Below are positions 1-64,000 of a stretch of 64,000 bases of DNA, piece after piece. The stretch comes from Xanthocytophaga agilis (GTDB lineage Bacteria > Bacteroidota > Bacteroidia > Cytophagales > 172606-1), in the NCBI RefSeq assembly GCF_030068605.1, contig NZ_JASJOU010000009.1:248001-312000 (forward strand). Reading direction: 5' to 3'. The position numbers and the translations under genes were made by a program. Numbering within the stretch: the first letter of the stretch is position 1; each line of letters opens with the position of its first letter. Below the pieces are notes generated by a model. That model was not told the origin of the DNA, ran no database searches, and saw only the letters and a list, made by a program, of their open reading frames with translations.

Positions 1-1403
1 TCAGCCATTTCTCAACCAAGATAGGCATATTCACCGGATCACATATCGGCAACCAAACGGATCTGGAAAATGCCATCAATGCAGACCGTCCACTGGTATC
101 ATCCAAATTTTCCTATAGTATAGGCAGGCCTTATCAGGACATCTCTCACAATCTGGCTAAAGCCAATGCATTCTACATCAGTCCGGCCTTGGGTAAATTC
201 AGTTTATTATTCGGGTATCAGTATAATTTCCGGCAGGAATACGATGCACCTTCTGTACGAAGTACCAATATCCGATTCCGTTTGTACACTTACACCTATG
301 AGTTGCTGTGGGAACACAAATCTTTACTACCCAATACAACTGGAACAATAGGAGTATCTACTGTCTATCAGGGTAATAATGTAGGTGGGAATGTGTACTT
401 AATCCCTAACTTTAACAATCAGGGTATAGGTGGATTTATCATCGAAAAATGGGCTAAAAACCAGTGGCAGGCAGAAGCAGGCCTCCGCTACGATTATAGG
501 CATCTTGATGTGTATCGCAGAAAGCAAGGGAGTCAAAGTGTAATCTCTCCTGGTTATACATATACAAGTTTTTCAGGTACATTAGGTACGACCTATCAAC
601 CCCATCAAAATCTTAGTATTAATCTGAACTTTTCTTCTGCCTGGAGGCCACCTACTGCTGCAGAACTATATAGTGCAGGTGTACATCATGGAGCAGCTGC
701 CTATGAAAAAGGAGACTCAGCGCTTTCTATTGAGCAGTCGTATCATACTACAGTTAGTCTTAACTGGAAACCTACAGATAAACTCAGTGTAGATATTGGT
801 GTATATTCCAATTATATGCCAGGCTATATTTATCTCAAACCGGATTCTGTACCGATTGTAACCATCCGTGGAGCATTTCCAGCTTATACCTATACCCAGA
901 CCAATGCACTCTTTAAAGGCCTGGATGCTACTCTGAAATATCAGTTTCTGCCTTACCTGTCCTGGCAAGGCAAACTCGCCATGGTACGGGCATTGAACAG
1001 AACCACGGATGAGTATTTGCCTTGGATACCAACAGATCGGATCGAAAACACCCTCCGCTTTGAGAAAAAAAAATGGAAGAAACTTACCAATGTATATGTA
1101 GCTATTAGTGTTCTGAATGTGTCTAAACAAAGGCGAATTCCTCCTACTTATACAACCACTACTACTGAAGGTGGAGCTACCCGTACTATTTATGTAGGAG
1201 ACTTTGCGCCTCCTCCAGTAGGTTATATGCTACTGAGTACAGATATGGGCTTTGCATGGCCTATTGGGAAATATATAGCTGATATTGGAGTATCAGGTCA
1301 GAATTTGGCCAACGTCCGATACCGGGACTATTTAAACCGTTTTCGCTACTTCTCAGATGAGATTGGTCGAAATATAATCATACGGTTAAAATTCAGTTTC
1401 TAA
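1..1403 (+). CDS. TonB-dependent outer-membrane receptor, C-terminal part (5' end outside window)
   Basis: The frame is open from base 3, with no stop before 1403, so about 466 residues of a longer protein are visible. The visible part shows the alternating aromatic/polar pattern of transmembrane beta-strands and ends in Ile-Ile-Ile-Arg-Leu-Lys-Phe-Ser-Phe. A terminal aromatic strand of this kind is typical of proteins inserted by the Bam machinery. Motifs such as SSAWRPPTAAELYSAGVHHG match the barrel region of TonB-dependent receptors, which import metal chelates, cobalamin or glycans using the proton-motive force. The plug domain and TonB box lie upstream of the window, so the substrate cannot be read here. 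The lipoprotein gene downstream, with its candidate metalloregulator operator, suggests a metal substrate; that is inference. Confidence 0.85.
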   Translation, partial: SHFSTKIGIFTGSHIGNQTDLENAINADRPLVSSKFSYSIGRPYQDISHNLAKANAFYISPALGKFSLLFGYQYNFRQEYDAPSVRSTNIRFRLYTYTYELLWEHKSLLPNTTGTIGVSTVYQGNNVGGNVYLIPNFNNQGIGGFIIEKWAKNQWQAEAGLRYDYRHLDVYRRKQGSQSVISPGYTYTSFSGTLGTTYQPHQNLSINLNFSSAWRPPTAAELYSAGVHHGAAAYEKGDSALSIEQSYHTTVSLNWKPTDKLSVDIGVYSNYMPGYIYLKPDSVPIVTIRGAFPAYTYTQTNALFKGLDATLKYQFLPYLSWQGKLAMVRALNRTTDEYLPWIPTDRIENTLRFEKKKWKKLTNVYVAISVLNVSKQRRIPPTYTTTTTEGGATRTIYVGDFAPPPVGYMLLSTDMGFAWPIGKYIADIGVSGQNLANVRYRDYLNRFRYFSDEIGRNIIIRLKFSF

Positions 1404-1462
1404 TCACAGCCTTTGCTCAGAGAAATTTGGAGTAGTGAGACAATTATTCTTTAGAATTTTAT

Positions 1463-1515
1463 TGCAACAATGTAGCACAAACAAAAACTTTCCTTACATT
1501 TGCAACACAATTGCA
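1463..1515 (+). promoter_or_regulatory. Promoter with two candidate metalloregulator operators
   Basis: Two similar imperfect palindromes lie ahead of the lipoprotein gene. One is TGCAAC-AAT-GTAGCA at 1463-1477. The other is TGCAAC-ACA-ATTGCA at 1501-1515; widened by one base on each side it has perfect TTGCAA arms at 1500-1516. Their centres are 38 bp apart. The second overlaps a Bacteroidota -7 element, TACATTTG at 1495-1502, 39 bases before the chosen ATG. No good -33 TTTG is seen at the expected distance. The arrangement fits repression by a dimeric Fur/Zur-type regulator, but the regulator identity is inferred. Confidence 0.5.
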
Positions 1516-1541
1516 ATAGTTCCACATTAATCCAGATTGCT

Positions 1542-2105
1542 ATGACAAACCACACATTCAAAACCATGCTACTATGGACGGGTATCGCTTCATTGGCTGT
1601 GTTCAGCAGTTGTTCCAAAGAAGATGATCCAGAACCTTTAGAACAGGAGTTAATTACAACAGTTACGTTATCACTAACTAAGTCAGGTAGTTCGACTCCT
1701 GTAAGTATTTCCTTTAAAGATCCGGAAGGTGATGGAAGTGGTACTATTACGCCGGATACCCTGGTGCTTGAAGCTAACGCAAGCTATACAGGAGCTTTAA
1801 CGATCCTAAATGAAACGCTTTCTTCTACAGCAGAAGGATATAATGTAACAGCCGAGATCGAAGAGGAAGCAATTGCTCACCAGTTTTATTATCAGGCAAC
1901 AGGAGCACAGTTGACTGTAACAACTACAGACGTAGACAGTAATAACTTGCCATTAGGTCTAAAATCTACCATTGCAACTACTACAGCATCTAAAGGCACA
2001 TTAAAAATTACCTTAAAACATAAACCAGGGGAAAAAGCAGCAGGTGATACTATTACGAAAGGAGAAACAGATGTAGAAGTAGTCTTCCCGGTGAAGATTC
2101 AGTAA
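1542..2105 (+). CDS. Small lipoprotein associated with a TonB receptor
   Basis: 187 residues from the ATG at 1542. The open frame extends back to 1500, but the internal start gives a clean lipoprotein signal: hydrophobic stretch, then FSSCSKEDD with Cys at about residue 24 and acidic residues after it. The mature part is rich in Thr, Ser and Glu and looks all-beta. It contains EGDGSGTITPDTLVLEANA and ends with GETDVEVVFPVKIQ. This resembles a Bacteroidota lipoprotein family often named 'type 1 periplasmic binding fold superfamily protein' and commonly found next to TonB receptors; I recall this by pattern and have not searched for it. It follows the receptor on the same strand but has its own promoter-like region. 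A role in metal or chelate uptake at the cell surface is inferred. Confidence 0.7.
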   Translation: MTNHTFKTMLLWTGIASLAVFSSCSKEDDPEPLEQELITTVTLSLTKSGSSTPVSISFKDPEGDGSGTITPDTLVLEANASYTGALTILNETLSSTAEGYNVTAEIEEEAIAHQFYYQATGAQLTVTTTDVDSNNLPLGLKSTIATTTASKGTLKITLKHKPGEKAAGDTITKGETDVEVVFPVKIQ

Positions 2106-2142
2106 TCAAAATTGCTATCACTTTTACTTAGACACCTTTACT

Positions 2143-2177
2143 ATACTCCTCACAAAGAGAACCTTTGTGAGGAGTAT
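2143..2177. terminator. Bidirectional terminator between the lipoprotein gene and hutG
   Basis: A perfect 15-bp stem (2143-2157 with 2163-2177) has a 5-nt loop. T-rich sequence follows on the plus strand. It lies between two convergent genes and touches the hutG stop codon, so it probably serves both. Confidence 0.8.
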
Positions 2178-3187
2178 TATTTTTCCAGATAACCTTTCAC
2201 GAAATCTGATACCAGATAGCTGATTAATTTTCCAGTGGTAAGATCTTTCCTGCCATCTGCCAACTGAGTAGCTCCTTCGCAAATATGCAGATAGGCCACC
2301 ATACACTGTAAGGCTGTTGTATATAGATACCACCGGGCGAGTGTAGCCGAAATACCAGAAGGAGTCATGGCACTTGACAATACATCTTCAATACAATCCA
2401 GATCCAATTCTATCCCTGTCAGAGTACCGTTGGTAAATTCTATAGCCGAGTATACAGCATCCTTGAAAGATAACTTTTCCCGCAGAAATATATCTTCCCA
2501 GAAGCAAAACCATATAGCTGCATTTTGCTTTATTTCTGCGATAATAGTTTGGGGATTGTAATTTTCATGCAAGCCTACAATAGCATATTTCTTTAAGAAC
2601 TTCTCTTCATAAGCATACCGGAAACCGTTGCCACTATGACGGCCTTCTTTTCGCCGGAAATCAGCATGAGCATCCAGATTAATACAATTTAGAGAATAAT
2701 TAGAGAATGTATGTAGGTGTTGAAGTCCCAAAGAAACACCTTTTATAATAGGATAAGCATTGGCATGGCTTCCTCCTATAACAATTGGGATCTTGTTCTG
2801 TTTCACAATATCCATAACCAGAGCCTCAACCTCGCTATCGATGTATTCTACTTGCTTACGATATATATATGGTTCTGAAGAATGTAGGGGCTCTGTAAAA
2901 TCAAAATACCCAAGTAACTGAACTTCGTTTCCGGTAAATAAATCTGTACTTTGAATATTGAGAAAGGCAGACAGGAAACTATCCCATACAGTATTGGCAC
3001 CTCCAACTCCCAGATTAGCTTTTACACCAATATCTTCTTTGATACCTAGTAGCACAAACTGGCAATTGTTGGCAATGCCAGCTTTTGAAATTACGATTTG
3101 TTCACCCAGTTTCGTTTCCCCTTCCCGATATCTGATATAAGGCTTGCTATCGACAGCCTCATACGAATAAAAATGTTTCATACCCAT
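2177..3187 (-). CDS. hutG: Formimidoylglutamase (arginase-family ureohydrolase), HutG
   Basis: 336 residues. The binuclear manganese motifs of the arginase/agmatinase/formimidoylglutamase family are present in order: GGSHANAYP (138-146), LDAHADFR (171-178) and ELDLD (260-264). It would hydrolyse N-formimidoyl-L-glutamate to glutamate plus formamide, the last step of the four-enzyme histidine pathway. It is the last gene of the hut operon and overlaps hutI. Two starts are possible: the ATG at 3187, or the ATG at 3181, which forms an ATGA overlap with the hutI stop and suggests translational coupling. An AAGG lies 3 nt before the first and 9 nt before the second. The family alone does not separate arginase from formimidoylglutamase, but position in the operon does. 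Confidence 0.88.
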   Translation of the reverse strand: MGMKHFYSYEAVDSKPYIRYREGETKLGEQIVISKAGIANNCQFVLLGIKEDIGVKANLGVGGANTVWDSFLSAFLNIQSTDLFTGNEVQLLGYFDFTEPLHSSEPYIYRKQVEYIDSEVEALVMDIVKQNKIPIVIGGSHANAYPIIKGVSLGLQHLHTFSNYSLNCINLDAHADFRRKEGRHSGNGFRYAYEEKFLKKYAIVGLHENYNPQTIIAEIKQNAAIWFCFWEDIFLREKLSFKDAVYSAIEFTNGTLTGIELDLDCIEDVLSSAMTPSGISATLARWYLYTTALQCMVAYLHICEGATQLADGRKDLTTGKLISYLVSDFVKGYLEK

Positions 3188-4410
3188 TTGCCTTGTAACA
3201 GTACTTTATCAATCAGAGTAGAGCCAAACGAATAAGGCAGATAAGCAAGAGAAGGTATAGGCTTTGTCAAGATCAGATTGGCTTTTTTACCCCGGCTAAT
3301 ACTTCCTGTACTGTTATGCAATTCCATGGCAAAAGCTCCATTAATAGTTGCAGCATTGATAGCTTCTTCAGGTGTCATTTTAAGTTGTATACAGCTTAGT
3401 GCTATCAGCAAGGGCATATTTCCACTGGGCGATGATCCCGGATTATAATCTGTAGCAATTGCCAATGGCAAATTTGCATCCAGCATCTGGCGAGCAGGCG
3501 GGTAGCTCATCCTCAAAAAGAAAGCAGCTGAAGGCAATAGTGTCGCAATGGTATTACTCTCTTTTAAACAATCAATTTCTGCTTCCCCTATACTTTCCAG
3601 ATGGTCTACCGAAATAGCCTTGTATTTTACTCCTGTTTGTACTCCACCTGATACGTGTAACTGATTTGCATGTAACTTAGGCTTCAGTCCAAAACGTATT
3701 CCGGCTTCCAGTATCTGTTCGGTTTCCTGAACGCTAAAAAATCCCTGTTCACAAAAAACATCTATATAATCAGCCAGTTGCTCCTCTGCAATAACAGGCA
3801 ACATCTCTTCTATAATCTGCTGGATATATGCCTGATGATTGTCTTTAAATACAGATGGATAGGTATGTGCTCCAAGAAATGTGGATTTGATTAATACATC
3901 TGACTCTTTCTGCAACTTTCGGATTACACGTAGCATTTTCAGTTCACCTTCTACTGTAAGCCCGTAACCACTTTTGATTTCAATAGCACCTGTACCTAGT
4001 TTTTTCACTTCTTCCAGACGTTGCCAAGCAAGGTGAAAGAGTTCTTCTTCTGGCGTGTTATTCAGCAATCGGGCTGAGTTTAAAATCCCTCCCCCATTTT
4101 TAGCAATGGTCTCATAACTCATTCCTTTGATCTTATCAACAAACTCAGTTTCTCTGCTTCCGGCATACACCAGATGGGAATGTGAATCGCACCAGGCAGG
4201 TAATACATACTGTCCGGCAACATCTATCTGCTCTTCATTATCCCACCCTTTCTCTGACAGATCTTTCATCTCTCCATACTCAACAATCTGGTCATCAATA
4301 ATTCGTAAAAATGCATTGTCAAGATAAGGTAATTCGGCCATTGCCTTACCTTTCAGCAGGGAGGTTTCTTCTCGTATGCCGACGAGTTGTTTAATATTAA
4401 TAATAAGCAT
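3178..4410 (-). CDS. hutI: Imidazolonepropionase, HutI
   Basis: 410 residues, the usual family length. This amidohydrolase-fold enzyme hydrolyses 4-imidazolone-5-propanoate to N-formimidoyl-L-glutamate. Visible signatures are the metal-binding HSH at 77-79 (context CDSHSHLVYAGSRETEF), KLHANQLHVSGG, SVDHLES, and ATDYNPGSSPSGNMP near the C-terminal end of the barrel. All match HutI rather than dihydroorotase or cytosine deaminase. The ATG at 4410 lies 35 bases after the hutU stop, and the 3' end overlaps hutG, so it sits in the middle of a compact operon. No anomaly is seen. Confidence 0.95.
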   Translation of the reverse strand: MLIINIKQLVGIREETSLLKGKAMAELPYLDNAFLRIIDDQIVEYGEMKDLSEKGWDNEEQIDVAGQYVLPAWCDSHSHLVYAGSRETEFVDKIKGMSYETIAKNGGGILNSARLLNNTPEEELFHLAWQRLEEVKKLGTGAIEIKSGYGLTVEGELKMLRVIRKLQKESDVLIKSTFLGAHTYPSVFKDNHQAYIQQIIEEMLPVIAEEQLADYIDVFCEQGFFSVQETEQILEAGIRFGLKPKLHANQLHVSGGVQTGVKYKAISVDHLESIGEAEIDCLKESNTIATLLPSAAFFLRMSYPPARQMLDANLPLAIATDYNPGSSPSGNMPLLIALSCIQLKMTPEEAINAATINGAFAMELHNSTGSISRGKKANLILTKPIPSLAYLPYSFGSTLIDKVLLQGKWV

Positions 4411-4445
4411 GGAAACGTAAATAACAGGGGTGAGGACAAGATACG

Positions 4446-6122
4446 TTATTTCAACCTTTCTTTTAGGTCTAGCCGATGCGTTCTAGAGGTATCTTTTGCA
4501 ATATCATAGCCAGCATCTGCATGACGGATCACACCCAAACCCGGATCATTATGTAGTACTCTTTTTAAACGAATAGCAGCATCCTCTGTACCGTCTGCTA
4601 CTATCACCATTCCAGCATGAATGGAATATCCCACTCCCACACCACCTCCATGATGCAGTGATACCCAACTTGCTCCTCCAGCAGTATTAATCAACGCATT
4701 CAGTACAGGCCAATCTGCCACTGCATCCGAACCATCCAGCATAGCTTCTGTCTCCCTGTTAGGAGATGCAACAGAGCCTGTATCCAGATGATCACGACCA
4801 ATCACTAATGGTGCTTTTACTTTACCGGTTCGTACCAGCTCGTTAAAGGCAAGTCCTGCCTTTTCCCGCTCTCCTTGTCCTAACCAACAAATGCGGGCAG
4901 GTAATCCCTGAAAGGCAATTTTTTTCTGAGCCAGTGTAATCCATCTTCGAAGAGATTCATTTTCAGGAAACAACGACAGTATCAATTCGTCTGTTACCCG
5001 AATATCGTCCGGATCACCAGATAATGCAGCCCATCGGAAAGGTCCTTTCCCTTCACAGAACAATGGACGAATATAGGCAGGCACAAATCCTGGAAAATCA
5101 AACGCATTGGTCAATCCCTTTTCAAATGCTCTTCCTCTGATATTATTTCCATAGTCAAAGGTTATGCTTCCACGTTGTTGTAACTCCAGCATTATCTGTA
5201 CATGTTTTACGATAGACTCATATGCGAGCACAAGGTATTTCTCCGGGTTATCCTGACGTACTATATTCGCTTGCTCAACAGAAAGATGCTGTGGGAAGTA
5301 CCCAATCAATGGATCATGTGCAGAGGTTTGGTCGGTAAGTATATCTGGTGTGATATTCCGGTCTATAAGCCGCTGAAGTAAGTCTACAATATTGCAGTGA
5401 ACTCCAATAGACAAAGTATCTCCTTGTTTCTTTGCCAGTAATGCCTTGTCAATGGCTTCATCTATATCTGTGTAGAATACATCGAGGTATTTTGTCTCCA
5501 GTCGTTTCAGAATACGCCATTCCTCTACTTCTGCTATCAGACACACACCTTCATTCATAGTAACAGCCAATGGTTGTGCTCCTCCCATTCCTCCCAGGCC
5601 TGCTGTCACAGATAACGTATTTTTTAACGTTCCATTAAAATGTTTTCTGGCAATAGCAGCAAACGTTTCATAGGTTCCCTGTACGATTCCCTGCGAGCCA
5701 ATATATATCCAGGAACCAGCTGTCATTTGTCCATACATCATCAGCCCTTTTTGCTCCAATTCATTAAAATGCTGCCAATTAGCCCAATTGGGTACCAATT
5801 GCGAATTAGAAATTAATACGCGAGGCGCATCTTTGTGTGTTGGCAGAATTCCTACAGGCTTTCCGGATTGGATCAGTAATGTTTCGTCTTCATTAAGATC
5901 TTTCAATGCCTTAATAATCAGATCCAGTGCTTCAAAATTTCGGGCGGCCTTCCCTCTTCCTCCGTATACAATCAGTTCTTCAGGCCTTTCTGCTACTTCC
6001 GGATTGATATTGTTCAGCAACATGCGTAAAGCGGCTTCTTGTATCCAGCCTTTACAGTGCAATTGAGATCCTGTTGGTGTCTTATAACGTACAGGGTCAT
6101 AATTTTTAACCATTGTAGCCAT
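4446..6122 (-). CDS. hutU: Urocanate hydratase, HutU
   Basis: 558 residues, normal for urocanase. The enzyme uses tightly bound NAD+ to hydrate urocanate to 4-imidazolone-5-propanoate. Visible family signatures are [42 protein letters not shown], the glycine-rich [12 protein letters not shown] for NAD+ binding, [14 protein letters not shown], and the C-terminal [16 protein letters not shown] Cys in the [11 protein letters not shown] segment corresponds to the conserved active-site region. The ATG at 6122 is the natural start. It lies 28 bases after hutH and 35 bases before hutI in the same operon. Confidence 0.97.
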
Positions 6123-6150
6123 ATAGGTATTCTGAAAAAAGTGGAGAATA

Positions 6151-7671
6151 TTAGTCTATAGCAGATAAAGGATAAGCTCTTAAAAACTCAATGGCCCGAT
6201 GCATATCTGTTGATAATACACGATCTGTCTCATTAAAAGGCACTAGTTGCCGAAACTTCCCAACGATATCTTCCAGTACTGCGGATGTCTGTAAGGGTCT
6301 TCGGAATTCTAATGCCTGAGTAGCAGTCAAAAGTTCGATAGCCAGCACTTTTTCAAGGTTATTGATAACCCGAAGACATTTCGTCGCACCATTGGCTCCC
6401 ATACTTACATGATCTTCCTGACCATTGGATGAAGTAATAGAATCCACAGAAGAGGGAGTACAAAGCTGTTTATTTTCGCTGACAATGCCTGCTGCTGTAT
6501 ATTGAGGAATCATCAATCCGGAATGCAAACCTGGATTTTTCACCAGAAACAACGGCAAACCTCGCTGACCAGATAGTAGCTGATAGGTACGCCGTTCGGA
6601 GATATTTCCCAGTTCAGCCATAGCCATACAGAGATAATCAAACCCTAATGCCAGTGGCTGCCCATGAAAGTTTCCTCCAGAAAGAATCAGATCATCATCC
6701 GGAAAGATATTGGGATTGTCGGTAACAGAGTTTATTTCCTGTAAAATAATATCATTTACATGAGCAAAAGCATCTTTGGAAGCACCATGCACCTGTGGGA
6801 TACAGCGGAAGGAATAAGGGTCTTGAACCTGTTTCTTGGGAAGGTTACAAATAGGGCTATGCTTTAACAGATTACGTAAGCGGGTAGCAGTCTGTATCTG
6901 GCCTTTGTGCGGTCTGACGGAATGGATTCTTTCATGAAATGGTTCAGCAGAGCCATCAAAAGCATCCACGGAAATAGCCGATATCACATCAGCCCATTTG
7001 ATCAGTCGGGCAGCCTGCATCAAACAATGTAATCCATAAGCTGACATAAACTGAGTCCCATTGATCAGAGCAATTCCTTCCTTGGAAGATAACTCTATCG
7101 GAGTCCAGCCAAACTTAGTCAACACGTCCTGTGAGGAGTATTTCTTTCGCTGAAAATAGACTTCACCTAGTCCAATCAATGGTAAACTCAGATGTGACAA
7201 GGGCGACAAGTCACCAGAAGCGCCCAATGATCCCTGAGTATATACTACAGGCAAAATGTCATAATTGTAAAAGTCTATGAGGCGTTGTACCGTCTGCAAC
7301 TGTACTCCTGAATGTCCATAAGCCAGAGACTGTATTTTCAGAAAGAGCATCAACTTTACAATGGAAGCAGGCACTTCTTCACCTAGTCCACAGGCATGTG
7401 ATTGGAGCAGATTGTATTGCAGATGGGCTATTTGTTCTTTGTCAATCTGTACATTCTGGAGATAACCAAAACCAGTATTGATACCATAAAAAAGGGTATC
7501 AGAATGCAAAAGCTTATCATCCAGATAAGCTCTGCAATGTGTTATTTTTTCAATAGAGTCATCTGAAAGTATCAACTTAGCTTGCTGATCTATCATTTTT
7601 TCTATCAAGTCTCTGGTCAGTAACTCAGGATTGATATAATGTAACTTATCTTGAACGGATAATAAAGCCAT
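6151..7671 (-). CDS. hutH: Histidine ammonia-lyase, HutH
   Basis: 506 residues from the ATG at 7671; the longer open frame begins with a TTG three codons earlier and is less likely. The enzyme deaminates L-histidine to urocanate using the self-made MIO electrophile formed from Ala-Ser-Gly. That triad is visible at about residues 151-153 in [14 protein letters not shown]. Other conserved stretches are [10 protein letters not shown] (loop Tyr), [26 protein letters not shown], and [16 protein letters not shown] near the C-terminus. It is the first gene of the operon, transcribed away from the LysR gene, and commits histidine to the glutamate pathway. Confidence 0.97.
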
Positions 7672-7822
7672 TGTAAACAACTTTAAAATGATTCTTATAT
7701 GTATTTACTGTTGGATATCAATTATTCGTAGACCTCAGTGGTGAGCTAAAACAAAATACGCTTTTTTGAGTAATAATAAAAAATAGTATTTTCTTGCATT
7801 AGTAATCACTTTTATTGATCAA
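7672..7822. promoter_or_regulatory. Divergent hut/LysR intergenic control region
   Basis: A 151-bp AT-rich spacer separates the divergent hutH operon and the LysR gene. LysR proteins normally bind such spacers at T-N11-A sites and control the divergent target. Several A/T tracts could fit, but I could not choose one operator with confidence. Both promoters must lie here. Confidence 0.5.
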
Positions 7823-8707
7823 ATGGAGATACGTCAGCTAAAATATTTCCTTACTCTTGCTGAAGAATTGCACTTCAAAAAGGCATCTGAGAAATTATTC
7901 ATTGTACAGCCAGCTCTTACCAAACAGATTCAGGATCTGGAGAAAGAACTAGGTGTACAGTTGTTTGAGCGAAACAAACGCAAAGTAAAGCTGACTATAG
8001 CAGGCGATTTTTTCAGGAATGAGATAATTCAAGCATTGGAAAAACTCGAAGAAGCCAAAAATAAGGTTAGACTTGTAGAAGAAGGTCAGAAAGGAGAAAT
8101 ACGCATTGGGTATGTAGGATCGTGCATTCACACATTTCTACCAGATCTGTTAACTGTACTCAATGAAAGGCATCCGGAAATCCAGACATATCTTTCTGAG
8201 ATGACTTCTGCTTCTCAGTTACAGGCAATACAAAAGGGTGAACTGGATGTAGCTTTTCTAAGAAATCCACCAGCCAACAAACGATTTGGTGAAAAGTTAA
8301 TCTTTCAGGAAACCTTTGCGCTGGTCTTACCGGAGGAACATCACTTAAATCAAAATAACTTCGAAGGAATGCACCAGGTGGCTCATGAGAAGTTTATTTT
8401 ACCAACCCGTGCAGATGGTGAACAATACTATCAGTTACAGTGGAGTATCTGCGAAGACGCAGGATTTCTCCCCCAGATAGCCCATGAAACTGTACATGGT
8501 CATACGGTATTAAAACTGATTGACCATCACTTAGGAATTTCATTACTTCCTACATCCTTTAAAGATATCACCAGTGCAGCTGTTAAGTTTATTGAGTTAG
8601 CCAATATACCTCAACGGGCAGAAATCACAGCTCTTTGGGATAGGCACAACCCTAATCCAAGTTTACATTTCTTTCTCGAACTACTGGATGAAATATTCTT
8701 TATCTAG
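7823..8707 (+). CDS. LysR-family regulator, probable hut operon regulator
   Basis: 294 residues, standard LysR length. The N-terminal winged helix-turn-helix is typical: MEIRQLKYFLTLAEELHFKKA, then QPALTKQIQDLEKELGVQLFERNKR. Residues about 90-290 form the periplasmic-binding-like effector domain (IRIGYVGSC, ELDVAFLRNPP, ALVLPEEHHL, GISLLPTSF). It resembles the BenM/CatM-type branch, which responds to small organic acids. It is transcribed divergently from hutH, and nothing else nearby is a likely target, so control of histidine catabolism (effector possibly urocanate) is inferred. Known hut regulators are more often HutC (GntR type) or HutP, so LysR control would be less usual. Confidence 0.85.
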   Translation: MEIRQLKYFLTLAEELHFKKASEKLFIVQPALTKQIQDLEKELGVQLFERNKRKVKLTIAGDFFRNEIIQALEKLEEAKNKVRLVEEGQKGEIRIGYVGSCIHTFLPDLLTVLNERHPEIQTYLSEMTSASQLQAIQKGELDVAFLRNPPANKRFGEKLIFQETFALVLPEEHHLNQNNFEGMHQVAHEKFILPTRADGEQYYQLQWSICEDAGFLPQIAHETVHGHTVLKLIDHHLGISLLPTSFKDITSAAVKFIELANIPQRAEITALWDRHNPNPSLHFFLELLDEIFFI

Positions 8708-8816
8708 CCGTTATTATTTCCTGGACCAACCTTGCTTAATACTAGTGTAAATCATGATTGTTATCATATAGATTCATCAGGTAGAGAACTAATTTTATTT
8801 TCTAAAGATTCTCACC

Positions 8817-9365
8817 ATGTTTCATCTGCCTTTTACGCTATTCTGGACAATACATATATCTATTGCGACTCCTACTGCTAGTCTGATACCATTTGACAAA
8901 CAAATGAACAAACTAAGTAAAATACATGCAGGAGTTCTCTTAACCTGGGCCATTTTAAATATCACCTCAGGAATTTTATGTAGTATTTTTGCACAGGAGG
9001 AAATGTACTTTTTCTCACTTATGAACCTGGTATGGGGAGTAATTAATTCGGGTGTAGCAGCTTTTGTTTACTGGCACACCCGGAAAAGTGCAGCTAGACA
9101 AAAAACCATTGTCAAAAGAATGCAGCTACAACAACATGTAAAGAAAATGTTGTTACTAAATAGTCTTCTTGATGTAATGTATGTCCTTATTGGTATTTTG
9201 TTATATAAACAACAGTCAGCCATAGAACTTTACCAGAACTTATGGGAAGGCTTTGGGATAGCTGTTTGTATGCAGGGTATTTTTCTATTACTACAGGACA
9301 GTCTGTTTTATAATTTGCATGTAAGCAATGGAAAGAAACTAGTGTTTACATCCATTGTAGCATAA
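8817..9365 (+). CDS. Small membrane protein, DUF6992-like
   Basis: Up to 182 residues with about four transmembrane helices: HAGVLLTWAILNITSGIL, the FFSLMNLVWGVINSGVAAFVYW region, LLLNSLLDVMYVLIGILLY and FGIAVCMQGIFLLLQDSLFY. The layout resembles small Bacteroidota membrane proteins of the DUF6992 type; function unknown. The first 29 residues could be a signal-anchor segment, or translation could begin at the ATG at 8904 (MNKLSKIHAG), giving 153 residues. It stands alone between the LysR gene and the convergent treZ, and nothing in context suggests a role. Confidence 0.55.
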   Translation: MFHLPFTLFWTIHISIATPTASLIPFDKQMNKLSKIHAGVLLTWAILNITSGILCSIFAQEEMYFFSLMNLVWGVINSGVAAFVYWHTRKSAARQKTIVKRMQLQQHVKKMLLLNSLLDVMYVLIGILLYKQQSAIELYQNLWEGFGIAVCMQGIFLLLQDSLFYNLHVSNGKKLVFTSIVA

Positions 9366-9395
9366 ATCTAAAAGTCCTTCTGATTCTATCTATGA

Positions 9396-11249
9396 CTACT
9401 CATCCACTTTTTGTTCATATAGTAATACACAAAGGGATGGTATCTGAATAGTTTCTTCAGCCTTAGCTCTTGCGGGAGCCTGCTTTACTTTTTGCTTTTT
9501 TTCAAGCCACTGAGTATCTTTAGAATCCAGCAACTTGTCCCATGATCCAGATAGACTAGGAAATGTATATTCTATAGTCACATCTTTCAGATTGAGCAAA
9601 CACACTAATTTCTGCAGTCCATCCTTACTTTGTCTGAGTAAAGCAATACCTGATTGGCCTAGTACAGTAACTGTCAAATCATTTTTTGTATAGTTCTGCA
9701 ATACTTCATATTGTTTTCGCACCGCGATCAACGTTTTGTACCATTCCAGCATACTGGCATGCTTACCACTTCTTCGTTTGTCCCATTGCAATATGCAAGC
9801 CTTGAAAGTAGTTTCTGCCTGTGGATCAGGAGGATTACCAACATCACCATAACCAGCCAATTGTTCTCTACGACTTTTCTGTACAGCTTTTATCAATTCT
9901 TTCTCAGAATAATCAATAAAATAAAAGAATGGCACATCCTCAGCATATTCTTCTCCCATAAACAACATAGGCAGATAAGGTGATAATAACATCCCTGCTG
10001 CCGCTACTTTTAGTCGCTCAAAGTCAATCAGCTTACTCAATCGCTCTCCTTTTACCCGGTTGCCAGCCTGATCATGGTTCATTGTAAAGACAATAAACTT
10101 ATCTCCGGATAATCCTGCAGCGGAAGTTCCATATCTACGTTTACGAGCCTTTACATATTCTCCTGTATGTACGAATCCTTCCTTAAACGCCTTGGCAAGT
10201 TGTTCCATGTGTCCAAAATCTTCATACCGTTGAAGCCCTTTCTTATCCAATAGCACATACATAGCGTGATGAAAGTCATCCAGCCATTGAGCATGGAAAC
10301 CCAACCCTCCTACTTCCGGAACCTGCATCACTTTGGGACTATTAAAATCGCTTTCTGCCACCATATACAAAGGCCTTCCCAGTTGCTGTTCACACATGTG
10401 AACTTTTGCATGTATTTCATCCCAGATAGTAACTGCATTATGATCATACATCAGATGGATGGCGTCAAAGCGAAGTCCATCAATGTGATACAATTCAAAC
10501 CAGAATACAGGATTGTTTGAGAAAAAATCACGTACTCCATCAGAATACTCTTTATCAAAATTAATAGCATCTCCCCAAGGTGTGCAGTACGCATTAGTAG
10601 TATAGGGTCCAAACTTGTCAAAATAATTTCCTTCAGGTCCCAGATGGTTATAGACTACATCCAGAAAAACAGCTATCCCCTTTTGATGACAAGTATCCAC
10701 TAATTTCTTTAATCCCTCAGGTCCACCATACGAATGTTGCACAGCATATGGGTACACGCCGTCATAGCCCCAGTTACGGCTACCAGGAAATTGATTTACC
10801 GGCATCAGCTGTAAAGCATTGATCCCAATAGCTACCAACTCATCCAGATAAGGAATAATAGCTTCGAATGTACCTTCAGAAGTAAATAGTCCTACGTGTA
10901 GTTCATAAAATATCAACTCATTAAAAGGAATACCCCTCCACTGCTGATCTTGCCAGTGATAAGCTGTATGATCAATTACCTGAGAGGGTCCCGTTACTCC
11001 TTCAGGCTGGTAATAGGAGCCGGGATCTGGATAGCGTTCTATTTTGTCTCCATCCGGAGCAAAAAAATAACGATCGCTAGGAGACACCTCATCAAGCAAT
11101 ACGTTGAAATAGCCCTGCCCATCTTTTTTCATCTCAATCTTGCGTTCCTTGGGATACACAAAATGCAGTGTCATACTTTTTTTCTGTGGAGCCCATACAG
11201 TAAATGCACAGCGATTGTTACCTAAGTACTCCGCACCTACGAATTTCAT
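9396..11249 (-). CDS. treZ: Malto-oligosyltrehalose trehalohydrolase, TreZ
   Basis: 617 residues. An N-terminal E-set/CBM48-like domain (about 1-95, FTVWAPQKKSMTLHF) is followed by a GH13 barrel. GH13 regions visible are DVVYNHLGPEGNYF, DGLRFDAIHLM (nucleophile Asp), YMVAESDF (acid/base Glu) and TMNHDQAGNR (third carboxylate). The GPEGNYF and FGPYTTNAYCTPWG motifs separate TreZ from glycogen branching or debranching enzymes. TreZ releases trehalose from the maltooligosyl-trehalose ends made by TreY. treY is not in this window, so the partner must be elsewhere or the enzyme acts alone. A second GH13 gene follows on the same strand upstream, across a 380-bp gap that contains a MITE. Confidence 0.9.
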   Translation of the reverse strand: MKFVGAEYLGNNRCAFTVWAPQKKSMTLHFVYPKERKIEMKKDGQGYFNVLLDEVSPSDRYFFAPDGDKIERYPDPGSYYQPEGVTGPSQVIDHTAYHWQDQQWRGIPFNELIFYELHVGLFTSEGTFEAIIPYLDELVAIGINALQLMPVNQFPGSRNWGYDGVYPYAVQHSYGGPEGLKKLVDTCHQKGIAVFLDVVYNHLGPEGNYFDKFGPYTTNAYCTPWGDAINFDKEYSDGVRDFFSNNPVFWFELYHIDGLRFDAIHLMYDHNAVTIWDEIHAKVHMCEQQLGRPLYMVAESDFNSPKVMQVPEVGGLGFHAQWLDDFHHAMYVLLDKKGLQRYEDFGHMEQLAKAFKEGFVHTGEYVKARKRRYGTSAAGLSGDKFIVFTMNHDQAGNRVKGERLSKLIDFERLKVAAAGMLLSPYLPMLFMGEEYAEDVPFFYFIDYSEKELIKAVQKSRREQLAGYGDVGNPPDPQAETTFKACILQWDKRRSGKHASMLEWYKTLIAVRKQYEVLQNYTKNDLTVTVLGQSGIALLRQSKDGLQKLVCLLNLKDVTIEYTFPSLSGSWDKLLDSKDTQWLEKKQKVKQAPARAKAEETIQIPSLCVLLYEQKVDE

Positions 11250-11297
11250 CTCTAAAAATTTTCCAAAAGGAATTTATAGTTCAAAAAATTAAAATAA

Positions 11298-11469
11298 GAG
11301 ATTGTCTAAATTAGTATTAAAGAGGCGAAAAGAGCAGATTTTAGAGCGAACCGAGATATTTATCTGTAATCCAACCGCAACATAGCCAGTGGCTATGGGC
11401 CGAAAAATAGGCGAAGGTGCAGCCTAAAAGATGCCTTTGCAGCCCTTAATAATAATTCCAGACAACCTC
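11298..11469. mobile_element. MITE-like element, 172 bp
   Basis: The left end GAGATTGTCT (11298-11307) and right end AGACAACCTC (11460-11469) are inverted repeats with one mismatch. Similarity continues inward to about 24 bp (left ends TTAGTATTAA, right begins TTAATAATAATT). A TAA triplet flanks both ends (11295-11297 and 11470-11472), fitting a 3-bp target duplication. No protein is encoded. The interior holds a small perfect hairpin, ATAGCC-AGT-GGCTAT. The end sequence and TNA duplication are reminiscent of some IS5-family elements, so it may be mobilised by a related transposase elsewhere in the genome; that is inference. Confidence 0.7.
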
Positions 11470-11540
11470 TAAAACAGATCGTATAAGTGATCGCTTATCT
11501 TTTCAATTCGTTTAGTTATTTTTTATTTCAGCAATCGCTA

Positions 11541-13160
11541 CTACAATCCAGTATCAGTTATACGAATAATAACACCTTCGTCTCCGCTTAAGCTAATGTT
11601 TTCATCCACAACAGAGCCTTCCAACTCTGGAGAAGTGGCCATTACAACTGTCCCTGTAAAGGTTAAGGTAGATGGCTTAAAATAACATGGCCGATGACTA
11701 AGATTCAGAATGATCAGAAATTTTGGATGCCCTTCCGCATGCCGGGTAAAGGCCAACATCTGATTGTCAGAACAAACAGGGGTATAGTCTCCTACAGTCA
11801 GTGATGGCTCAATGTGTCGCAGGTCAATTAACCGTTTGTAGAGCAATAACATAGAATACGGATCTTCTTTCTGAAGCTGTACATTGGTTCGTTGAAACGC
11901 TCTATCTAAACGCAGCCAGGGTTTACCTTCTGTAAATCCGGCTTGTAAACTGGCATCCCACTGCATCGGTGTACGTGCCGGGTCTCTGCTGAGATTTTTA
12001 TCCGGCATATTTAGCCCTTGCGGGTCCTGCACTTCCTGAAACGGAATGGGTACATCACGCATACCTATTTCATCACCATAGTAAATAGTAGGTGTACCTC
12101 GAAGAGTCAGGAGCAACATGGCTGCTACTCGTGCCTGTTGGATGCCAACCCTACTAGTAATACGGGGCTGATCATGATTACCCAATACCCAATTAGGCCA
12201 GCCATTAGCTGGAAGAGCACCTTCATACTGATCTATAGCAGCAGCAATCACTTTTGCTTCCCAGGGTAGAGAAATTAGCTGAAAATTAAAAGGGAGGTGT
12301 GCTCCTTTGCCATCAATTCCATAATACGTAACCAACTTCTGAATAGGAAGATAAATCTCCCCTATCATCATCCGATCCGAATAAGAGTCAAGCAGTTTCC
12401 TCATCTTCTGCACAATCTCATGCACTTCTGGCTGATCTGTTGAATAAACAGGCAATAACTGTTCATAAGTCGCCATATGATTCTGATAATCCGGATTAAC
12501 AGGATTATCCCGTAGCTGGAGATCTTTTATCATATGCCACATCACATCAATCCGAAATCCGTCTACCCCTCTGTCAAGCCAGAAACGCATCACGTTCAAC
12601 ATAGCCTGTTGCACTTCCGGATGCCTCCAGTTCAGATCAGGTTGCTCTTTCAAGAAAGCATGATAATAATACTGCTCTGTTTTTTCATCCCATTCCCAAC
12701 CACTACCTCCAAATACACTCAGCCAGTTATTGGGTGGTCCTCCATCTGGCCGGGGATTTTTCCAGATATACCAGTCTCGCTTGGGATTATCCCGCGATGA
12801 ACGAGATTCCAGAAACCAGGGATGTTGATCTGACGTATGATTGGGTACGAGATCCAGAATCAGCTTCATCTTTCGTGCATGAACTTCCTGAATAAGCCTA
12901 TCAAAATCATCCAGCGAACCAAACAATGGATGGATGCCGATATAGTCTGAGATGTCATATCCAAAATCAGCCATTGGAGAAGGATAAATTGGGGAAATCC
13001 AGACTGCATCTACTCCCAGCCACTGCAAATAATCCAGACGCTTTAGTATTCCCTGCAAATCTCCAATTCCATCGCCATTGCTATCCTGAAAAGACCTTGG
13101 ATAAATCTGATACACTACACCTGTTTGCCACCAGAGGTAATCGTTTTTTATTTCACTCAT
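11541..13160 (-). CDS. GH13 alpha-glucosidase / oligo-1,6-glucosidase type
   Basis: 539 residues from the ATG at 13160 (MSEIKNDYLWWQTG). The open frame runs to 13214, but the extra 18 residues look non-coding and the family starts near WWQTGVVYQIYPRSF. Catalytic GH13 motifs are complete: DLVPNHTS, GFRIDVMWHM (nucleophile Asp), MIGEIYLP (acid/base Glu) and VLGNHDQPR (stabilising Asp). The ISPIYPSPMADFGYDISDY and WLSVFGGSGWEWDE segments match alpha-glucosidases that act on small alpha-glucosides such as isomaltose, maltose or trehalose-derived sugars. No signal peptide is seen, so it is probably cytoplasmic. It likely belongs with treZ in alpha-glucan/trehalose metabolism, though the MITE lies between them. 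Confidence 0.88.
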   Translation of the reverse strand: MSEIKNDYLWWQTGVVYQIYPRSFQDSNGDGIGDLQGILKRLDYLQWLGVDAVWISPIYPSPMADFGYDISDYIGIHPLFGSLDDFDRLIQEVHARKMKLILDLVPNHTSDQHPWFLESRSSRDNPKRDWYIWKNPRPDGGPPNNWLSVFGGSGWEWDEKTEQYYYHAFLKEQPDLNWRHPEVQQAMLNVMRFWLDRGVDGFRIDVMWHMIKDLQLRDNPVNPDYQNHMATYEQLLPVYSTDQPEVHEIVQKMRKLLDSYSDRMMIGEIYLPIQKLVTYYGIDGKGAHLPFNFQLISLPWEAKVIAAAIDQYEGALPANGWPNWVLGNHDQPRITSRVGIQQARVAAMLLLTLRGTPTIYYGDEIGMRDVPIPFQEVQDPQGLNMPDKNLSRDPARTPMQWDASLQAGFTEGKPWLRLDRAFQRTNVQLQKEDPYSMLLLYKRLIDLRHIEPSLTVGDYTPVCSDNQMLAFTRHAEGHPKFLIILNLSHRPCYFKPSTLTFTGTVVMATSPELEGSVVDENISLSGDEGVIIRITDTGL

Positions 13161-13254
13161 AGCCAGATAAAAAAGTAGAATGGTATAAGATTGTTCAGCA
13201 TGAGTATGTACCATCCATCTATTAGCGTAGATAATACATACTCAGAAAAATAAC

Positions 13255-13701
13255 TTATTTGAAAAACCTGTCTGTTAGAAAACGGGCTGTTGCAGCTGTA
13301 ACCAAGCCACCTATCAGATAATAAGCAACGGTTAACAATTGTGTTTGCCCTGTTTTATTAGTTGGTTGTTCGCCTAATCCCATTTTGTCAGGCAAGGCAA
13401 CAGCTCCTACACCAGCAGCCAATCCCAATAGTGCTCCCTTTAATAAAGTATTTTTCTCTTTTCCAACACCACTCATGCTATAATACAAACTGTTGGAAAG
13501 CAAATCACCCGCTATGGCAACAGGATATCTGGCAGAAGATGGTAGAGAATACCCCATGGCAGAAGCAGATTTCTCGACAGCACGTGAGCCAAGTAAATCC
13601 AAACGAGGAGCATTGGGAACAAAACGTCGTACACTTTCATTAATCAAGGTTACGGAAAGAGCACCTGCTAATCCGCTTCCTAAGGCTTTTATATAATTCA
13701 T
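13255..13701 (-). CDS. Small hydrophobic protein of unknown function
   Basis: 148 residues. Hydrophobic, Ala/Gly-rich segments lie at about 5-22 (ALGSGLAGALSVTLI), 60-75, 85-105 (GALLGLAAGVGAVALP) and 122-142 (LLTVAYYLIGGLVTAATARF), consistent with a small integral membrane protein. I recognise no family. It is on the same strand as the GH13 gene, about 94 bases ahead of it, and could share a transcript. No catalytic or binding motif is visible. Confidence 0.6.
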   Translation of the reverse strand: MNYIKALGSGLAGALSVTLINESVRRFVPNAPRLDLLGSRAVEKSASAMGYSLPSSARYPVAIAGDLLSNSLYYSMSGVGKEKNTLLKGALLGLAAGVGAVALPDKMGLGEQPTNKTGQTQLLTVAYYLIGGLVTAATARFLTDRFFK

Positions 13702-13872
13702 AGAATGTCTTGTTTTAAATTAACATTTTACGAATTGTGCAAAAAATCATACCTACCAGATGGCATAAGTATGTTTATTCAACTATAAGTTTGCTGATTT
13801 TTACTCCTCGCCTGATAGAATTTATATTCTGTAAGGATTATAAATAGAGACAATGTATACTCAGCAACCAAC

Positions 13873-14625
13873 CTATAACTTACTGCTTAGTAATTCTGCA
13901 ACATGACGCTTATATACTTTCCCAATTGAGAAATTCTCACCACCTACCTTTATATTATCAGGAGTATGATCTTTAAGATAAGCTCTATGTATAATATGTG
14001 ATCGGCTAATACGAATGAAGTAAGGCTTAGGCAACCGTTCTTCTGCCTGTTTCAGTGTTAGGCGTGTAACATAAGTTTTTGAAGGGGTATAAATTTTCAC
14101 ATAATTCTCCATGCTTTCCATGTATATAATACTGGCATGCGAAATAGTTATCGTCTCACTATCCACTGTACAAGTAAATGAATCAGCGCTTTTAGAGGTC
14201 GAATCCGAAGTTTGTATAAATACTGACGGTTGCTGATCCAATCTTACATAGCGAAAAAGAACATATACACCCAGTCCGGTTAGCACATAGACCCAAAAGC
14301 TTATTAATTTTGGTAAAGTATTCTCGACACTAAATCCTTTTTGCAGGATATAGTGCATATTAACAGAGCTAACTGCCAATGCTAAAAGCAACCCTATCCA
14401 GTATATCTTTCTTCGTTGTTTGAGATAAAACTGATCAAACAAGATGCGATGATGTACTATCATCCCTCCGTATAACATCACCAAAAACAAATAAGGCATC
14501 CACTGATTGGAACCTTCCCTCCGAAAAAAATTTTCCTGATCCGCTATAAAATGTACAGTAAGCAAAGCTGTAAGCCCTAGAATATTTCGAATGATAATAT
14601 GATTCAGAAACGAAGAAATAAGCAT
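13873..14625 (-). CDS. Membrane-anchored LytTR-family transcription regulator
   Basis: 250 residues. The N-terminal half holds about four hydrophobic helices (IIIRNILGLTALLTVHFIA, MPYLFLVMLYGGMIVHH, IYWIGLLLALAVSSVNM, LISFWVYVLTGLGVYVLF). Residues about 150-250 form a LytTR DNA-binding domain: ITISHASIIYMESMENYVKI, a TRLTLKQAEERLPKP helix, and FIRISRSHIIHRAYL. There is no receiver domain, so the signal is probably sensed in the membrane part, as in other LytTR regulators fused to membrane domains. It is divergent from the membrane protein gene at 14778, separated by 152 bp. By analogy with LytTR regulators that control a neighbouring membrane partner, it may regulate that gene and itself. Confidence 0.82.
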   Translation of the reverse strand: MLISSFLNHIIIRNILGLTALLTVHFIADQENFFRREGSNQWMPYLFLVMLYGGMIVHHRILFDQFYLKQRRKIYWIGLLLALAVSSVNMHYILQKGFSVENTLPKLISFWVYVLTGLGVYVLFRYVRLDQQPSVFIQTSDSTSKSADSFTCTVDSETITISHASIIYMESMENYVKIYTPSKTYVTRLTLKQAEERLPKPYFIRISRSHIIHRAYLKDHTPDNIKVGGENFSIGKVYKRHVAELLSSKL

Positions 14626-14777
14626 ACAGCAATTTAGAAAAACTTATTGAATAGGAATCCCAGTGACAAAAGATGTTTGTCACTGACCAGGGTAGCTGGT
14701 CACTAAATCATTGATAACACAGACAAGAGCACGTAATTTTCATTCAGTCTCTTTTCTCAACTTTTATCTGAAACCAT

Positions 14778-15434
14778 ATGTCACCCATTCATTCTACTCT
14801 TATTATACTCCATGTTATAGCAGGTACTCTGGGCTTGGGAATAGGAACTATTGCTATTATCAATTATAAAAAAGCTTCGATACACAAACGATACGGACGA
14901 TATTTCCTCTGGTTGTTATCTATTGTGGTCGGATCAGCTGTTGTAGGTTTATCTTTCTTTCGTATCAATGCATTTCTGGTTATGCTTACTCTTCTTTCAG
15001 GGTATGTGGGGTATGCAGGTTATCGCACTGTGCGTTTACGTCAGCAACGGAGTTCGCTGCCCGATGTTATGATTGCACTGACAGTATTGTTAGTGGGTAT
15101 AGGCTATGTAGTCTGGCAGAAGCAATCCGAAACCCAATGGCCATCTTCTATAATTTATTCTACCCTGGCAGCCATTGTTATTGTAACAGTATATGATCTA
15201 ATCAAATATTTCTGGCTACACAATCAACTCAAAAACTGTTGGATTTATGAACATATATACAAAATGTTTTCTGCATTCAGTGCACTCTTAAGTGCATTCA
15301 TGGGAACCATCTTACCCGACTGGCATCCTTATAGCCAGCTAGGTCCTTCAGTAATTTCTTTGTGGCTTATGGGATATTTTATATGGACTCAGATTAATGC
15401 ACAAAGACAGAAAACAATAAAGCAGATAGTGTAA
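14778..15434 (+). CDS. Polytopic membrane protein, DUF2306-like
   Basis: 218 residues with about six transmembrane helices. It starts MSPIHSTLIILHVIAGTLGLG, then KRYGRYFLWLLSIVVGSA, and ends in a Lys/Arg-rich tail (TQINAQRQKTIKQIV). The HVIAGTLGL...KRYGRYF opening resembles DUF2306-type proteins, where a His in helix 1 is conserved; function unknown. It is divergent from the LytTR membrane regulator, which makes the two a likely regulator-target pair. No enzyme motif is seen. Confidence 0.62.
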   Translation: MSPIHSTLIILHVIAGTLGLGIGTIAIINYKKASIHKRYGRYFLWLLSIVVGSAVVGLSFFRINAFLVMLTLLSGYVGYAGYRTVRLRQQRSSLPDVMIALTVLLVGIGYVVWQKQSETQWPSSIIYSTLAAIVIVTVYDLIKYFWLHNQLKNCWIYEHIYKMFSAFSALLSAFMGTILPDWHPYSQLGPSVISLWLMGYFIWTQINAQRQKTIKQIV

Positions 15435-15653
15435 AAGGAAGGCTTCAAAAGCATTTTTATGCTGCACTTCGTCTATTTTTCTGGAGAATGATAACCAGGA
15501 ATACGTTAGCTGTCTAAACTCTGGCAAAGAATTTGTAACTGCATGTATCAAATGTCAGATAGTTCTGGCATACTATTTTAGTTACATAAAATAAACCTAA
15601 GTTTTTTACAGGTATTATCCTGACACATTCAATCACCTATATTCTTTTAAAAA

Positions 15654-16232
15654 ATGAAAAAAACAGCCCTTACTGCCATACTCCTTTTAGTAGGTGTAAT
15701 CTCATTTGCTCAGACATTTAGCTTTGGTCCTAAAGCAGGATTGAATATAAGCAACTATACAGGAGGTAACATCAAATCACAGGCTCTTGTCGGTTATCAT
15801 TTGGGTGGAATTCTAAGCTTTGGCTTTGGAAAGAACTTCGCCCTTCAACCAGAGGTGTTATTTTCCACACAAGGTGCCAAGATCGACAATGATGGACAAA
15901 AAACTGATTTCAAAATCAACTATGTTACAGTTCCGGTAATGTTGAAATTCAGAACCAATGGTGGTTTCATTATTACAGCAGGTCCACAGGTTGGATTTCT
16001 TACGTCACAAGATGTACCAGATCAAACCATTCGTAACTTTGCCAAAAATCTTGATCTGTCTGCAGGAGTAGGTATAGGTTACCAATCCAACATCGGTTTA
16101 GGTGTTGAAGGCCGCTACATTGCTGGTATATCAAAAGTTGGTAATTTTTCGGGACAGTCTATCGACCCTGACTTTAAAAACAGTGTTATCCAGTTTAGTC
16201 TGTTCTGGGCTATTCCATTAGGAGGCAATTAA
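15654..16232 (+). CDS. Outer-membrane beta-barrel protein (PorT-like family)
   Basis: 192 residues with a clear signal peptide (MKKTALTAILLLVGVISFAQ, cleavage after Ala-Gln). The mature protein opens with FSFGPKAGLNISNYTGG, the 'GxKxGxNxS' start typical of the outer membrane protein beta-barrel family in Bacteroidota. It continues with alternating strands such as FALQPEVLFSTQGAK and FIITAGPQVGFLTS, and ends with FSLFWAIPLGGN. Such proteins are small eight-stranded outer-membrane barrels, mostly of unknown role. It stands alone with its own terminator at 16258-16281. Confidence 0.82.
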   Translation: MKKTALTAILLLVGVISFAQTFSFGPKAGLNISNYTGGNIKSQALVGYHLGGILSFGFGKNFALQPEVLFSTQGAKIDNDGQKTDFKINYVTVPVMLKFRTNGGFIITAGPQVGFLTSQDVPDQTIRNFAKNLDLSAGVGIGYQSNIGLGVEGRYIAGISKVGNFSGQSIDPDFKNSVIQFSLFWAIPLGGN

Positions 16233-16257
16233 TTCTCCTTTTATAAACAACAACTAC

Positions 16258-16285
16258 AAAGCCAGCACTACTGCTGGCTTTTGTG
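16258..16285 (+). terminator. Terminator after the barrel-protein gene
   Basis: The stem AAAGCCAGCA / TGCTGGCTTT (10 bp, loop CTAC) is followed by TTG, 26 bases after the stop codon. Confidence 0.75.
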
Positions 16286-16398
16286 CTTTCATACTCCATA
16301 CATAGCTATCTGTCAACAAAGAAATGTTTCCATTACTGGAAAAACTATATCTTTGTTCATCGAAAACATAATTTCCATACTTATCAGATTCCATTTTT

Positions 16399-16830
16399 AT
16401 GAAAATAGCAATTGGTGGTGATCATGCTGGTTTTACCTACAAAGAAGCCATTAAGGAAATGCTGGCAGCAAAGGGTATTGAAGTAAAAGACTTTGGTCCC
16501 TATAGTACTTCTTCGGTGGATTATCCAGACTTTGTTCACCCACTGGCTACGGCAGTAGAAAACAAAGAATTCAATTTTGGCATTCTGGTATGTGGCAGTG
16601 GCAATGGAGTAGCGATTACAGCCAATAAACACCAGGGCATCCGGGCAGCCTTGTGCTGGAATACAGAGTTGGCAGGCTTGGCCCGTCAGCATAATAACGC
16701 CAATATATTATGCCTACCAGAACGTTTCATCAGTGTAGAAGACGCTAAAGCATGTGTCGATACATTCCTTACTGCGTCATTCGAAGGTGGACGCCATCAG
16801 AACAGAGTAGATAAAATCGCATTTTGTTAA
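16399..16830 (+). CDS. rpiB: Ribose 5-phosphate isomerase B, RpiB
   Basis: 143 residues, the usual size of RpiB/LacAB-fold isomerases. The start MKIAIGGDHAGFTYKEAIKEML carries the substrate-binding DHAG motif. GILVCGSGNGVAITANK holds the active-site Cys and the phosphate-binding Gly-rich loop, and the C-terminal NRVDKI is conserved. It interconverts ribulose 5-phosphate and ribose 5-phosphate in the pentose phosphate pathway. A TATCTTTG promoter box at 16348-16355 precedes it by about 43 bases. It is monocistronic, with a terminator directly after it. Confidence 0.93.
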   Translation: MKIAIGGDHAGFTYKEAIKEMLAAKGIEVKDFGPYSTSSVDYPDFVHPLATAVENKEFNFGILVCGSGNGVAITANKHQGIRAALCWNTELAGLARQHNNANILCLPERFISVEDAKACVDTFLTASFEGGRHQNRVDKIAFC

Positions 16831-16846
16831 TACTTGTTTTTAAACA

Positions 16847-16884
16847 AAACGGAAAGTTTTGTCAGTCTTTCCGTTTTTGTTTTG
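16847..16884 (+). terminator. Terminator of rpiB, overlapping the end of the convergent gene
   Basis: The stem AAACGGAAAG (16847-16856) / CTTTCCGTTT (16867-16876) is followed by TTGTTTTG. The hairpin lies across the last codons and stop of the convergent FG-GAP gene, so its 3' arm is also coding sequence. Confidence 0.75.
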
Positions 16885-18424
16885 TATTCTCCAGTACAAT
16901 AAAAGGAAGATTTTTACTCCAGTATTGCTTCGTTTCTTTCTGGTTAATAAAGCCTCTTGAATAATTTCCTAATACGATATCAGCATCTCCGTCAGCATCC
17001 ACATCTCCCACATCCATACATATCCAGCGACCATATTGGTGTACAGGGATTGCATAAGGTCTAAATTGTAAGCTCTGAGTCTGTTCGAAATAAATAAATG
17101 TTTCTTCAGGTTTATTCACAAGGTCACCAAAGAAAGCAATGCTGGCAATATCCAAATCTCCATCCTGATCAAAATCTGTTGCTATTGCCTTGGTACAGCC
17201 ATTAACCGGATAAAAATAGGTTTGCTTATACTGAAAATTGTCTTGGTTCAGATAAATGTACACGCCATGATAAGGCTTTATTATTCTGGAATAGTCACTG
17301 TTATCTCCACAGGTATATAGAATATCCAGTTTTCCATCTTTGTTGAAATCTACTAATTGAAAGCTGGTTGAACCGTAAACAGGTGGAAACCTAAGAAGAT
17401 TTTTTGAAGTAAATCCTCCTTTCTGATCATTAGAAAATAACCAGATTCCTTCATCTCCACTGGCAAAAAGAGCCATAATATCCAGCCAGCCATCCTGGTC
17501 AAAGTCTTTAATTACCGTTTGTGTAGCACCAGCAACTTCCCGAATAGCAGTTTTTGTAAACGTATGATCGGCATTCTGTGTAAACAGATCTAAGCTACCT
17601 GTATTATGTCCAAAGCTACATACTATCCAGTCGAGACGCCCATCCTTATTAAAATCACCAGAGTCAGCTTGCACAGGCCGTAGTAAACCGGAAAATAATT
17701 TCTCAGGGATAAGCTTTTTTTGTTGATCAAAATGTGTTTGTACCATACTACCATTAGGTACATCAACAGCCAGCATAGATCCAATGCAGACAAAAGCTGA
17801 TTGATATTTATTCAGGTGGATGGAATGTGTGACAGGAGAGGAAAGAATAACAGAATGCTTCTTCTTTAATTGGGTATCCCAAACCGATAGGTTATTATCC
17901 TCCTCATTACTCGTGTATATATGGTGAGTATAAGGGTTGATACTTACAAAAGTGGTTAAAGAAGTATTTTTCAGAGAATCAGGTTTTCGTAGGGAAAATA
18001 GTGACCATGTTTTCTCAAGTGCAACAGGCAATTCGGCAGAATCCAACTTTTCAGGAGCCATGGATTTGAAATAAGCAACCAGCCTTAACCAATCTTCAAA
18101 AGATATAGCAGATTGGTTTTGTGGTTTGGCCACCTGATAATACTGATTTCCTCTTAGTACAGGAATTCCGAGTTTGGGAGCCATGGCAGGCAGGATATGA
18201 TTTTCCCAGGAATCTTTATCTGCTAACAGAGGTGAAACCGGAAGATGGCAACCAGAGCAATATTTTTGAACCATCTGTTCATTTGTTAACTCACTTTGTG
18301 TTTCAGGTGATGAGCTCTTTCTGGATTGACATCCGGCAATAGATAAGATAATAATACTTAATCCTATAAAATGGGCTAACAGATTTTCTTTTATAAAAAA
18401 GAAATGACTACTACTTGTCTGCAT
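16862..18424 (-). CDS. FG-GAP/VCBS-repeat lipoprotein with a cytochrome c haem motif
   Basis: 520 residues. A lipoprotein signal (LSIIILSIAGC, Cys32) is followed by one c-type haem motif, CSGCH, at 56-60. Downstream there are repeated Asp-rich calcium-binding-like motifs of the form D-x-(D/N)-x-D-G-x-x-D: DFNKDGRLDWI, DFDQDGWLDIM, DFNKDGKLDIL, DFDQDGDLDIA and DVDADGDADIV. These match FG-GAP/VCBS repeats that build a beta-propeller. The protein is probably anchored to the outer membrane or exported. A haem domain joined to a propeller is a known Bacteroidota/Planctomycetes theme, function unclear. It lies after susD on the same strand but behind a terminator-like hairpin. Confidence 0.8.
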   Translation of the reverse strand: MQTSSSHFFFIKENLLAHFIGLSIIILSIAGCQSRKSSSPETQSELTNEQMVQKYCSGCHLPVSPLLADKDSWENHILPAMAPKLGIPVLRGNQYYQVAKPQNQSAISFEDWLRLVAYFKSMAPEKLDSAELPVALEKTWSLFSLRKPDSLKNTSLTTFVSINPYTHHIYTSNEEDNNLSVWDTQLKKKHSVILSSPVTHSIHLNKYQSAFVCIGSMLAVDVPNGSMVQTHFDQQKKLIPEKLFSGLLRPVQADSGDFNKDGRLDWIVCSFGHNTGSLDLFTQNADHTFTKTAIREVAGATQTVIKDFDQDGWLDIMALFASGDEGIWLFSNDQKGGFTSKNLLRFPPVYGSTSFQLVDFNKDGKLDILYTCGDNSDYSRIIKPYHGVYIYLNQDNFQYKQTYFYPVNGCTKAIATDFDQDGDLDIASIAFFGDLVNKPEETFIYFEQTQSLQFRPYAIPVHQYGRWICMDVGDVDADGDADIVLGNYSRGFINQKETKQYWSKNLPFIVLENTKQKRKD

Positions 18425-18440
18425 TTAACTTCTATGTTAT

Positions 18441-18472
18441 AAAAAAAGGTAGCTTTAAAAGCTACCTTTTTA
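18441..18472 (-). terminator. Terminator after susD
   Basis: The near-perfect palindrome AAAAAGGTAGCTTT-TAAAAGCTACCTTTTT gives a stable stem with a T-run in the direction of susD transcription. It separates the susCD pair from the FG-GAP lipoprotein gene. Confidence 0.75.
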
Positions 18473-18487
18473 TCGATGATTTATTGT

Positions 18488-20296
18488 TTATCTATACCCT
18501 TCATTTTGTGTCAAAGTCGATGTACCATTAACTGTTTGCAAATCGATTTGTCGTTGAGGTATTGGATAATATTCATCTTGTGGTGCTGTAAATTTACCAC
18601 CAGTAAGATCACTGGTCACTGTGGATTCATAAGTCAGATAGGCATTTAGCGTTGTTTCAGCAATTCCCCAACGTACTAAGTCAAAGAAACGATGTCCTTC
18701 CATTGCCAATTCAAGTTTACGTTCAAAGTAAATTGCTTTTAGCGCATATGCCTGCCCATTTGTAGCAAAATTACCTGCTGGATATTGTGATACATTATAA
18801 TTAGCAGCAGGTGTAGTTGAAAAACCAGTCATTGGGGCAGAATTACTCTTATACTGATAAACAAAACTAGCTGGGTTCGCAGCCCTTGCACGAACCTGGT
18901 TGACATATGTTTGTGCCTTATCCAGATTACCTAGCTGAGCTTCCACTTCTGCAGCCATTAGTAGTACATCAGCAAATCGAATAACTAAAATATTTATAGC
19001 TGTACCAGGAGCCCACGTATGCTGATCTGCATATTTATCTTGTGTAGCCTGCCAGTATACATTTTTCTTTGGAGCATAGGGTCCTCCATAACTTTGATCA
19101 CGTACCCAGTTAGCTCCAGGATGAAGACCCCAGTCTAAATATGGTATTCCTCTCCGTCCTACAGTCCAGTCTAGTCGGGGGTCCAGAGATCCTTCATCCG
19201 GTGTAAAGGCTTGATCTGATTTTATCCCCATATCACTTTTTACGGCATTTCCATTATAGTTATCTAAGAAAGGTAAACCGGTAGCGTTAGTACGGAACGA
19301 ATTTACCAAATCCTGTGATGGCTGATAGAAACCACAACAACGGAAAGGACTATTATATGGGAAGTTTAGCATACCGCCATTATTAGCATTACCAATTGTA
19401 TTGGTTCCATCATTAGCTACTTGTTGAATGGCAAATACCGACTCCTTATTATTCTCCACAGCTGGATTGAAATTATCTTCATAATTATCAGTTAATCCAT
19501 ATTTTAACCCATTCGAAGTAACTCCATTGGTAATTACATCATCAAATACGGGCTTTGCCTCTGTATATTTCTTTTGATATAAATATGCTTTGGCAAGATA
19601 TGCACCTGCTGCCCATTTGTTTACTCTACCAACTTGAGACTGGGTTTCTGGCAAATTCTGATATGCATATAAAAAATCAGCTTCAATTTTAGGCCAGATG
19701 TCTTCTGTATTGGGTACATTAAATGACTCAGGGGTAGGTTTGGTATAATCAATTGTATTCTCATCTATCCAAGGTACATTATTAAACATTTTCTTTAGCT
19801 CAAAATAATAATGAGCTCTTAAAAAACGTGCTTGTGCCTCGAAACTCTTAGCCTCATCGGGTGTAACATCCGTTGCTACCTTCAAAAATACAAGCACAGA
19901 ATTAGCTCTGCTTACTCCTTCATAAACAGTTCTCCATTTGCTATTTAAATAACCATTACTTGGATCTGTGATAAATTTGGCAATTCCATCAATAGCAGGC
20001 TGATCAGCACCATTACTACCTTTATGAGCATCTCCTCCGGCAACACTCCCATACACCCAGTTATCAGGCGCTGCCTCCCAGGAATTACTACCACTAAAAT
20101 TTTGGTTGTCCTGTCTGGACCCATCCAGCGCAGCATATGCTCCTGTTAGTAATGCATCAACACCTGCTCTTGTTCCTAATTGTACATTATTTAATGCGCC
20201 TTGTGCAGGTTTATCTAAAAAGTTATCGCCACAAGAATAAAATAATGGAATCGAAGCAGCTATAACCAGAGTTACTATAAATTTTGCTTTTTTCAT
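18488..20296 (-). CDS. SusD/RagB-family nutrient-binding outer-membrane lipoprotein
   Basis: 602 residues. The lipoprotein signal ends IPLFYSCGDNFLDKPAQG, with the 'CxxxFLDxxP' start typical of SusD. The N-terminal half has TPR-like helices (ARFLRAHYYFELKKMFNNVP; AKAYLYQKKYTEAKPVFDDV). The C-terminal SusD signature LELAMEGHRFFDLVRWG is followed by YPIPQRQIDL. SusD caps the SusC transporter and binds the glycan or peptide to be imported. It follows susC by 20 bases and shares its transcript. No carbohydrate-active enzyme sits beside the pair, so the substrate is unknown. Confidence 0.95.
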   Translation of the reverse strand: MKKAKFIVTLVIAASIPLFYSCGDNFLDKPAQGALNNVQLGTRAGVDALLTGAYAALDGSRQDNQNFSGSNSWEAAPDNWVYGSVAGGDAHKGSNGADQPAIDGIAKFITDPSNGYLNSKWRTVYEGVSRANSVLVFLKVATDVTPDEAKSFEAQARFLRAHYYFELKKMFNNVPWIDENTIDYTKPTPESFNVPNTEDIWPKIEADFLYAYQNLPETQSQVGRVNKWAAGAYLAKAYLYQKKYTEAKPVFDDVITNGVTSNGLKYGLTDNYEDNFNPAVENNKESVFAIQQVANDGTNTIGNANNGGMLNFPYNSPFRCCGFYQPSQDLVNSFRTNATGLPFLDNYNGNAVKSDMGIKSDQAFTPDEGSLDPRLDWTVGRRGIPYLDWGLHPGANWVRDQSYGGPYAPKKNVYWQATQDKYADQHTWAPGTAINILVIRFADVLLMAAEVEAQLGNLDKAQTYVNQVRARAANPASFVYQYKSNSAPMTGFSTTPAANYNVSQYPAGNFATNGQAYALKAIYFERKLELAMEGHRFFDLVRWGIAETTLNAYLTYESTVTSDLTGGKFTAPQDEYYPIPQRQIDLQTVNGTSTLTQNEGYR

Positions 20297-20316
20297 TTCA
20301 ATTCAGTTTTCAGTGA

Positions 20317-23300
20317 TTAAAATGTAAGGTTCAGTCCCATGATGAATTGACGTTGATTTGGATAGGTACCTTCGTCAATACTAAAGGTTGTTGTCCGATC
20401 TGAATTAGTGAAGCCAACCTCAGGATCTACACCTGAATATTTTGTAATTGTGAAAAGATTAGCAGCCTGTACATAAACCCGTAGTCTCTCAACACGAACT
20501 TTTTGCAATAAGCTAGTAGGTAATGTATAGCCGAGCTGCAAGTTTTTGGCTCTTAAATAAGAACCATTTTCTACATAATAAGAGTTAGGAACGTTAGTAG
20601 TACTAAATGATCCTGTAGTTTCCTGAATAGGTGCTTTTGCATTATGGTTCTCAGGAGTCCATGAGTCATTTAAGGCAGTATTACTTTTCGCACCTAAGAA
20701 GTTAGGATAAAAGTCTGTCCACCATTTTACGTTATTCCAGATTTTATTACCCTGTGAACCATATAGGAATATAAAGAAATCGAAATTCTTATAATTCAAT
20801 GAGATATTCAGACCATAGGTAAATTTAGGATTAGGATTACCTAGTACAGTACGATCTGCCTCTGTAATACGTCCATCACCATTTACATCTGCATAACGGA
20901 AACGTCCAACCTTCACATCTGCTTGATAAACAGCATTTGCATCACCAGTAGTACTACGAGCTTGCTCATTAGCAGCATCAATCTCAGCCTGATCATCCCA
21001 GAAACCATTCAATTTATACCCAAAGAATGAGCCTAATGCACTTCCTACCTGATTGCGGACAATAAAACTTCCATTAAAGCGTCGTCCTTCCTGATCAAAG
21101 TATTGGGCACCATTTGAGATTTTAAGTATTTTATTATTGTAAGTAGTTACTGTACCAGTAATATTCAGTTTCAGATCAGAAGTAAGATTGATATGCCCTG
21201 TCACTGCTGCATCCAGACCCTGGTTCCGCATTTGACCAACATTCACATAAGGAACTGTAGCAGCGCCTGCTGTGCCTGGAAGTTCAGGATTGTAAAGAAG
21301 ATCTCTGATCTCTTTTCTGTACCAGTCTACTGTAACATCCAAAGCGCCACTAAATAATGTCGCATCTAAACCAATATTACCATTGATTACACTTTCCCAC
21401 TTAGCACCTGGATTACCTATCTGAGTACGGTTTATACCAAACACAGTTGTATTGTTTGTACCGCCAAAGTCATAATAAGTACCAGAACGGTTAGAACCAT
21501 AGGTTGTAAAGGCATTGCTTGGCGTTACATTCAACTGATTACCCATTGCACCATATCCACCACGGATTTTCAGATCTGTTAACCAGCCAATATTCTTCAT
21601 AAAGTTTTCCTGCGATATTCTCCAGCCTGCACTTACAGCAGGGAACCAACCATACCGGTTATCCACAAATTTGGATGATCCATCTCGACGAATAACAAAG
21701 CCCAAAAGGTATTTGTCCTTTAAATTGTAGTCAACACGTCCAATCAATGAGAATAAAGAGTTAGATACATTTGAGCTATAATTAGTAGGAGATGCAGACC
21801 CAGTAGTAAGATTGGTATAGTTAGGATCAAATGAGAAATACCCTTGTGTAGTTCCACCTAGAGTTTTGTCTACGGCATTATATGCCTCTGTACCTACTAA
21901 TACTTTAATATCATGTATTTCATTGAAGTTATGGTGATAATTTAACGTGTTAGTCCACGTCCAGTTAAACCCACTTCCATTTTGCTCTGTATAAGAGTTG
22001 GCAGTATTGTTCTCAGCATTTTCGTATTCTGGATAAGCAAAAGAACGACTATTCCAGTTATATAACTCACCTCCAAAACTAGTACGTGCAGTAAAGTCGT
22101 TGAAAAGATCAACTTCTCCGAATACGTTTCCAAATAATCTATTTGATAGACCTTTATTATTCGCAGTACGCTTCTGAATAGCTACCGGATTACGTGCATT
22201 CCCCATATCTTTTGCAAAAGATCCAGCAAAATTTCCAGCAATATCATATACAGGGATTATAGGTTGTTCTCTGAATGCGTGACCTACAGCACTACCTTCG
22301 TCCAATGTAGCTACTCTTGGATTATCCGTCGCTGAAAATCCAAGATTTTCTCCAATTCTAATCTTCTTGGAAACATTGTACTGACTATTAGAACGAATTG
22401 TATATCGTTTATTATAGGTATTGATTAATGTTCCCTGTTGGTTAAAATAGTTTACAGAGAAGAAATAACTTCCCTGGTCACCACCTCCACTTAGAGAAAG
22501 ATTATGGCTGGTAATAGGTGCATTTTTGAAAATCTGATGGAACCAGTCAGTTCCTGCTTTATTTGCTTTTACAATCCGGTAAAAGCCATTATACTCACCA
22601 GAACTGGTATAATTAGGATTCACTCTATATAAACTAGGGTCTACTGCAGGATCACCTTCTTGTAAACCAAATTGATTTCCTCCAACAAGGTAATCTGGCA
22701 AAACATATGAATTACCATTCTCACGATATTGAGGATCATCATTTGTAGCAACTCCTGAGTTTACTTTTGCCAAGCGCTTTAAATCAGCCATTCCCTGAGG
22801 AGATAAGATATCCCATACATTGCCTCCTTTAGGTGTCTGTACCCCATAATAAGCATCATAGCTTACTTTAATCTTGCTTGAACCTTTTCTTGTAGTGATA
22901 ATAACCACACCATTGGCAGCACGAGATCCATAAATAGACGCAGAACCAGCATCTTTCAATACCTGCATGGTAGCAATGTCATTTGGGTTAATGTCATTGA
23001 TATTTTGGGTGGGTACACCATCTACTACATACAAAGGCTGGTTATTCCCAAAAGTGTTAAAACCCCGAATTTGAACTCTGGGAGATTGACCTGGTTGACC
23101 AGATCCTAATACAGTTACCCCTGCTGCCTGCCCTTGTAGCATATTTTCTACCTGTGCAGTAGGTTGCTTAGTAACCTGCTCAATATTTACAACTGCTACC
23201 GAACCTGTCAGATCTTTTTTCTGCTGAGTTCCATAACCTACTACTACCACTTCACTTAAGGCGGTAACGTCAGCACCTAATGTGATGTCAACTGTCGTGC

Positions 23301-23916
23301 GATTACCAATAGCAACTTCCTGAGTGGTGTAGCCAATAAAAGAAAACACCAGAGTTCCACTTCCATCAGGTACTGTAATACTATATTGTCCCTCTGTATT
23401 AGTCACTGTGCCAGTAGTGGTGCCTTTTAATGCTACACTTACACCTGGTAAAGCTTCTCCTTTGTCGTCTGTAACTTTACCTGTTACGGTAAGAGCCGGA
23501 GCAACATTGGCGCTTGCTTCAAAAATACCACCATCAATAGCAGTGATTTGATCAGCAGTCAATAATATGCGTCCTGATACAACCTGATATGAGATATCCA
23601 GAGGAGATAAAATAGTTGTTAATACAGTAGAAAGCTTTTGGTCCACTGTGTGAATAGACACTGACCGATCTGCTTTAATAGTTTTTCGGCTGTATACAAA
23701 CTTTACTCCTGTCTGATCCTCAATTGAACTTAATACCTTTCTTAAATTGGTATTCTCCATTTTCAATGATATACTTCGTTCCAGTACATCCTGAGCCTTT
23801 ATCTCATGCGCATATGAGAACGATGCAAAAACAAAGGCTATACATAATTGCGTTAAAGAGATCTTCATAAGCATGCAGAATAATGCATACGGTTGCAATT
23901 GTCGGATTCTTTTCAT
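20317..23916 (-). CDS. SusC/RagA-family TonB-dependent transporter with STN signalling domain
   Basis: 1199 residues from the ATG at 23916 (MKRIRQLQPYALFC). The frame also has an ATG 18 codons upstream (23970). Order of domains: signal peptide; STN domain at about 50-125 (ISLKMENTNLRKVLSSIEDQ...FVYSRK), used in TonB receptors that signal to FecR; carboxypeptidase-D-like beta-sandwich at about 145-220 (VTGKVTDDKGEALPGVSVAL); the SusC 'EVVVVGYGTQ' motif; a plug with QIRGFNTFGNNQPLYVVDG; then a large barrel ending FIMGLNLTF. It imports large substrates together with SusD. The STN domain and the fecR/sigma genes just upstream make this a transport-coupled regulatory system. Confidence 0.96.
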   Translation of the reverse strand: MKRIRQLQPYALFCMLMKISLTQLCIAFVFASFSYAHEIKAQDVLERSISLKMENTNLRKVLSSIEDQTGVKFVYSRKTIKADRSVSIHTVDQKLSTVLTTILSPLDISYQVVSGRILLTADQITAIDGGIFEASANVAPALTVTGKVTDDKGEALPGVSVALKGTTTGTVTNTEGQYSITVPDGSGTLVFSFIGYTTQEVAIGNRTTVDITLGADVTALSEVVVVGYGTQQKKDLTGSVAVVNIEQVTKQPTAQVENMLQGQAAGVTVLGSGQPGQSPRVQIRGFNTFGNNQPLYVVDGVPTQNINDINPNDIATMQVLKDAGSASIYGSRAANGVVIITTRKGSSKIKVSYDAYYGVQTPKGGNVWDILSPQGMADLKRLAKVNSGVATNDDPQYRENGNSYVLPDYLVGGNQFGLQEGDPAVDPSLYRVNPNYTSSGEYNGFYRIVKANKAGTDWFHQIFKNAPITSHNLSLSGGGDQGSYFFSVNYFNQQGTLINTYNKRYTIRSNSQYNVSKKIRIGENLGFSATDNPRVATLDEGSAVGHAFREQPIIPVYDIAGNFAGSFAKDMGNARNPVAIQKRTANNKGLSNRLFGNVFGEVDLFNDFTARTSFGGELYNWNSRSFAYPEYENAENNTANSYTEQNGSGFNWTWTNTLNYHHNFNEIHDIKVLVGTEAYNAVDKTLGGTTQGYFSFDPNYTNLTTGSASPTNYSSNVSNSLFSLIGRVDYNLKDKYLLGFVIRRDGSSKFVDNRYGWFPAVSAGWRISQENFMKNIGWLTDLKIRGGYGAMGNQLNVTPSNAFTTYGSNRSGTYYDFGGTNNTTVFGINRTQIGNPGAKWESVINGNIGLDATLFSGALDVTVDWYRKEIRDLLYNPELPGTAGAATVPYVNVGQMRNQGLDAAVTGHINLTSDLKLNITGTVTTYNNKILKISNGAQYFDQEGRRFNGSFIVRNQVGSALGSFFGYKLNGFWDDQAEIDAANEQARSTTGDANAVYQADVKVGRFRYADVNGDGRITEADRTVLGNPNPKFTYGLNISLNYKNFDFFIFLYGSQGNKIWNNVKWWTDFYPNFLGAKSNTALNDSWTPENHNAKAPIQETTGSFSTTNVPNSYYVENGSYLRAKNLQLGYTLPTSLLQKVRVERLRVYVQAANLFTITKYSGVDPEVGFTNSDRTTTFSIDEGTYPNQRQFIMGLNLTF

Positions 23917-24013
23917 ACTTTTAACTGTTTCTGTTTTGTGGAAAAAATAGGACAAAGGGGAGCCGTTCATTTATCTTAGCAGGATAAATGTGTCTTTTTG
24001 AGACAAGGCTCAT

Positions 24014-24049
24014 AAAAGCCAATGGTGGTAGCGCACTATTGGCTTTTTT
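24014..24049. terminator. Hairpin between fecR and susC
   Basis: The stem AAAAGCCAAT (24014-24023) / ATTGGCTTTT (24038-24047) has T-runs on both strands. It lies between the fecR stop and the susC start, so it may end or attenuate the fecR transcript, leaving susCD to its own sigma-dependent promoter. Confidence 0.6.
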
Positions 24050-24147
24050 AGCTTATCATTACTAGTAAGTTGAAGGTTATTTTATCATTTGGAATGAGGT
24101 GATGGATTAATAAACGTTGATTGAACAGATACGAGGCAAATCGATAC

Positions 24148-25221
24148 TTAGTCACATCCATTTCCAGAGATTAGTATACGAGTTCCCTTGATTTCATAAG
24201 TTGCCCCAATTGACTGACACAACAAATCCAGTTTTTCGTATAATGGCATCTCAGTAATGTCACCCGTAAAGGTGCAGGCGTTTAATTTTTCACTAGCCGG
24301 AACAATCTCTATCCCATAGCGTTGTTCCAGACTACCTAATATTTCCAGAATAGGTCTGTCATTATAAACTAACTTTTCTGGTAAAGGTGTATTCTTAATC
24401 TCTTTGATTTCAATAGGCTTTTCAACGAGTCCTGTTACCCAGTGGCGGCCTTTTTCAAAAAACTCAACTCTTTGATTTGGAGTGAGAATTACACCATTGT
24501 TACTAAGCTTATCTCTAGCTATGGTATTTACATCTGATGTATTGGACTTTTCATAGGCTGAATTTTCGTATACAGATACTTTACCTGTTGCAACATCTAC
24601 TTCAATAGAATTTGATTGATCTTTTGTTTTAATCCAGAAACTTGTTCCTAATACTTTTGTCACAAGGCGACCTGTGTATACCAGAAATGGCTTCTCCGGA
24701 TCTTTAGCAATCTCAAAAAATGCATCCCCGGTTAGTTGAATTTCCCTCTTATGGGAATTAAAAATTTTAGGATATAAAATACTACTGTTGGGAGATAAGT
24801 GTACTACACTATTATCCTGTAAGACTATTTTTTTTACTATTTGGCTTTGATTTTGCTGTGAGATCAATTCTACATTTTTTTCAAACGTACAGATCTCTTT
24901 TTCAGTAGATATCTTTTTTGTGAAAAAAAAGAAAGAAGCAATAGTTATCAAAACACAAGCTGCAGCAACTCCAGTATATATAAGAGTGCGATTCTTTCGT
25001 TTGCCAGTCTCTAGTGGGATAACGTTTTCTGAATCTTCGATTTCATTATTGATATTACTCCACAATCTATGCTCTAACTCGTTTTTTTCTTCATATGTTA
25101 AATCTAACTGTGATTGATTTTCTAAAAGAGAATACCACCGATGTATCTTCAACATTTCTTCTTTGGTACAGCTACCCTGAAGATATCGATGTAGCAATTG
25201 ATGAAATTCTATTTTATTCAT
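24148..25221 (-). CDS. FecR-family anti-sigma factor
   Basis: 357 residues from the ATG at 25221 (MNKIEFHQLLHRYLQG); the open frame to 25239 begins with TTG. The cytoplasmic N-terminal helical domain (1-85) would hold the sigma factor. One transmembrane segment follows (TLIYTGVAAACVLITIASFFFF, about 95-115). The periplasmic FecR domain contains VVHLSPNSSILYPKIF, REIQLTGDAFFEIAKDPEKPF and a C-terminal STN-interacting region (PILEILGSLEQRYGIEIVP, CTFTGDITEMPL). It relays occupancy of the SusC-type receptor to the ECF sigma factor. The sigma gene lies upstream, but with an unusually long 388-bp gap. Confidence 0.93.
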   Translation of the reverse strand: MNKIEFHQLLHRYLQGSCTKEEMLKIHRWYSLLENQSQLDLTYEEKNELEHRLWSNINNEIEDSENVIPLETGKRKNRTLIYTGVAAACVLITIASFFFFTKKISTEKEICTFEKNVELISQQNQSQIVKKIVLQDNSVVHLSPNSSILYPKIFNSHKREIQLTGDAFFEIAKDPEKPFLVYTGRLVTKVLGTSFWIKTKDQSNSIEVDVATGKVSVYENSAYEKSNTSDVNTIARDKLSNNGVILTPNQRVEFFEKGRHWVTGLVEKPIEIKEIKNTPLPEKLVYNDRPILEILGSLEQRYGIEIVPASEKLNACTFTGDITEMPLYEKLDLLCQSIGATYEIKGTRILISGNGCD

Positions 25222-25609
25222 AAAGCTATAGATGAGCAAAGCAGATTATCCTTTCATATATAGAAGTCGTACAACTTGAATATTATCCTAAATGTTTTTA
25301 TATTTTCTTGGAAAGTTTATATAATACCGGTTATAAATATGCTACTTTCTTTAAAATATATAACTTAATTGCGCTAGTTGAAAGATTAGTTATATAAACA
25401 GCTAATCTCTGGATTACAAGTAAACAATTGGGATAGTAGACGAAAGCGATGAAGCTAGGGGAAGATCTGATAAAAGTTAACCGGACTTAACGGCGTGTAT
25501 ATGATATATAAATAATATACCAGACTCTTACAAGACACTTTTTTGTGTAGAGAAGTGATTAATCACTAATTGATGTACCTTCTTCACATATCTGAAGAAG
25601 ATAGTAGTC
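25222..25609. other. 388-bp gap between sigma factor and fecR
   Basis: No coding potential is seen. It holds a perfect 14-bp palindrome, AGTGATT-AATCACT (25554-25567), about 43 bases past the sigma stop. It also holds a short hairpin, CTTCTTCA / TGAAGAAG (about 25579-25600). Neither is followed by a good T-run in the minus direction. The gap is long enough for fecR to have its own promoter, which is not usual for sigma/fecR pairs. Confidence 0.5.
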
Positions 25610-26197
25610 TTACAAGAAAGAAGAAAATAGAATAAGAAAGATAAATAGGTGATCTTTCAAGTATACCCTCATAGATTTCAGTGATTTGGTCAGGTGATAT
25701 TCAACTGCTTTTTCAGAGAGGTCCAGATGTTCAGCAATTTGTGCAACAGGCCAATGTTCTAGTCTATTTAGCCTAAAAACTTCTCTTGATTTTTCAGGAA
25801 GTATGTCCAAACCATTGGTTATAGTAGAAATCAATTCATTAAAAGCTATGGTATTTTCTGTATTTGAGTCTTCTAACGATAAAAATGTTTTGTAATATTC
25901 TTCATATTCTCCCTGAACTATCTCAGAACGTATGTGATCTATAACAGAATATCTAACAGCAGTAAATAGATAATAGTCCAGCCTTGTAATATGTACGGTT
26001 GCTCTATTCTTCCATAACTTCACAAATATATCCTGTATAATCTCTTCTGCAGCTTGTTTGTCTTTCAGCTTTCTATAGGCAACAATGTACATTTTGTGCC
26101 AGTATAGTTGATAGATAGTTGTAAAGGCGGTTCTATCCCCATTCAAGAATGCTTCCAATAATTCCTGTTCAGATAATTCTGTATTCTTGCTATTCAT
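25610..26197 (-). CDS. ECF RNA polymerase sigma factor (Bacteroidetes sigma-70 family 1)
   Basis: 195 residues. Region 2 is seen as FTTIYQLYWHKMYIVAYRKL, AAEEIIQDIFVKLWKNR and DYYLFTAVRYSVIDHIR. Region 4 is seen as LPEKSREVFRLNRLEHWPVAQIAEHLDLSEKAVEYHL. This matches the ECF subgroup paired with FecR in Bacteroidota SusCD loci. The C-terminus ends in an unusual hydrophobic run, HLFIFLILFSSFL, which might touch the membrane or FecR. It is the first gene of the sigma-fecR-susC-susD series and would direct expression of susCD when the receptor is occupied. Confidence 0.95.
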   Translation of the reverse strand: MNSKNTELSEQELLEAFLNGDRTAFTTIYQLYWHKMYIVAYRKLKDKQAAEEIIQDIFVKLWKNRATVHITRLDYYLFTAVRYSVIDHIRSEIVQGEYEEYYKTFLSLEDSNTENTIAFNELISTITNGLDILPEKSREVFRLNRLEHWPVAQIAEHLDLSEKAVEYHLTKSLKSMRVYLKDHLFIFLILFSSFL

Positions 26198-26622
26198 CGC
26201 TAATGAAAGTATACTGAATTTGTAATATTAGTAGAGCCAAAGATGAAAATTAAGAAGTTAATTCCATACATTTAGAATTCTTAATTTCATCTATTTTTGA
26301 ACACATTAAGTACAAAAATAATTGATCCATTACACAAAACCTTTTTTTGACATAAATTATATTTAATATTTATTTAATACAAATATTTTTCAGCATTTCT
26401 ACTCATTATTGAATAATAGTAATATATATATTAACTAAAATGTGAAAGAGACACTTAAAAAAGTACAGATAAAGTAGCAGGATGGTTAGATAATTTCTAT
26501 TGGTAAAACCAGAATGTGTAGTTGCCTAAACCATTATATATAGTTTAGGAGTTTATTTTAGGTACCCGACTACGACCAGCATCTATCTCTGCTATGTATA
26601 TTTATTGTTTCTATTTAGCAGA
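26198..26622. other. 425-bp AT-rich gap upstream of the sigma gene
   Basis: No coding frame of note. Very AT-rich, with several A/T tracts. It must hold the promoter of the minus-strand sigma gene. A TATTTTTG box occurs on the minus strand at 26313-26320, but no matching -33 box lies at the usual distance. Confidence 0.4.
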
Positions 26623-28053
26623 TCAATGTACTGCTGCTTTGACAGGACTCTTCCGAAAATAGACATTCGGGTCTGTTCCTTTGGAATATTCTTTTCCCAA
26701 AGCAGGTAACCTTTTAAATAATGTAGGAACTATATTGTGTTTATCTACAATAACTTCTGGAGGATCCTGAAGAAAGTTATTATACACATCTATTATAGTA
26801 GTATAACTATCCAGATTTTCAAAATGTCTTCGAGCCAGACGCCAGGTAAGATAGGGAGTAGCAGGAATATTATCTTTATACTCATCTAAACCTTGTCCGA
26901 TTACCAATAAGCGCTTCTGACGAAAATTATAATGTTCCGGATTTTTTTTGACGATAAGAGCAGTGTCATTCCAAAGTGTAGCAGATAAGGGAAAATAAAA
27001 TTTGCCTACATTATTAAATCCTATGTATAGAAGCATTAACCAAAATACCAACTCCCCCAACCATGCCTTTCTGACCATAGAGAAATAGTAAGTCCCAAAA
27101 AAAGCAACAGGTGGTACAAAAACCAGAAAGATGTATGGCGCAAAATCATCTGCAAAGAAAAGTGACACTCCAGCCGCCAACAACCACATGAACATAGCCT
27201 GTTGACAACGAATCTGATAATTGATAAAACGTGTATTTCCTCCTATTAACTGACTAGCAGCCAACACTAATAATATGCCTAATGGTTGCAGGATAATAAG
27301 AAAAGTTTTGAAATCGGTATAAATGACACTATATCGTTGCCAAAACACTGCGATCCAGTTAAAATAAATAGCATCATATTCATTTACCAAATAAAAAGAT
27401 AGTAAAAGAATAGCAATAGGTAATGTAAAACCAAATGCCAACAATAGAAATTTACGAAGTCGAACAGCAGATAACAGTAGAAGTGCAACAAAAGCAAAAA
27501 TAATAAACCAACCAAAAGGTATATAGAAAAGTGTTGCCATACTCAGATAAAACCCGATACCAAACACTTCATCATCTACATCATCTCTATCAAGCTGTGT
27601 AAATAAAGCATTGAGACCGATCAGCAAAAAGGTAAGTCCTAACAAGACAGGCGACAATGTATAGAAATCGTAAAACAAAGTACCACACAGACAATACAAT
27701 AGTGCAGGCAGATGGGTACGGTCATTATACAATTCATGTCGTTGTAAGAACATACTGAAATAAGCTGACTGGATCATAACCAGAAACATAGCAATAATAT
27801 GATAGGCAAGCTGAGACCGACCAAATAGTATGTCAATTAATGCATATACACCTGCAGACAAAGGACTGAGACTATCCCAGGTTTCCGTGTAGATCATAAA
27901 TCCCCGATGCAACCGCTCCCCTATTAGCAGCCAGTTTAATTCAGGCTGTATCATTGGTAATCCATGTATAAGCAAGGGTAGTCTTATAACTACCAGAAAA
28001 AACCAGGCTACAAAAACAGAGCTAAACCCACCTGTAAGTAAAAAACGAAGCAT
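26623..28053 (-). CDS. Polytopic inner-membrane protein, DUF6427-like
   Basis: 476 residues with about ten to twelve transmembrane helices from residue 8 to about 345, then a soluble C-terminal tail of about 110 residues (KKNPEHYNFRQKRLLVIGQGLDEY...). The N-terminus LLTGGFSSVFVAWFFLVVIRLPLLIHGLP followed by ELNWLLIGERLHRGFMIYTETWDSLSPLSAGVY recalls the GT-C-like DUF6427 proteins of Bacteroidota; the assignment is by pattern only. No catalytic motif is obvious. It is divergent from rbfA. Confidence 0.6.
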   Translation of the reverse strand: MLRFLLTGGFSSVFVAWFFLVVIRLPLLIHGLPMIQPELNWLLIGERLHRGFMIYTETWDSLSPLSAGVYALIDILFGRSQLAYHIIAMFLVMIQSAYFSMFLQRHELYNDRTHLPALLYCLCGTLFYDFYTLSPVLLGLTFLLIGLNALFTQLDRDDVDDEVFGIGFYLSMATLFYIPFGWFIIFAFVALLLLSAVRLRKFLLLAFGFTLPIAILLLSFYLVNEYDAIYFNWIAVFWQRYSVIYTDFKTFLIILQPLGILLVLAASQLIGGNTRFINYQIRCQQAMFMWLLAAGVSLFFADDFAPYIFLVFVPPVAFFGTYYFSMVRKAWLGELVFWLMLLYIGFNNVGKFYFPLSATLWNDTALIVKKNPEHYNFRQKRLLVIGQGLDEYKDNIPATPYLTWRLARRHFENLDSYTTIIDVYNNFLQDPPEVIVDKHNIVPTLFKRLPALGKEYSKGTDPNVYFRKSPVKAAVH

Positions 28054-28261
28054 ATCTATAATATAATGTATTCACACCCTACCTATATATACAAGGTGTA
28101 ATGAACACAGGAAAAATTCTTTAGTAAAAGATAATCGCAAAATTAAGAAGAGAATCACAATAAGATAGTTTTCCTAATTGCTATTTAACGGCAAAATCCA
28201 TATTTATTGCAACTATTCAATAAATATGACTATTAAAACCGTCAATCCTTAACAGATTCAT

Positions 28262-28269
28262 TATCTTTG
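28262..28269 (+). promoter_or_regulatory. TAnnTTTG box directly ahead of rbfA
   Basis: TATCTTTG matches the Bacteroidota -7 consensus and ends only 5 bases before the rbfA ATG. A start site at the usual distance would give a leaderless or nearly leaderless mRNA. A -33 TTTG is not clear. Confidence 0.45.
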
Positions 28270-28274
28270 CGACT

Positions 28275-28655
28275 ATGGATAGTAAAAGACAACAGAAATT
28301 TTCCCGTTTAATCCAAAAGGAATTGGGAGAAATTTTTCAACGAGACAGTAAAAGTCTGTTTGGAAATGTATGGATTACCGTTACTCAGGTACGTGTAAGT
28401 CCTGACTTAAGTGTAGCAAAAGTATACCTTAGCTTTTTGATGACTGATAATAAAGAGCAAAGTCTGGCGGATGTTAACGAGAAAAACAAAGCGATTCGCC
28501 AAACTTTAGCAGCCAAGATACGTCATCAGGTTCGTATTATTCCTGAATTGATTTTTTATCTGGATGACACAGCTGAATATGCAGCCAAAATGGATGCGTT
28601 GATTTCAGGTCTTAATATTCCGGCAGCATCTAAAGATAAAGACGAGGAGGAATAA
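28275..28655 (+). CDS. rbfA: Ribosome-binding factor A, RbfA
   Basis: 126 residues. The KH-like fold of RbfA is indicated by MDSKRQQKFSRLIQKELGEIFQ, then VWITVTQVRVSPDLSVAKVYLSF and KIRHQVRIIPELIFYLDDTAEYA. RbfA binds the 30S subunit and helps mature the 16S rRNA 5' end, especially in the cold. The acidic C-terminal tail is ordinary. The permease gene follows 32 bases later on the same strand, so the two are probably cotranscribed. Confidence 0.93.
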   Translation: MDSKRQQKFSRLIQKELGEIFQRDSKSLFGNVWITVTQVRVSPDLSVAKVYLSFLMTDNKEQSLADVNEKNKAIRQTLAAKIRHQVRIIPELIFYLDDTAEYAAKMDALISGLNIPAASKDKDEEE

Positions 28656-28687
28656 TATTTTTTGTTTAAGGTCCACTATGCATCTCA

Positions 28688-29920
28688 ATGGCTGAAATGA
28701 ACTTATCCTATTTTATTGCGCGGCGTTATTTTCTATCCAAAAAGAAAACCAATTTCATCAACATCATATCCATTATCTCAATGATCGGAGTTGGAGTTGG
28801 CACAATGGCACTGGTAATTGTTCTGTCAGTATTCAATGGATTAGAGGACCTGTTTCGTAGTCTGCATGGCACATTTGACTCTGAAATTAATATCAAGCCA
28901 GCCTATGGCAAATCATTTACTGTTACACCACAGCTATTAGCAAAGATTCGGGCAGTAGAAGGAGTAGGTTTTATTGCAGAAATCATTGAAGATAATGTAT
29001 TTCTATCCTATAGAAAGGGACATATGCCTGCACGAATGCGTGGGGTACCAGATCAGTTTATCCGGCAAAATGGGCTTGACCAAGCGATTATTGCAGGCAA
29101 CGCCAGATTAAAATATAATGACAAATCTTATGCAATTGTAGGCAGTGGTGTACAATATATTCTGTCCATTGCACTTAAAGATGAAATGAATCCCATCCAG
29201 ATATGGTATCCTGATAATTCGCGCAAAACCATAAATGTCAGTTCGCCAGAATCTATTCGCAAAAGTTCTATCCGTGCAGGTGGAGTTTTTGCACTGGAAC
29301 AACGTTATGATAAAGATTATATATTTGTTCCACTCTCATTTGCAGCAGACTTACTGCAAATGGGAAACAAACGAAACTCTCTGGAAATCAGCCTTAAAGA
29401 TGGAGAAGATGTAGATCAGATCAAAGCTCAGATCAAAAAGGTTCTGGGGGCAAACTATCTTGTACAAGACAGAGATGAGCAACATGCAAGTTTACTACAA
29501 GCTATTCGTATTGAAAAGCTATTTGTCTATATCACATTCTCTGTTATTCTGGCAGTAGCATCTTTTAATATATTCTTCTCTCTCACGATGCTTGCTATAG
29601 ATAAACGAAAGGATGTAGCAGTACTATCAGCGATGGGAGCCGCGCCTCATTTTATCAGAAGAGTTTTTATGACAGAAGGAGCTATTATTGCTACAGTTGG
29701 TACACTGGCAGGACTGGGATCAGGTTTTCTGATATGCCTTGCACAACAAATGTTTGGGATCTTTAAGATGGGTATGGAAAGCGCAATTGTGGATGCTTAT
29801 CCAGTAAAGATGCAATTGCCAGACTTTGTAGCAACAGGTATTACAATTGCTCTTATTACATTTGTTGCTTCATACTTCCCCGCAGTGAAAGCAGCTAAAG
29901 ACATCGATATTCGTCTATAA
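28688..29920 (+). CDS. LolC/LolE-like ABC transporter permease (FtsX/MacB family)
   Basis: 410 residues. One N-terminal helix (TNFINIISIISMIGVGVGTMALVIVLSVFNG) is followed by a large periplasmic domain (about 55-270). Three C-terminal helices follow (KLFVYITFSVILAVASFNIFFSLTML, IIATVGTLAGLGSGFLICLAQ and a last helix ending FPAVKAAKDIDIRL). The start FIARRYFLSKKKTNFINIIS matches the LolC/LolE permease type. Such permeases extract lipoproteins from the inner membrane or drive periplasmic machines. The ATPase partner (LolD) is not in the window. Confidence 0.88.
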   Translation: MAEMNLSYFIARRYFLSKKKTNFINIISIISMIGVGVGTMALVIVLSVFNGLEDLFRSLHGTFDSEINIKPAYGKSFTVTPQLLAKIRAVEGVGFIAEIIEDNVFLSYRKGHMPARMRGVPDQFIRQNGLDQAIIAGNARLKYNDKSYAIVGSGVQYILSIALKDEMNPIQIWYPDNSRKTINVSSPESIRKSSIRAGGVFALEQRYDKDYIFVPLSFAADLLQMGNKRNSLEISLKDGEDVDQIKAQIKKVLGANYLVQDRDEQHASLLQAIRIEKLFVYITFSVILAVASFNIFFSLTMLAIDKRKDVAVLSAMGAAPHFIRRVFMTEGAIIATVGTLAGLGSGFLICLAQQMFGIFKMGMESAIVDAYPVKMQLPDFVATGITIALITFVASYFPAVKAAKDIDIRL

Positions 29921-30061
29921 GACAATCGTTTACTTATTATTGTGTATTAAAATCACAGGTATTACAGACTGAGTATTCAAAAAGATTCTATTTTTATGCT
30001 CTCAAACAGAGTATTTCTGTTTCAAAAACAGAATATAAACCAAGCGTAAAACAAGAATACA

Positions 30062-30877
30062 ATGTCTACACATAGTGAGATCAAACGTATTACCACCCAT
30101 ATATTGCAGGAAATGAAGCTGCGGGGTGAGAAAATATCCATGCTGACAGCCTATGACTTTTCGATGGCACGTCTCGTAGATGGCGCAGGAATGGATATCA
30201 TACTGGTTGGAGATTCTGCTTCCAATGTAATGGCAGGTCATGAAACAACCCTCCCAATCACACTTGATCAGATGATTTATCATGCCTCGTCTGTAGTACG
30301 TGCAGTCAGGCGGGCATTAGTAGTCGTAGATTTACCTTTTGGTTCCTATCAGGGTAATTCGTCAGAAGCACTCCGGTCTGCGATTCGGATTATGAAAGAA
30401 TCGGGTGCCCATGCAGTAAAAATGGAAGGTGGCAGTGAAATAAAGGAATCTATCACTCGTGTATTAAGTGCAGGAGTACCTGTTATGGGACACTTAGGAC
30501 TTACTCCTCAATCGATTTATAAGTTTGGAACCTATGCTGTCAGAGCCAGGGAGGAAGCAGAAGCACAAAAATTAATGGCAGATGCACAACTACTGGAAGA
30601 CATTGGTTGTTTTGGAGTTGTATTGGAAAAAATCCCAGCAACTTTAGGCAAACAAGTAGCCGAATCTGTCAGAATACCAGTTATAGGTATTGGGGCAGGT
30701 CCTCATGTAGATGGACAGGTACTTGTATTGCATGATATGCTTGGAATTAACAAAGAGTTTAGTCCCAAGTTCCTTCGCCGTTATGCAGATCTATATACTT
30801 CTATTACGGATGCTGTGTCTCATTATGTGAGAGATATTAAGAATCGTGAATTTCCTAATGAGAAGGAAGGGTATTAA
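30062..30877 (+). CDS. panB: 3-methyl-2-oxobutanoate hydroxymethyltransferase, PanB
   Basis: 271 residues, the usual length. The enzyme adds a hydroxymethyl group from 5,10-methylene-THF to alpha-ketoisovalerate, giving ketopantoate for pantothenate and CoA. Visible signatures are [37 protein letters not shown] (metal and substrate Asp/Gly-Asp-Ser), [37 protein letters not shown] and [24 protein letters not shown] terminator follows at 30935-30978. It is separated from the permease by about 140 bases. Confidence 0.96.
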
Positions 30878-30934
30878 ATTTCTACTGCTTTTCAATAAAA
30901 TATAGTAAGACAAAGATATCTATCTGTCAATACG

Positions 30935-30982
30935 AGCCTGATTTGTAAAAGCTAATGATACTTTTTACAAATCAGGCTTTTA
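30935..30982 (+). terminator. Terminator after panB
   Basis: A perfect 16-bp stem (30935-30950 with 30963-30978, AGCCTGATTTGTAAAA and complement) has a 12-nt loop and is followed by TTT. Confidence 0.85.
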
Positions 30983-31116
30983 TGTATAACTACTCTATAA
31001 ATCTGTCCATACACTTCATTTACTCTTAAAAAATAGGACTACAATATGTATAAACTGGATAAAAATAATAGATTTGAATATATAATCTATTGTTCTATTC
31101 ATTCAACTTTATACCT

Positions 31117-32031
31117 ATGAATTCATATTCCTCTCGCCGTAACTTTATAAAAAAAGGTTCGTTTCTTCTAGCTGGAACTGCTGTTTCAAGACAGCTTTTT
31201 TTACAAAAAGAAAAGTTCCATATCCCTTTACAGCTGTACTCAGTGCGGGATGAAATGAAAAAAGATCCACTTGGCACTCTAAAACAATTGGCATCTATAG
31301 GTTATAAGGAGGTAGAACCAGCTGCTTACCTAGAACAATCCGTATATCAAAATCGAAAGATATATGGGTATTCATCCAAAGAGTTGCGTAAGATTCTCGA
31401 TGATTTGGGATTAACTCAACCCAGCAGTCATGTTGTATTTCGATTAACAGATTGGCAAGTAACTAAAAAGGATGTGTCAGATGAATGGAAGGGAGTAATG
31501 GAAGACGCGAACATCTTAGGTCAGAAATATCTTATAAGCCCCTGGTTTGCCTATGACAAGACAAAATTAGATGAATGTCGCAAAGGATTTGATGTATATA
31601 ATAAAGTAGGCGAAATCTGTTCCAAAGCAGGATTACGATTTGGTTTTCATAACCATCATGATGAATTTGAGCAAAAATTCAATAATGAATATTTGTATGA
31701 TATCATGTTGAAAGAACTGAATCTAAAATATGTATGTCAGCAACTTGATATCTGTAATATGGCCGAAGCAAATGTAGATCCTATGCGTTGGTTAAAGATG
31801 TTTCCTAAACATTTTGAATTATTGCATGTAAAAGATCTGGACAAAACAAAAAATGAAAGTACTCTGCTAGGTGATGGTCGCCTGAGAATGAAAGAGATAT
31901 TAGACTTTGCCAAAAAGAATACAGCTGTAAAATATTGGGTAATAGAGCAGGAGTCGTATGGCGATAAAACCCCTATGGAATCTGTTAAGATAGATCTGGA
32001 AAGGCTCAAACAAAACTATAATTTTGTTTAA
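31117..32031 (+). CDS. Tat-exported sugar phosphate isomerase/epimerase-like TIM-barrel protein
   Basis: 304 residues from the ATG at 31117; the open frame to 31090 begins with TTG. The N-terminus MNSYSSRRNFIKKGSFLLAG carries the twin-arginine motif SRRNFIKK. The body resembles the xylose isomerase-like TIM-barrel (AP endonuclease 2) family: FHIPLQLYSVRDEM, LASIGYKEVEPAAY, FGFHNHHDEF, CQQLDICNMAEANVDP, LLHVKDLD and WVIEQESY. The His/Asp/Glu set fits a metal site. Such periplasmic proteins are common in Bacteroidota and act on sugars or inositols; the substrate is unknown. Confidence 0.87.
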   Translation: MNSYSSRRNFIKKGSFLLAGTAVSRQLFLQKEKFHIPLQLYSVRDEMKKDPLGTLKQLASIGYKEVEPAAYLEQSVYQNRKIYGYSSKELRKILDDLGLTQPSSHVVFRLTDWQVTKKDVSDEWKGVMEDANILGQKYLISPWFAYDKTKLDECRKGFDVYNKVGEICSKAGLRFGFHNHHDEFEQKFNNEYLYDIMLKELNLKYVCQQLDICNMAEANVDPMRWLKMFPKHFELLHVKDLDKTKNESTLLGDGRLRMKEILDFAKKNTAVKYWVIEQESYGDKTPMESVKIDLERLKQNYNFV

Positions 32032-32037
32032 AAAACA

Positions 32038-32071
32038 AATCCCCCAGATGCCAACATCAGGGGGATTTTTG
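32038..32071 (+). terminator. Terminator after the isomerase-like gene
   Basis: The stem AATCCCCC / GGGGGATT (32038-32045 with 32060-32067) is followed by TTTTG, a few bases after the stop codon. Confidence 0.85.
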
Positions 32072-32081
32072 TTGAGGCAAT

Positions 32082-32110
32082 AAAAAACACCAGTCCTACT
32101 GAAACTGGCG
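32082..32110 (-). terminator. Terminator of the minus-strand non-coding RNA
   Basis: Read on the minus strand: CGCCAGT, loop, ACTGGTG, then TTTTTT (32087-32082). It lies about 55 bases beyond the tRNA-like 3' end and faces away from the plus-strand isomerase terminator, so it defines the end of a separate minus-strand transcript. Confidence 0.7.
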
Positions 32111-32363
32111 TTTAATACTTCATCAACAAACTAAAAACCAATTGCTTATGTTTAGAAAGCTAGCTGTAGGAGAAGGGGTCGAACCTCCACGAGGTAGTTA
32201 GCGACAGAGCAAAGTTTGGTGGTCAATCCCAGTCATCCTAATTTTGACATCAGGACGGCTTTACCCTGCGTTTATCCCAGATTCCTCACCCCCGAGACAG
32301 GAGGGCACGGCTGCCAATTTCGTCACCCTACAGTATAAATCCACTGCCTTCTTGTGCTTTGGA
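32082..32363 (-). ncRNA. Stand-alone non-coding RNA with terminal tRNA-like fold and about 100-nt insertion
   Basis: No protein frame fits. On the minus strand, 32332 to 32164 folds like a tRNA. The acceptor TGTAGGG pairs with TCCTACA (32332-32326 with 32171-32165), with an extra C-G pair outside. T occurs at the position-8 equivalent. A D-arm ACG...CGT encloses AAATTGG. A 5-bp stem carries a 7-nt loop CTGTCTC (32289-32305), with T33 and anticodon-like GTC. The T-arm is GGAGG-TTCGACC-CCTTC (32188-32172). A 100-nt segment (32288-32189) sits where the variable loop belongs. No CCA is encoded. The RNA has its own promoter and terminator, giving a transcript of about 280 nt. It does not look like tmRNA, SRP RNA, RNase P or 6S. 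It may belong to a family I do not recognise. Confidence 0.6.
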
Positions 32364-32368
32364 CAATA

Positions 32369-32400
32369 CAAAAGTAATACACGCTCCAATTCTTTGCAAA
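32369..32400 (-). promoter_or_regulatory. Promoter of the non-coding RNA
   Basis: On the minus strand, TTTG at 32400-32397 (-33) and TACTTTTG at 32376-32369 (-7, TAnnTTTG) are separated by 20 bases. This matches the primary Bacteroidota consensus in both boxes and spacing. The expected start is near 32363, about 30 bases before the tRNA-like 5' end. Confidence 0.7.
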
Positions 32401-32485
32401 TTTAGCACCATTTTTCCTAAAAAAATATATTTTTATTAATTTAACATCCACTTTATTAACAAAATAGCAATTCAATTACTTTTTT

Positions 32486-32947
32486 ATGCCCCAAAATTCA
32501 GAAATTGACAATATAGATCTTAAGATCTTATCTCTTCTTATGCAAGATGCTACTATGCCCTACACAGAAATAGGCGAAAAAGTTTTTGTTTCAGGAAGTA
32601 CTGTTCATGTGCGAATGCGTAAGCTGGAACAAATGGGAGTAGTAAAAGGCTCACAACTTATTGTTGATTATGCCAAACTTGGCTGGGACATAAATGCCTT
32701 CCTTGGCATCTATCTTGAAAAGAGCTCCAATTATGTTGCTGCTGCTCAGGAACTAGAGAAAATACCAGAAATATTAAGCATTCATTATACAACTGGTATC
32801 TATAGCCTCTTTGCGCGTATTATTTGTAGAGACACGCAGCATCTTCGTGAAGTACTTAGTGATAAAATTCAAAAAGTACCTGGTATTCAACGTACAGAAA
32901 CTTTTATATCCTTGGAAGAACGGTTTAGCAGACCCATTACATTTTAA
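32486..32947 (+). CDS. Lrp/AsnC-family transcription regulator
   Basis: 153 residues. The N-terminal helix-turn-helix is typical: IDLKILSLLMQDATMPYTEIGEKVFVSGSTVHVRMRKLEQMGVV. The C-terminal RAM ligand-binding domain is seen in FLGIYLEKSSN, ILSIHYTTGIYSLFARI and VPGIQRTETFISLEE. It would bind DNA as an octamer or dimer and respond to amino acids. It is transcribed away from the non-coding RNA, so both promoters share the 32364-32485 spacer and could influence each other. It stands alone, with no amino-acid gene adjacent. Confidence 0.92.
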   Translation: MPQNSEIDNIDLKILSLLMQDATMPYTEIGEKVFVSGSTVHVRMRKLEQMGVVKGSQLIVDYAKLGWDINAFLGIYLEKSSNYVAAAQELEKIPEILSIHYTTGIYSLFARIICRDTQHLREVLSDKIQKVPGIQRTETFISLEERFSRPITF

Positions 32948-33114
32948 TTTTTATACTTTGTGCCATTTACTATATCTTCACAAATACAGACACTTACAAA
33001 ACAGATTACAGTATTTATGCCTACTTTTATAAAATAATTAAAGACAGCAGAACTCCTGAAACTATTTTTCAGCTATATTTGTAATAGGATTAGATTCAGT
33101 CTAAATAGCTAACC

Positions 33115-34560
33115 ATGAGCAAAGACACACAATTATTAGAGGATATTACCCAATCTGAATATAAGTACGGATTTGAGACACAGATTGAAACGGAGTCAGC
33201 TCCCAAAGGTCTTAGTGAAGATATTGTCCGTTTTATTTCAGAAAAGAAGAATGAACCTGCGTGGATGTTGGAATGGCGTCTGAAAGCGTATCGTCAATGG
33301 TTGGAGATGAAATCCCCTGAATGGGCCAATATCAGTTTTCCTCCTATTAATTACCAGGATGTAATTTATTATTCTGCGCCTAAGCAAAAAGCGAAACCCA
33401 AAAGTCTGGATGAAATAGATCCTGAGTTAAGAGCGACTTTTGAAAAGCTTGGTATTTCTCTGAATGAACAAAAAAGAATTACAGGGGTAGCCGTAGATGC
33501 AGTTATTGATAGCGTTTCAATTGCAACAACTTATAAAAAAACACTTAGTGAACTAGGTATTATTTTCTGCTCTATGAGTGAAGCGATTCAGGAGCATCCT
33601 GAATTAGTAAAGAAATACCTGGGCTCAGTTGTACCTGTACAAGACAATTATTTCTCTGCTTTAAATTCAGCAGTCTTTAGTGATGGCTCGTTTGTTTTTA
33701 TTCCAAAAGGGGTTCGTTGTCCAATGGAATTATCAACATACTTTCGAATCAATGCAAAAGAAACAGGTCAATTTGAACGTACACTGATTGTTGCAGAAGA
33801 AGGCAGTTATGTAAGCTACCTGGAAGGTTGTACGGCTCCTATGCGTGATGAGAATCAGTTACATGCAGCTGTTGTTGAAATTGTAGCCTTAGAAAAAGCA
33901 GAAGTAAAATACTCTACTGTGCAAAACTGGTATCCCGGAAATAAGGAAGGTGTTGGAGGAATCTACAACTTCGTTACTAAACGAGGTATCTGTTTAGGAA
34001 ACAACTCTAAAATCTCCTGGACTCAGGTAGAAACGGGTTCTGCTATCACCTGGAAATATCCGTCTGTTATCCTTAAAGGTGATAATTCAGTAGGCGAATT
34101 CTACTCTGTAGCAGTAACCAACAATTACCAGCAGGCTGATACAGGAACCAAAATGATCCATATTGGTAAAAATACCAAAAGTCGTATCATATCTAAAGGT
34201 ATTTCTGCAGGAAAAAGCCAAAACTCGTATCGCGGTCTGGTAGAAGTGCATCGCCGTGCTGAAAATGCCCGTAACTTTACACAATGTGATTCTTTACTTA
34301 TGGGTGACAAATGTGGTGCACATACATTCCCTTATATTGAAGTAAAAAATCCAACTGCCCGTGTTGAGCATGAAGCTACTACTTCCAAAATTGGTGAAGA
34401 TCAGATCTTCTATTGTAATCAGCGTGGCATAGATACAGAGGCTGCTGTGGCACTTATTGTTAATGGGTACGCCAAAGAGGTATTGAATCAGTTGCCAATG
34501 GAATTTGCGGTTGAAGCACAAAAACTTTTGGCAATTAGCTTAGAAGGCAGTGTAGGTTAG
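33115..34560 (+). CDS. sufB: Fe-S cluster assembly scaffold protein SufB
   Basis: 481 residues, typical for SufB. Family stretches include [113 protein letters not shown] and the C-terminal [22 protein letters not shown]. SufB forms the SufBC2D scaffold that builds and passes on iron-sulfur clusters. A TATATTTG box lies at 33074-33081. The sufC, sufD and sufS genes usually follow directly; here a terminator and unrelated small genes follow instead. Confidence 0.96.
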
Positions 34561-34586
34561 TACATTCTTATTAGAAAAATATATTT

Positions 34587-34622
34587 AAACCTCAGGACAA
34601 ATCGTTTTGAGGTTTTCTTTTT
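34587..34622 (+). terminator. Terminator after sufB
   Basis: The stem AAACCTCA (34587-34594) / TGAGGTTT (34608-34615) is followed by TCTTTTTT, 27 bases after the stop. Confidence 0.8.
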
Positions 34623-34651
34623 TGCATACCTAGTTATTTGTTCTTAAAATT

Positions 34652-34921
34652 ATGAACTGTATTCATTGTGGTAATGAAATTCCAGAAGCAAGGCAGAAGG
34701 CACTTCCCAATACCAAGACTTGTATAAACTGCTCCACAACTAACCGGGTATATGGTTTTGCTATTATTTCAGGTAAAACAACCTATTCTGAGATCCAAAT
34801 AGTCACAGAGGAAACTGCCCAGAATTTATATACACAACAAGATAGGAAAGGAAGTGTGGCAACAGGAGTACAATTTAAAACTCAGCCACCTTCGAAACTA
34901 AGCAACTTTGACTTTGAATAA
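34652..34921 (+). CDS. Small zinc-ribbon protein, DksA/TraR-type finger
   Basis: 89 residues. Four cysteines at 3, 6, 24 and 27 (CIHC...CINC) form a C4 zinc site. GNEIPEARQKALPNTKTCINC resembles the C-terminal zinc finger of DksA/TraR proteins, without the coiled-coil that enters the RNA polymerase channel. The rest (EIQIVTEETAQNLYTQQDRKG...) has no recognised motif. Function unknown; a nucleic-acid or polymerase-binding role is possible. It lies 91 bases after sufB, behind a terminator. Confidence 0.75.
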   Translation: MNCIHCGNEIPEARQKALPNTKTCINCSTTNRVYGFAIISGKTTYSEIQIVTEETAQNLYTQQDRKGSVATGVQFKTQPPSKLSNFDFE

Positions 34922-35112
34922 TATGGACTTCTTATTGAGCAACGTTTAAGAACAACAAATAAATTGCATTAAATCTATTATAAACTGTATTATTTATTAC
35001 AAAGCTGATTTTTGTAATAAAATATATTTTTTTTTAGATGGCTTGGGTTACCTTCTTTAGTTCGTGGTATTAAACTGCGGATTTTAACTTTAAACCTAAC
35101 CGTTTTTCCAAA

Positions 35113-35307
35113 ATGAAAAATTTATTTGCAATCGCTGCTATCGTATTAGGAACAGTTGTATTCTCAGCTTGTGGAGGTAAAACTGACACAACAGAATCTT
35201 CTGATACTACTGCTACTACTACTGAAGCTACTGTAGATACTGCTACAACTACAGATACAGCTGCTACTACTGTAGATACTGCAGCTCATGATACTACTGC
35301 ACACTAA
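35113..35307 (+). CDS. Small Thr/Ala/Asp-rich lipoprotein
   Basis: 64 residues. The lipoprotein signal ends VLGTVVFSACGGK (Cys about 20). The mature part is low-complexity, made of repeats of Asp-Thr-Thr/Ala-Thr (DTTATTTEATVDTATTTDTAATT). Such short repetitive lipoproteins are frequent in Cytophagales, with no assigned function. It has its own terminator (35328-35358). The codon repeats make it prone to length variation. Confidence 0.75.
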   Translation: MKNLFAIAAIVLGTVVFSACGGKTDTTESSDTTATTTEATVDTATTTDTAATTVDTAAHDTTAH

Positions 35308-35327
35308 TCTTCTTATCCAGAAGATAG

Positions 35328-35358
35328 AAAGCGTTACCAGAAATGGTAGCGCTTTTTT
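35328..35358 (+). terminator. Terminator after the small lipoprotein gene
   Basis: The 12-bp stem (35328-35339 with 35344-35355, one G-T pair, loop GAAA) is followed by T's. Confidence 0.85.
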
Positions 35359-35532
35359 ATTGCACAGAAATCTAACAAATTAACGAAAGTAGATAACAAA
35401 TTTCCAGAACTACATTTATCTGATTATAAAACACAATTATTCTATATACACTTTCAATAAATCAATAGATAGGTTCGTTGTAAGGGGGATGATAGAATAT
35501 CTTTTTCTTCACTACTTAAACAAACTAACAGT

Positions 35533-35640
35533 ATGTCAAAAGATAAATCGCCTACCAAAGAAAAAAAGAAAGAGCCTGCGAAAACATTGAAGGAAAAACG
35601 CGCAGCCAAACAGGAAAAGAAAAATAGTAAAAGAGATTAA
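35533..35640 (+). CDS. 35-residue Lys-rich protein
   Basis: ATG at 35533, TAA at 35638-35640. The product begins MSKDKSPTKEKKKEPAKT and ends KQEKKNSKRD, with about 40 percent Lys plus Arg, no hydrophobic core and no Cys. It is too short for usual gene calling but well formed. Similar tiny basic proteins occur in Bacteroidota genomes; role unknown, perhaps nucleic-acid binding or ribosome-associated. It is isolated in the 366-bp space between the small lipoprotein and the convergent T9SS gene. Confidence 0.5.
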   Translation: MSKDKSPTKEKKKEPAKTLKEKRAAKQEKKNSKRD

Positions 35641-35673
35641 GCTATTATAGACATTTTTTGTCTACTAACTTAA

Positions 35674-37659
35674 TTAATTAACAATTAATACAGCGCCCTG
35701 CTTTGTAACAGAACGCCCTATCTGGTCAACAAGTTGAATGGAATAGGAGTAGGTTCCCATCACAATAGCAGAGCGCTTATTTTTACCATCCCATCCACTA
35801 TTCTTATCATCAGAGGCATATACAACTTCTCCCCATCGGTTATAAATAAGAATCTTCCAGGATTGTACAAATAAGCTGTGAATCTTAAAAATATCATTGA
35901 CACCATCGAAATTTGGCGTAAACGCTGTAGGAGCAAAAATTTGAGCAGTCTGCAGTACTTCTACAATATTTGATTCACTTGTCCGCCCTTCACCAATAGC
36001 ACGCACTCTAAATCGTATTAGCTGGTTTATTGTATCATGAGGAAAGGTTAGATCATTACCACTCACTGTTTGCTGCTCTATCACAACATTGCTGGCATTT
36101 AGTTTCTCAACTTCATATGCTTGTACTCCTTCTGGCCATTCACTGTATGCACTCCAGGTCAACGCATATCCTTCATTGGCAGAATTAGTAACTTCCGTTA
36201 CTTTCAATTGAATAGGACATGCACTAACTGAAATATCAGACATATTGCCACACTTGTCCATATATCCAACTCTATAACAATATTTGACAATATCCATACG
36301 TCTAACCACCTCCTCGTAGCTGTTTGTAGAAATCCGGGCTGCAGGAGAGAAATTTATCCCATCCTCTGATCGATAAATGATATATTCTGCTGGTACATAC
36401 AAACCTGTGGGGGAATCCCAGGTTACTCTAACTTTGTTATCAACAATAGTACCTGTAATGTTTTGTACTGCGGCAGGTACAGAGTTAGAAATTGCCTTTA
36501 TACATTGGCTATTAGATAAAGCTTTAGCTCCACTAGTAAGAGTTACAATCAATTGATAGCAATTTGTATCTCCGCAGATAATAGCCAGATCTGTATAGTT
36601 TCTTGTTGTTTGTGCACTATTATCCTGTACTATCTGCTCGTCTCTCAGCAAAGTACTTGTAGCAACAGCTCCAGTTGAATAAGTTGTCCAGGATATTTGA
36701 TTTTGATTATTTGAGGCAATAGCATTAAGCAAAATACTACTTATCTCTTCTGAAATAAGATTATTACCACAGGCATCTGTTCTCACAACCCGATAAACAG
36801 CAGGCTGAGGGTCATTTAGTACCTGACCTACTACTCCTGTTACAGAACTGGTCTGTGAGGCAACCTGTGTATAGGTACCATTATTTTCATTCCGTTTTTC
36901 AATTTGATAAGTAACACCTGCCTCTCCTCTGAATTGTAATAAAGCAGAATTACTGTTATTTGTTGTCAGACTTACCAATTCGGGTACTGCAAGAGAGGAT
37001 TCAGGTATCACAATTTTTGATTCATTACCCCCACAATTAATATCAGTATAACGTCCGGAAACCTTAACCGTCCTCAAAGTATTTCCTGTATAGGTATGCC
37101 TATAAGTTCCTGCTCCAGAAACAGTTTGTATATTCCCATCTCCCCATTCAATCACATATGAATCATAGATATACGCTTTACTACCAACCACATAAGAAGA
37201 ATCTCTAATCTGCACAGCAATGCCAAATCCTGAACACTGTTGTATACTGAAAAGTGGCTTTGGTGTTGGATACACTTCTACGAAAATTGGAGTCTTGGTA
37301 GAATCAAGGCTTCCATTAAACTGTCCATATAGATAAATTCCATATATCCCAGGTTTGCTATATGTATGTGTTCTATTTCTAATAGCATAACGTTCTCCAG
37401 AAATTGTATCCCCATAATTATATCTATCAGGCGGATTGGGAGGGGGTTCGTAGTTTCCGCAAGAGGGATCTGCAGTTATAGTTAATGGTACACATCCCTT
37501 AGTGGCACTTATTGTAAAACAAGGTTGCTGTGCATATATATTAGAACCTGCTACGCTTAAGAATACTGTAAGAGAAATTATATACAGATGGTTTTTAACA
37601 AAACCTTTTCTAGTAGTAAAATCCAGTATTACTCTGTAGACTTTCTCAATTAGTTGCAT
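35674..37659 (-). CDS. T9SS-exported PKD/fibronectin-like surface protein with gliding-motility C-terminal domain
   Basis: 661 residues. Signal segment: HLYIISLTVFLSVAGSNIYAQ, following a 25-residue N-terminal extension. A Cys-rich PKD-like region is followed by several fibronectin-type III-like repeats (YQIEKRNENNGTYTQV; WDSPTGLYVPAEYIIYRSEDG; LTWSAYSEWPEGVQAYEVEK). The last about 85 residues form the gliding-motility-associated (type B) T9SS sorting domain: PTAFTPNFDGVNDIFKI, ILIYNRWGEVVY, NSGWDGK, YSYSIQLVD. It is therefore exported by the type IX system and likely sits on the surface as an adhesin or scaffold. It is monocistronic, opposite to the preceding small genes. Confidence 0.9.
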   Translation of the reverse strand: MQLIEKVYRVILDFTTRKGFVKNHLYIISLTVFLSVAGSNIYAQQPCFTISATKGCVPLTITADPSCGNYEPPPNPPDRYNYGDTISGERYAIRNRTHTYSKPGIYGIYLYGQFNGSLDSTKTPIFVEVYPTPKPLFSIQQCSGFGIAVQIRDSSYVVGSKAYIYDSYVIEWGDGNIQTVSGAGTYRHTYTGNTLRTVKVSGRYTDINCGGNESKIVIPESSLAVPELVSLTTNNSNSALLQFRGEAGVTYQIEKRNENNGTYTQVASQTSSVTGVVGQVLNDPQPAVYRVVRTDACGNNLISEEISSILLNAIASNNQNQISWTTYSTGAVATSTLLRDEQIVQDNSAQTTRNYTDLAIICGDTNCYQLIVTLTSGAKALSNSQCIKAISNSVPAAVQNITGTIVDNKVRVTWDSPTGLYVPAEYIIYRSEDGINFSPAARISTNSYEEVVRRMDIVKYCYRVGYMDKCGNMSDISVSACPIQLKVTEVTNSANEGYALTWSAYSEWPEGVQAYEVEKLNASNVVIEQQTVSGNDLTFPHDTINQLIRFRVRAIGEGRTSESNIVEVLQTAQIFAPTAFTPNFDGVNDIFKIHSLFVQSWKILIYNRWGEVVYASDDKNSGWDGKNKRSAIVMGTYSYSIQLVDQIGRSVTKQGAVLIVN

Positions 37660-37752
37660 TCCAAATTAACAAGATAAAAGAGTACTCTCTTGGATGGTGA
37701 AGAGAGTACTATAAGCATTTTATAGTAAGTTATATCCTTTACAACGAATATT

Positions 37753-39147
37753 TTATTGTTCTGTGTATAAGATAACTTCAATAATTTCTTCTACAGATAG
37801 TGACTTTTGCTCACCAGTCGTCATATTTTTTAATGCCAGCCTCCCTGTTGCCATTTCATTTGAACCTATAATTACTACAAAAGGTACCTTTTTACGGTCA
37901 GCATAGTCCAGTTGCTTTTTCATTTTGGCTATATCAGGATATATTTCAGCATTGATACCTGCTTCCCGAACTTTAGCCAATACGGGTAAAGCATATGTAA
38001 AAGCTTCCTTATCAAAACAAGTGATCAATAATCTGGTTGAGATAGTATCTTTGGAAGGAAACAATGACAGTTCTTCCATAACATCATAGATACGATCTAC
38101 TCCGAAAGAAATTCCAACACCCGACAAACCAGGTACACCAAATGCACCTGTTAGATTATCATAGCGTCCTCCACCGCAAATACTTCCTATCTGTACCCCT
38201 CCAGCCTTCACTTCGAAAATAGCACCTGTATAATACGATAACCCTCTGGCCAGTGTTACATCAAACTCCAGATGTGTATCTGTTAGTCCAAAAGCTGTTA
38301 CTAACTGTATAACTTCACTCAATTCCTGAAGTCCCTTCTGCCCTGTTTCACTTCCCTGAAATAAGTCTGCCAATAAGGCTACTTGAACATCGAAGTTGCC
38401 TTTCATGGCAAAGAAAGGCTGTAACTTCTGAATACTTTCTGAGGAAAATCCACGTTCTAGTAATTCAGCTTCTACCTTTTCTTTTCCAATTTTATCTAAC
38501 TTATCAATAGCGACAGCCAAATCTCCCTCTTTTCCTGTAGCGCCTACTGATTCAGCAATACCAGTAAGAATTTTCCGGTTATTGATTTTAATCGTGAAGT
38601 CTTTGATTCCTAAGTTAGTTAAAGCCTGATTCAGCATTAATACAATCTCCGCTTCACAAAGCAATGAAGTTGTACCAACCACATCAGCATCACACTGATA
38701 GAATTCCCGATAACGCCCTTTCTGAGGCCTATCTCCTCTCCATACAGGCTGAATCTGGTATCTTTTAAATGGCAATGCAATATCATTGCGATTCATTACT
38801 ACATATCGGGCAAAAGGCACAGTCAAATCATAACGAAGCCCTCTTTCTGTAATCAGGTTTGAGGTATAAGACTGCTCTAGCACTTTATCAAATGCTGCTT
38901 TTATAGCAACTTTCTCATGATCTTTTTTCTTATCTAAAGCAGAATTCAATATCTTAAATAGTAGTTGATCACCTTCATCGCCATACTTTCCCATCAATAC
39001 AGACAGATTCTCCATAGTAGGAGTTTCTAACGGTTGAAAGCCAAAACGTTGAAAAACAGACTTGATGGTATCAAAAATAAAGGTACGCTTTGCCATCTGA
39101 ACAGGCCCAAAATCACGCGTTCCCTGAGGTATACTTGGTTGAGACAT
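37753..39147 (-). CDS. hisS: Histidyl-tRNA synthetase, HisS
   Basis: 464 residues from the ATG at 39147 (MSQPSIPQGTRDFGP); the open frame to 39186 begins with TTG and its extra residues are not HisS-like. Class II aminoacyl-tRNA synthetase motifs are visible: PQGTRDF, LRYDLTVPFARYV (motif 2 region), RPQKGRYREFYQCDADVVG, LARGLSYYTGAIFEV, the Gly-rich SICGGGRYDNL, and GISFGVDRI (motif 3). The C-terminal anticodon-binding domain starts near RLLITCFDKEAF. It attaches histidine to tRNA-His. It lies downstream of ispF, separated by a terminator. Confidence 0.96.
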   Translation of the reverse strand: MSQPSIPQGTRDFGPVQMAKRTFIFDTIKSVFQRFGFQPLETPTMENLSVLMGKYGDEGDQLLFKILNSALDKKKDHEKVAIKAAFDKVLEQSYTSNLITERGLRYDLTVPFARYVVMNRNDIALPFKRYQIQPVWRGDRPQKGRYREFYQCDADVVGTTSLLCEAEIVLMLNQALTNLGIKDFTIKINNRKILTGIAESVGATGKEGDLAVAIDKLDKIGKEKVEAELLERGFSSESIQKLQPFFAMKGNFDVQVALLADLFQGSETGQKGLQELSEVIQLVTAFGLTDTHLEFDVTLARGLSYYTGAIFEVKAGGVQIGSICGGGRYDNLTGAFGVPGLSGVGISFGVDRIYDVMEELSLFPSKDTISTRLLITCFDKEAFTYALPVLAKVREAGINAEIYPDIAKMKKQLDYADRKKVPFVVIIGSNEMATGRLALKNMTTGEQKSLSVEEIIEVILYTEQ

Positions 39148-39167
39148 AATTCTTCTAATTTTCTTAT

Positions 39168-39195
39168 TAAAAATAACCCCGTACAAGTACGGGGT
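39168..39195 (-). terminator. Terminator between ispF and hisS
   Basis: The perfect 9-bp stem ACCCCGTAC / GTACGGGGT with a 2-nt loop (39176-39184 and 39187-39195) is followed in the minus direction by TTATTTTT. It would end the ispF transcript 30 bases past its stop. Confidence 0.75.
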
Positions 39196-39224
39196 CTGAA
39201 GCTATAATCTGTTTTACGATGTGC

Positions 39225-39725
39225 TTACATTCCACCGAAATTATCTGTCACTTTATACAGAAGGCATACAGCAAAAACAGCTATTCCTTCTTTACGTCCT
39301 ACAAAGCTTACTCCTTCTGATGTAGTTGCCTTTATAGAAAGATCTTCCTCTCTGATCGCCATGGTTTCACACAAGGCTTTTTTCATAGCAGGTACATGAG
39401 GATTTACTTTTGGTGCTTCCAGTATTACTGTCACATCTATATTGTTTACCTCATATCCTTCCTCCCGAATCATCTCCATTACAATCTTTAGAAACTCAAG
39501 ACTATTACGTCCTTTGTTTGCAGGATCTTTATCCGAAAAATGGTAGCCAATGTCACGTAAACTCAGTGCACCCAACAATGCATCACATATGGCATGTGTA
39601 AGGGCATCACCATCAGAGTGACTTTTTAGACCATGGGTATGAGGTATTTGCACACCACCCAATACCAGAGGAATACCCTCAACGAGTATATGGACATCGT
39701 ATCCTTGTCCGATTCGCAGTTTCAA
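39225..39725 (-). CDS. ispF: 2-C-methyl-D-erythritol 2,4-cyclodiphosphate synthase, IspF (TTG start)
   Basis: 166 residues. The start codon is TTG at 39725. No in-frame ATG lies upstream nearby, and the product begins exactly where IspF proteins start (MKLRIGQGYDVH). Zinc ligands Asp10, His12 and His44 are present (GYDVH; SDGDALTHAICDALLGAL). Other family stretches are SHSDGD, YHFSDKDPANKG, EAPKVNPH and IKATTSEGVSFVGRKEGI. The enzyme makes the cyclodiphosphate of the non-mevalonate isoprenoid pathway. The TTG start may lower its translation. Confidence 0.95.
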   Translation of the reverse strand: MKLRIGQGYDVHILVEGIPLVLGGVQIPHTHGLKSHSDGDALTHAICDALLGALSLRDIGYHFSDKDPANKGRNSLEFLKIVMEMIREEGYEVNNIDVTVILEAPKVNPHVPAMKKALCETMAIREEDLSIKATTSEGVSFVGRKEGIAVFAVCLLYKVTDNFGGM

Positions 39726-39825
39726 GACAGTTATTGTTAAATGGAAAAATCGGTTGCAAATTAGAAGGAATTACTCAAAAAATAAAACAGAGAAGTAGCA
39801 AAGCACTAACCAGAGTGCTCTATTC

Positions 39826-39866
39826 AAGAAAAAGTCTGACCACTTTTTACAGTAGTCAGACTTTTT
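39826..39866 (-). terminator. Terminator of the barrel-protein gene
   Basis: The stem AAAGTCTGAC (39831-39840) / GTCAGACTTT (39855-39864) has T's on both sides and lies 25 bases past the stop of the minus-strand gene. Confidence 0.8.
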
Positions 39867-39889
39867 TACTCTTCTCAATAGCTCTTATA

Positions 39890-40561
39890 TTACCACCATC
39901 GATAAAAGATACCAACCCAGCCACCTGCTACACTAGCATTGGAAACTTCATTATATGAAAACGGTATGTGTTGATAGTTTAATTGAAGATCTAGTCCAAA
40001 ATGGCTTTCTCGACCAAATAATACTCTTGTTCCAATAGCTGCTTGTGCAGCAAAGTTAAATTTACCCTGGCTATCGCCTTCCAAACTTCCCAGATAATAG
40101 GTATAATCTGCATAAGCAATTCCTAAGCCAGCCTGCACGTAAGGTCGCACAATAGCAGTCACATCAGCAAAATAATACTTACCAGTGGCTTGCAGAGACT
40201 GAATGCTGAACGTTTTGGTTTGAACAGCAGAGATTTGGGCTCCGGATGTTGTTTCATAAACCTGTCGGGGTAGTCGCTTCTGAAAATAGTTGCTTGTGTA
40301 TTGAGCCCCAAAAGCAAAACTTTTGTTTAATACCCACTCTCCGGCAAGTGAATAATTCCGTGTTCCCATATCATCAATGTAATCACTTAAACCACTTTGA
40401 GGTTTAAACAATCCATATCGGAAAGTGACCTGATAGGTAGTATATCTTTGGTAAGGAGAACTTTGAGGTGCTTCACGAGGCACTACAGGTGCCTGAGCAA
40501 AACCAGCAACAGATAGAAGGAATGTACAAACAATCCCTATCCATAATTTACTATTTTTCAT
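39890..40561 (-). CDS. Outer-membrane beta-barrel protein
   Basis: 223 residues. The signal peptide MKNSKLWIGIVCTFLLSVAGFAQ is followed by a Pro-rich linker. Amphipathic strands continue to the end: YTTYQVTFRYGLFKPQ, SLAGEWVLNKSFAFGAQYTS, IQSLQATGKYYF, VQAGLGIAYADYTYYLG, HFGLDLQLNYQHIPF. The C-terminus WVGIFYRWW ends in aromatic residues, as expected for outer-membrane insertion. Function unknown. The DUF4136 lipoprotein gene lies 53 bases upstream on the same strand, so both may act in the outer membrane from one transcript. Confidence 0.8.
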   Translation of the reverse strand: MKNSKLWIGIVCTFLLSVAGFAQAPVVPREAPQSSPYQRYTTYQVTFRYGLFKPQSGLSDYIDDMGTRNYSLAGEWVLNKSFAFGAQYTSNYFQKRLPRQVYETTSGAQISAVQTKTFSIQSLQATGKYYFADVTAIVRPYVQAGLGIAYADYTYYLGSLEGDSQGKFNFAAQAAIGTRVLFGRESHFGLDLQLNYQHIPFSYNEVSNASVAGGWVGIFYRWW

Positions 40562-40614
40562 ATGTATATGGTTGCTAAAAATAAAAAGAAAATAATTAAA
40601 GGAATCTCCCTACC

Positions 40615-41232
40615 CTACTCTTTCTTCAAATACGGAGATTGAGCAAATATAGCGTCAATCATACCATTAGGGTTTGTCCCCAAACCATCACCCCGGACTT
40701 GCGCAGCCCAGATTACTTTAACTTTATTTCCATTACGGGCCGCATTCTTTAGATCCAACAGCTCAATATACCAGTAACTATCACTTACCTGATAATACGA
40801 ATAATAAGAAGGATAATAATACCCGCCACCGTACCCCCAATATCCAGAACCATAATAGTAAGGATTCACTGTAACGCCTGTCTGTACTTGCTGCACATAC
40901 ATCACATTAATTCCCAACTCAGGAGTGTCAACCCTCTCTACCTCTGTGTATCCACGATCTTGCATAGTGGCTCTGATCCTACTTAGAAAGGCTAGATCAA
41001 AATTATCAGCAGATAAGCCATATCTATCATTATAAATCACTTCTACCGAATCAGGAATACTAAAAGTCCGATAATTACTGAAGTTGACAGTATCATCATA
41101 GTTAGTAATAAAAACTTTTGAATCTTCTGCACTCAGATCATTCAATGGATTTGGAGAGCAGCCTACAAGGCCCAGCCAGCAAATCCCTGCCAACAAACAA
41201 TAGCTAAAAATAGAAACTAACGAAGATCTCAT
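40615..41232 (-). CDS. DUF4136 lipoprotein
   Basis: 205 residues from the ATG at 41232; the longer frame to 41277 begins with TTG. The lipoprotein signal ends AGICWLGLVGCSPNP. The mature part fits DUF4136: SNYRTFSIPDSVEVIYND, FLSRIRATMQDRGYTEVE, LGINVMYVQQV, and a Tyr/Gly-rich stretch (YYGSGYWGYGGGYYYPSYY). Near the end are IELLDLKNAARNGNKVKVIWAAQVRG and IDAIFAQSPYLKKE. DUF4136 proteins are envelope lipoproteins of unknown role. It probably shares a transcript with the barrel protein downstream. Confidence 0.85.
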   Translation of the reverse strand: MRSSLVSIFSYCLLAGICWLGLVGCSPNPLNDLSAEDSKVFITNYDDTVNFSNYRTFSIPDSVEVIYNDRYGLSADNFDLAFLSRIRATMQDRGYTEVERVDTPELGINVMYVQQVQTGVTVNPYYYGSGYWGYGGGYYYPSYYSYYQVSDSYWYIELLDLKNAARNGNKVKVIWAAQVRGDGLGTNPNGMIDAIFAQSPYLKKE

Positions 41233-41586
41233 AATTCTCTTACGTTTTAGGATATAGGTAAAAATTAAAAAATTCAATCTTATATAGATAACGATAAAAT
41301 ACCAAAGGTTTGTTTACAACTGGTGTAATATGTCTATTAAACGCAAGCACGGCTATATCTGTATATAAATTAGTAAGAATATAATTACTCAGATTTACCA
41401 TTACAACTAAATATATTTCGATCCATCATGTAATTATATGCATCTATCAACCTTCCAATGGACATTTACCAATGTCTGTTAAAATCCTATGCCTATACAT
41501 TAGATAGATAGGAAAGCCAAAAGTAAAACAAGAGATGAATTATTTTTCGTAACTTTTCTAATAAAACTTTGATAGAAGTCATATAT
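41233..41586. other. 354-bp gap, divergent promoters
   Basis: No coding frame and no clear terminator. It is AT-rich, with one small hairpin GACATT-TACC-AATGTC (about 41461-41476). It separates divergent genes and must hold both promoters. Confidence 0.4.
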
Positions 41587-44193
41587 ATGCTTTCCCTCAA
41601 CTATTATTTTACAATTACCTTTCTTCTTTATTTTCTACTTTCCCATATACCTACAAAGGCACAGACAGCTTTCGATCATATTCACCGTTCCTCTATTAAT
41701 GTAAAATACCTGGAATTTCTGGTCAAGACTCAAGTTGACAGTGTTCGCAGAACCAAAGGACTTTCTCCGTTAGTATCTGATAGCATTGCTTATCTGGCAG
41801 CTCAGGACCAAGGGGAGTATTTAAAAAATAAACCTTCTATTAGTCATTATCAAAGCTCTGCAAACAAAAAAACACCACAAGACCGGGTCAATTTTTATGG
41901 TGCCAGCAATTACCTTACAGGAGAAAATGTTCTTTCCTATCCTCTGGAAAATACATATATTGAGACAGCACGCAAAATGGTAAAAGGATGGGTAAATTCT
42001 CCAGGACATTACAAAAACATTATCACTCCGGATTATCAGATTACAGGTGTAGCTATTGTGCCTCACCAAAAAAATGGAAATCTAATAGCTGTTCAGGTAT
42101 TTGCTAAGGTACTATTCAAATATACATTTGAAACCAGTATATCTTTGTTCCCGTATGATACGATAAGAGCACATACAGAAAAACCAACTCAGAATAAGTA
42201 TGACCTTACAAACAAAAAAGAAAAGCTACCCTGGAAATTAAAGCCTATCAAAAATGAGATCACTCAATCCAGTGAACTAGTCAAATCTGTGTTTAAAGAA
42301 CAGCTTGACCTGCGTCCTGATTATAGATCAAACGATATCTTGCTCTACTCATCTACTCCTGAACTATTCAAAAAATTATTAAAACATCGTAAAGATGGAA
42401 TAGTAGTAGAACTTATAGATTATGAACCTTATCATTGTGGAAACCCTACCTATTACACAGCTCAGAGCAGACGAAACCGCAATTCTTCTATCTCGGGACA
42501 AATACTCAAGCCTTTATATAGAAAAGCGCTTCTTAGTGATCTGAAAGCACAAAAGCGTTCATTTAAAAAAGAACAACATAAGAAATTAAAACCATTACGC
42601 TTTCAATTCTCGGCAGCAGCCCGGCAAAAGAAAAAGTTTATTCGGACAACCCGTTGGCATCCAGATGAAACAACCGTCAAAATTGGCGATTGGTCTCAGG
42701 CGGACTCAGGGATGTATTTAGCTGTCAATTTTCTGCTTATTCATAAGAAACGTATTCTCACACCCATCCACTTTTCTAATGCATGTGGGGATTTCTCATT
42801 TACAGATACAGTAAATATTGAAACAAATTTTTCAACTCCTCATTTCAATACTTTTAAACCTGAAGAAAAACATTTTGACTTTCAGGTTCCCTTTATCCGC
42901 AATAATACACTCCCTGACTCTCTAAAGATGATAGCGATTCGGGACACTCTTCTTAATTATCAAATTGATAGCATACAAATCACAGCATTTGCTTCTATAG
43001 AAGGACTGAACGAGCTAAATGAAAAGCTTTATCACACCCGTGGAGAGAATATTCTTGCATATATAAAACAGTACACCAATCAGAAAACCCATATTCAAAT
43101 CAAGACAGGTGAAAACTGGCCTTTATTCTATACACAGTTACGAGGTACTGACTTTGAATTCTGGAAAACATGTACCCGAATAGACATTAAACAGGAATTA
43201 CAAAAGCCTGCAGTTCTAACTATTTGGGAAAAGAATCTCAATGAACAGCGCAATGCGCATGTATATGTGAAAGCCCACGTATTGGTACGGGATACACTTG
43301 TTTATCTTCAGAACTATCAGAAGAGGGAAGATTTCAGAGAAGCCGCTAACATACAAAATTATTACTACCAACTATGGCAACAACATCGCCTACCTTCAGA
43401 CTCATTGTTGTGGGCAGTAAATTATCCTAATCGAAAAGAGTATAGCAATCTGATTGCCAACGCTCTTGCTTTTGAATACCTGACTCAAGATGGTAACAGA
43501 CGTATGGAGCCACAAAACAGGGCCAGACAATGGAAGATTGTAAAGGCTAGTCTGTCAATGAAAGGAATCACTCCAGAGCTGCGCTACTATGCAATTTGTT
43601 TTATGTTAAATAATACAGACTACATAATGGGTCTAGGCTATGGAGGTGAAAAAATTCTGAGACAAATCAGACAACTATCTACCAATCCAGCTTACAAAGC
43701 AAGGACGCAAAAGTTAATAGCCTTATATTATATTCATATGATTCCTGAGTATGCTCGCAGGGGCCAAAGAAAGCAAGTAACAGAAGGTGCAAAGATTATC
43801 TATAGGTATTACCAAAATAAACCCGAAATTATAAATAGTCGGGATAAGTCTCTTACTCTTGCCAATTTCTTCATACACATCATGCAAGAAGAATATGCAG
43901 TGAATATTCTTATGGATTATTTGAGCCAAACAGGCTTTGATGGATTAATATACTCTCAATTTCTAAAAATAGCCTTTGTGCATCCAGACTATCAGGTTAA
44001 CAGAGCCTATACTCAATTATTGATTGAGGCAAAGAAGAAATTAACTCAGGTACAGTGGTGCGATTTATTTGTTGGAGAATGTCGTATCAATTTTCAGATT
44101 TTTGATGATGAAGAACTCAGAAACCTGTATTGTGAATCATGTGCCGAATTAGGCAATGAAGCAACCCGAAAAACCAGCTCCCGTACCAAATAA
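41587..44193 (+). CDS. Exported CAP/SCP-domain protein with an OmpA-like region
   Basis: 868 residues from the ATG at 41587; the frame to 41569 begins with TTG. Signal peptide: LSLNYYFTITFLLYFLLSHIPTKAQ. Residues about 35-185 form a CAP (SCP/PR1) domain: FLVKTQVDSVRRTKGLSPLVSDSIAYLAAQDQGEYL, SISHYQS, TGENVLSY, and MVKGWVNSPGHYKNIITPDYQITGVAI. A Lys-rich middle follows. At about 455-500 ITAFASIEGLNELNEKLYHTRGENILAYIKQY resembles an OmpA/peptidoglycan-binding motif. The C-terminal 300 residues are helical, perhaps TPR-like. Function unknown; the CAP and OmpA parts suggest a periplasmic or surface protein tied to the cell wall. Confidence 0.78.
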   Translation: MLSLNYYFTITFLLYFLLSHIPTKAQTAFDHIHRSSINVKYLEFLVKTQVDSVRRTKGLSPLVSDSIAYLAAQDQGEYLKNKPSISHYQSSANKKTPQDRVNFYGASNYLTGENVLSYPLENTYIETARKMVKGWVNSPGHYKNIITPDYQITGVAIVPHQKNGNLIAVQVFAKVLFKYTFETSISLFPYDTIRAHTEKPTQNKYDLTNKKEKLPWKLKPIKNEITQSSELVKSVFKEQLDLRPDYRSNDILLYSSTPELFKKLLKHRKDGIVVELIDYEPYHCGNPTYYTAQSRRNRNSSISGQILKPLYRKALLSDLKAQKRSFKKEQHKKLKPLRFQFSAAARQKKKFIRTTRWHPDETTVKIGDWSQADSGMYLAVNFLLIHKKRILTPIHFSNACGDFSFTDTVNIETNFSTPHFNTFKPEEKHFDFQVPFIRNNTLPDSLKMIAIRDTLLNYQIDSIQITAFASIEGLNELNEKLYHTRGENILAYIKQYTNQKTHIQIKTGENWPLFYTQLRGTDFEFWKTCTRIDIKQELQKPAVLTIWEKNLNEQRNAHVYVKAHVLVRDTLVYLQNYQKREDFREAANIQNYYYQLWQQHRLPSDSLLWAVNYPNRKEYSNLIANALAFEYLTQDGNRRMEPQNRARQWKIVKASLSMKGITPELRYYAICFMLNNTDYIMGLGYGGEKILRQIRQLSTNPAYKARTQKLIALYYIHMIPEYARRGQRKQVTEGAKIIYRYYQNKPEIINSRDKSLTLANFFIHIMQEEYAVNILMDYLSQTGFDGLIYSQFLKIAFVHPDYQVNRAYTQLLIEAKKKLTQVQWCDLFVGECRINFQIFDDEELRNLYCESCAELGNEATRKTSSRTK

Positions 44194-44267
44194 AATCCAG
44201 TGATAGTTATCAGATCAGCTCAAATAGGCTTTTAGACTTTATAACTTCTGAAATAAACTATTGTCAG

Positions 44268-45611
44268 TTATGAAGGATTAGATTCTGTATGTTTATAGTA
44301 CTTCAATGTTTTCTCTTCATCCGGAACCTGAGCCGTTGTTTTTGAAATTGCAATTCGTTGTGATTGATAGATTCCACTATGCCCACTAAAGTAATAAGCT
44401 GTGAAACATACAATACAATAATAAAGTATGTATTCACCGCCAAACAATTCAACTCCCATTAGTGTGCATGCCAGAGGAGTATTAGTAGCACCTGCAAAAA
44501 CAGCTATAAACCCTAACCCAGCCAGTAAGTCCACTGGTGCTCCCAGCCATACAGCTAATGTGTTACCTAAGGCAGCACCAATAAAAAATAAAGGCGTCAC
44601 CTCTCCGCCTTTAAAACCCATACCTAAGGTAATAGCAGTAAAAATCAGCTTCCAAAGCCAGCTCCATGTAGTCACACCATGCAAATGAAATGCATTAATA
44701 ATAGAGGAACCATCAGCAGTACGCGCCATTACCCCCAAGCCAAGATAATCATCTGTACCGAGCAACCAGGTTAGCCCAATAATTAATATACCTCCAATTA
44801 CAGGAATGAGCCATTTTTGTGAGACAAACCTATTAGCCTGTTGCTTAATGGTATGAGACAGTTCTGCGAATATATATGCTGCCAGACCAAAGAAAATACC
44901 GGAGACAATTACTTTACCAATTAACAGGAAATCCAAAGAAACATATGGCAAAAACGTTCGTGAACTTTCCTGATAAGATATAGAATAATGGGTATGATGA
45001 ATACCCCACGCAGAACATACTACATCAGAGAAAATACCGGCAATTAAACAAGGAATCAACGCATCATATCGAATACGCCCGATTACCAGCACCTCCATGG
45101 CAAATATTGCTCCAGTTACAGGCGTACCAAACACAGCTCCAAATCCGGCAGCAATACCACATAACAATAGGATGCGAATATCAGTACGACCTAATCCAAA
45201 CCATCTGCCCAGCAGATTAGCCATGCTTCCTCCCATTTGCACTGCGGTTCCTTCTCTCCCAGCCGACCCGCCAAAAAGATGTGTAATAATGGTTGATACC
45301 AATACCAACGGCGCCATGCGCGCCGGCACACCTCCTCCCTGATTATGAATTTCATCCATAATCAGATTGTTGCCAGCTTCTGCATTCTTTCCTGAAAATT
45401 TGTATAAGAAATGGATAAAAATACCTGCTATAGGAAGAAAATAAAGCACCCAACTATGGTGCCAGCGATAAAAAGTAGCTTTATCAAGTAGCCATAGAAA
45501 CAACGCAACAAGTGTACCTGTAATACAGGCCAACGGGATTAACAGAACTGTCCATTTCAGTAAGTGTTTAATGATGGACAGTTGTTCAATTTCTTTTTTC
45601 ACCCAATACAT
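44268..45611 (-). CDS. CLC-family chloride channel/transporter
   Basis: 447 residues with about ten to twelve membrane helices. CLC signatures are [16 protein letters not shown], with the gating Glu at about residue 120 (G-R-E-G), [39 protein letters not shown] and [21 protein letters not shown]. The gating-Glu region matches the EriC-like branch rather than fluoride-specific CLC-F. It may act as an H+/Cl- exchanger in acid or osmotic stress; the proton Glu was not assigned. No CBS domain is present. The short unexplained frame at 45586-45714 overlaps its start. Confidence 0.92.
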
Positions 45612-45714
45612 CTGTCACAAAAATAATTAACAATCCGATACACTGTACAACTACACCAATCATTTCTAAAAGCCACTCATTTTGAAAAGTTATTCCCTTA
45701 GATAGAAGATCCAT
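45586..45714 (-). CDS. Candidate 42-residue single-helix membrane protein overlapping the CLC gene
   Basis: ATG at 45714, TGA at 45588-45586. The product begins [20 protein letters not shown] and continues through one hydrophobic helix ([18 protein letters not shown]) to a basic end, EKRN. It overlaps the first 26 bases of the CLC gene in another frame. A charged N-terminus, one helix and a Lys/Arg tail are plausible for a small membrane protein coupled to CLC translation, but there is no clear ribosome binding site and chance is possible. Confidence 0.3.
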
Positions 45715-45933
45715 TTCATTAATATTATCTTTCTTCTTAAAAGAATTTATCTGCCTTATAACAACAATTCAACAAAGCACTTTCCAAACATTTTTTGTAG
45801 TATTCATTTTTTATCGTATATTATTTGTTACTTACAGCAAGATAACTTACTGATTAGCAATACCCTAAAAGTTATTTTTTGAGCAACTATACATACATTC
45901 GGTTCGGCTTGATTCACTAACATATTCACGAAG
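45612..45933. other. Divergent spacer between the CLC gene and the kinase gene
   Basis: About 320 bp, AT-rich. It contains the small candidate frame 45586-45714 and the 14-mer TTTTTATCGTATAT (45808-45821), which recurs ahead of the response regulator gene at 51233. Confidence 0.45.
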
Positions 45934-47880
45934 ATGTACTCGCGCTTAGCCTCCTTACCTACGGAAAATATTCTGGAACAGGTTCCCATTGGGGTCCTTG
46001 TTCTACAACTGGAAAAAAACAATGATCCTTATTCATTTCGAATCACATACATGAACAAAACCAATGCTAACTTTTTGGAGAAAAATCAGGAACTAATTAT
46101 AGGCAAAAGACTGATAGATATCCTTCCGGATGTTAGTACAGAATTCCTTTTAAAATGCATGAATGTGTTACACCAAAAACAAGCGGATTTATTAACCAAT
46201 GTCATCAGAAAATCCACACATGATCAAAAATTTTATAATGTACACATTTCACCAATAGCAACAGATACTGTAAGTGTTTTTTCTGAGAATGTTTCCGGTT
46301 TGCGATCTATAGAACAAGATCTTCATCGAAGTAATAATATATTCCAGAACCTAGTCAGAGAAGTAGAGGATTATGCGATCCTGATATTGGATCTGGAAGG
46401 AAATATATTAAATTGGAATGTAGGCGCTGAGAAGATGAAAGGTTACAAAGAAGATGAGATTATAGGAAAAAACATTCAACTTTTTTATCCAGATGAAGAT
46501 AAAGCATCTAATCTACCTCAGAAACTACTGGAAGAAGCAAAACAAAAAGGTAAAATAGAACATTCCGGATGGCGAATCCGAAAGGATGGTTCTCGTTTCT
46601 GGGCTAATGTAGTACTTACCACTATACATGATAAAGAAGGAAAAGCAAGCAATTTTATCAAGGTGGTACGAGATCTTACTCAGCAGCAATCTACTAATGA
46701 ATCCCTACGAAAATCAGAACAAAAATTCAGATCAATACTAGAGGCTGCTCCAGATGCAATGGTTATTGTTAATCAGTCTGGCATTATTGAATTAAGCAAT
46801 ACCCGGACAAAAGATTTATTTGGATATGAATATCAGGAATTAATTGGTCAAAAAGTAGAAATACTTCTTCCAGAACAATATGCTTCTATTCATGAACATC
46901 ATAGAAGGGAATATGAACAGAAACCAAGAGTACGCATGATGGGTAAGGGAATTGAGTTACAAGCTCGTTGTAAAGATGGAAGTTTATTTCCAGTAGAAAT
47001 TGCACTAAGCCCTTTACATATAGAGGAAGGAGTATTTACTGTTGCAGCTATACGGGATATATCTGAAAATAAGAAAATATGGCAACAATTACAGGATGTG
47101 AATACAGCACTTGAAAACAAAGTACAGGAGCGAACTGACGAACTGGCAAAGTTAAATAACATACTGGAAGAAAAAGTAAAGATAAGAACCCAGCAGTTAG
47201 AAGCCAGTAACCGTGAATTGGAGTCATTCAGTTATTCCGTGTCACATGACTTACGAAGCCCGCTCAGAGCAATAGTTGGTTATAGCAATATCTTGTTGGA
47301 AGACCACTACAAAGAACTCAGTGATGATGCAAAATCAGTTATTGACATTATCATCCGAAATACCACTCGTATGGGCCAGCTCATTGATGACATTCTGGAA
47401 CTATCCCGTATTAGCAAACAGGAAATAGGGCTAGATAGCATTGATATGGAAATGCTTGTACAAGAAGTATTTCAAACACTTATCAAAACAGAATCACCAT
47501 CACGTATTATTCACTTTGAACTTGATGCATTACCTCCTACTACAGGTAATATCGTAATGCTTCGACAGGTTATCATAAATCTGCTTTCCAATGCGTTGAA
47601 ATATAGTCGACCACGTACAGAAACCCATATTCATGTTGGCAATACAATCATTGAAAATGAACCTGTTTATTTTATTAAAGATAATGGAGTAGGCTTTGAT
47701 GCCCGTCATCATTCCAAATTATTTGAACTTTTTCAACGTCTGCACAAAAACACTGAATTTGAAGGAACAGGTGTTGGATTAGCCATTGTGCAAAGAGTTA
47801 TTCAAAAACACAGAGGAAAAATATGGGCAGAAAGTACTTTAGGAGAAGGATCCTGCTTTTATTTTACTATTCCACCTTAA
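45934..47880 (+). CDS. Multi-PAS sensor histidine kinase
   Basis: 648 residues with no membrane segment. Three PAS domains lie at about 10-130 (ILEQVPIGVLVLQLEKNND), 140-255 (VEDYAILILDLEGNILNWNVGAEKMKGY with DGSRFWANVVLTTI) and 262-375 (ILEAAPDAMVIVNQSGIIELSN). A coiled coil (LENKVQERTDELAKLNN) leads to HisKA with phospho-His438 in FSYSVSHDLRSPLRAI. The ATPase domain at about 530-645 has N-box LLSNALKYSR, G1 DNGVGFDARH and G2 EGTGVGLAIVQRV. The PAS2 plus HisKA style is close to phytochrome-like and other soluble kinases that work with single-domain regulators. Such a regulator follows at 48081. Confidence 0.93.
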   Translation: MYSRLASLPTENILEQVPIGVLVLQLEKNNDPYSFRITYMNKTNANFLEKNQELIIGKRLIDILPDVSTEFLLKCMNVLHQKQADLLTNVIRKSTHDQKFYNVHISPIATDTVSVFSENVSGLRSIEQDLHRSNNIFQNLVREVEDYAILILDLEGNILNWNVGAEKMKGYKEDEIIGKNIQLFYPDEDKASNLPQKLLEEAKQKGKIEHSGWRIRKDGSRFWANVVLTTIHDKEGKASNFIKVVRDLTQQQSTNESLRKSEQKFRSILEAAPDAMVIVNQSGIIELSNTRTKDLFGYEYQELIGQKVEILLPEQYASIHEHHRREYEQKPRVRMMGKGIELQARCKDGSLFPVEIALSPLHIEEGVFTVAAIRDISENKKIWQQLQDVNTALENKVQERTDELAKLNNILEEKVKIRTQQLEASNRELESFSYSVSHDLRSPLRAIVGYSNILLEDHYKELSDDAKSVIDIIIRNTTRMGQLIDDILELSRISKQEIGLDSIDMEMLVQEVFQTLIKTESPSRIIHFELDALPPTTGNIVMLRQVIINLLSNALKYSRPRTETHIHVGNTIIENEPVYFIKDNGVGFDARHHSKLFELFQRLHKNTEFEGTGVGLAIVQRVIQKHRGKIWAESTLGEGSCFYFTIPP

Positions 47881-48080
47881 GCTGTAGCTGTAAATAATAC
47901 TAATTATATGATACCTTTTCTATTCTGTTAATATCACACCATACTTTTACATCTCTTACAAGGCACATTATTTGATCTAAATTTCCAAATATAACTATCA
48001 AATAATTAAAGACATTAGCCATATTTAAATCCAAACTTTCATTTATTTAAACACTTCAAATGCTTATCCACTGTACAAGT

Positions 48081-48512
48081 ATGGAAGTATTATATATAGA
48101 AGATACACCTGAAGATGCAGACTTAGCTCTACGATCTCTAAGAAAGCACAATCTGGTTAATGAAGTCAAATTGCTTGAAGATGGGCAAGCTGCCTTAGAC
48201 TACCTTTTTGGAGAAGGAGAGTATGCCTCTTCCGGCAGAGGTAAAATTCCCCGATTAATGTTATTGGATCTAAAACTCCCAAAAATAAGTGGTTTGGAAG
48301 TTTTAGCTCGTATGAAAACAGATGATCAATTAAAACATATTCCCGTTGTTGTGTTAACATCTTCTAATGAGGATGTTGATATAAAAAAAGCATATGCTTT
48401 GGGAGCCAACAGTTATATTGTAAAACCTGTCGATTTTCAAAACTTTGCAGAAGCCATACGACAAGTGGGTCTCTACTGGCTGGTGTTAAATGAGCCACCT
48501 TCCAATACATAG
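48081..48512 (+). CDS. Single-domain response regulator (Rcp1-like)
   Basis: 143 residues from the ATG at 48081 (MEVLYIEDTPEDADLALRSL); an in-frame ATG also exists at 48060. Receiver motifs are complete: acidic pair in YIEDTPEDA, phospho-Asp63 in MLLDLKLPKISG, Thr in VVLTSSNED, and Lys in YIVKPVDF. There is no output domain. The long loop FGEGEYASSGRGKIPRLML is typical of Rcp1-like regulators that pair with phytochrome-type kinases. It likely receives phosphate from the kinase at 45934, about 200 bases upstream, and hands it on or acts by protein contact. Confidence 0.9.
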   Translation: MEVLYIEDTPEDADLALRSLRKHNLVNEVKLLEDGQAALDYLFGEGEYASSGRGKIPRLMLLDLKLPKISGLEVLARMKTDDQLKHIPVVVLTSSNEDVDIKKAYALGANSYIVKPVDFQNFAEAIRQVGLYWLVLNEPPSNT

Positions 48513-49014
48513 TTTTATAAATGATCTGAAGAATAGAATGTAGTATAAAATCACTTCAAATAAACCTTTTACAAAAGATATATTTATCGCTTTAAACTCT
48601 GTAGATTATTATAAGTATAAGCTACAGAGTTTAAAGTGGTAACATCCATACCGTAAAATACTAGAAATCAATACGTTATATCAAACTCTCATTGTTCCAG
48701 CCCTAAAAATACCTAACCAAAACTAATTTTTCTTGTTTGACTTTCTTTTTTTTATTAAATTTTTATTACCTTTTATACCATAAATTATCCATCACAATAA
48801 TTTATTTTTAAAGTCAAACTAACAAATCCATCCCAGTTAAACCTGTAAAAAATCAGTATTTTTTACTTTTCAACGAGCATTTTTCTGTCAGTAGAGTGTG
48901 ACATTTTTTCTAAGGCCTTTACTTTCTAAAACATTAGTTAATTAAAGGTTAAAATACAGGAGCAGATAAATAATATTTCAGATCCATAGTGTATCCACTT
49001 AACAATCTGTTCAG
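48513..49014. other. 502-bp gap with a long hairpin
   Basis: No coding frame. It is AT-rich. The main feature is the 14-15-bp hairpin at 48590-48636, listed separately. The promoter of the next regulator gene probably lies near its 3' end. Confidence 0.45.
48590..48636. repeat. Long perfect hairpin without T-tract
   Basis: The arms TTTAAACTCTGTAG (48591-48604) and CTACAGAGTTTAAA (48622-48635) are perfectly complementary, with one more pair outside and a 17-nt loop. No T-run follows on the plus strand. It lies about 80 bases after a response regulator gene. It could be a terminator of unusual type, an mRNA-stabilising stem or a binding site. Confidence 0.7.
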
Positions 49015-49455
49015 ATGGAAGTACTTAATCACATCTTGCTTATAGATGCAGATGATGCCAGCAATCTCATTACCAGAATTATGTTAAAAAAGGCATCTGT
49101 TGCAGAACATATCCATACAGCACGTAATGGAGAGGAGGCAATTGCACTTTTATCACATACCAACTTTGTTTTTCCTGATCTTATTTTACTGGAGATCAAT
49201 ATGCCTGTTATGGATGGGTTTGAATTTCTTACTTATTGGAAAAAAAATAATTTCACAGGGAAATCCAGGATAGTTATTTATACCTATTCTGCTCGTACAG
49301 AAGACATTTCTCATATGTGTCAATATAAAGATGTAGCAGGCTATCTGGAAAAGCCAATTAATAATACCCAAATCACCAAACTAATAAATATTGTACATAA
49401 CCATAGCAATTATACTCAGGATAGTAATACAGATAGTCAGAGAATCTACCTGTAA
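49015..49455 (+). CDS. Single-domain receiver with Glu in place of the phospho-Asp
   Basis: 146 residues. The receiver fold is clear: ILLIDADDASNLITRIML, DLILLEINMPVMDGFEFL, IVIYTYSA with the switch Thr, and GYLEKPINN with the Lys. The expected phospho-acceptor is Glu60 (codon GAG at 49192-49194) instead of Asp. Its close neighbour at 51233 has Asp60 at the identical position, and the two share much of their sequence. Glu there often mimics the phosphorylated state or blocks phosphotransfer. It precedes the membrane kinase gene at 49480 by only 24 bases, so the two are probably cotranscribed. Confidence 0.9.
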   Translation: MEVLNHILLIDADDASNLITRIMLKKASVAEHIHTARNGEEAIALLSHTNFVFPDLILLEINMPVMDGFEFLTYWKKNNFTGKSRIVIYTYSARTEDISHMCQYKDVAGYLEKPINNTQITKLINIVHNHSNYTQDSNTDSQRIYL

Positions 49456-49479
49456 TCAGACAAAGAGCAAAGCAATTCC

Positions 49480-51072
49480 ATGAAAAAATCGCTTTTGATT
49501 TTGCCCCAGTTTTATATGTATATAGTCATGGGAATTGCTCTAGCTACTCTAGCTGGCTGGCAGCTTAATGTTGATATTTTACGAAGGATTATTCCTGGGT
49601 TAGTAGCGATGAATCCTACAACAGCAGTGTTGTTTATCTTCTATGGAATTGCCTTTATCAGCATCCACTCTACATCTCACTTTTATCAGTTCACAGGAGT
49701 TATTCTCCTGGGATTAGTGATATGTATTGGATGTATCAAAATAGTACAATACATAGCAGATATACCTGATGGGATAGATAGTATTTTCTATGGAGACCGC
49801 CTCAGAGAAGACATAAAGTACAATATACCTAATAGAATGTCTATTATAACAGCTATTAGCTTTTTAGTCAATAGCCTCTCATTATATCTGTACACCAAAC
49901 CAATTCTTCAGAAACAATCTCTTGCCAACTATGCATTAGCGGTAGGGATGTTTATTTCTTTATTATCTGTAATAGGCTATATATATCAGGTAGACATTCA
50001 TCATTCTGTTGTACAACGTTTTCCAATGGCTCCAAATACCGCATTAAATTTTCTTCTTATTGCCATTGCATTACTCTTGTCTCAAAAAGATACGGGTTAT
50101 ATGAAAGAAATCTTTAGTCCATATACAGGTGGGGTATTAGCACGAAAGCTCATTCCTTCTATGGTTATTATTCCTGTGGGCATGGGATTACTATTACTGG
50201 TAGGGTCCTGGACACGTTTGTATGGATCTGACTTTCGAATAGCTCTTCATACACTAGGAGTAATTACACTTATGATAGCAGTGCTGTTAAATGTGATACG
50301 TTCATTAAATCACACAGATGAAGCACGTATGTTAGCAGAGGCAGAGTTAACAAAAGCAAAAGAACTCGTTGAAGATCATGCCAGAAAACTCGAAGAAAGT
50401 GCACAGGAAATTACAGAGTTCTCTTATGCAATCAGCCACAATCTGAGAACACCTTTACGGGCAATTAATGGATACACATCTTTATTAAAAGAGAAGAATC
50501 ACATTCATCTAGATCAGGAAAGTACACAGATGTTGAATATCCTACAGCAAAATACATGGAAGATGGGACAGCTTACGGATGATCTGTTAAGTTTTATCAA
50601 GATAAGCCGTACACCTATTCTTTATAAACATATCAATCTGAATGAACTTGTAAAACAAGTACTTTCTGATTTAAAAAAGTTTATCAGAGAGACTTCACAG
50701 ATAGAAATCAATACACTACCTCATGCCAGAGGTGATTATGAGTTACTACGTTTGGTATACCAGCATTTACTATCCAATGCCATTAAATACTCTGAACTTA
50801 AAGATACTTTATGGATAACCGTAGGTGCACATGTGTCACAGGAGGCAACGGTATACTTTGTAAAGGATAAAGGATGCGGATTTGATATGCGACATTATGA
50901 TAAACTTTTTGGTTTATTTACACGGCTGCATCAGGAGCATGAGTTCCAGGGCTTAGGCATTGGACTCGCAGTCACTCAACGTATTATTCATAAACATGGT
51001 GGACAAATCTGGGCAGAATCAGAGCCAGGCAAAGGTGCAACATTTTATTTTACACTGGAATCACATCAATAG
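49480..51072 (+). CDS. Membrane sensor histidine kinase without PAS
   Basis: 530 residues. About seven to eight N-terminal membrane helices (residues 8 to about 270; for example FYMYIVMGIALATLAGW, TTAVLFIFYGIAFISI, VILLGLVICIGCIKIVQYI, LIPSMVIIPVGMGLLLLVG) form a sensor of unknown type, with periplasmic loops. A coiled-coil linker leads to HisKA with phospho-His320 in FSYAISHNLRTPLRAI. The ATPase domain has LLSNAIKYSE, DKGCGFDMRHYDKLF and GLGIGLAVTQRI. It resembles kinases paired with single-domain regulators. It is flanked by two paralogous receivers, the Glu variant before it and the Asp form after it. Confidence 0.92.
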   Translation: MKKSLLILPQFYMYIVMGIALATLAGWQLNVDILRRIIPGLVAMNPTTAVLFIFYGIAFISIHSTSHFYQFTGVILLGLVICIGCIKIVQYIADIPDGIDSIFYGDRLREDIKYNIPNRMSIITAISFLVNSLSLYLYTKPILQKQSLANYALAVGMFISLLSVIGYIYQVDIHHSVVQRFPMAPNTALNFLLIAIALLLSQKDTGYMKEIFSPYTGGVLARKLIPSMVIIPVGMGLLLLVGSWTRLYGSDFRIALHTLGVITLMIAVLLNVIRSLNHTDEARMLAEAELTKAKELVEDHARKLEESAQEITEFSYAISHNLRTPLRAINGYTSLLKEKNHIHLDQESTQMLNILQQNTWKMGQLTDDLLSFIKISRTPILYKHINLNELVKQVLSDLKKFIRETSQIEINTLPHARGDYELLRLVYQHLLSNAIKYSELKDTLWITVGAHVSQEATVYFVKDKGCGFDMRHYDKLFGLFTRLHQEHEFQGLGIGLAVTQRIIHKHGGQIWAESEPGKGATFYFTLESHQ

Positions 51073-51232
51073 ATGAGTATAAATCAGATCCATTTGTATT
51101 ATATGCATACTTTAACTGGCATATTCATTTACCATTTGTACTTTTTATCGTATATATAGCAAAAATTTGATTTTTTCTGAGCAATTCAACGTTAAAATTT
51201 GAGTCCTTTCACGTAGTAATCCCCTAAACGTA

Positions 51233-51640
51233 ATGGCAAGACTAAATTACATTCTAATTGTAGATGATGACGAGGCCAGTAATTTGATTACAAGGTTGTT
51301 TCTGGAAAAAGCAGATGTCACAGATCAGATTCATGTACGCATGAATGGTGTTGAAGCTGTGGCATTTATTATGCAGCATATGAATGCATTGCCAGAACTT
51401 ATTTTACTTGACATCAACATGCCTCTCATGGATGGCTTTGAATTTTTACGACGTTGGAAAGCCAATGGTCTTACAGGAAAGTCCAAAATAGTCATGTATA
51501 CAAGTTCAGGTCGCGAAGCGGACATAGCTCATGCCAAACAATATGAGGATGTAGTTGCCTACATAGAAAAACCCATGAGTATGGCAAAAATAAATCAGTT
51601 ACTGGATGCAGTTTTTGGTCAACACAGATCTGGAAGTTAA
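51233..51640 (+). CDS. Single-domain response regulator (Asp form)
   Basis: 135 residues. Complete receiver: ILIVDDDEASNLITRLFLEKA, phospho-Asp60 in LILLDINMPLMDGFEFLRRW, Thr in IVMYTSSG, and Lys in AYIEKPMSM. There is no output domain. It is a near paralogue of the protein at 49015, sharing the NLITR, ILL-x-INMP-x-MDGFEFL and GKS-(R/K)-IV segments. It is the likely true phosphate acceptor of the kinase at 49480, from which it is separated by about 160 bases holding an own promoter-like region with the TTTTTATCGTATAT 14-mer. Confidence 0.92.
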   Translation: MARLNYILIVDDDEASNLITRLFLEKADVTDQIHVRMNGVEAVAFIMQHMNALPELILLDINMPLMDGFEFLRRWKANGLTGKSKIVMYTSSGREADIAHAKQYEDVVAYIEKPMSMAKINQLLDAVFGQHRSGS

Positions 51641-51648
51641 TAATTCAA

Positions 51649-51688
51649 GTAAACGTTTTGAAAGTAGCAGATTCTTCAAAACGTTTAC
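51649..51688. repeat. Perfect 14-bp hairpin after the response regulator gene
   Basis: The arms GTAAACGTTTTGAA (51649-51662) and TTCAAAACGTTTAC (51675-51688) are exact complements with a 12-nt loop and no T-run. The inner AAACGTTT is itself palindromic. It lies 9 bases past the stop and about 100 bases before hemH, so it may be a weak terminator or a protein site. Confidence 0.7.
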
Positions 51689-51789
51689 ACTCCATTTGTA
51701 GATTTACTTTAATATAGATACCCCATTTTTTCGCAACATTTTTCATGAAAAAGCAGTTATTTTGAAAATACAAACTGAATGCTTCTTTC

Positions 51790-52869
51790 ATGGTTGACAC
51801 AACTGCTTCTGTATCAAAAAACAATACTTTACCCCAACTGAAGAACTCCCAACTCCATACGGGGGTTCTCCTGGTACAACTAGGTACTCCTGATAGTCCC
51901 TCTGTATCTGATGTACGCAAATACCTGCGTGAATTTCTGATGGATGGCAGGGTCATAGATTACCCTTACATCCCTCGTTTTTTACTGGTAAATGGAATTA
52001 TTACAACATTTCGTGCTCCTAAATCAGCCAAGGTCTATCAGAAACTATGGACTAAGCGTGGATCTCCTTTAAAATACTATAGTGAAGATGTGGTACAGTT
52101 GCTACAGCAACAACTTGGAGATGGATATAAAGTTGTATTAGGTATGCGCTATCAGAATCCAAGTATTAAAAGTGCATTAGAAAATTTAAAAGATAGTGGA
52201 CTTGAAAAGATTATTGTGATTCCTCTTTTCCCTCAATATGCATCAGCCACGAGCGGCTCTGTACATCAGAAAGTCATGGAACTTATTCAGGACTGGCAAA
52301 TTATTCCGTCTCTGCATTTCATTAGTTACTTCTTGGATCATCCCAAATTTATTGAAGCATTTGCAGAAATTGGAAAACGGTATATGCAGGAAGATACATA
52401 TGAGCATTATGTATTCAGCTATCATGGACTGCCAGAAAGACAAATACGCAAAGGAGATGCATCAGGAACAACCTGTCTCATAGGAGATTGCTGCGCTACC
52501 TGGCATGCAGGCAATAAACAATGCTATCGTGCCCAATGTTTTGAAACTACACGCCGACTGGCAACTGCATTAGGTATACCGCAAGATAAATATACAGTAT
52601 GTTTCCAATCCCGGTTGGGAAAAGAAGTATGGGTGCAACCTTATACAGAAGATGTAGTAAAAGACCTCGCTAAACGGAACATCAAAAAAGTACTCGCATT
52701 CTCCCCTGCCTTTGTAGCAGATTGTCTTGAAACTACCATTGAAGTAGGAGAAGAATACAAAGAACTCTTTGAAGAACATGGTGGGGAACACTGGCAACTG
52801 GTTGAAAGTCTGAATACACATCCGCTATGGATAGACCTGCTAACAGATCTTGTTAAGAAACAAAATTAA
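51790..52869 (+). CDS. hemH: Ferrochelatase, HemH
   Basis: 359 residues. It inserts Fe2+ into protoporphyrin IX in the last step of haem synthesis. Family motifs are GVLLVQLGTPDSPSVSDVRKYLREFL, LWTKRGSPL, the active-site His in FSYHGLPERQIRKGD, WVQPYTEDVVKDLA, and FSPAFVADCLETTIEVGEEY with the conserved Glu. A Cys cluster (TTCLIGDCCATWHAGNKQCYRAQCFET) lies after the His motif. Similar clusters occur in other Bacteroidota ferrochelatases and could bind metal. The gene has a terminator at 52879-52903. Confidence 0.95.
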   Translation: MVDTTASVSKNNTLPQLKNSQLHTGVLLVQLGTPDSPSVSDVRKYLREFLMDGRVIDYPYIPRFLLVNGIITTFRAPKSAKVYQKLWTKRGSPLKYYSEDVVQLLQQQLGDGYKVVLGMRYQNPSIKSALENLKDSGLEKIIVIPLFPQYASATSGSVHQKVMELIQDWQIIPSLHFISYFLDHPKFIEAFAEIGKRYMQEDTYEHYVFSYHGLPERQIRKGDASGTTCLIGDCCATWHAGNKQCYRAQCFETTRRLATALGIPQDKYTVCFQSRLGKEVWVQPYTEDVVKDLAKRNIKKVLAFSPAFVADCLETTIEVGEEYKELFEEHGGEHWQLVESLNTHPLWIDLLTDLVKKQN

Positions 52870-52878
52870 CATCACATC

Positions 52879-52905
52879 AAGCCTCTGATTAATTCAGAGG
52901 CTTAT
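52879..52905 (+). terminator. Terminator after hemH
   Basis: The perfect 10-bp stem AAGCCTCTGA / TCAGAGGCTT (52879-52888, 52894-52903) is followed by ATATTTTG, 10 bases past the stop. Confidence 0.75.
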
Positions 52906-53044
52906 ATTTTGATTACTTAAGGAATAGATTCATGCATTAGTTTAACTATCTGCTCAAAAATCACGCCTTTGTCAGATACTATTTGTATGTTTTTGTAACA
53001 TTACAACACATCAAGATAATTTTACAGCCTAATACAAAACTGAA

Positions 53045-53332
53045 ATGAACGAAAATATTAGTCAGAATACAACAGAAAATCGGTTTGAGCTTGCCATGGA
53101 AGGCAAGACTGCTATTGTAGAATATGCACTATCCGGTGATATTATCACCTTTTTACATACTGAAGTTCCTCCACAATTGGAAGGCCGAGGTATAGGTTCA
53201 ACTTTGGCAAAATATGTATTAGAATATGCAAAGGCCAATCATCTGAAAGTATCCCTGCAATGTCCTTTTATAAGATCCTATATTGATCGGCATCCAGAGT
53301 ATACCTCTCTCCTGCTACACCAGCCACAGTAA
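53045..53332 (+). CDS. Small GNAT-family acetyltransferase-like protein (YjdJ type)
   Basis: 95 residues. It is a minimal GNAT: FELAMEGKTAIVEYALSGDIITFLHTEVPPQLEGRGIGSTLAKYVLEYAKANHLKVSLQCPFIRSYIDRHPEY. The acetyl-CoA-binding loop is GRGIGS (motif A, Q/R-x-x-G-x-G/A). The C-terminal CPFIRSYIDRHPEY is the signature of the short YjdJ/GNAT class. Its substrate is unknown. It is followed by the nucleotidase gene after 34 bases and may be cotranscribed with it. Confidence 0.88.
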   Translation: MNENISQNTTENRFELAMEGKTAIVEYALSGDIITFLHTEVPPQLEGRGIGSTLAKYVLEYAKANHLKVSLQCPFIRSYIDRHPEYTSLLLHQPQ

Positions 53333-53366
53333 GTATAAATAAAGTATTTATCCAAAGTTTTTTCTT

Positions 53367-54923
53367 ATGAAAAGATACCTGATTATATTCCTTTTCATCT
53401 GTACTATAGGATTCCTTGCCTGTAAATCTTCAAAATCGGGTTCCATCAACAAATCTATTGATGACAATAAGATAGAAGTTGTTTTTCTCCAGATGAATGA
53501 TGTCTATGAGATTTCACCACTGGAAGGAGGTAAAACAGGTGGCCTCAGTCGGGTAGCAACCATTCGTAAGAGACTGGCAGCACAAAATCCGAATGTACGT
53601 TGTCTCATTGCCGGAGACTTTCTGAATCCTTCAGTTGTAGGGACACTCAAATATGAAGGTCAGCGCATCTCTGGCAGACAGATGGTTGATGTTATGAATA
53701 CGGCAGGTGTTGATCTGGCAATTTTTGGCAATCATGAATTTGATCTTTCTGAAAACGATCTGGAAAAACGCCTGACAGAATCTCAATTTCAATGGATATC
53801 TTCCAATGCCTGGCATAAAACAACGAGCGACTTGGTTCCCTTTATCAGTGGCAGCACACATGAACCTATGCCTGTAACCCGAGTTCTTGAATTTAAGGAT
53901 GGTGATGGCACACAAGTACGTATTGGAATGATTGGTCTTGTTATTGATTCTAATCCTAAAGAATTTGTAAAATACGATGCCCATTATTTTGACATAGCAC
54001 GAAAACTAGCAGATTCTTTACAATCCCATTGTGATTATCTGGTAGCTATCACTCATTTAAATATTGCCGATGATCTGGAACTTAGTAAACAAGTGCCTGC
54101 CCTTCGGCTGATTATGGGCGGACATGATCATGACCATATGTATCATCAGGTTGGGGAGTCATTTGTAGCAAAAGCTGATGCCAATGCAAAAACAGTGTAT
54201 GTTCACAAAATCCTGTATGATAAGTTACAGAAGAAACTTACTGTACAATCACAACTTGTTCCTGTCAATGCTACTATCCCTATGGATTCCGCAACGCAAC
54301 GTGTAGTAGACAAGTGGACAGCGATTGCAGATCGTAGTTTTAATGAGTTAGGTTTCTCTCCTGGTGAGGTATTACTTGATACACAGGAGTTATTGGATGG
54401 CAGGGAAAGCAGTGTACGCCATCATACCACCAATCTTACACAATTAATAACTCAATCTATGGCAGCGGCGGCACCAAAAGCAGATGCCGTTATACTTAAT
54501 AGTGGTTCTATTCGTATTGATGACCAGTTAACAGGACGTATTACCCAATACGACATTTTACGTGCACTGCCTTTTGGAGGAAAGATTCTAGAAGTAGAAA
54601 TGCCTGGTGGATTACTAAAAAAAATCCTCGAAACAGGAAAGCTTAATGAAGGAAGTGGAGGGTATCTTTTATATAATCAGATTACCTATGATGAGTCAAA
54701 AAAGGAATGGCTCCTAAAACAAAAACCTATTGATCTTCAGAAAACTTATCGAATTGCCATATCTGATTTTTTGCTTACAGGACAGGAAAAAAACCTGGAT
54801 TTCCTTTCTTCCAGAAATTCAGATATCAAGATTGTATATAGTCCGGACAAAAACGACTCAAAAGACCTCCATAATGATATACGTCAGGCAATCATTGCCT
54901 ATTTACGTACAAATAAAAAATAA
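53367..54923 (+). CDS. 5'-nucleotidase/2',3'-cyclic phosphodiesterase-family lipoprotein
   Basis: 518 residues. A lipoprotein signal (IIFLFICTIGFLACKSS) is followed by a calcineurin-like metallophosphatase domain: FLQMNDVYEI, LIAGDFLNPS, IFGNHEFDLSE, VAITHLNIADD and MGGHDHDHM. The two metal sites are complete, except that the first motif reads NDVYEI in place of the usual D-x-H. That variant occurs in a subgroup, and its effect on the metal site is unclear. The C-terminal 5'-nucleotidase domain spans about 330-515 (VILNSGSIRIDDQLTGRITQYDILRALPFGG). It probably removes phosphate from nucleotides outside the inner membrane for uptake. Confidence 0.88.
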   Translation: MKRYLIIFLFICTIGFLACKSSKSGSINKSIDDNKIEVVFLQMNDVYEISPLEGGKTGGLSRVATIRKRLAAQNPNVRCLIAGDFLNPSVVGTLKYEGQRISGRQMVDVMNTAGVDLAIFGNHEFDLSENDLEKRLTESQFQWISSNAWHKTTSDLVPFISGSTHEPMPVTRVLEFKDGDGTQVRIGMIGLVIDSNPKEFVKYDAHYFDIARKLADSLQSHCDYLVAITHLNIADDLELSKQVPALRLIMGGHDHDHMYHQVGESFVAKADANAKTVYVHKILYDKLQKKLTVQSQLVPVNATIPMDSATQRVVDKWTAIADRSFNELGFSPGEVLLDTQELLDGRESSVRHHTTNLTQLITQSMAAAAPKADAVILNSGSIRIDDQLTGRITQYDILRALPFGGKILEVEMPGGLLKKILETGKLNEGSGGYLLYNQITYDESKKEWLLKQKPIDLQKTYRIAISDFLLTGQEKNLDFLSSRNSDIKIVYSPDKNDSKDLHNDIRQAIIAYLRTNKK

Positions 54924-54925
54924 AA

Positions 54926-54957
54926 AAGCCTCTCCTTTCTACTTGAGGGAGAGGCTT
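54926..54957. terminator. Bidirectional terminator between nucleotidase and hybrid kinase genes
   Basis: The stem AAGCCTCTCC (54926-54935) / GGAGAGGCTT (54948-54957) has an A-run on the plus-strand 5' side (T's in the minus direction). It serves two convergent genes. Confidence 0.8.
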
Positions 54958-54973
54958 AAATCTCTACGTATGA

Positions 54974-57900
54974 TTAGCCTTTTATTTCTGTGACCTGTTT
55001 GTCACCTTCGTATAAGTAAGCTTTCAATTCATCTGCAATCTGAAGACAAAGTTGCTCCACCCGCTGAGCAGAAACAGATAGTGCTTCTAGATCTTTTTTC
55101 TCTACTGCCAACAATGCAAGCCCTCTCTTAATTTCTGCGATCAGCTCGTTCGGTTCAAAGTAGTGAAAAGTTGGCCGCATCTTATGTTCAAGTCGACGTA
55201 GTTTCACATAACTCATTTCCGTCAGGATTTCACTATATACAGCTGATAATTCACCCACAGCTTCAATACATTTTTCAACAAGTTCCTGCTTGAAATCCGG
55301 ACTATCATTAGTCAGTTCTTCCAATCGTTCAAAGCACACAAGCGAAGGATCTTCAACCAGTTCAGCAGTAATCATCGGCATATGAGGTACTACATCCAAA
55401 TCCTGTACTTCCTCTGCAAAACGCAGAATCTTACCATACAACTCACTTGGATTAAATGGTTTGGAAATATATTCATTCATTCCAATCTCCAGTAACCTGC
55501 TCTTCACATCACTCATAACAGATGCAGTAAGGGCAATAATTGGCAGTTTTTTGAAATAAGGATCTTCCAGTGCTCTGATTTCCAGTGTAGCATCATAACC
55601 ATCTTTCTCCGGCATCTGTAGATCCATCAACACAATATGATACTGCTTTGTCTTAATCTTTTCAATAGCTTCAACTCCATTCAGTGCATAGTCAGGAATG
55701 ATTCCCCACTGACTCAAAAACTTAGTAGCTACCAACAAATTAATTTCATTATCTTCTACTAATAGTAACTGGATATGACTCAAGTCACTGAAAGTATTTG
55801 TAGTATAAGCAGACAAATAACGTTTCTGCTGGGCTTTTCCTTTTTTCAATCGTAAGGTAAAGTAGAACTTCGAACCTAGTCCCTCTACACTAGTTACCTG
55901 AATATCACTGCCCTGCATCTGGAGCAAGCGTCTAGTAATGGCAAGTCCCAATCCAGTTCCGCCAAATTTGCGTGTTGTATCACTGCTGGCTTGCGTAAAG
56001 CTCTCAAAAATAAACTCTAACTTATCTGTAGGAATACCGATACCTGTATCACTCACTGCAAAGTCAATATCTGCATACTCATCTGTCACAGCATTTACTT
56101 TCGCTTCGATACGCACCAATCCTCTATTGGTAAACTTGATTGCATTGCTTACCAGGTTATTGAGTATCTGGCTAATACGAACAGGATCTCCGATTACATT
56201 TTCAGGCAATCCCTCTTCCAGATACACATCCAAATCAATATCTTTCTCACTTGCCTTGTGTAACATAGATTGCTCTATACTCACAATCAGATCTTTCAGC
56301 TTAAATTCAACTTCTTCCAGATTGATTTTTCCAGCCTCTATTTTACTATAATCCAGAATATCATTGATCAGAACCAACAGGTTATCAGCTGAGAACTTTA
56401 GAATATTCAGGTTTTCAATCTGATCACGACGCGGATCTTCCTGTAGCAGCAAATGGGTAATCCCAATTACTGCATTCATAGGCGTCCGTATCTCGTGGCT
56501 CATCATAGACAGGAAGTTTTGCTTTGCCAAAGCAATATCTTCTGCTTCTTCTTTTGCCTGTATCAGTCGTTGTTCTTTATTACGTTGTTCTGAGATATCT
56601 GTAATAGTACCAATAACTCCTTGTACGCGTTGTTTTGGACTTTTTACAGCTTGGGCATAAATTTCGACCCATTTGTATCCTCCATCTTTAGTCAGATAGC
56701 GAATCTGATGTTTTGTAAACTCACATTCCTGACGATTAACTGGCTGAAAATGCTCCATATCCAGTTTGCGGTCATCGGGATGTACAAATTCCGTATACAG
56801 TTTTCCAAGACTTTCTTCTACGGTAAATCCAGTTGTGATACTCCAGGCCGGATTCAAGAAAATAAACTTTCCTTCGCGATCAATCTGAAATACTGCTTCT
56901 GCAATATTTTCAACAGCAGAACGATACTTTAATTCACTCTGTTGAAGTTCAAGTTCGGCAGATTTACGCCCAGTAATATCTCTGGCAATTACACGTATAG
57001 TTTTTACCAGATCACCATCATATTCAATAGTTGTATTCTGTCCCAACCAGATTTCTTCGCCACTTTTTGTACGTACAGGAAACTCTGTATAAGGTATAAC
57101 TGAACGAGTTTCTTTGTCTCTCAAATAGATATCCTCCATTTCCCGGCGATACTCAGTCTTTACAATATTCCAGAGGCGTTTCTTCGCAAAATCGTTTTTA
57201 GAATATCCCAGAATCCGTTCCGCTACAGGATTCACATAGGTAATATTCCAATCGGCATCCATTTCATAGATAATATCTTCTGCCGTTTCGATTAATGCCC
57301 GATAACGAGCCTCACTTACCTCGAGTGCTTTAAGATTTTGTTTTTGTTCAGTGATATCTTTTGCAACTCCCATCAGTAATATAGGAATTCCCTGCTCATC
57401 TCTTTCAAATACCATTTCCTGAGCATGTAACCACACATAGTGTCCAAACTTATGACGAACACGGTATTCTATTGGGAAAATCTCATTATCTCTGGCCAAA
57501 GCAACTTCCCGGTGTAATGCCAATACAGCAGGCATATCATCTGTATGGATCAACTCAGTAAGAAACTCACCATGCATATCCTGAATCTCTTCAGTAGAAT
57601 AACCCAGGACATTAGATATCTGCTTATTGGTAAAAACATACTTTAGTTCCAGTAGGTCAAACACATACAATACATCAGGCATTGCTTGTGTTACAGAACG
57701 GATAAACTTCTCTTTTTCTTCAATTTTATGAGCATCTTTTTTCTTTTGAGCGATCAATGACCGTTGTTTCAGAAACAATTCTTCCAGTTTAATCTGAGCC
57801 TGCTCAGATTCATAGGTTTTTTCCTCCAGCTTCTGATTCTGCTCTTCCAGTTCTTGCTTTTTCTCTTCCAGCTCCAGATTTAACTCATTTGTTAGAATAG

Positions 57901-58570
57901 TAGTATCCATCAACTGGCTAAAGTAAAACTGCATCTTACCTACGATAGGTTTATATAAGAACCAACCAATAAGGCCTAAGGCCACACAAAGCATACCAAG
58001 TAAGGTAAACTGTACCCGTTGTAAGTATACTGTCTGCTCTCTTAACTCCTTCTCATATTGCAATGTAATAGCAGTCATTCTTTTTTGATAAACCGGTTCA
58101 TTTTTCAGTAATACTGTGACTGCCTCTGACAACTGAGCCTCAGAGTATTTCTCAGGATGAATCAGTTTTTGTGCCTGATAGTAGATAATTTTAAATGGCT
58201 CTTCCGCACTTTCAAAAAGTTGATCGGCAGCTTCACTCTTCGATCTGGTTGTTCCTATGCGGATGTCCCCATACTGTAAGCCAATCTGAACCTTATACCA
58301 ATTGTTCACCAGCTGGCTCAACTTATTGGATTGTTTGCTATTATATTCACTACGAGTCTCTTTCTCAAGCAGTTCTGTCACTTGTGCAATATCTTGGCCC
58401 TTAACCCTTTGCCGTTCAGTAAGACCAATAATCTGGCTGAGACGAACATTGTCTTCCAGTATAAATTGTACATATATATGACCCAACAGAGTAATTAACG
58501 CGATCAAACACAGACTAAAGATGAAAGTCCGTTTGACGTGTTGCGAAAAACTACGTATAGGATTGCGCAT
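54974..58570 (-). CDS. Hybrid sensor histidine kinase with PAS domains, receiver and Hpt
   Basis: 1198 residues. TM1 (FIFSLCLIALITLLGHIYVQF) and TM2 (LLGMLCVALGLIGWFLYKP) enclose a periplasmic domain (about 35-190). Its TERQRVKGQDIAQVTELLEKE stretch resembles PilJ-type N-terminal sensor domains. A coiled coil (about 210-290) is followed by three PAS domains with PAC motifs. HisKA has phospho-His692 in MMSHEIRTPMNAVIGITHLL, and the ATPase domain has VSDTGIGIPTD and GGTGLGLAI. The receiver has Asp983 in IVLMDLQMPEKDG. The C-terminal Hpt-like part has His1129 in LRRLEHKMRPT. All phosphorelay residues are in one chain, so phosphate could pass His-Asp-His to an unlinked regulator. No regulator gene is adjacent. 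Confidence 0.93.
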   Translation of the reverse strand: MRNPIRSFSQHVKRTFIFSLCLIALITLLGHIYVQFILEDNVRLSQIIGLTERQRVKGQDIAQVTELLEKETRSEYNSKQSNKLSQLVNNWYKVQIGLQYGDIRIGTTRSKSEAADQLFESAEEPFKIIYYQAQKLIHPEKYSEAQLSEAVTVLLKNEPVYQKRMTAITLQYEKELREQTVYLQRVQFTLLGMLCVALGLIGWFLYKPIVGKMQFYFSQLMDTTILTNELNLELEEKKQELEEQNQKLEEKTYESEQAQIKLEELFLKQRSLIAQKKKDAHKIEEKEKFIRSVTQAMPDVLYVFDLLELKYVFTNKQISNVLGYSTEEIQDMHGEFLTELIHTDDMPAVLALHREVALARDNEIFPIEYRVRHKFGHYVWLHAQEMVFERDEQGIPILLMGVAKDITEQKQNLKALEVSEARYRALIETAEDIIYEMDADWNITYVNPVAERILGYSKNDFAKKRLWNIVKTEYRREMEDIYLRDKETRSVIPYTEFPVRTKSGEEIWLGQNTTIEYDGDLVKTIRVIARDITGRKSAELELQQSELKYRSAVENIAEAVFQIDREGKFIFLNPAWSITTGFTVEESLGKLYTEFVHPDDRKLDMEHFQPVNRQECEFTKHQIRYLTKDGGYKWVEIYAQAVKSPKQRVQGVIGTITDISEQRNKEQRLIQAKEEAEDIALAKQNFLSMMSHEIRTPMNAVIGITHLLLQEDPRRDQIENLNILKFSADNLLVLINDILDYSKIEAGKINLEEVEFKLKDLIVSIEQSMLHKASEKDIDLDVYLEEGLPENVIGDPVRISQILNNLVSNAIKFTNRGLVRIEAKVNAVTDEYADIDFAVSDTGIGIPTDKLEFIFESFTQASSDTTRKFGGTGLGLAITRRLLQMQGSDIQVTSVEGLGSKFYFTLRLKKGKAQQKRYLSAYTTNTFSDLSHIQLLLVEDNEINLLVATKFLSQWGIIPDYALNGVEAIEKIKTKQYHIVLMDLQMPEKDGYDATLEIRALEDPYFKKLPIIALTASVMSDVKSRLLEIGMNEYISKPFNPSELYGKILRFAEEVQDLDVVPHMPMITAELVEDPSLVCFERLEELTNDSPDFKQELVEKCIEAVGELSAVYSEILTEMSYVKLRRLEHKMRPTFHYFEPNELIAEIKRGLALLAVEKKDLEALSVSAQRVEQLCLQIADELKAYLYEGDKQVTEIKG

Positions 58571-58750
58571 TCGAGTAGAAGCTAGTTTAATAAATAATTA
58601 ATAAGATAAAAGTAATGGGACATATCTGAAGGAAAAATTCACACTTAACGGAAACAGGTTGCCTGTAATGTTCCGTAATAAAAGTCATAATTTGAAGATA
58701 GAATCACAGAAAGTGAGGATCCTTACATCTGTAGAAATTATCCTTATAAA

Positions 58751-58791
58751 GCAAAAGGGCCTTAATACACAATGCATTAAGGCCCTTTTGC
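58751..58791. terminator. Strong hairpin terminator downstream of the DUF4403 gene
   Basis: The perfect 16-bp stem GCAAAAGGGCCTTAAT / ATTAAGGCCCTTTTGC (58751-58766 and 58776-58791) has a 9-nt loop. The minus-strand arm ends in a run rich in T. It lies 12 bases past the stop of the minus-strand gene. Confidence 0.8.
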
Positions 58792-58803
58792 TTCTGCTAA
58801 AAT

Positions 58804-60219
58804 CTAAAGTCCATCAACTTTCACATCCAATTTACCTTTGGCAGTCACAACAGCAACAATTGTCTGCGGAGTAATAATAACATCTCCGGGGCTAAACTCC
58901 TCCAAGGTCCCATTAAGGGAAATACCTTTCATCAACTGCTTATTTTCCAATTGTGCCTGAAGATTCTTTTTGGCCAGTTCTAACTGAGACTTTAATGGGA
59001 TCTTTATATTTTCCTGCATTTTTTTGACCAGTGTACCATGTGCCAGCCAGTTAGCTGCTTTCACTAATCTACTTTTCGTATCTAGTGAGAAATCCATATT
59101 CTTCAACTCGATGGATTGAGTTTGTGGATTAAAATAAGGTTTACCAACCAGATACAATGTACCTTCAAGACTTCCTGTGACTCCCGTTTTAATTACCAGA
59201 TTGCTATTATTACCATACAAATCCAGTGATGTAATAGTAATCTTGCGGCTTCCATTTTGGAATTCAAATGTTTTGCCTACCAGTTCTGATATAGCTATCT
59301 GTGTAGCTGCCTGGTGTGAAATTTCCCCGGTAAGCCCCAACTGAAAATCTTCCTCAGCTTGCTCATGAACTTGCAAGGCCGGCAAAGGAGCCAATGAAGA
59401 AACAACTGGTTTCTTTCCTATAATTGTTTCTGTATAAGCTTTAATTCCTACCTGTGCTCTTACAGTAGTCTCATTTGCCTGCAATGGAGTCATCCAGACT
59501 TCCAGAGGAGTCACTTTGACCCAGGCGTCATACTGCTTTGAGATTTGCAATGGTTGCTGCATCGCCTGCCACACCTGCTGAACATAGGTTTTTAATGCCA
59601 GTTGTTCTTTTAACTGATTATCCATCTGACCAGCAATGTTCTGTTGCTCTCTATCCAAGATCTGGCTAATAATACCTGTAATAGGTATTTCAATGAATCC
59701 CAATCGGACATAAGGCTTTTCAATCCAGTCGTAACCATCGGCCATGGTTGAAGTCACCACCTGCCAGTCTGAATTTACATGGAGTGTGGAAACGAATCGG
59801 GCATTTAAAGAGAATGTTGTTTCCTTATAGGTAGTTATTCCCAATACTTTAATTCCTTTCTTTGCCCAGATCTTTAAAGGCACAGTAATTCTAAAAACTT
59901 CACTCCCTGATTCTATCTGAATAGGTTCCCGTTTCCAAACCTTAAGTAGTAAATCATCCTTTCCATTATCGTCCAGGCTATTATCTTCAAAAATTAAATC
60001 CTTAACCTGAGCATTTACCTGACGTTCTATTTCTTCTACAGAAATTGTCACAGGAATATTTACCACAGAGATCAATCGGGGAATTGTCACCTGTGTATCT
60101 GTATATTTCTCTTCTGGTTGCTTTGGTTCCAAACGGGCGGGCTTACATCCCCAAAATAAAACAACAGCAATCACTAAGATCAATATAACGAAACCTAAAA
60201 TGCGTAGTGTCATATCCAT
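58804..60219 (-). CDS. DUF4403 family lipoprotein
   Basis: 471 residues. N-terminal segment LRILGFVILILVIAVVLFWGCKPA ends with Cys, fitting a lipoprotein (lipobox LFWGC). The body matches DUF4403: VNIPVTISVEEIERQVNAQVKDLIFED, LKVWKREPIQIE, the FSLNARFVSTLHVNSDWQV strand, WIEKPYVRLGFIEIPI, and ISGxLxG-like repeats (LYLVGKPYFNPQTQSIELKNMDFSLDTK). DUF4403 proteins are predicted lipid-binding (BPI/tubular lipid-binding type) envelope proteins; function unknown. A terminator follows at 58751. Confidence 0.85.
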   Translation of the reverse strand: MDMTLRILGFVILILVIAVVLFWGCKPARLEPKQPEEKYTDTQVTIPRLISVVNIPVTISVEEIERQVNAQVKDLIFEDNSLDDNGKDDLLLKVWKREPIQIESGSEVFRITVPLKIWAKKGIKVLGITTYKETTFSLNARFVSTLHVNSDWQVVTSTMADGYDWIEKPYVRLGFIEIPITGIISQILDREQQNIAGQMDNQLKEQLALKTYVQQVWQAMQQPLQISKQYDAWVKVTPLEVWMTPLQANETTVRAQVGIKAYTETIIGKKPVVSSLAPLPALQVHEQAEEDFQLGLTGEISHQAATQIAISELVGKTFEFQNGSRKITITSLDLYGNNSNLVIKTGVTGSLEGTLYLVGKPYFNPQTQSIELKNMDFSLDTKSRLVKAANWLAHGTLVKKMQENIKIPLKSQLELAKKNLQAQLENKQLMKGISLNGTLEEFSPGDVIITPQTIVAVVTAKGKLDVKVDGL

Positions 60220-60297
60220 TTATAAAAGAGACAACAAAAGTAATACCTCGCGGAGTATAAAATATGCTGAGACAAAATGTTCCTTTCCAAACTTTGC

Positions 60298-60305
60298 TAA
60301 TTTTG
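60298..60305 (+). promoter_or_regulatory. TAnnTTTG box ahead of the S10 peptidase gene
   Basis: TAATTTTG matches the -7 consensus 31 bases before the ATG. No clear -33 TTTG lies 19-21 bases upstream. Confidence 0.4.
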
Positions 60306-60336
60306 TTCTATTCTCTTATCCACCTTCCTAAACCAT

Positions 60337-61827
60337 ATGAAGAAACACTTATTAATATTCAAAACTTTCCTACTTGTTCTTATCATCAATCAAGTTATAG
60401 CTCAGGATAAAATAAAATCTGATGACCCATTGTCTGTTACCAAACATAAGATTTCAATTAATGGAAAAACAATAAACTATACTGCCACAACAGGTTATCT
60501 CATATTACGGGAAGAGAGTGGCAAGGCACGTGCCAATATTTTCTTTGTTGCCTATACCAAAGATGGTGTAACAGATCCTGCCACCCGTCCAATTACTTAC
60601 TCATTTAATGGTGGACCGGGCTCTTCTTCTGTATGGCTCCATATGGGAGCATTAGGCCCTCGGCGCATTCAAATGACAGATACAGGCGAATCTGAGGCGC
60701 CTCCCTACAAGGTTATTGACAACGAATATACCTGGCTGGATGAAACAGACCTTGTTTTTATTGATCCGGTAACAACTGGTTATAGCCGTCCAGCAGAAGG
60801 TGTAGAGGGCAAAGAATTTCATGGCTACAATGAAGACATCGCATCTGTCGGAGATTTTATACGATTATATACATCACAATTTGAACGCTGGAGCTCACCA
60901 AAATTTCTGGCAGGTGAAAGTTATGGGACTACACGCTCCGCAGGTTTGTCAGGATATCTGCAAGATCGTCATGGTTTGTATCTCAATGGCATTGTACTTA
61001 TTTCTTCCGTTCTTAACTTTCAAACAATCTTATTTGACAAAGGCAATGAACTACCTTTTGCCTTATATCTACCCACCTATTCAGCCATTGCCTGGTACCA
61101 CAAAAAATTATCTCCAGAATATACTGATCTGAAAAAATTACTGTCTGAAGTAGAACAGTTTGCTATGGGAGAATATAGTATTTTACTGATGAAAGGGGAC
61201 AAACTAACAGATGCTGAAAAACAATCACTTACTGAGAAGCTTAACCGCTATACAGGTTTATCGAAAGAGTATATTCAACAAACACATTACCGGATTGAAA
61301 TCTTACGATTTACCAAAGAACTGTTAAGAAATGAAGGCCGAATGTCCGGACGTCTGGATGGACGCTTCAAAGGCATTGACTACGATAATGCAGGTGAACA
61401 CTTTGAATTTGATCCCAGCTATAATGCAGCAATCTATGGTCCATACACCACAGCCATTAACGATTATGTAAGACGTGAGTTAAATTATGAGAACGATCTG
61501 CCATATGAGGTTTTAACAGGACGGGTACATCCATGGAATTATACAAATGTACAAAACCGGTATCTGAATGTAACAGAAACACTACGTCAGTCAATGACTA
61601 AAAACCCATTTCTGAAAATACTCGTATGTAATGGGTATTATGATCTGGCAACACCCTACTTTGCTACAGACTATACATTCAATCATATGTTTTTGGATAA
61701 ATCCTTACAAAAAAATATAAAAATGACTTTCTATGAATCTGGGCATATGATGTATATTCACAAACCTTCTTTGATCCAATTCAGAAAAGATGTAAATACC
61801 TTTTACAAGGAAAGTCTTACCAGATGA
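60337..61827 (+). CDS. Secreted serine carboxypeptidase-like S10 peptidase
   Basis: 496 residues. The signal peptide (LLIFKTFLLVLIINQVIAQ) is followed by the S10 alpha/beta-hydrolase body. The oxyanion motif NGGPGSSSVWLHMGALGP (about 91-108) is typical of S10. Catalytic residues are Ser195 in AGESYGTTRSAGLSG, Asp436 in CNGYYDLATPYFATDY, and His470 in ESGHMMY. It would trim C-terminal residues from peptides in the periplasm or outside the cell. It is the first of a plus-strand pair, with an unknown gene 90 bases downstream. Confidence 0.93.
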   Translation: MKKHLLIFKTFLLVLIINQVIAQDKIKSDDPLSVTKHKISINGKTINYTATTGYLILREESGKARANIFFVAYTKDGVTDPATRPITYSFNGGPGSSSVWLHMGALGPRRIQMTDTGESEAPPYKVIDNEYTWLDETDLVFIDPVTTGYSRPAEGVEGKEFHGYNEDIASVGDFIRLYTSQFERWSSPKFLAGESYGTTRSAGLSGYLQDRHGLYLNGIVLISSVLNFQTILFDKGNELPFALYLPTYSAIAWYHKKLSPEYTDLKKLLSEVEQFAMGEYSILLMKGDKLTDAEKQSLTEKLNRYTGLSKEYIQQTHYRIEILRFTKELLRNEGRMSGRLDGRFKGIDYDNAGEHFEFDPSYNAAIYGPYTTAINDYVRRELNYENDLPYEVLTGRVHPWNYTNVQNRYLNVTETLRQSMTKNPFLKILVCNGYYDLATPYFATDYTFNHMFLDKSLQKNIKMTFYESGHMMYIHKPSLIQFRKDVNTFYKESLTR

Positions 61828-61917
61828 TGTTGTTTCGTCCTATACCTTATTCATTACCCAGAGTTATATATTTGCACAACTTCAGGAAATCCCTCACTAT
61901 TTGCGTATCTATTTTCT

Positions 61918-63045
61918 ATGGCCAATTTATTCAAATCTTTCCTGGGTGGATCATCAAAACCTACACTTACCCAAATCACCGAACAGTTAAAGGAACAATT
62001 AACAGATCTGGAAGCTACTGGAGAGGTATTAAAAGCAACAATCAGTTCTTTTTTTGAAGCAGTAACCAAGGCTCAGGAAGAGGAAATACAGACATCCATA
62101 CGTTCGCTATCAGATCTTTTCTTTATGGCAGAAGAGAGCAGAAGCACTACAGCCATGATGATTTGTGGTTACTTGATAGAACAAGGACATGATCCACAAC
62201 TGGTTAGTGATCGGATTATTGAAAAGTTAGCTTATCTGACAGAGTCAGCATATCCCTTTTATCAAAAATTTAGAATAGAACTGGCAAAACAATCACCTGT
62301 CACAGACGAGGAGGAAAGTGATGAAGAAGATGGCTATGACCTGCTGGAAGAGTTGAAAGAGAAATATTGGGATGAAATGACCGATTCTATTATATCCTGG
62401 AATACATTGGAACAACAGTATACTCCCGCCGTTTCGATATTTTCACTGGATCGTTCTCAATGTATCATTGCAGAAAATACACTGGAACACATTGGGGAAA
62501 TGGCAGAATATAACCAGGGGTGTTATTGGCTCAATAAATTATTTGAAGTGTTGCATCATGAACCCATAGTAATCATAGAACCCTCTACAAGTACAGGTGT
62601 TATTGGCTATATGAGTGGAGTGGTTGATAATTTTCAGCTACAGGCACTTATTATGGACACTTTCCCCCATAAAGGAGCACCTAGAATCTCAAAAGCTCAT
62701 GCTGATTTGTTCAGAGGTATAGGTCCACAGTCACTGGATGGCTCAATGGTTTGCCACTGGAATCTCTATAACTGGCCTGTGATAACAGAACAGTTATCAC
62801 TTCCTGATGCTAAAGATTATTCAACCTCCACCTACTGGATATGGGGTGAAGGTAAACCTGCAGATATTGGTGTGTTAGATGGGTATCGGATTGTGCTACT
62901 TGGCGAGCCGAGCTATCAGAGAAGTACTAATTTACAAAGAGTGTTTAACCACCTGCAAGCAGATCTTCTTATTGAAAAAGAATTAACAACTACTGAAGTA
63001 CGAAACTGGCTTAACCGTATGTATCAGGCAGCTCAGCAAGCCTGA
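61918..63045 (+). CDS. Unknown cytosolic protein
   Basis: 375 residues, no signal peptide or membrane helix. The N-terminal part is helical (about 1-120, including LKEQLTDLEATGEVLKATISSFFEAV and EIQTSIRSLSDLFFMAEESRS). A short acidic linker (TDEEESDEEDGYD) follows. The C-terminal two thirds are mixed and contain Trp-rich stretches (VCHWNLYNWPVITEQL, TSTYWIWGEGKPADIGVLDGYRIVLLGE). I recognise no family. The neighbours (S10 peptidase, barrel protein) give no hint. Confidence 0.6.
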   Translation: MANLFKSFLGGSSKPTLTQITEQLKEQLTDLEATGEVLKATISSFFEAVTKAQEEEIQTSIRSLSDLFFMAEESRSTTAMMICGYLIEQGHDPQLVSDRIIEKLAYLTESAYPFYQKFRIELAKQSPVTDEEESDEEDGYDLLEELKEKYWDEMTDSIISWNTLEQQYTPAVSIFSLDRSQCIIAENTLEHIGEMAEYNQGCYWLNKLFEVLHHEPIVIIEPSTSTGVIGYMSGVVDNFQLQALIMDTFPHKGAPRISKAHADLFRGIGPQSLDGSMVCHWNLYNWPVITEQLSLPDAKDYSTSTYWIWGEGKPADIGVLDGYRIVLLGEPSYQRSTNLQRVFNHLQADLLIEKELTTTEVRNWLNRMYQAAQQA

Positions 63046-63081
63046 AAGAAAATAAAAATCTCTCCTACATTTCGAATACAA

Positions 63082-63110
63082 AAGAGCCTGATTATGTCAG
63101 GCTCTTCTTA
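63082..63110. terminator. Bidirectional terminator
   Basis: The perfect 10-bp stem AAGAGCCTGA / TCAGGCTCTT (63082-63091 and 63097-63106), between convergent genes, is followed by CTTA. Confidence 0.7.
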
Positions 63111-63127
63111 TAATAAGCAATTCAGCA

Positions 63128-63778
63128 TTAGAATCCAACTGCGACATATACCTGAAAAGCACTATTTTTAGAATTCCGCAATATTGTACTGCTATTAGTG
63201 GAGCTATTAAGGCTGATTCCACCATCTTTACCTACCTCACGAAGTCCATAGTTGTAACGAAATCCCAGAGATGCACCTTTAAAGTCAAATCCAATTCCAC
63301 CTGCTAAACCATAATCCAATCCATTGAATTTGTCTTTGTCCAGATCTTTCACTCCATCAACAGTGCCATCATCGTCCACATCTTTTACATTCACATTTGT
63401 TAAGACGGCAGCATAGGGCCCTGCATGTATGTTGAACGCACCAATGTTAACTACTGCCAATACTGGAATCTGTACATAACCTAAATTAAAGCGGTATTTT
63501 CCACTTCCTTGCAAAAAGTTCTGATACTGTGTTTCTGATCCTACCACTGTATAAGATACCTCAGGTTGAATGGACAATACATCTTCAATAATAGGAGCTT
63601 TGGCAAAAACACCTACATTAAATCCAGCTTTAATATTTTCATCTCCTACTTCTGTCTTATAAAAGTTGGACAAATTTAATCCTCCTTTGATACCAAATCT
63701 TGCTTTTTCTCCATCCTGAGCATAGGAATAGGAGCCCAGACTAATCAAAGTCAATAAACTAAATGCGAGTTTTTTCAT
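63128..63778 (-). CDS. Outer-membrane beta-barrel protein (PorT-like family)
   Basis: 216 residues from the ATG at 63778 (MKKLAFSLLTLISLGSYSYAQ); an ATG four codons upstream at 63790 is also possible. The signal peptide is clear. The mature part begins ARFGIKGGLNLSNFYKTEVG, the 'GxKxGxNxS' opening of this barrel family. A calcium-like Asp-rich insert (VKDVDDDGTVDGVKDLDKDKFNG) follows, and the chain ends AFQVYVAVGF with a terminal Phe. It is a second member of the family seen at 15654. Function unknown. Confidence 0.82.
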   Translation of the reverse strand: MKKLAFSLLTLISLGSYSYAQDGEKARFGIKGGLNLSNFYKTEVGDENIKAGFNVGVFAKAPIIEDVLSIQPEVSYTVVGSETQYQNFLQGSGKYRFNLGYVQIPVLAVVNIGAFNIHAGPYAAVLTNVNVKDVDDDGTVDGVKDLDKDKFNGLDYGLAGGIGFDFKGASLGFRYNYGLREVGKDGGISLNSSTNSSTILRNSKNSAFQVYVAVGF

Positions 63779-64000
63779 AGTAAGTTGCATAATTATAAAA
63801 GTATTGTCTATTAATTATAGTAAAAAATCCCGTTTATATAAACTCCAGAATGCTGCTTCTGAATTTCTATAAAAGATACAAAGGCTGATTTACAATGCTT
63901 TTTTCAGCAATAATTACTCTACAGTTAGATAAAAAATGATACCATTTTACCACTATCTTACATTTGAAGGTCTTTTAGTATTATTTACCAAACAGGAAGA
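63779..64000. other. End of window, no gene seen
   Basis: About 220 bases upstream of the minus-strand barrel gene; they likely hold its promoter. No start of a plus-strand gene could be recognised before the window ends. Confidence 0.4.

Follow-up and report, generated by a model that had tools for sequence, protein, structure and literature searches.

A widespread tRNA-like RNA of the Bacteroidota is probably a non-decoding carrier for the synthesis of asparagine

The stretch of DNA analysed here (the window, 64,000 nt; Xanthocytophaga agilis assembly GCF_030068605.1, contig NZ_JASJOU010000009.1, positions 248,001-312,000 of the forward strand) carries on its minus strand a tRNA-like RNA gene, whose product is probably a dedicated tRNA that does not decode and serves AspRS and GatCAB in making asparagine. 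An AspRS identity set, a base pair that allows amidation by GatCAB, co-occurrence with gatB and a divergently oriented AsnC-type gene together point to tRNA-dependent asparagine synthesis. We also lean, less firmly, towards the fuller proposal that, in a whole branch of the Bacteroidota, asparagine arises on a tRNA that is tailored to this task and does not decode; such a tRNA would unite tRNA-Asp identity with the amidation signal of tRNA-Asn and use its large variable arm as a scaffold. Judged by comparative sequence analysis, the RNA is a real and widespread family that is absent from Rfam.

The gene has its own expression signals (Table 1). A first-pass annotation of the same DNA had proposed a promoter and a hairpin terminator on the minus strand, enclosing an acceptor stem, a D-arm with GG, a five-base-pair anticodon stem with the loop CTGTCTC, a TTCGACC T-loop and a 100-nt insertion in the variable region, and each of these elements was found in place. 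The promoter is, by its motif, of the Bacteroidetes type, and the full motif lies at most 110 nt upstream of 68 of the 186 family copies as compared with 0.2% of shuffled sequences. The presumed 5' leader folds into a weak hairpin, and C74 corresponds to position 32163, CCA not being encoded. Directly before the terminator, the 3' trailer contains a 25-nt element, TTGGTTTTTAGTTTGTTGATGAAGT (32141-32117, minus strand), which also occurs downstream of the RNA at four other loci and is 100% identical over 25 nt in one genome found by blastn (G023).

Table 1. Features of the RNA locus and its divergent neighbour, in window coordinates.
Feature	Position	Strand	Details or basis
Promoter	32369..32400	-	-33 TTTG at 32400-32397, 20-nt spacer, -7 TACTTTTG at 32376-32369
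Presumed 5' leader, putative RNase P substrate	32333..32363	-	Position inferred; start site from the -7 box
tRNA-like body, T1 (32332) to G73 (32164)	32164..32332	-	Covariance model, alignments, covariation
Acceptor 5' strand UGUAGGG	32326..32332	-	7 bp with 32171-32165; U1 and G2 invariant
U8, G9, 3-bp D-stem, Leu-type D-loop (A14, A15, G18, G19, A20a)	32306..32325	-
Anticodon arm CCCUC-CUGUCUC-GGGGG; anticodon GUC, U37, C38	32289..32305	-
Variable arm, 100 nt	32189..32288	-	Comparative alignment, covariation
T-arm GGAGG-UUCGACC-CCUUC	32172..32188	-	Alignment, covariation
Acceptor 3' strand, discriminator G73 and C74	32163..32171	-	G73 67/67, C74 67/67
Intrinsic terminator of the RNA gene	32085..32113	-	Hairpin, fold z = -5.1
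AsnC-type regulator	32486..32947	+	Divergent from the RNA, 153-nt gap; phmmer, NCBIfam

No known Rfam family matched the RNA. Nothing in the window reached a gathering score, the tmRNA and tRNA families included, and at permissive thresholds the best sub-threshold matches lay in other parts of the region and looked like chance; ARAGORN likewise returned no match at the window RNA. Given that the single-sequence fold is unremarkable (z = -1.25), the case for the RNA rests on comparative evidence. By blastn, the RNA was present in 25 of 39 related genomes, and within a genome collection a conserved DNA pattern of its anticodon arm matched over 120 contigs, whose sources include Cytophagales, Saprospiraceae and Chitinophagaceae. 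About 190 family copies were gathered in total. From the pattern matches 151 distinct copies were excised, 73 of which were aligned; changes on both sides were found in 20 of 29 pairs, every helix of the cloverleaf covaried, and the covariation score was 0.382 against 0.170 after shuffling, a value that none of 500 shuffles reached. Both-side changes filled 260 cells compared with 71 in the shuffles, and slid controls collapsed. A further set, made up of 67 distinct copies that were obtained with blastn or the covariance model but without the pattern and referred to here as the unbiased set, gave a score of 0.444 versus 0.182 (0/500).

The structure recovered in this way is that of a class II tRNA, with a 7-bp acceptor, a D-arm, a 5-bp anticodon arm, a variable arm and a 5-bp T-arm, anticodon and T loops of 7 nt each, and a 7/5 acceptor/T branch in all copies. 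U1-A72 and G2-C71 are present in all 67 copies of the unbiased set and the remaining five acceptor pairs covary, as does the T-arm; the anticodon stem covaries in distant family members. The tertiary partners U8/A14, A15/U48, G18/U55, G19/C56 and U54/A58 are all invariant in the unbiased set, the Levitt pair (15-48) thus being A15-U48. The first-pass annotation had described a Leu-type D-arm combined with an Asp-type anticodon, which agrees with the covariance model: the window copy scores 140.5 bits, and the next-best matches after the family are ordinary tRNA-Leu genes with 48-62 bits. Copies also stand in tandem arrays of two to five at four places, with five at a single locus of Flammeovirga pacifica; some arms within the arrays are nearly identical, others wholly different. 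Within the sensitivity of blastn, phages and plasmids yielded no copy. Readings as a group I intron or as a tmRNA were considered and rejected, as neither an intron core nor a tag frame was seen, the arm is as short as 39 nt and is absent from one copy, and the core pairs of the tRNA are intact.

The positions that the family holds fixed are those read by AspRS, while the decoding positions are relaxed. Aspartate identity in bacteria resides in G73, G34, U35, C36 and C38 (PMC9976931); within the unbiased set U35, C36, C38 and G73 each occur in 67/67 copies and G34 in 64/67. For GatCAB, U1-A72 is the pair that allows Asp-tRNA to be amidated, whereas G1-C72 and U20a block the reaction (PMC9976931); the permissive role of U1-A72 is described in PMC4206432 as well. 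The family combines its constant U1-A72 with the absence of both G1-C72 and U20a, position 20a being A in 67/67 copies, as are A14 and A15, and G18 and G19 are equally constant. The ordinary tRNA-Asp of the window genome has G1-C72, U20a and A37. Two features of the sequence count against charging with Asp: U1-A72 replaces the G1-C72 preferred by bacterial AspRS, and G10 is mostly missing (present in 11/67 copies). A decoding tRNA requires U33 and a purine at position 37. In the unbiased set, U33 is kept in 51/67 copies and absent from 16/67, and position 37 is U in 62, C in 3 and G in 2, hence a pyrimidine in 65/67 and never A. With the tRNA fold and the tertiary pairs preserved, the earlier reading of the RNA as tRNA-like and yet not decoding is borne out. 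Two contigs of the window genome also contain clusters of aberrant tRNA genes, and a class I 'tRNA-Asp(gtc)' with the loop CTGTCTC at L202:1607-1682 (minus strand) has U37, too.

The variable arm ranges from 39 to 130 nt across the family. Its base is a covarying 4-bp stem (GNNG/CNNC; 32287-32284/32194-32191 in the window), followed by a conserved internal loop with GGGAUAAA (GGAUAAA) opposite CUAAC and then by an apical domain. The window arm belongs to type A, in which the apical domain (32270-32202) consists of an 8-bp stem and a GGRUUGACCAC motif; this stem covaries, is paired in 34/34 copies at several covarying positions, and is capped by an invariant U-G and the GGGUUGACCAC motif. In type B copies the apical hairpins are arbitrary. 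A repeated CTGGGAT reported earlier in the arm is real, but its two copies fall in two different conserved elements. In genome G018 the whole variable arm is gone, leaving an RNA of 77 nt (L213:2338-2414, minus strand) with a wholly different anticodon stem (CUAGC/GCUAG) and the loop CUAUCUC (AUC), which ARAGORN calls tRNA-Asp(atc). Because the arm was lost there while the loop was kept, the constancy seems to lie in the loop and the acceptor end, with the arm as an accessory. The same genome has AsnA and lacks GlnRS, and no AsnC gene was found in the fetched flank of its armless copy.

A link to gatB was predicted from the RNA sequence before gatB was searched for. In the RNA's own class, gatB was present in 35/35 genomes with the RNA and in 1/20 without it; the single exception (G079) lacks GlnRS, so that GatCAB is needed there for Gln-tRNA. 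Restricted to genomes of this class that have GlnRS, the numbers were 27/27 and 0/19. A class-wide sample of 217 genomes had gatB in 40/40 genomes with the RNA, and among its 82 genomes with GlnRS the split was 22/22 versus 8/60 (Fisher p = 1e-13, the genomes being phylogenetically non-independent). Another tally had gatB in 37/37 genomes with the RNA. All eight exceptions in the sample of 217 belong to one family, f80, which has GlnRS and a divergent GatB (about 350 bits, as compared with at least 475 for the GatBs of genomes with the RNA); a search of these genomes for the RNA with a laxer filter gave only matches at the level of tRNA-Leu, so f80 remains an exception, where GatCAB perhaps has another use. 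Outside the class, four genomes with GlnRS have GatB without the RNA. Joint gain or loss of the RNA and gatB is seen inside three families (f23, f24 and f70) and tends to speak against shared ancestry as the sole cause. Eight genomes of the Cytophagales, G018 among them, have no GlnRS, and GatCAB is therefore required for their Gln-tRNA. The presence of the RNA thus tracks gatB where GlnRS makes GatCAB dispensable for Gln-tRNA.

AsnRS was found in 65/65 genomes, which means that free asparagine is needed. Among the class genomes, an E. coli-type AsnB was found in 0/35 with the RNA and in 15/20 without it; this type was assigned by frame length and the shape of the match, and the two assignments that were checked scored 953-958 bits at a cut-off of 499. 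AsnA was present in 4/35 genomes with the RNA (one below cut-off) and in 3/20 without it. Genomes with the RNA keep AsnB paralogs of about 600-690 aa that are positive for TIGR01536 and, by this similarity, might be makers of asparagine; the window genome has three AsnB-like proteins, which fall short of the cut-off of the AsnB model with scores of 222-333 and pass the broader TIGR01536.

The genomic neighbourhood gives a further indication. The product of the divergent gene next to the window RNA matches E. coli AsnC (2cg4) with a phmmer E-value of 1.5e-32, ahead of all other solved structures by ten orders of magnitude, and AsnC is also its best NCBIfam model (1e-43), although the score of 148.8 bits does not reach the curated cut-off of 227. 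An AsnC-type gene flanks 109 copies at 92/139 loci, divergent every time, and the arrangement recurs outside the class in copies from two genomes. In E. coli, asnC and asnA diverge across a gap of 151 bp, and in G090, a relative without the RNA, an AsnC-type gene diverges from asnB with a gap of 118 bp (L268:2051-4190). In the window the gap between AsnC and the RNA is 153 bp, and the RNA thus sits where these two genomes have a gene for an asparagine synthetase. Control of the SUF operon was also weighed, because sufB follows AsnC in 32 loci, and was set aside since the constant neighbour is AsnC, not sufB.

We propose that the RNA would be transcribed from its conserved promoter, trimmed by RNase P and supplied with CCA, that AspRS would charge it with Asp, and that GatCAB would amidate this Asp to Asn on the RNA. 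Release of Asn, the weakest step of the scheme, would then provide the asparagine supply of the cell. If an RNA with a GUC anticodon delivered Asn, Asp codons would be translated as Asn, so the RNA must avoid the ribosome, and the loss of decoding features may be explained by this danger; such an exclusion would fit with U37, the loosened constraint on position 33 and the size of the arm. The arm probably docks AspRS and GatCAB or a releasing enzyme: it may hold the two together, by analogy with tRNA-Asn in the Thermus transamidosome, or recruit a hydrolase. AsnC probably sets the expression of the RNA gene according to the supply of asparagine.

The first-pass annotation had taken the RNA for a tRNA mimic, a regulator or an RNase P substrate. 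The non-decoding character stood up, but the AspRS identity, the GatCAB pair, the co-occurrence with gatB and the AsnC gene had been missed. A regulatory mimic, charged or uncharged, that is no biosynthetic intermediate but reports Asp/Asn status, for example as a decoy or sensor for AsnC, AspRS or GatCAB, would be in keeping with the AsnC neighbourhood, the multiple tandem copies with divergent arms and the elaborate conserved internal loop of the arm; since regulation alone leaves unexplained why the RNA occurs only together with gatB and takes the place of AsnB-type enzymes, and why the determinants of AspRS and GatCAB are invariant together, we regard it as unlikely. The features of a non-decoding aminoacyl donor would equally suit a carrier of Asp or Asn for some other tRNA-dependent step, such as the modification of lipids, peptides or proteins, which has a precedent in the non-translational tRNA-Gly of cell-wall synthesis. 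Our survey of neighbourhoods, however, found no transferase gene conserved adjoining the RNA, and a role in asparagine supply is indicated both by the AsnC gene and by the missing AsnB, which makes such a carrier quite improbable.

Charging with serine by SerRS might be suspected from G73, G2-C71 and the large variable arm, all among the bacterial Ser determinants (PMC9976931). Yet the arm varies from one copy to the next and was lost in G018 with the GUC/AUC-type loop kept, U35, C36 and C38 are not used in SerRS identity, and a link to GatCAB would be lacking, so that we give this reading hardly any credence. It is just as difficult to believe in a tRNA pseudogene, or in a decoding tRNA-Asp that is supernumerary or degenerate: the GUC anticodon and the ARAGORN call on the armless copy would agree with a tRNA-Asp, but the genome has normal tRNA-Asp genes, the family does not keep U33 and never has A37, and a pseudogene is excluded by the conservation of the RNA and its promoter and by the covariation.

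Our literature search, which covered open-access papers, turned up no mention of an RNA of this kind. To our knowledge, no tRNA has been described that combines Asp and Asn identity and, without decoding, is dedicated to the manufacture of an amino acid; if the proposal is right, the RNA would be the first one known to us whose task is to make an amino acid and not to decode it, and tRNA-dependent asparagine synthesis is known to us only on a decoding tRNA-Asn. Irrespective of function, the RNA is a missed and widespread family for Rfam and tRNA finders to add. If asparagine is indeed made on it, a tRNA would have turned into a metabolic cofactor that does the work of a protein enzyme, at a locus under AsnC control, and the family would provide a natural test case for the exclusion of a toxic misacylated tRNA from the ribosome. 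Furthermore, the supply of Asn without a non-discriminating AspRS would be explained in bacteria with AsnRS, GlnRS and GatCAB that lack a clear asparagine synthetase; Bacteroidetes have been listed among such genera, with the use of tRNA-Asn being assumed (PMC4206432).

Among known RNAs, the closest in identity is bacterial tRNA-Asp, which shares G34, U35, C36, C38, G73 and G2-C71; the RNA differs from it by U1-A72 instead of G1-C72, A20a instead of U20a, U37 instead of A37, the mostly missing G10, the unfixed U33, the class II body and the giant arm. Bacterial tRNA-Leu, likewise of class II, resembles it in the D-arm and the overall body, whereas G73 in place of A73, the Asp-type anticodon loop and an arm with a conserved internal loop and apical domain set it apart. 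Staphylococcal cell-wall synthesis uses a non-proteinogenic tRNA-Gly, so that dedicated metabolic tRNAs have a precedent; this tRNA, too, serves metabolism and stays away from the ribosome, but its amino acid, pathway and architecture are different and it is not homologous in any tested sense. Allo-tRNAs, selC* tRNA-Cys and tRNA-Sec-like RNAs (PMC7609411) are also unusual bacterial class II molecules with enlarged variable arms. Their acceptor branches, however, have 12 or 13 bp (8/4, 9/3), and the 8/4, 8/5 or 9/3 acceptor-T branch that marks allo-tRNAs and tRNA-Sec-like RNAs does not occur in the present family, whose branch is the usual 7/5 and whose arm is much longer. The nearest functional counterpart is the system of Deinococcus, Thermus and Bdellovibrio, in which ND-AspRS and GatCAB make Asn on tRNA-Asn in a transamidosome (PMC4206432). 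In both cases a tRNA with U1-A72 and G73 is loaded with Asp by AspRS and amidated by GatCAB, as we infer for the RNA described here, and in both AsnRS is encoded as well and most genomes have no Asn synthetase of the E. coli type. In contrast to that system, the carrier here is not tRNA-Asn and has an Asp (GUC) anticodon with which it is apparently unable to decode; an ordinary discriminating AspRS could therefore suffice, and the Asn would have to come off the RNA.
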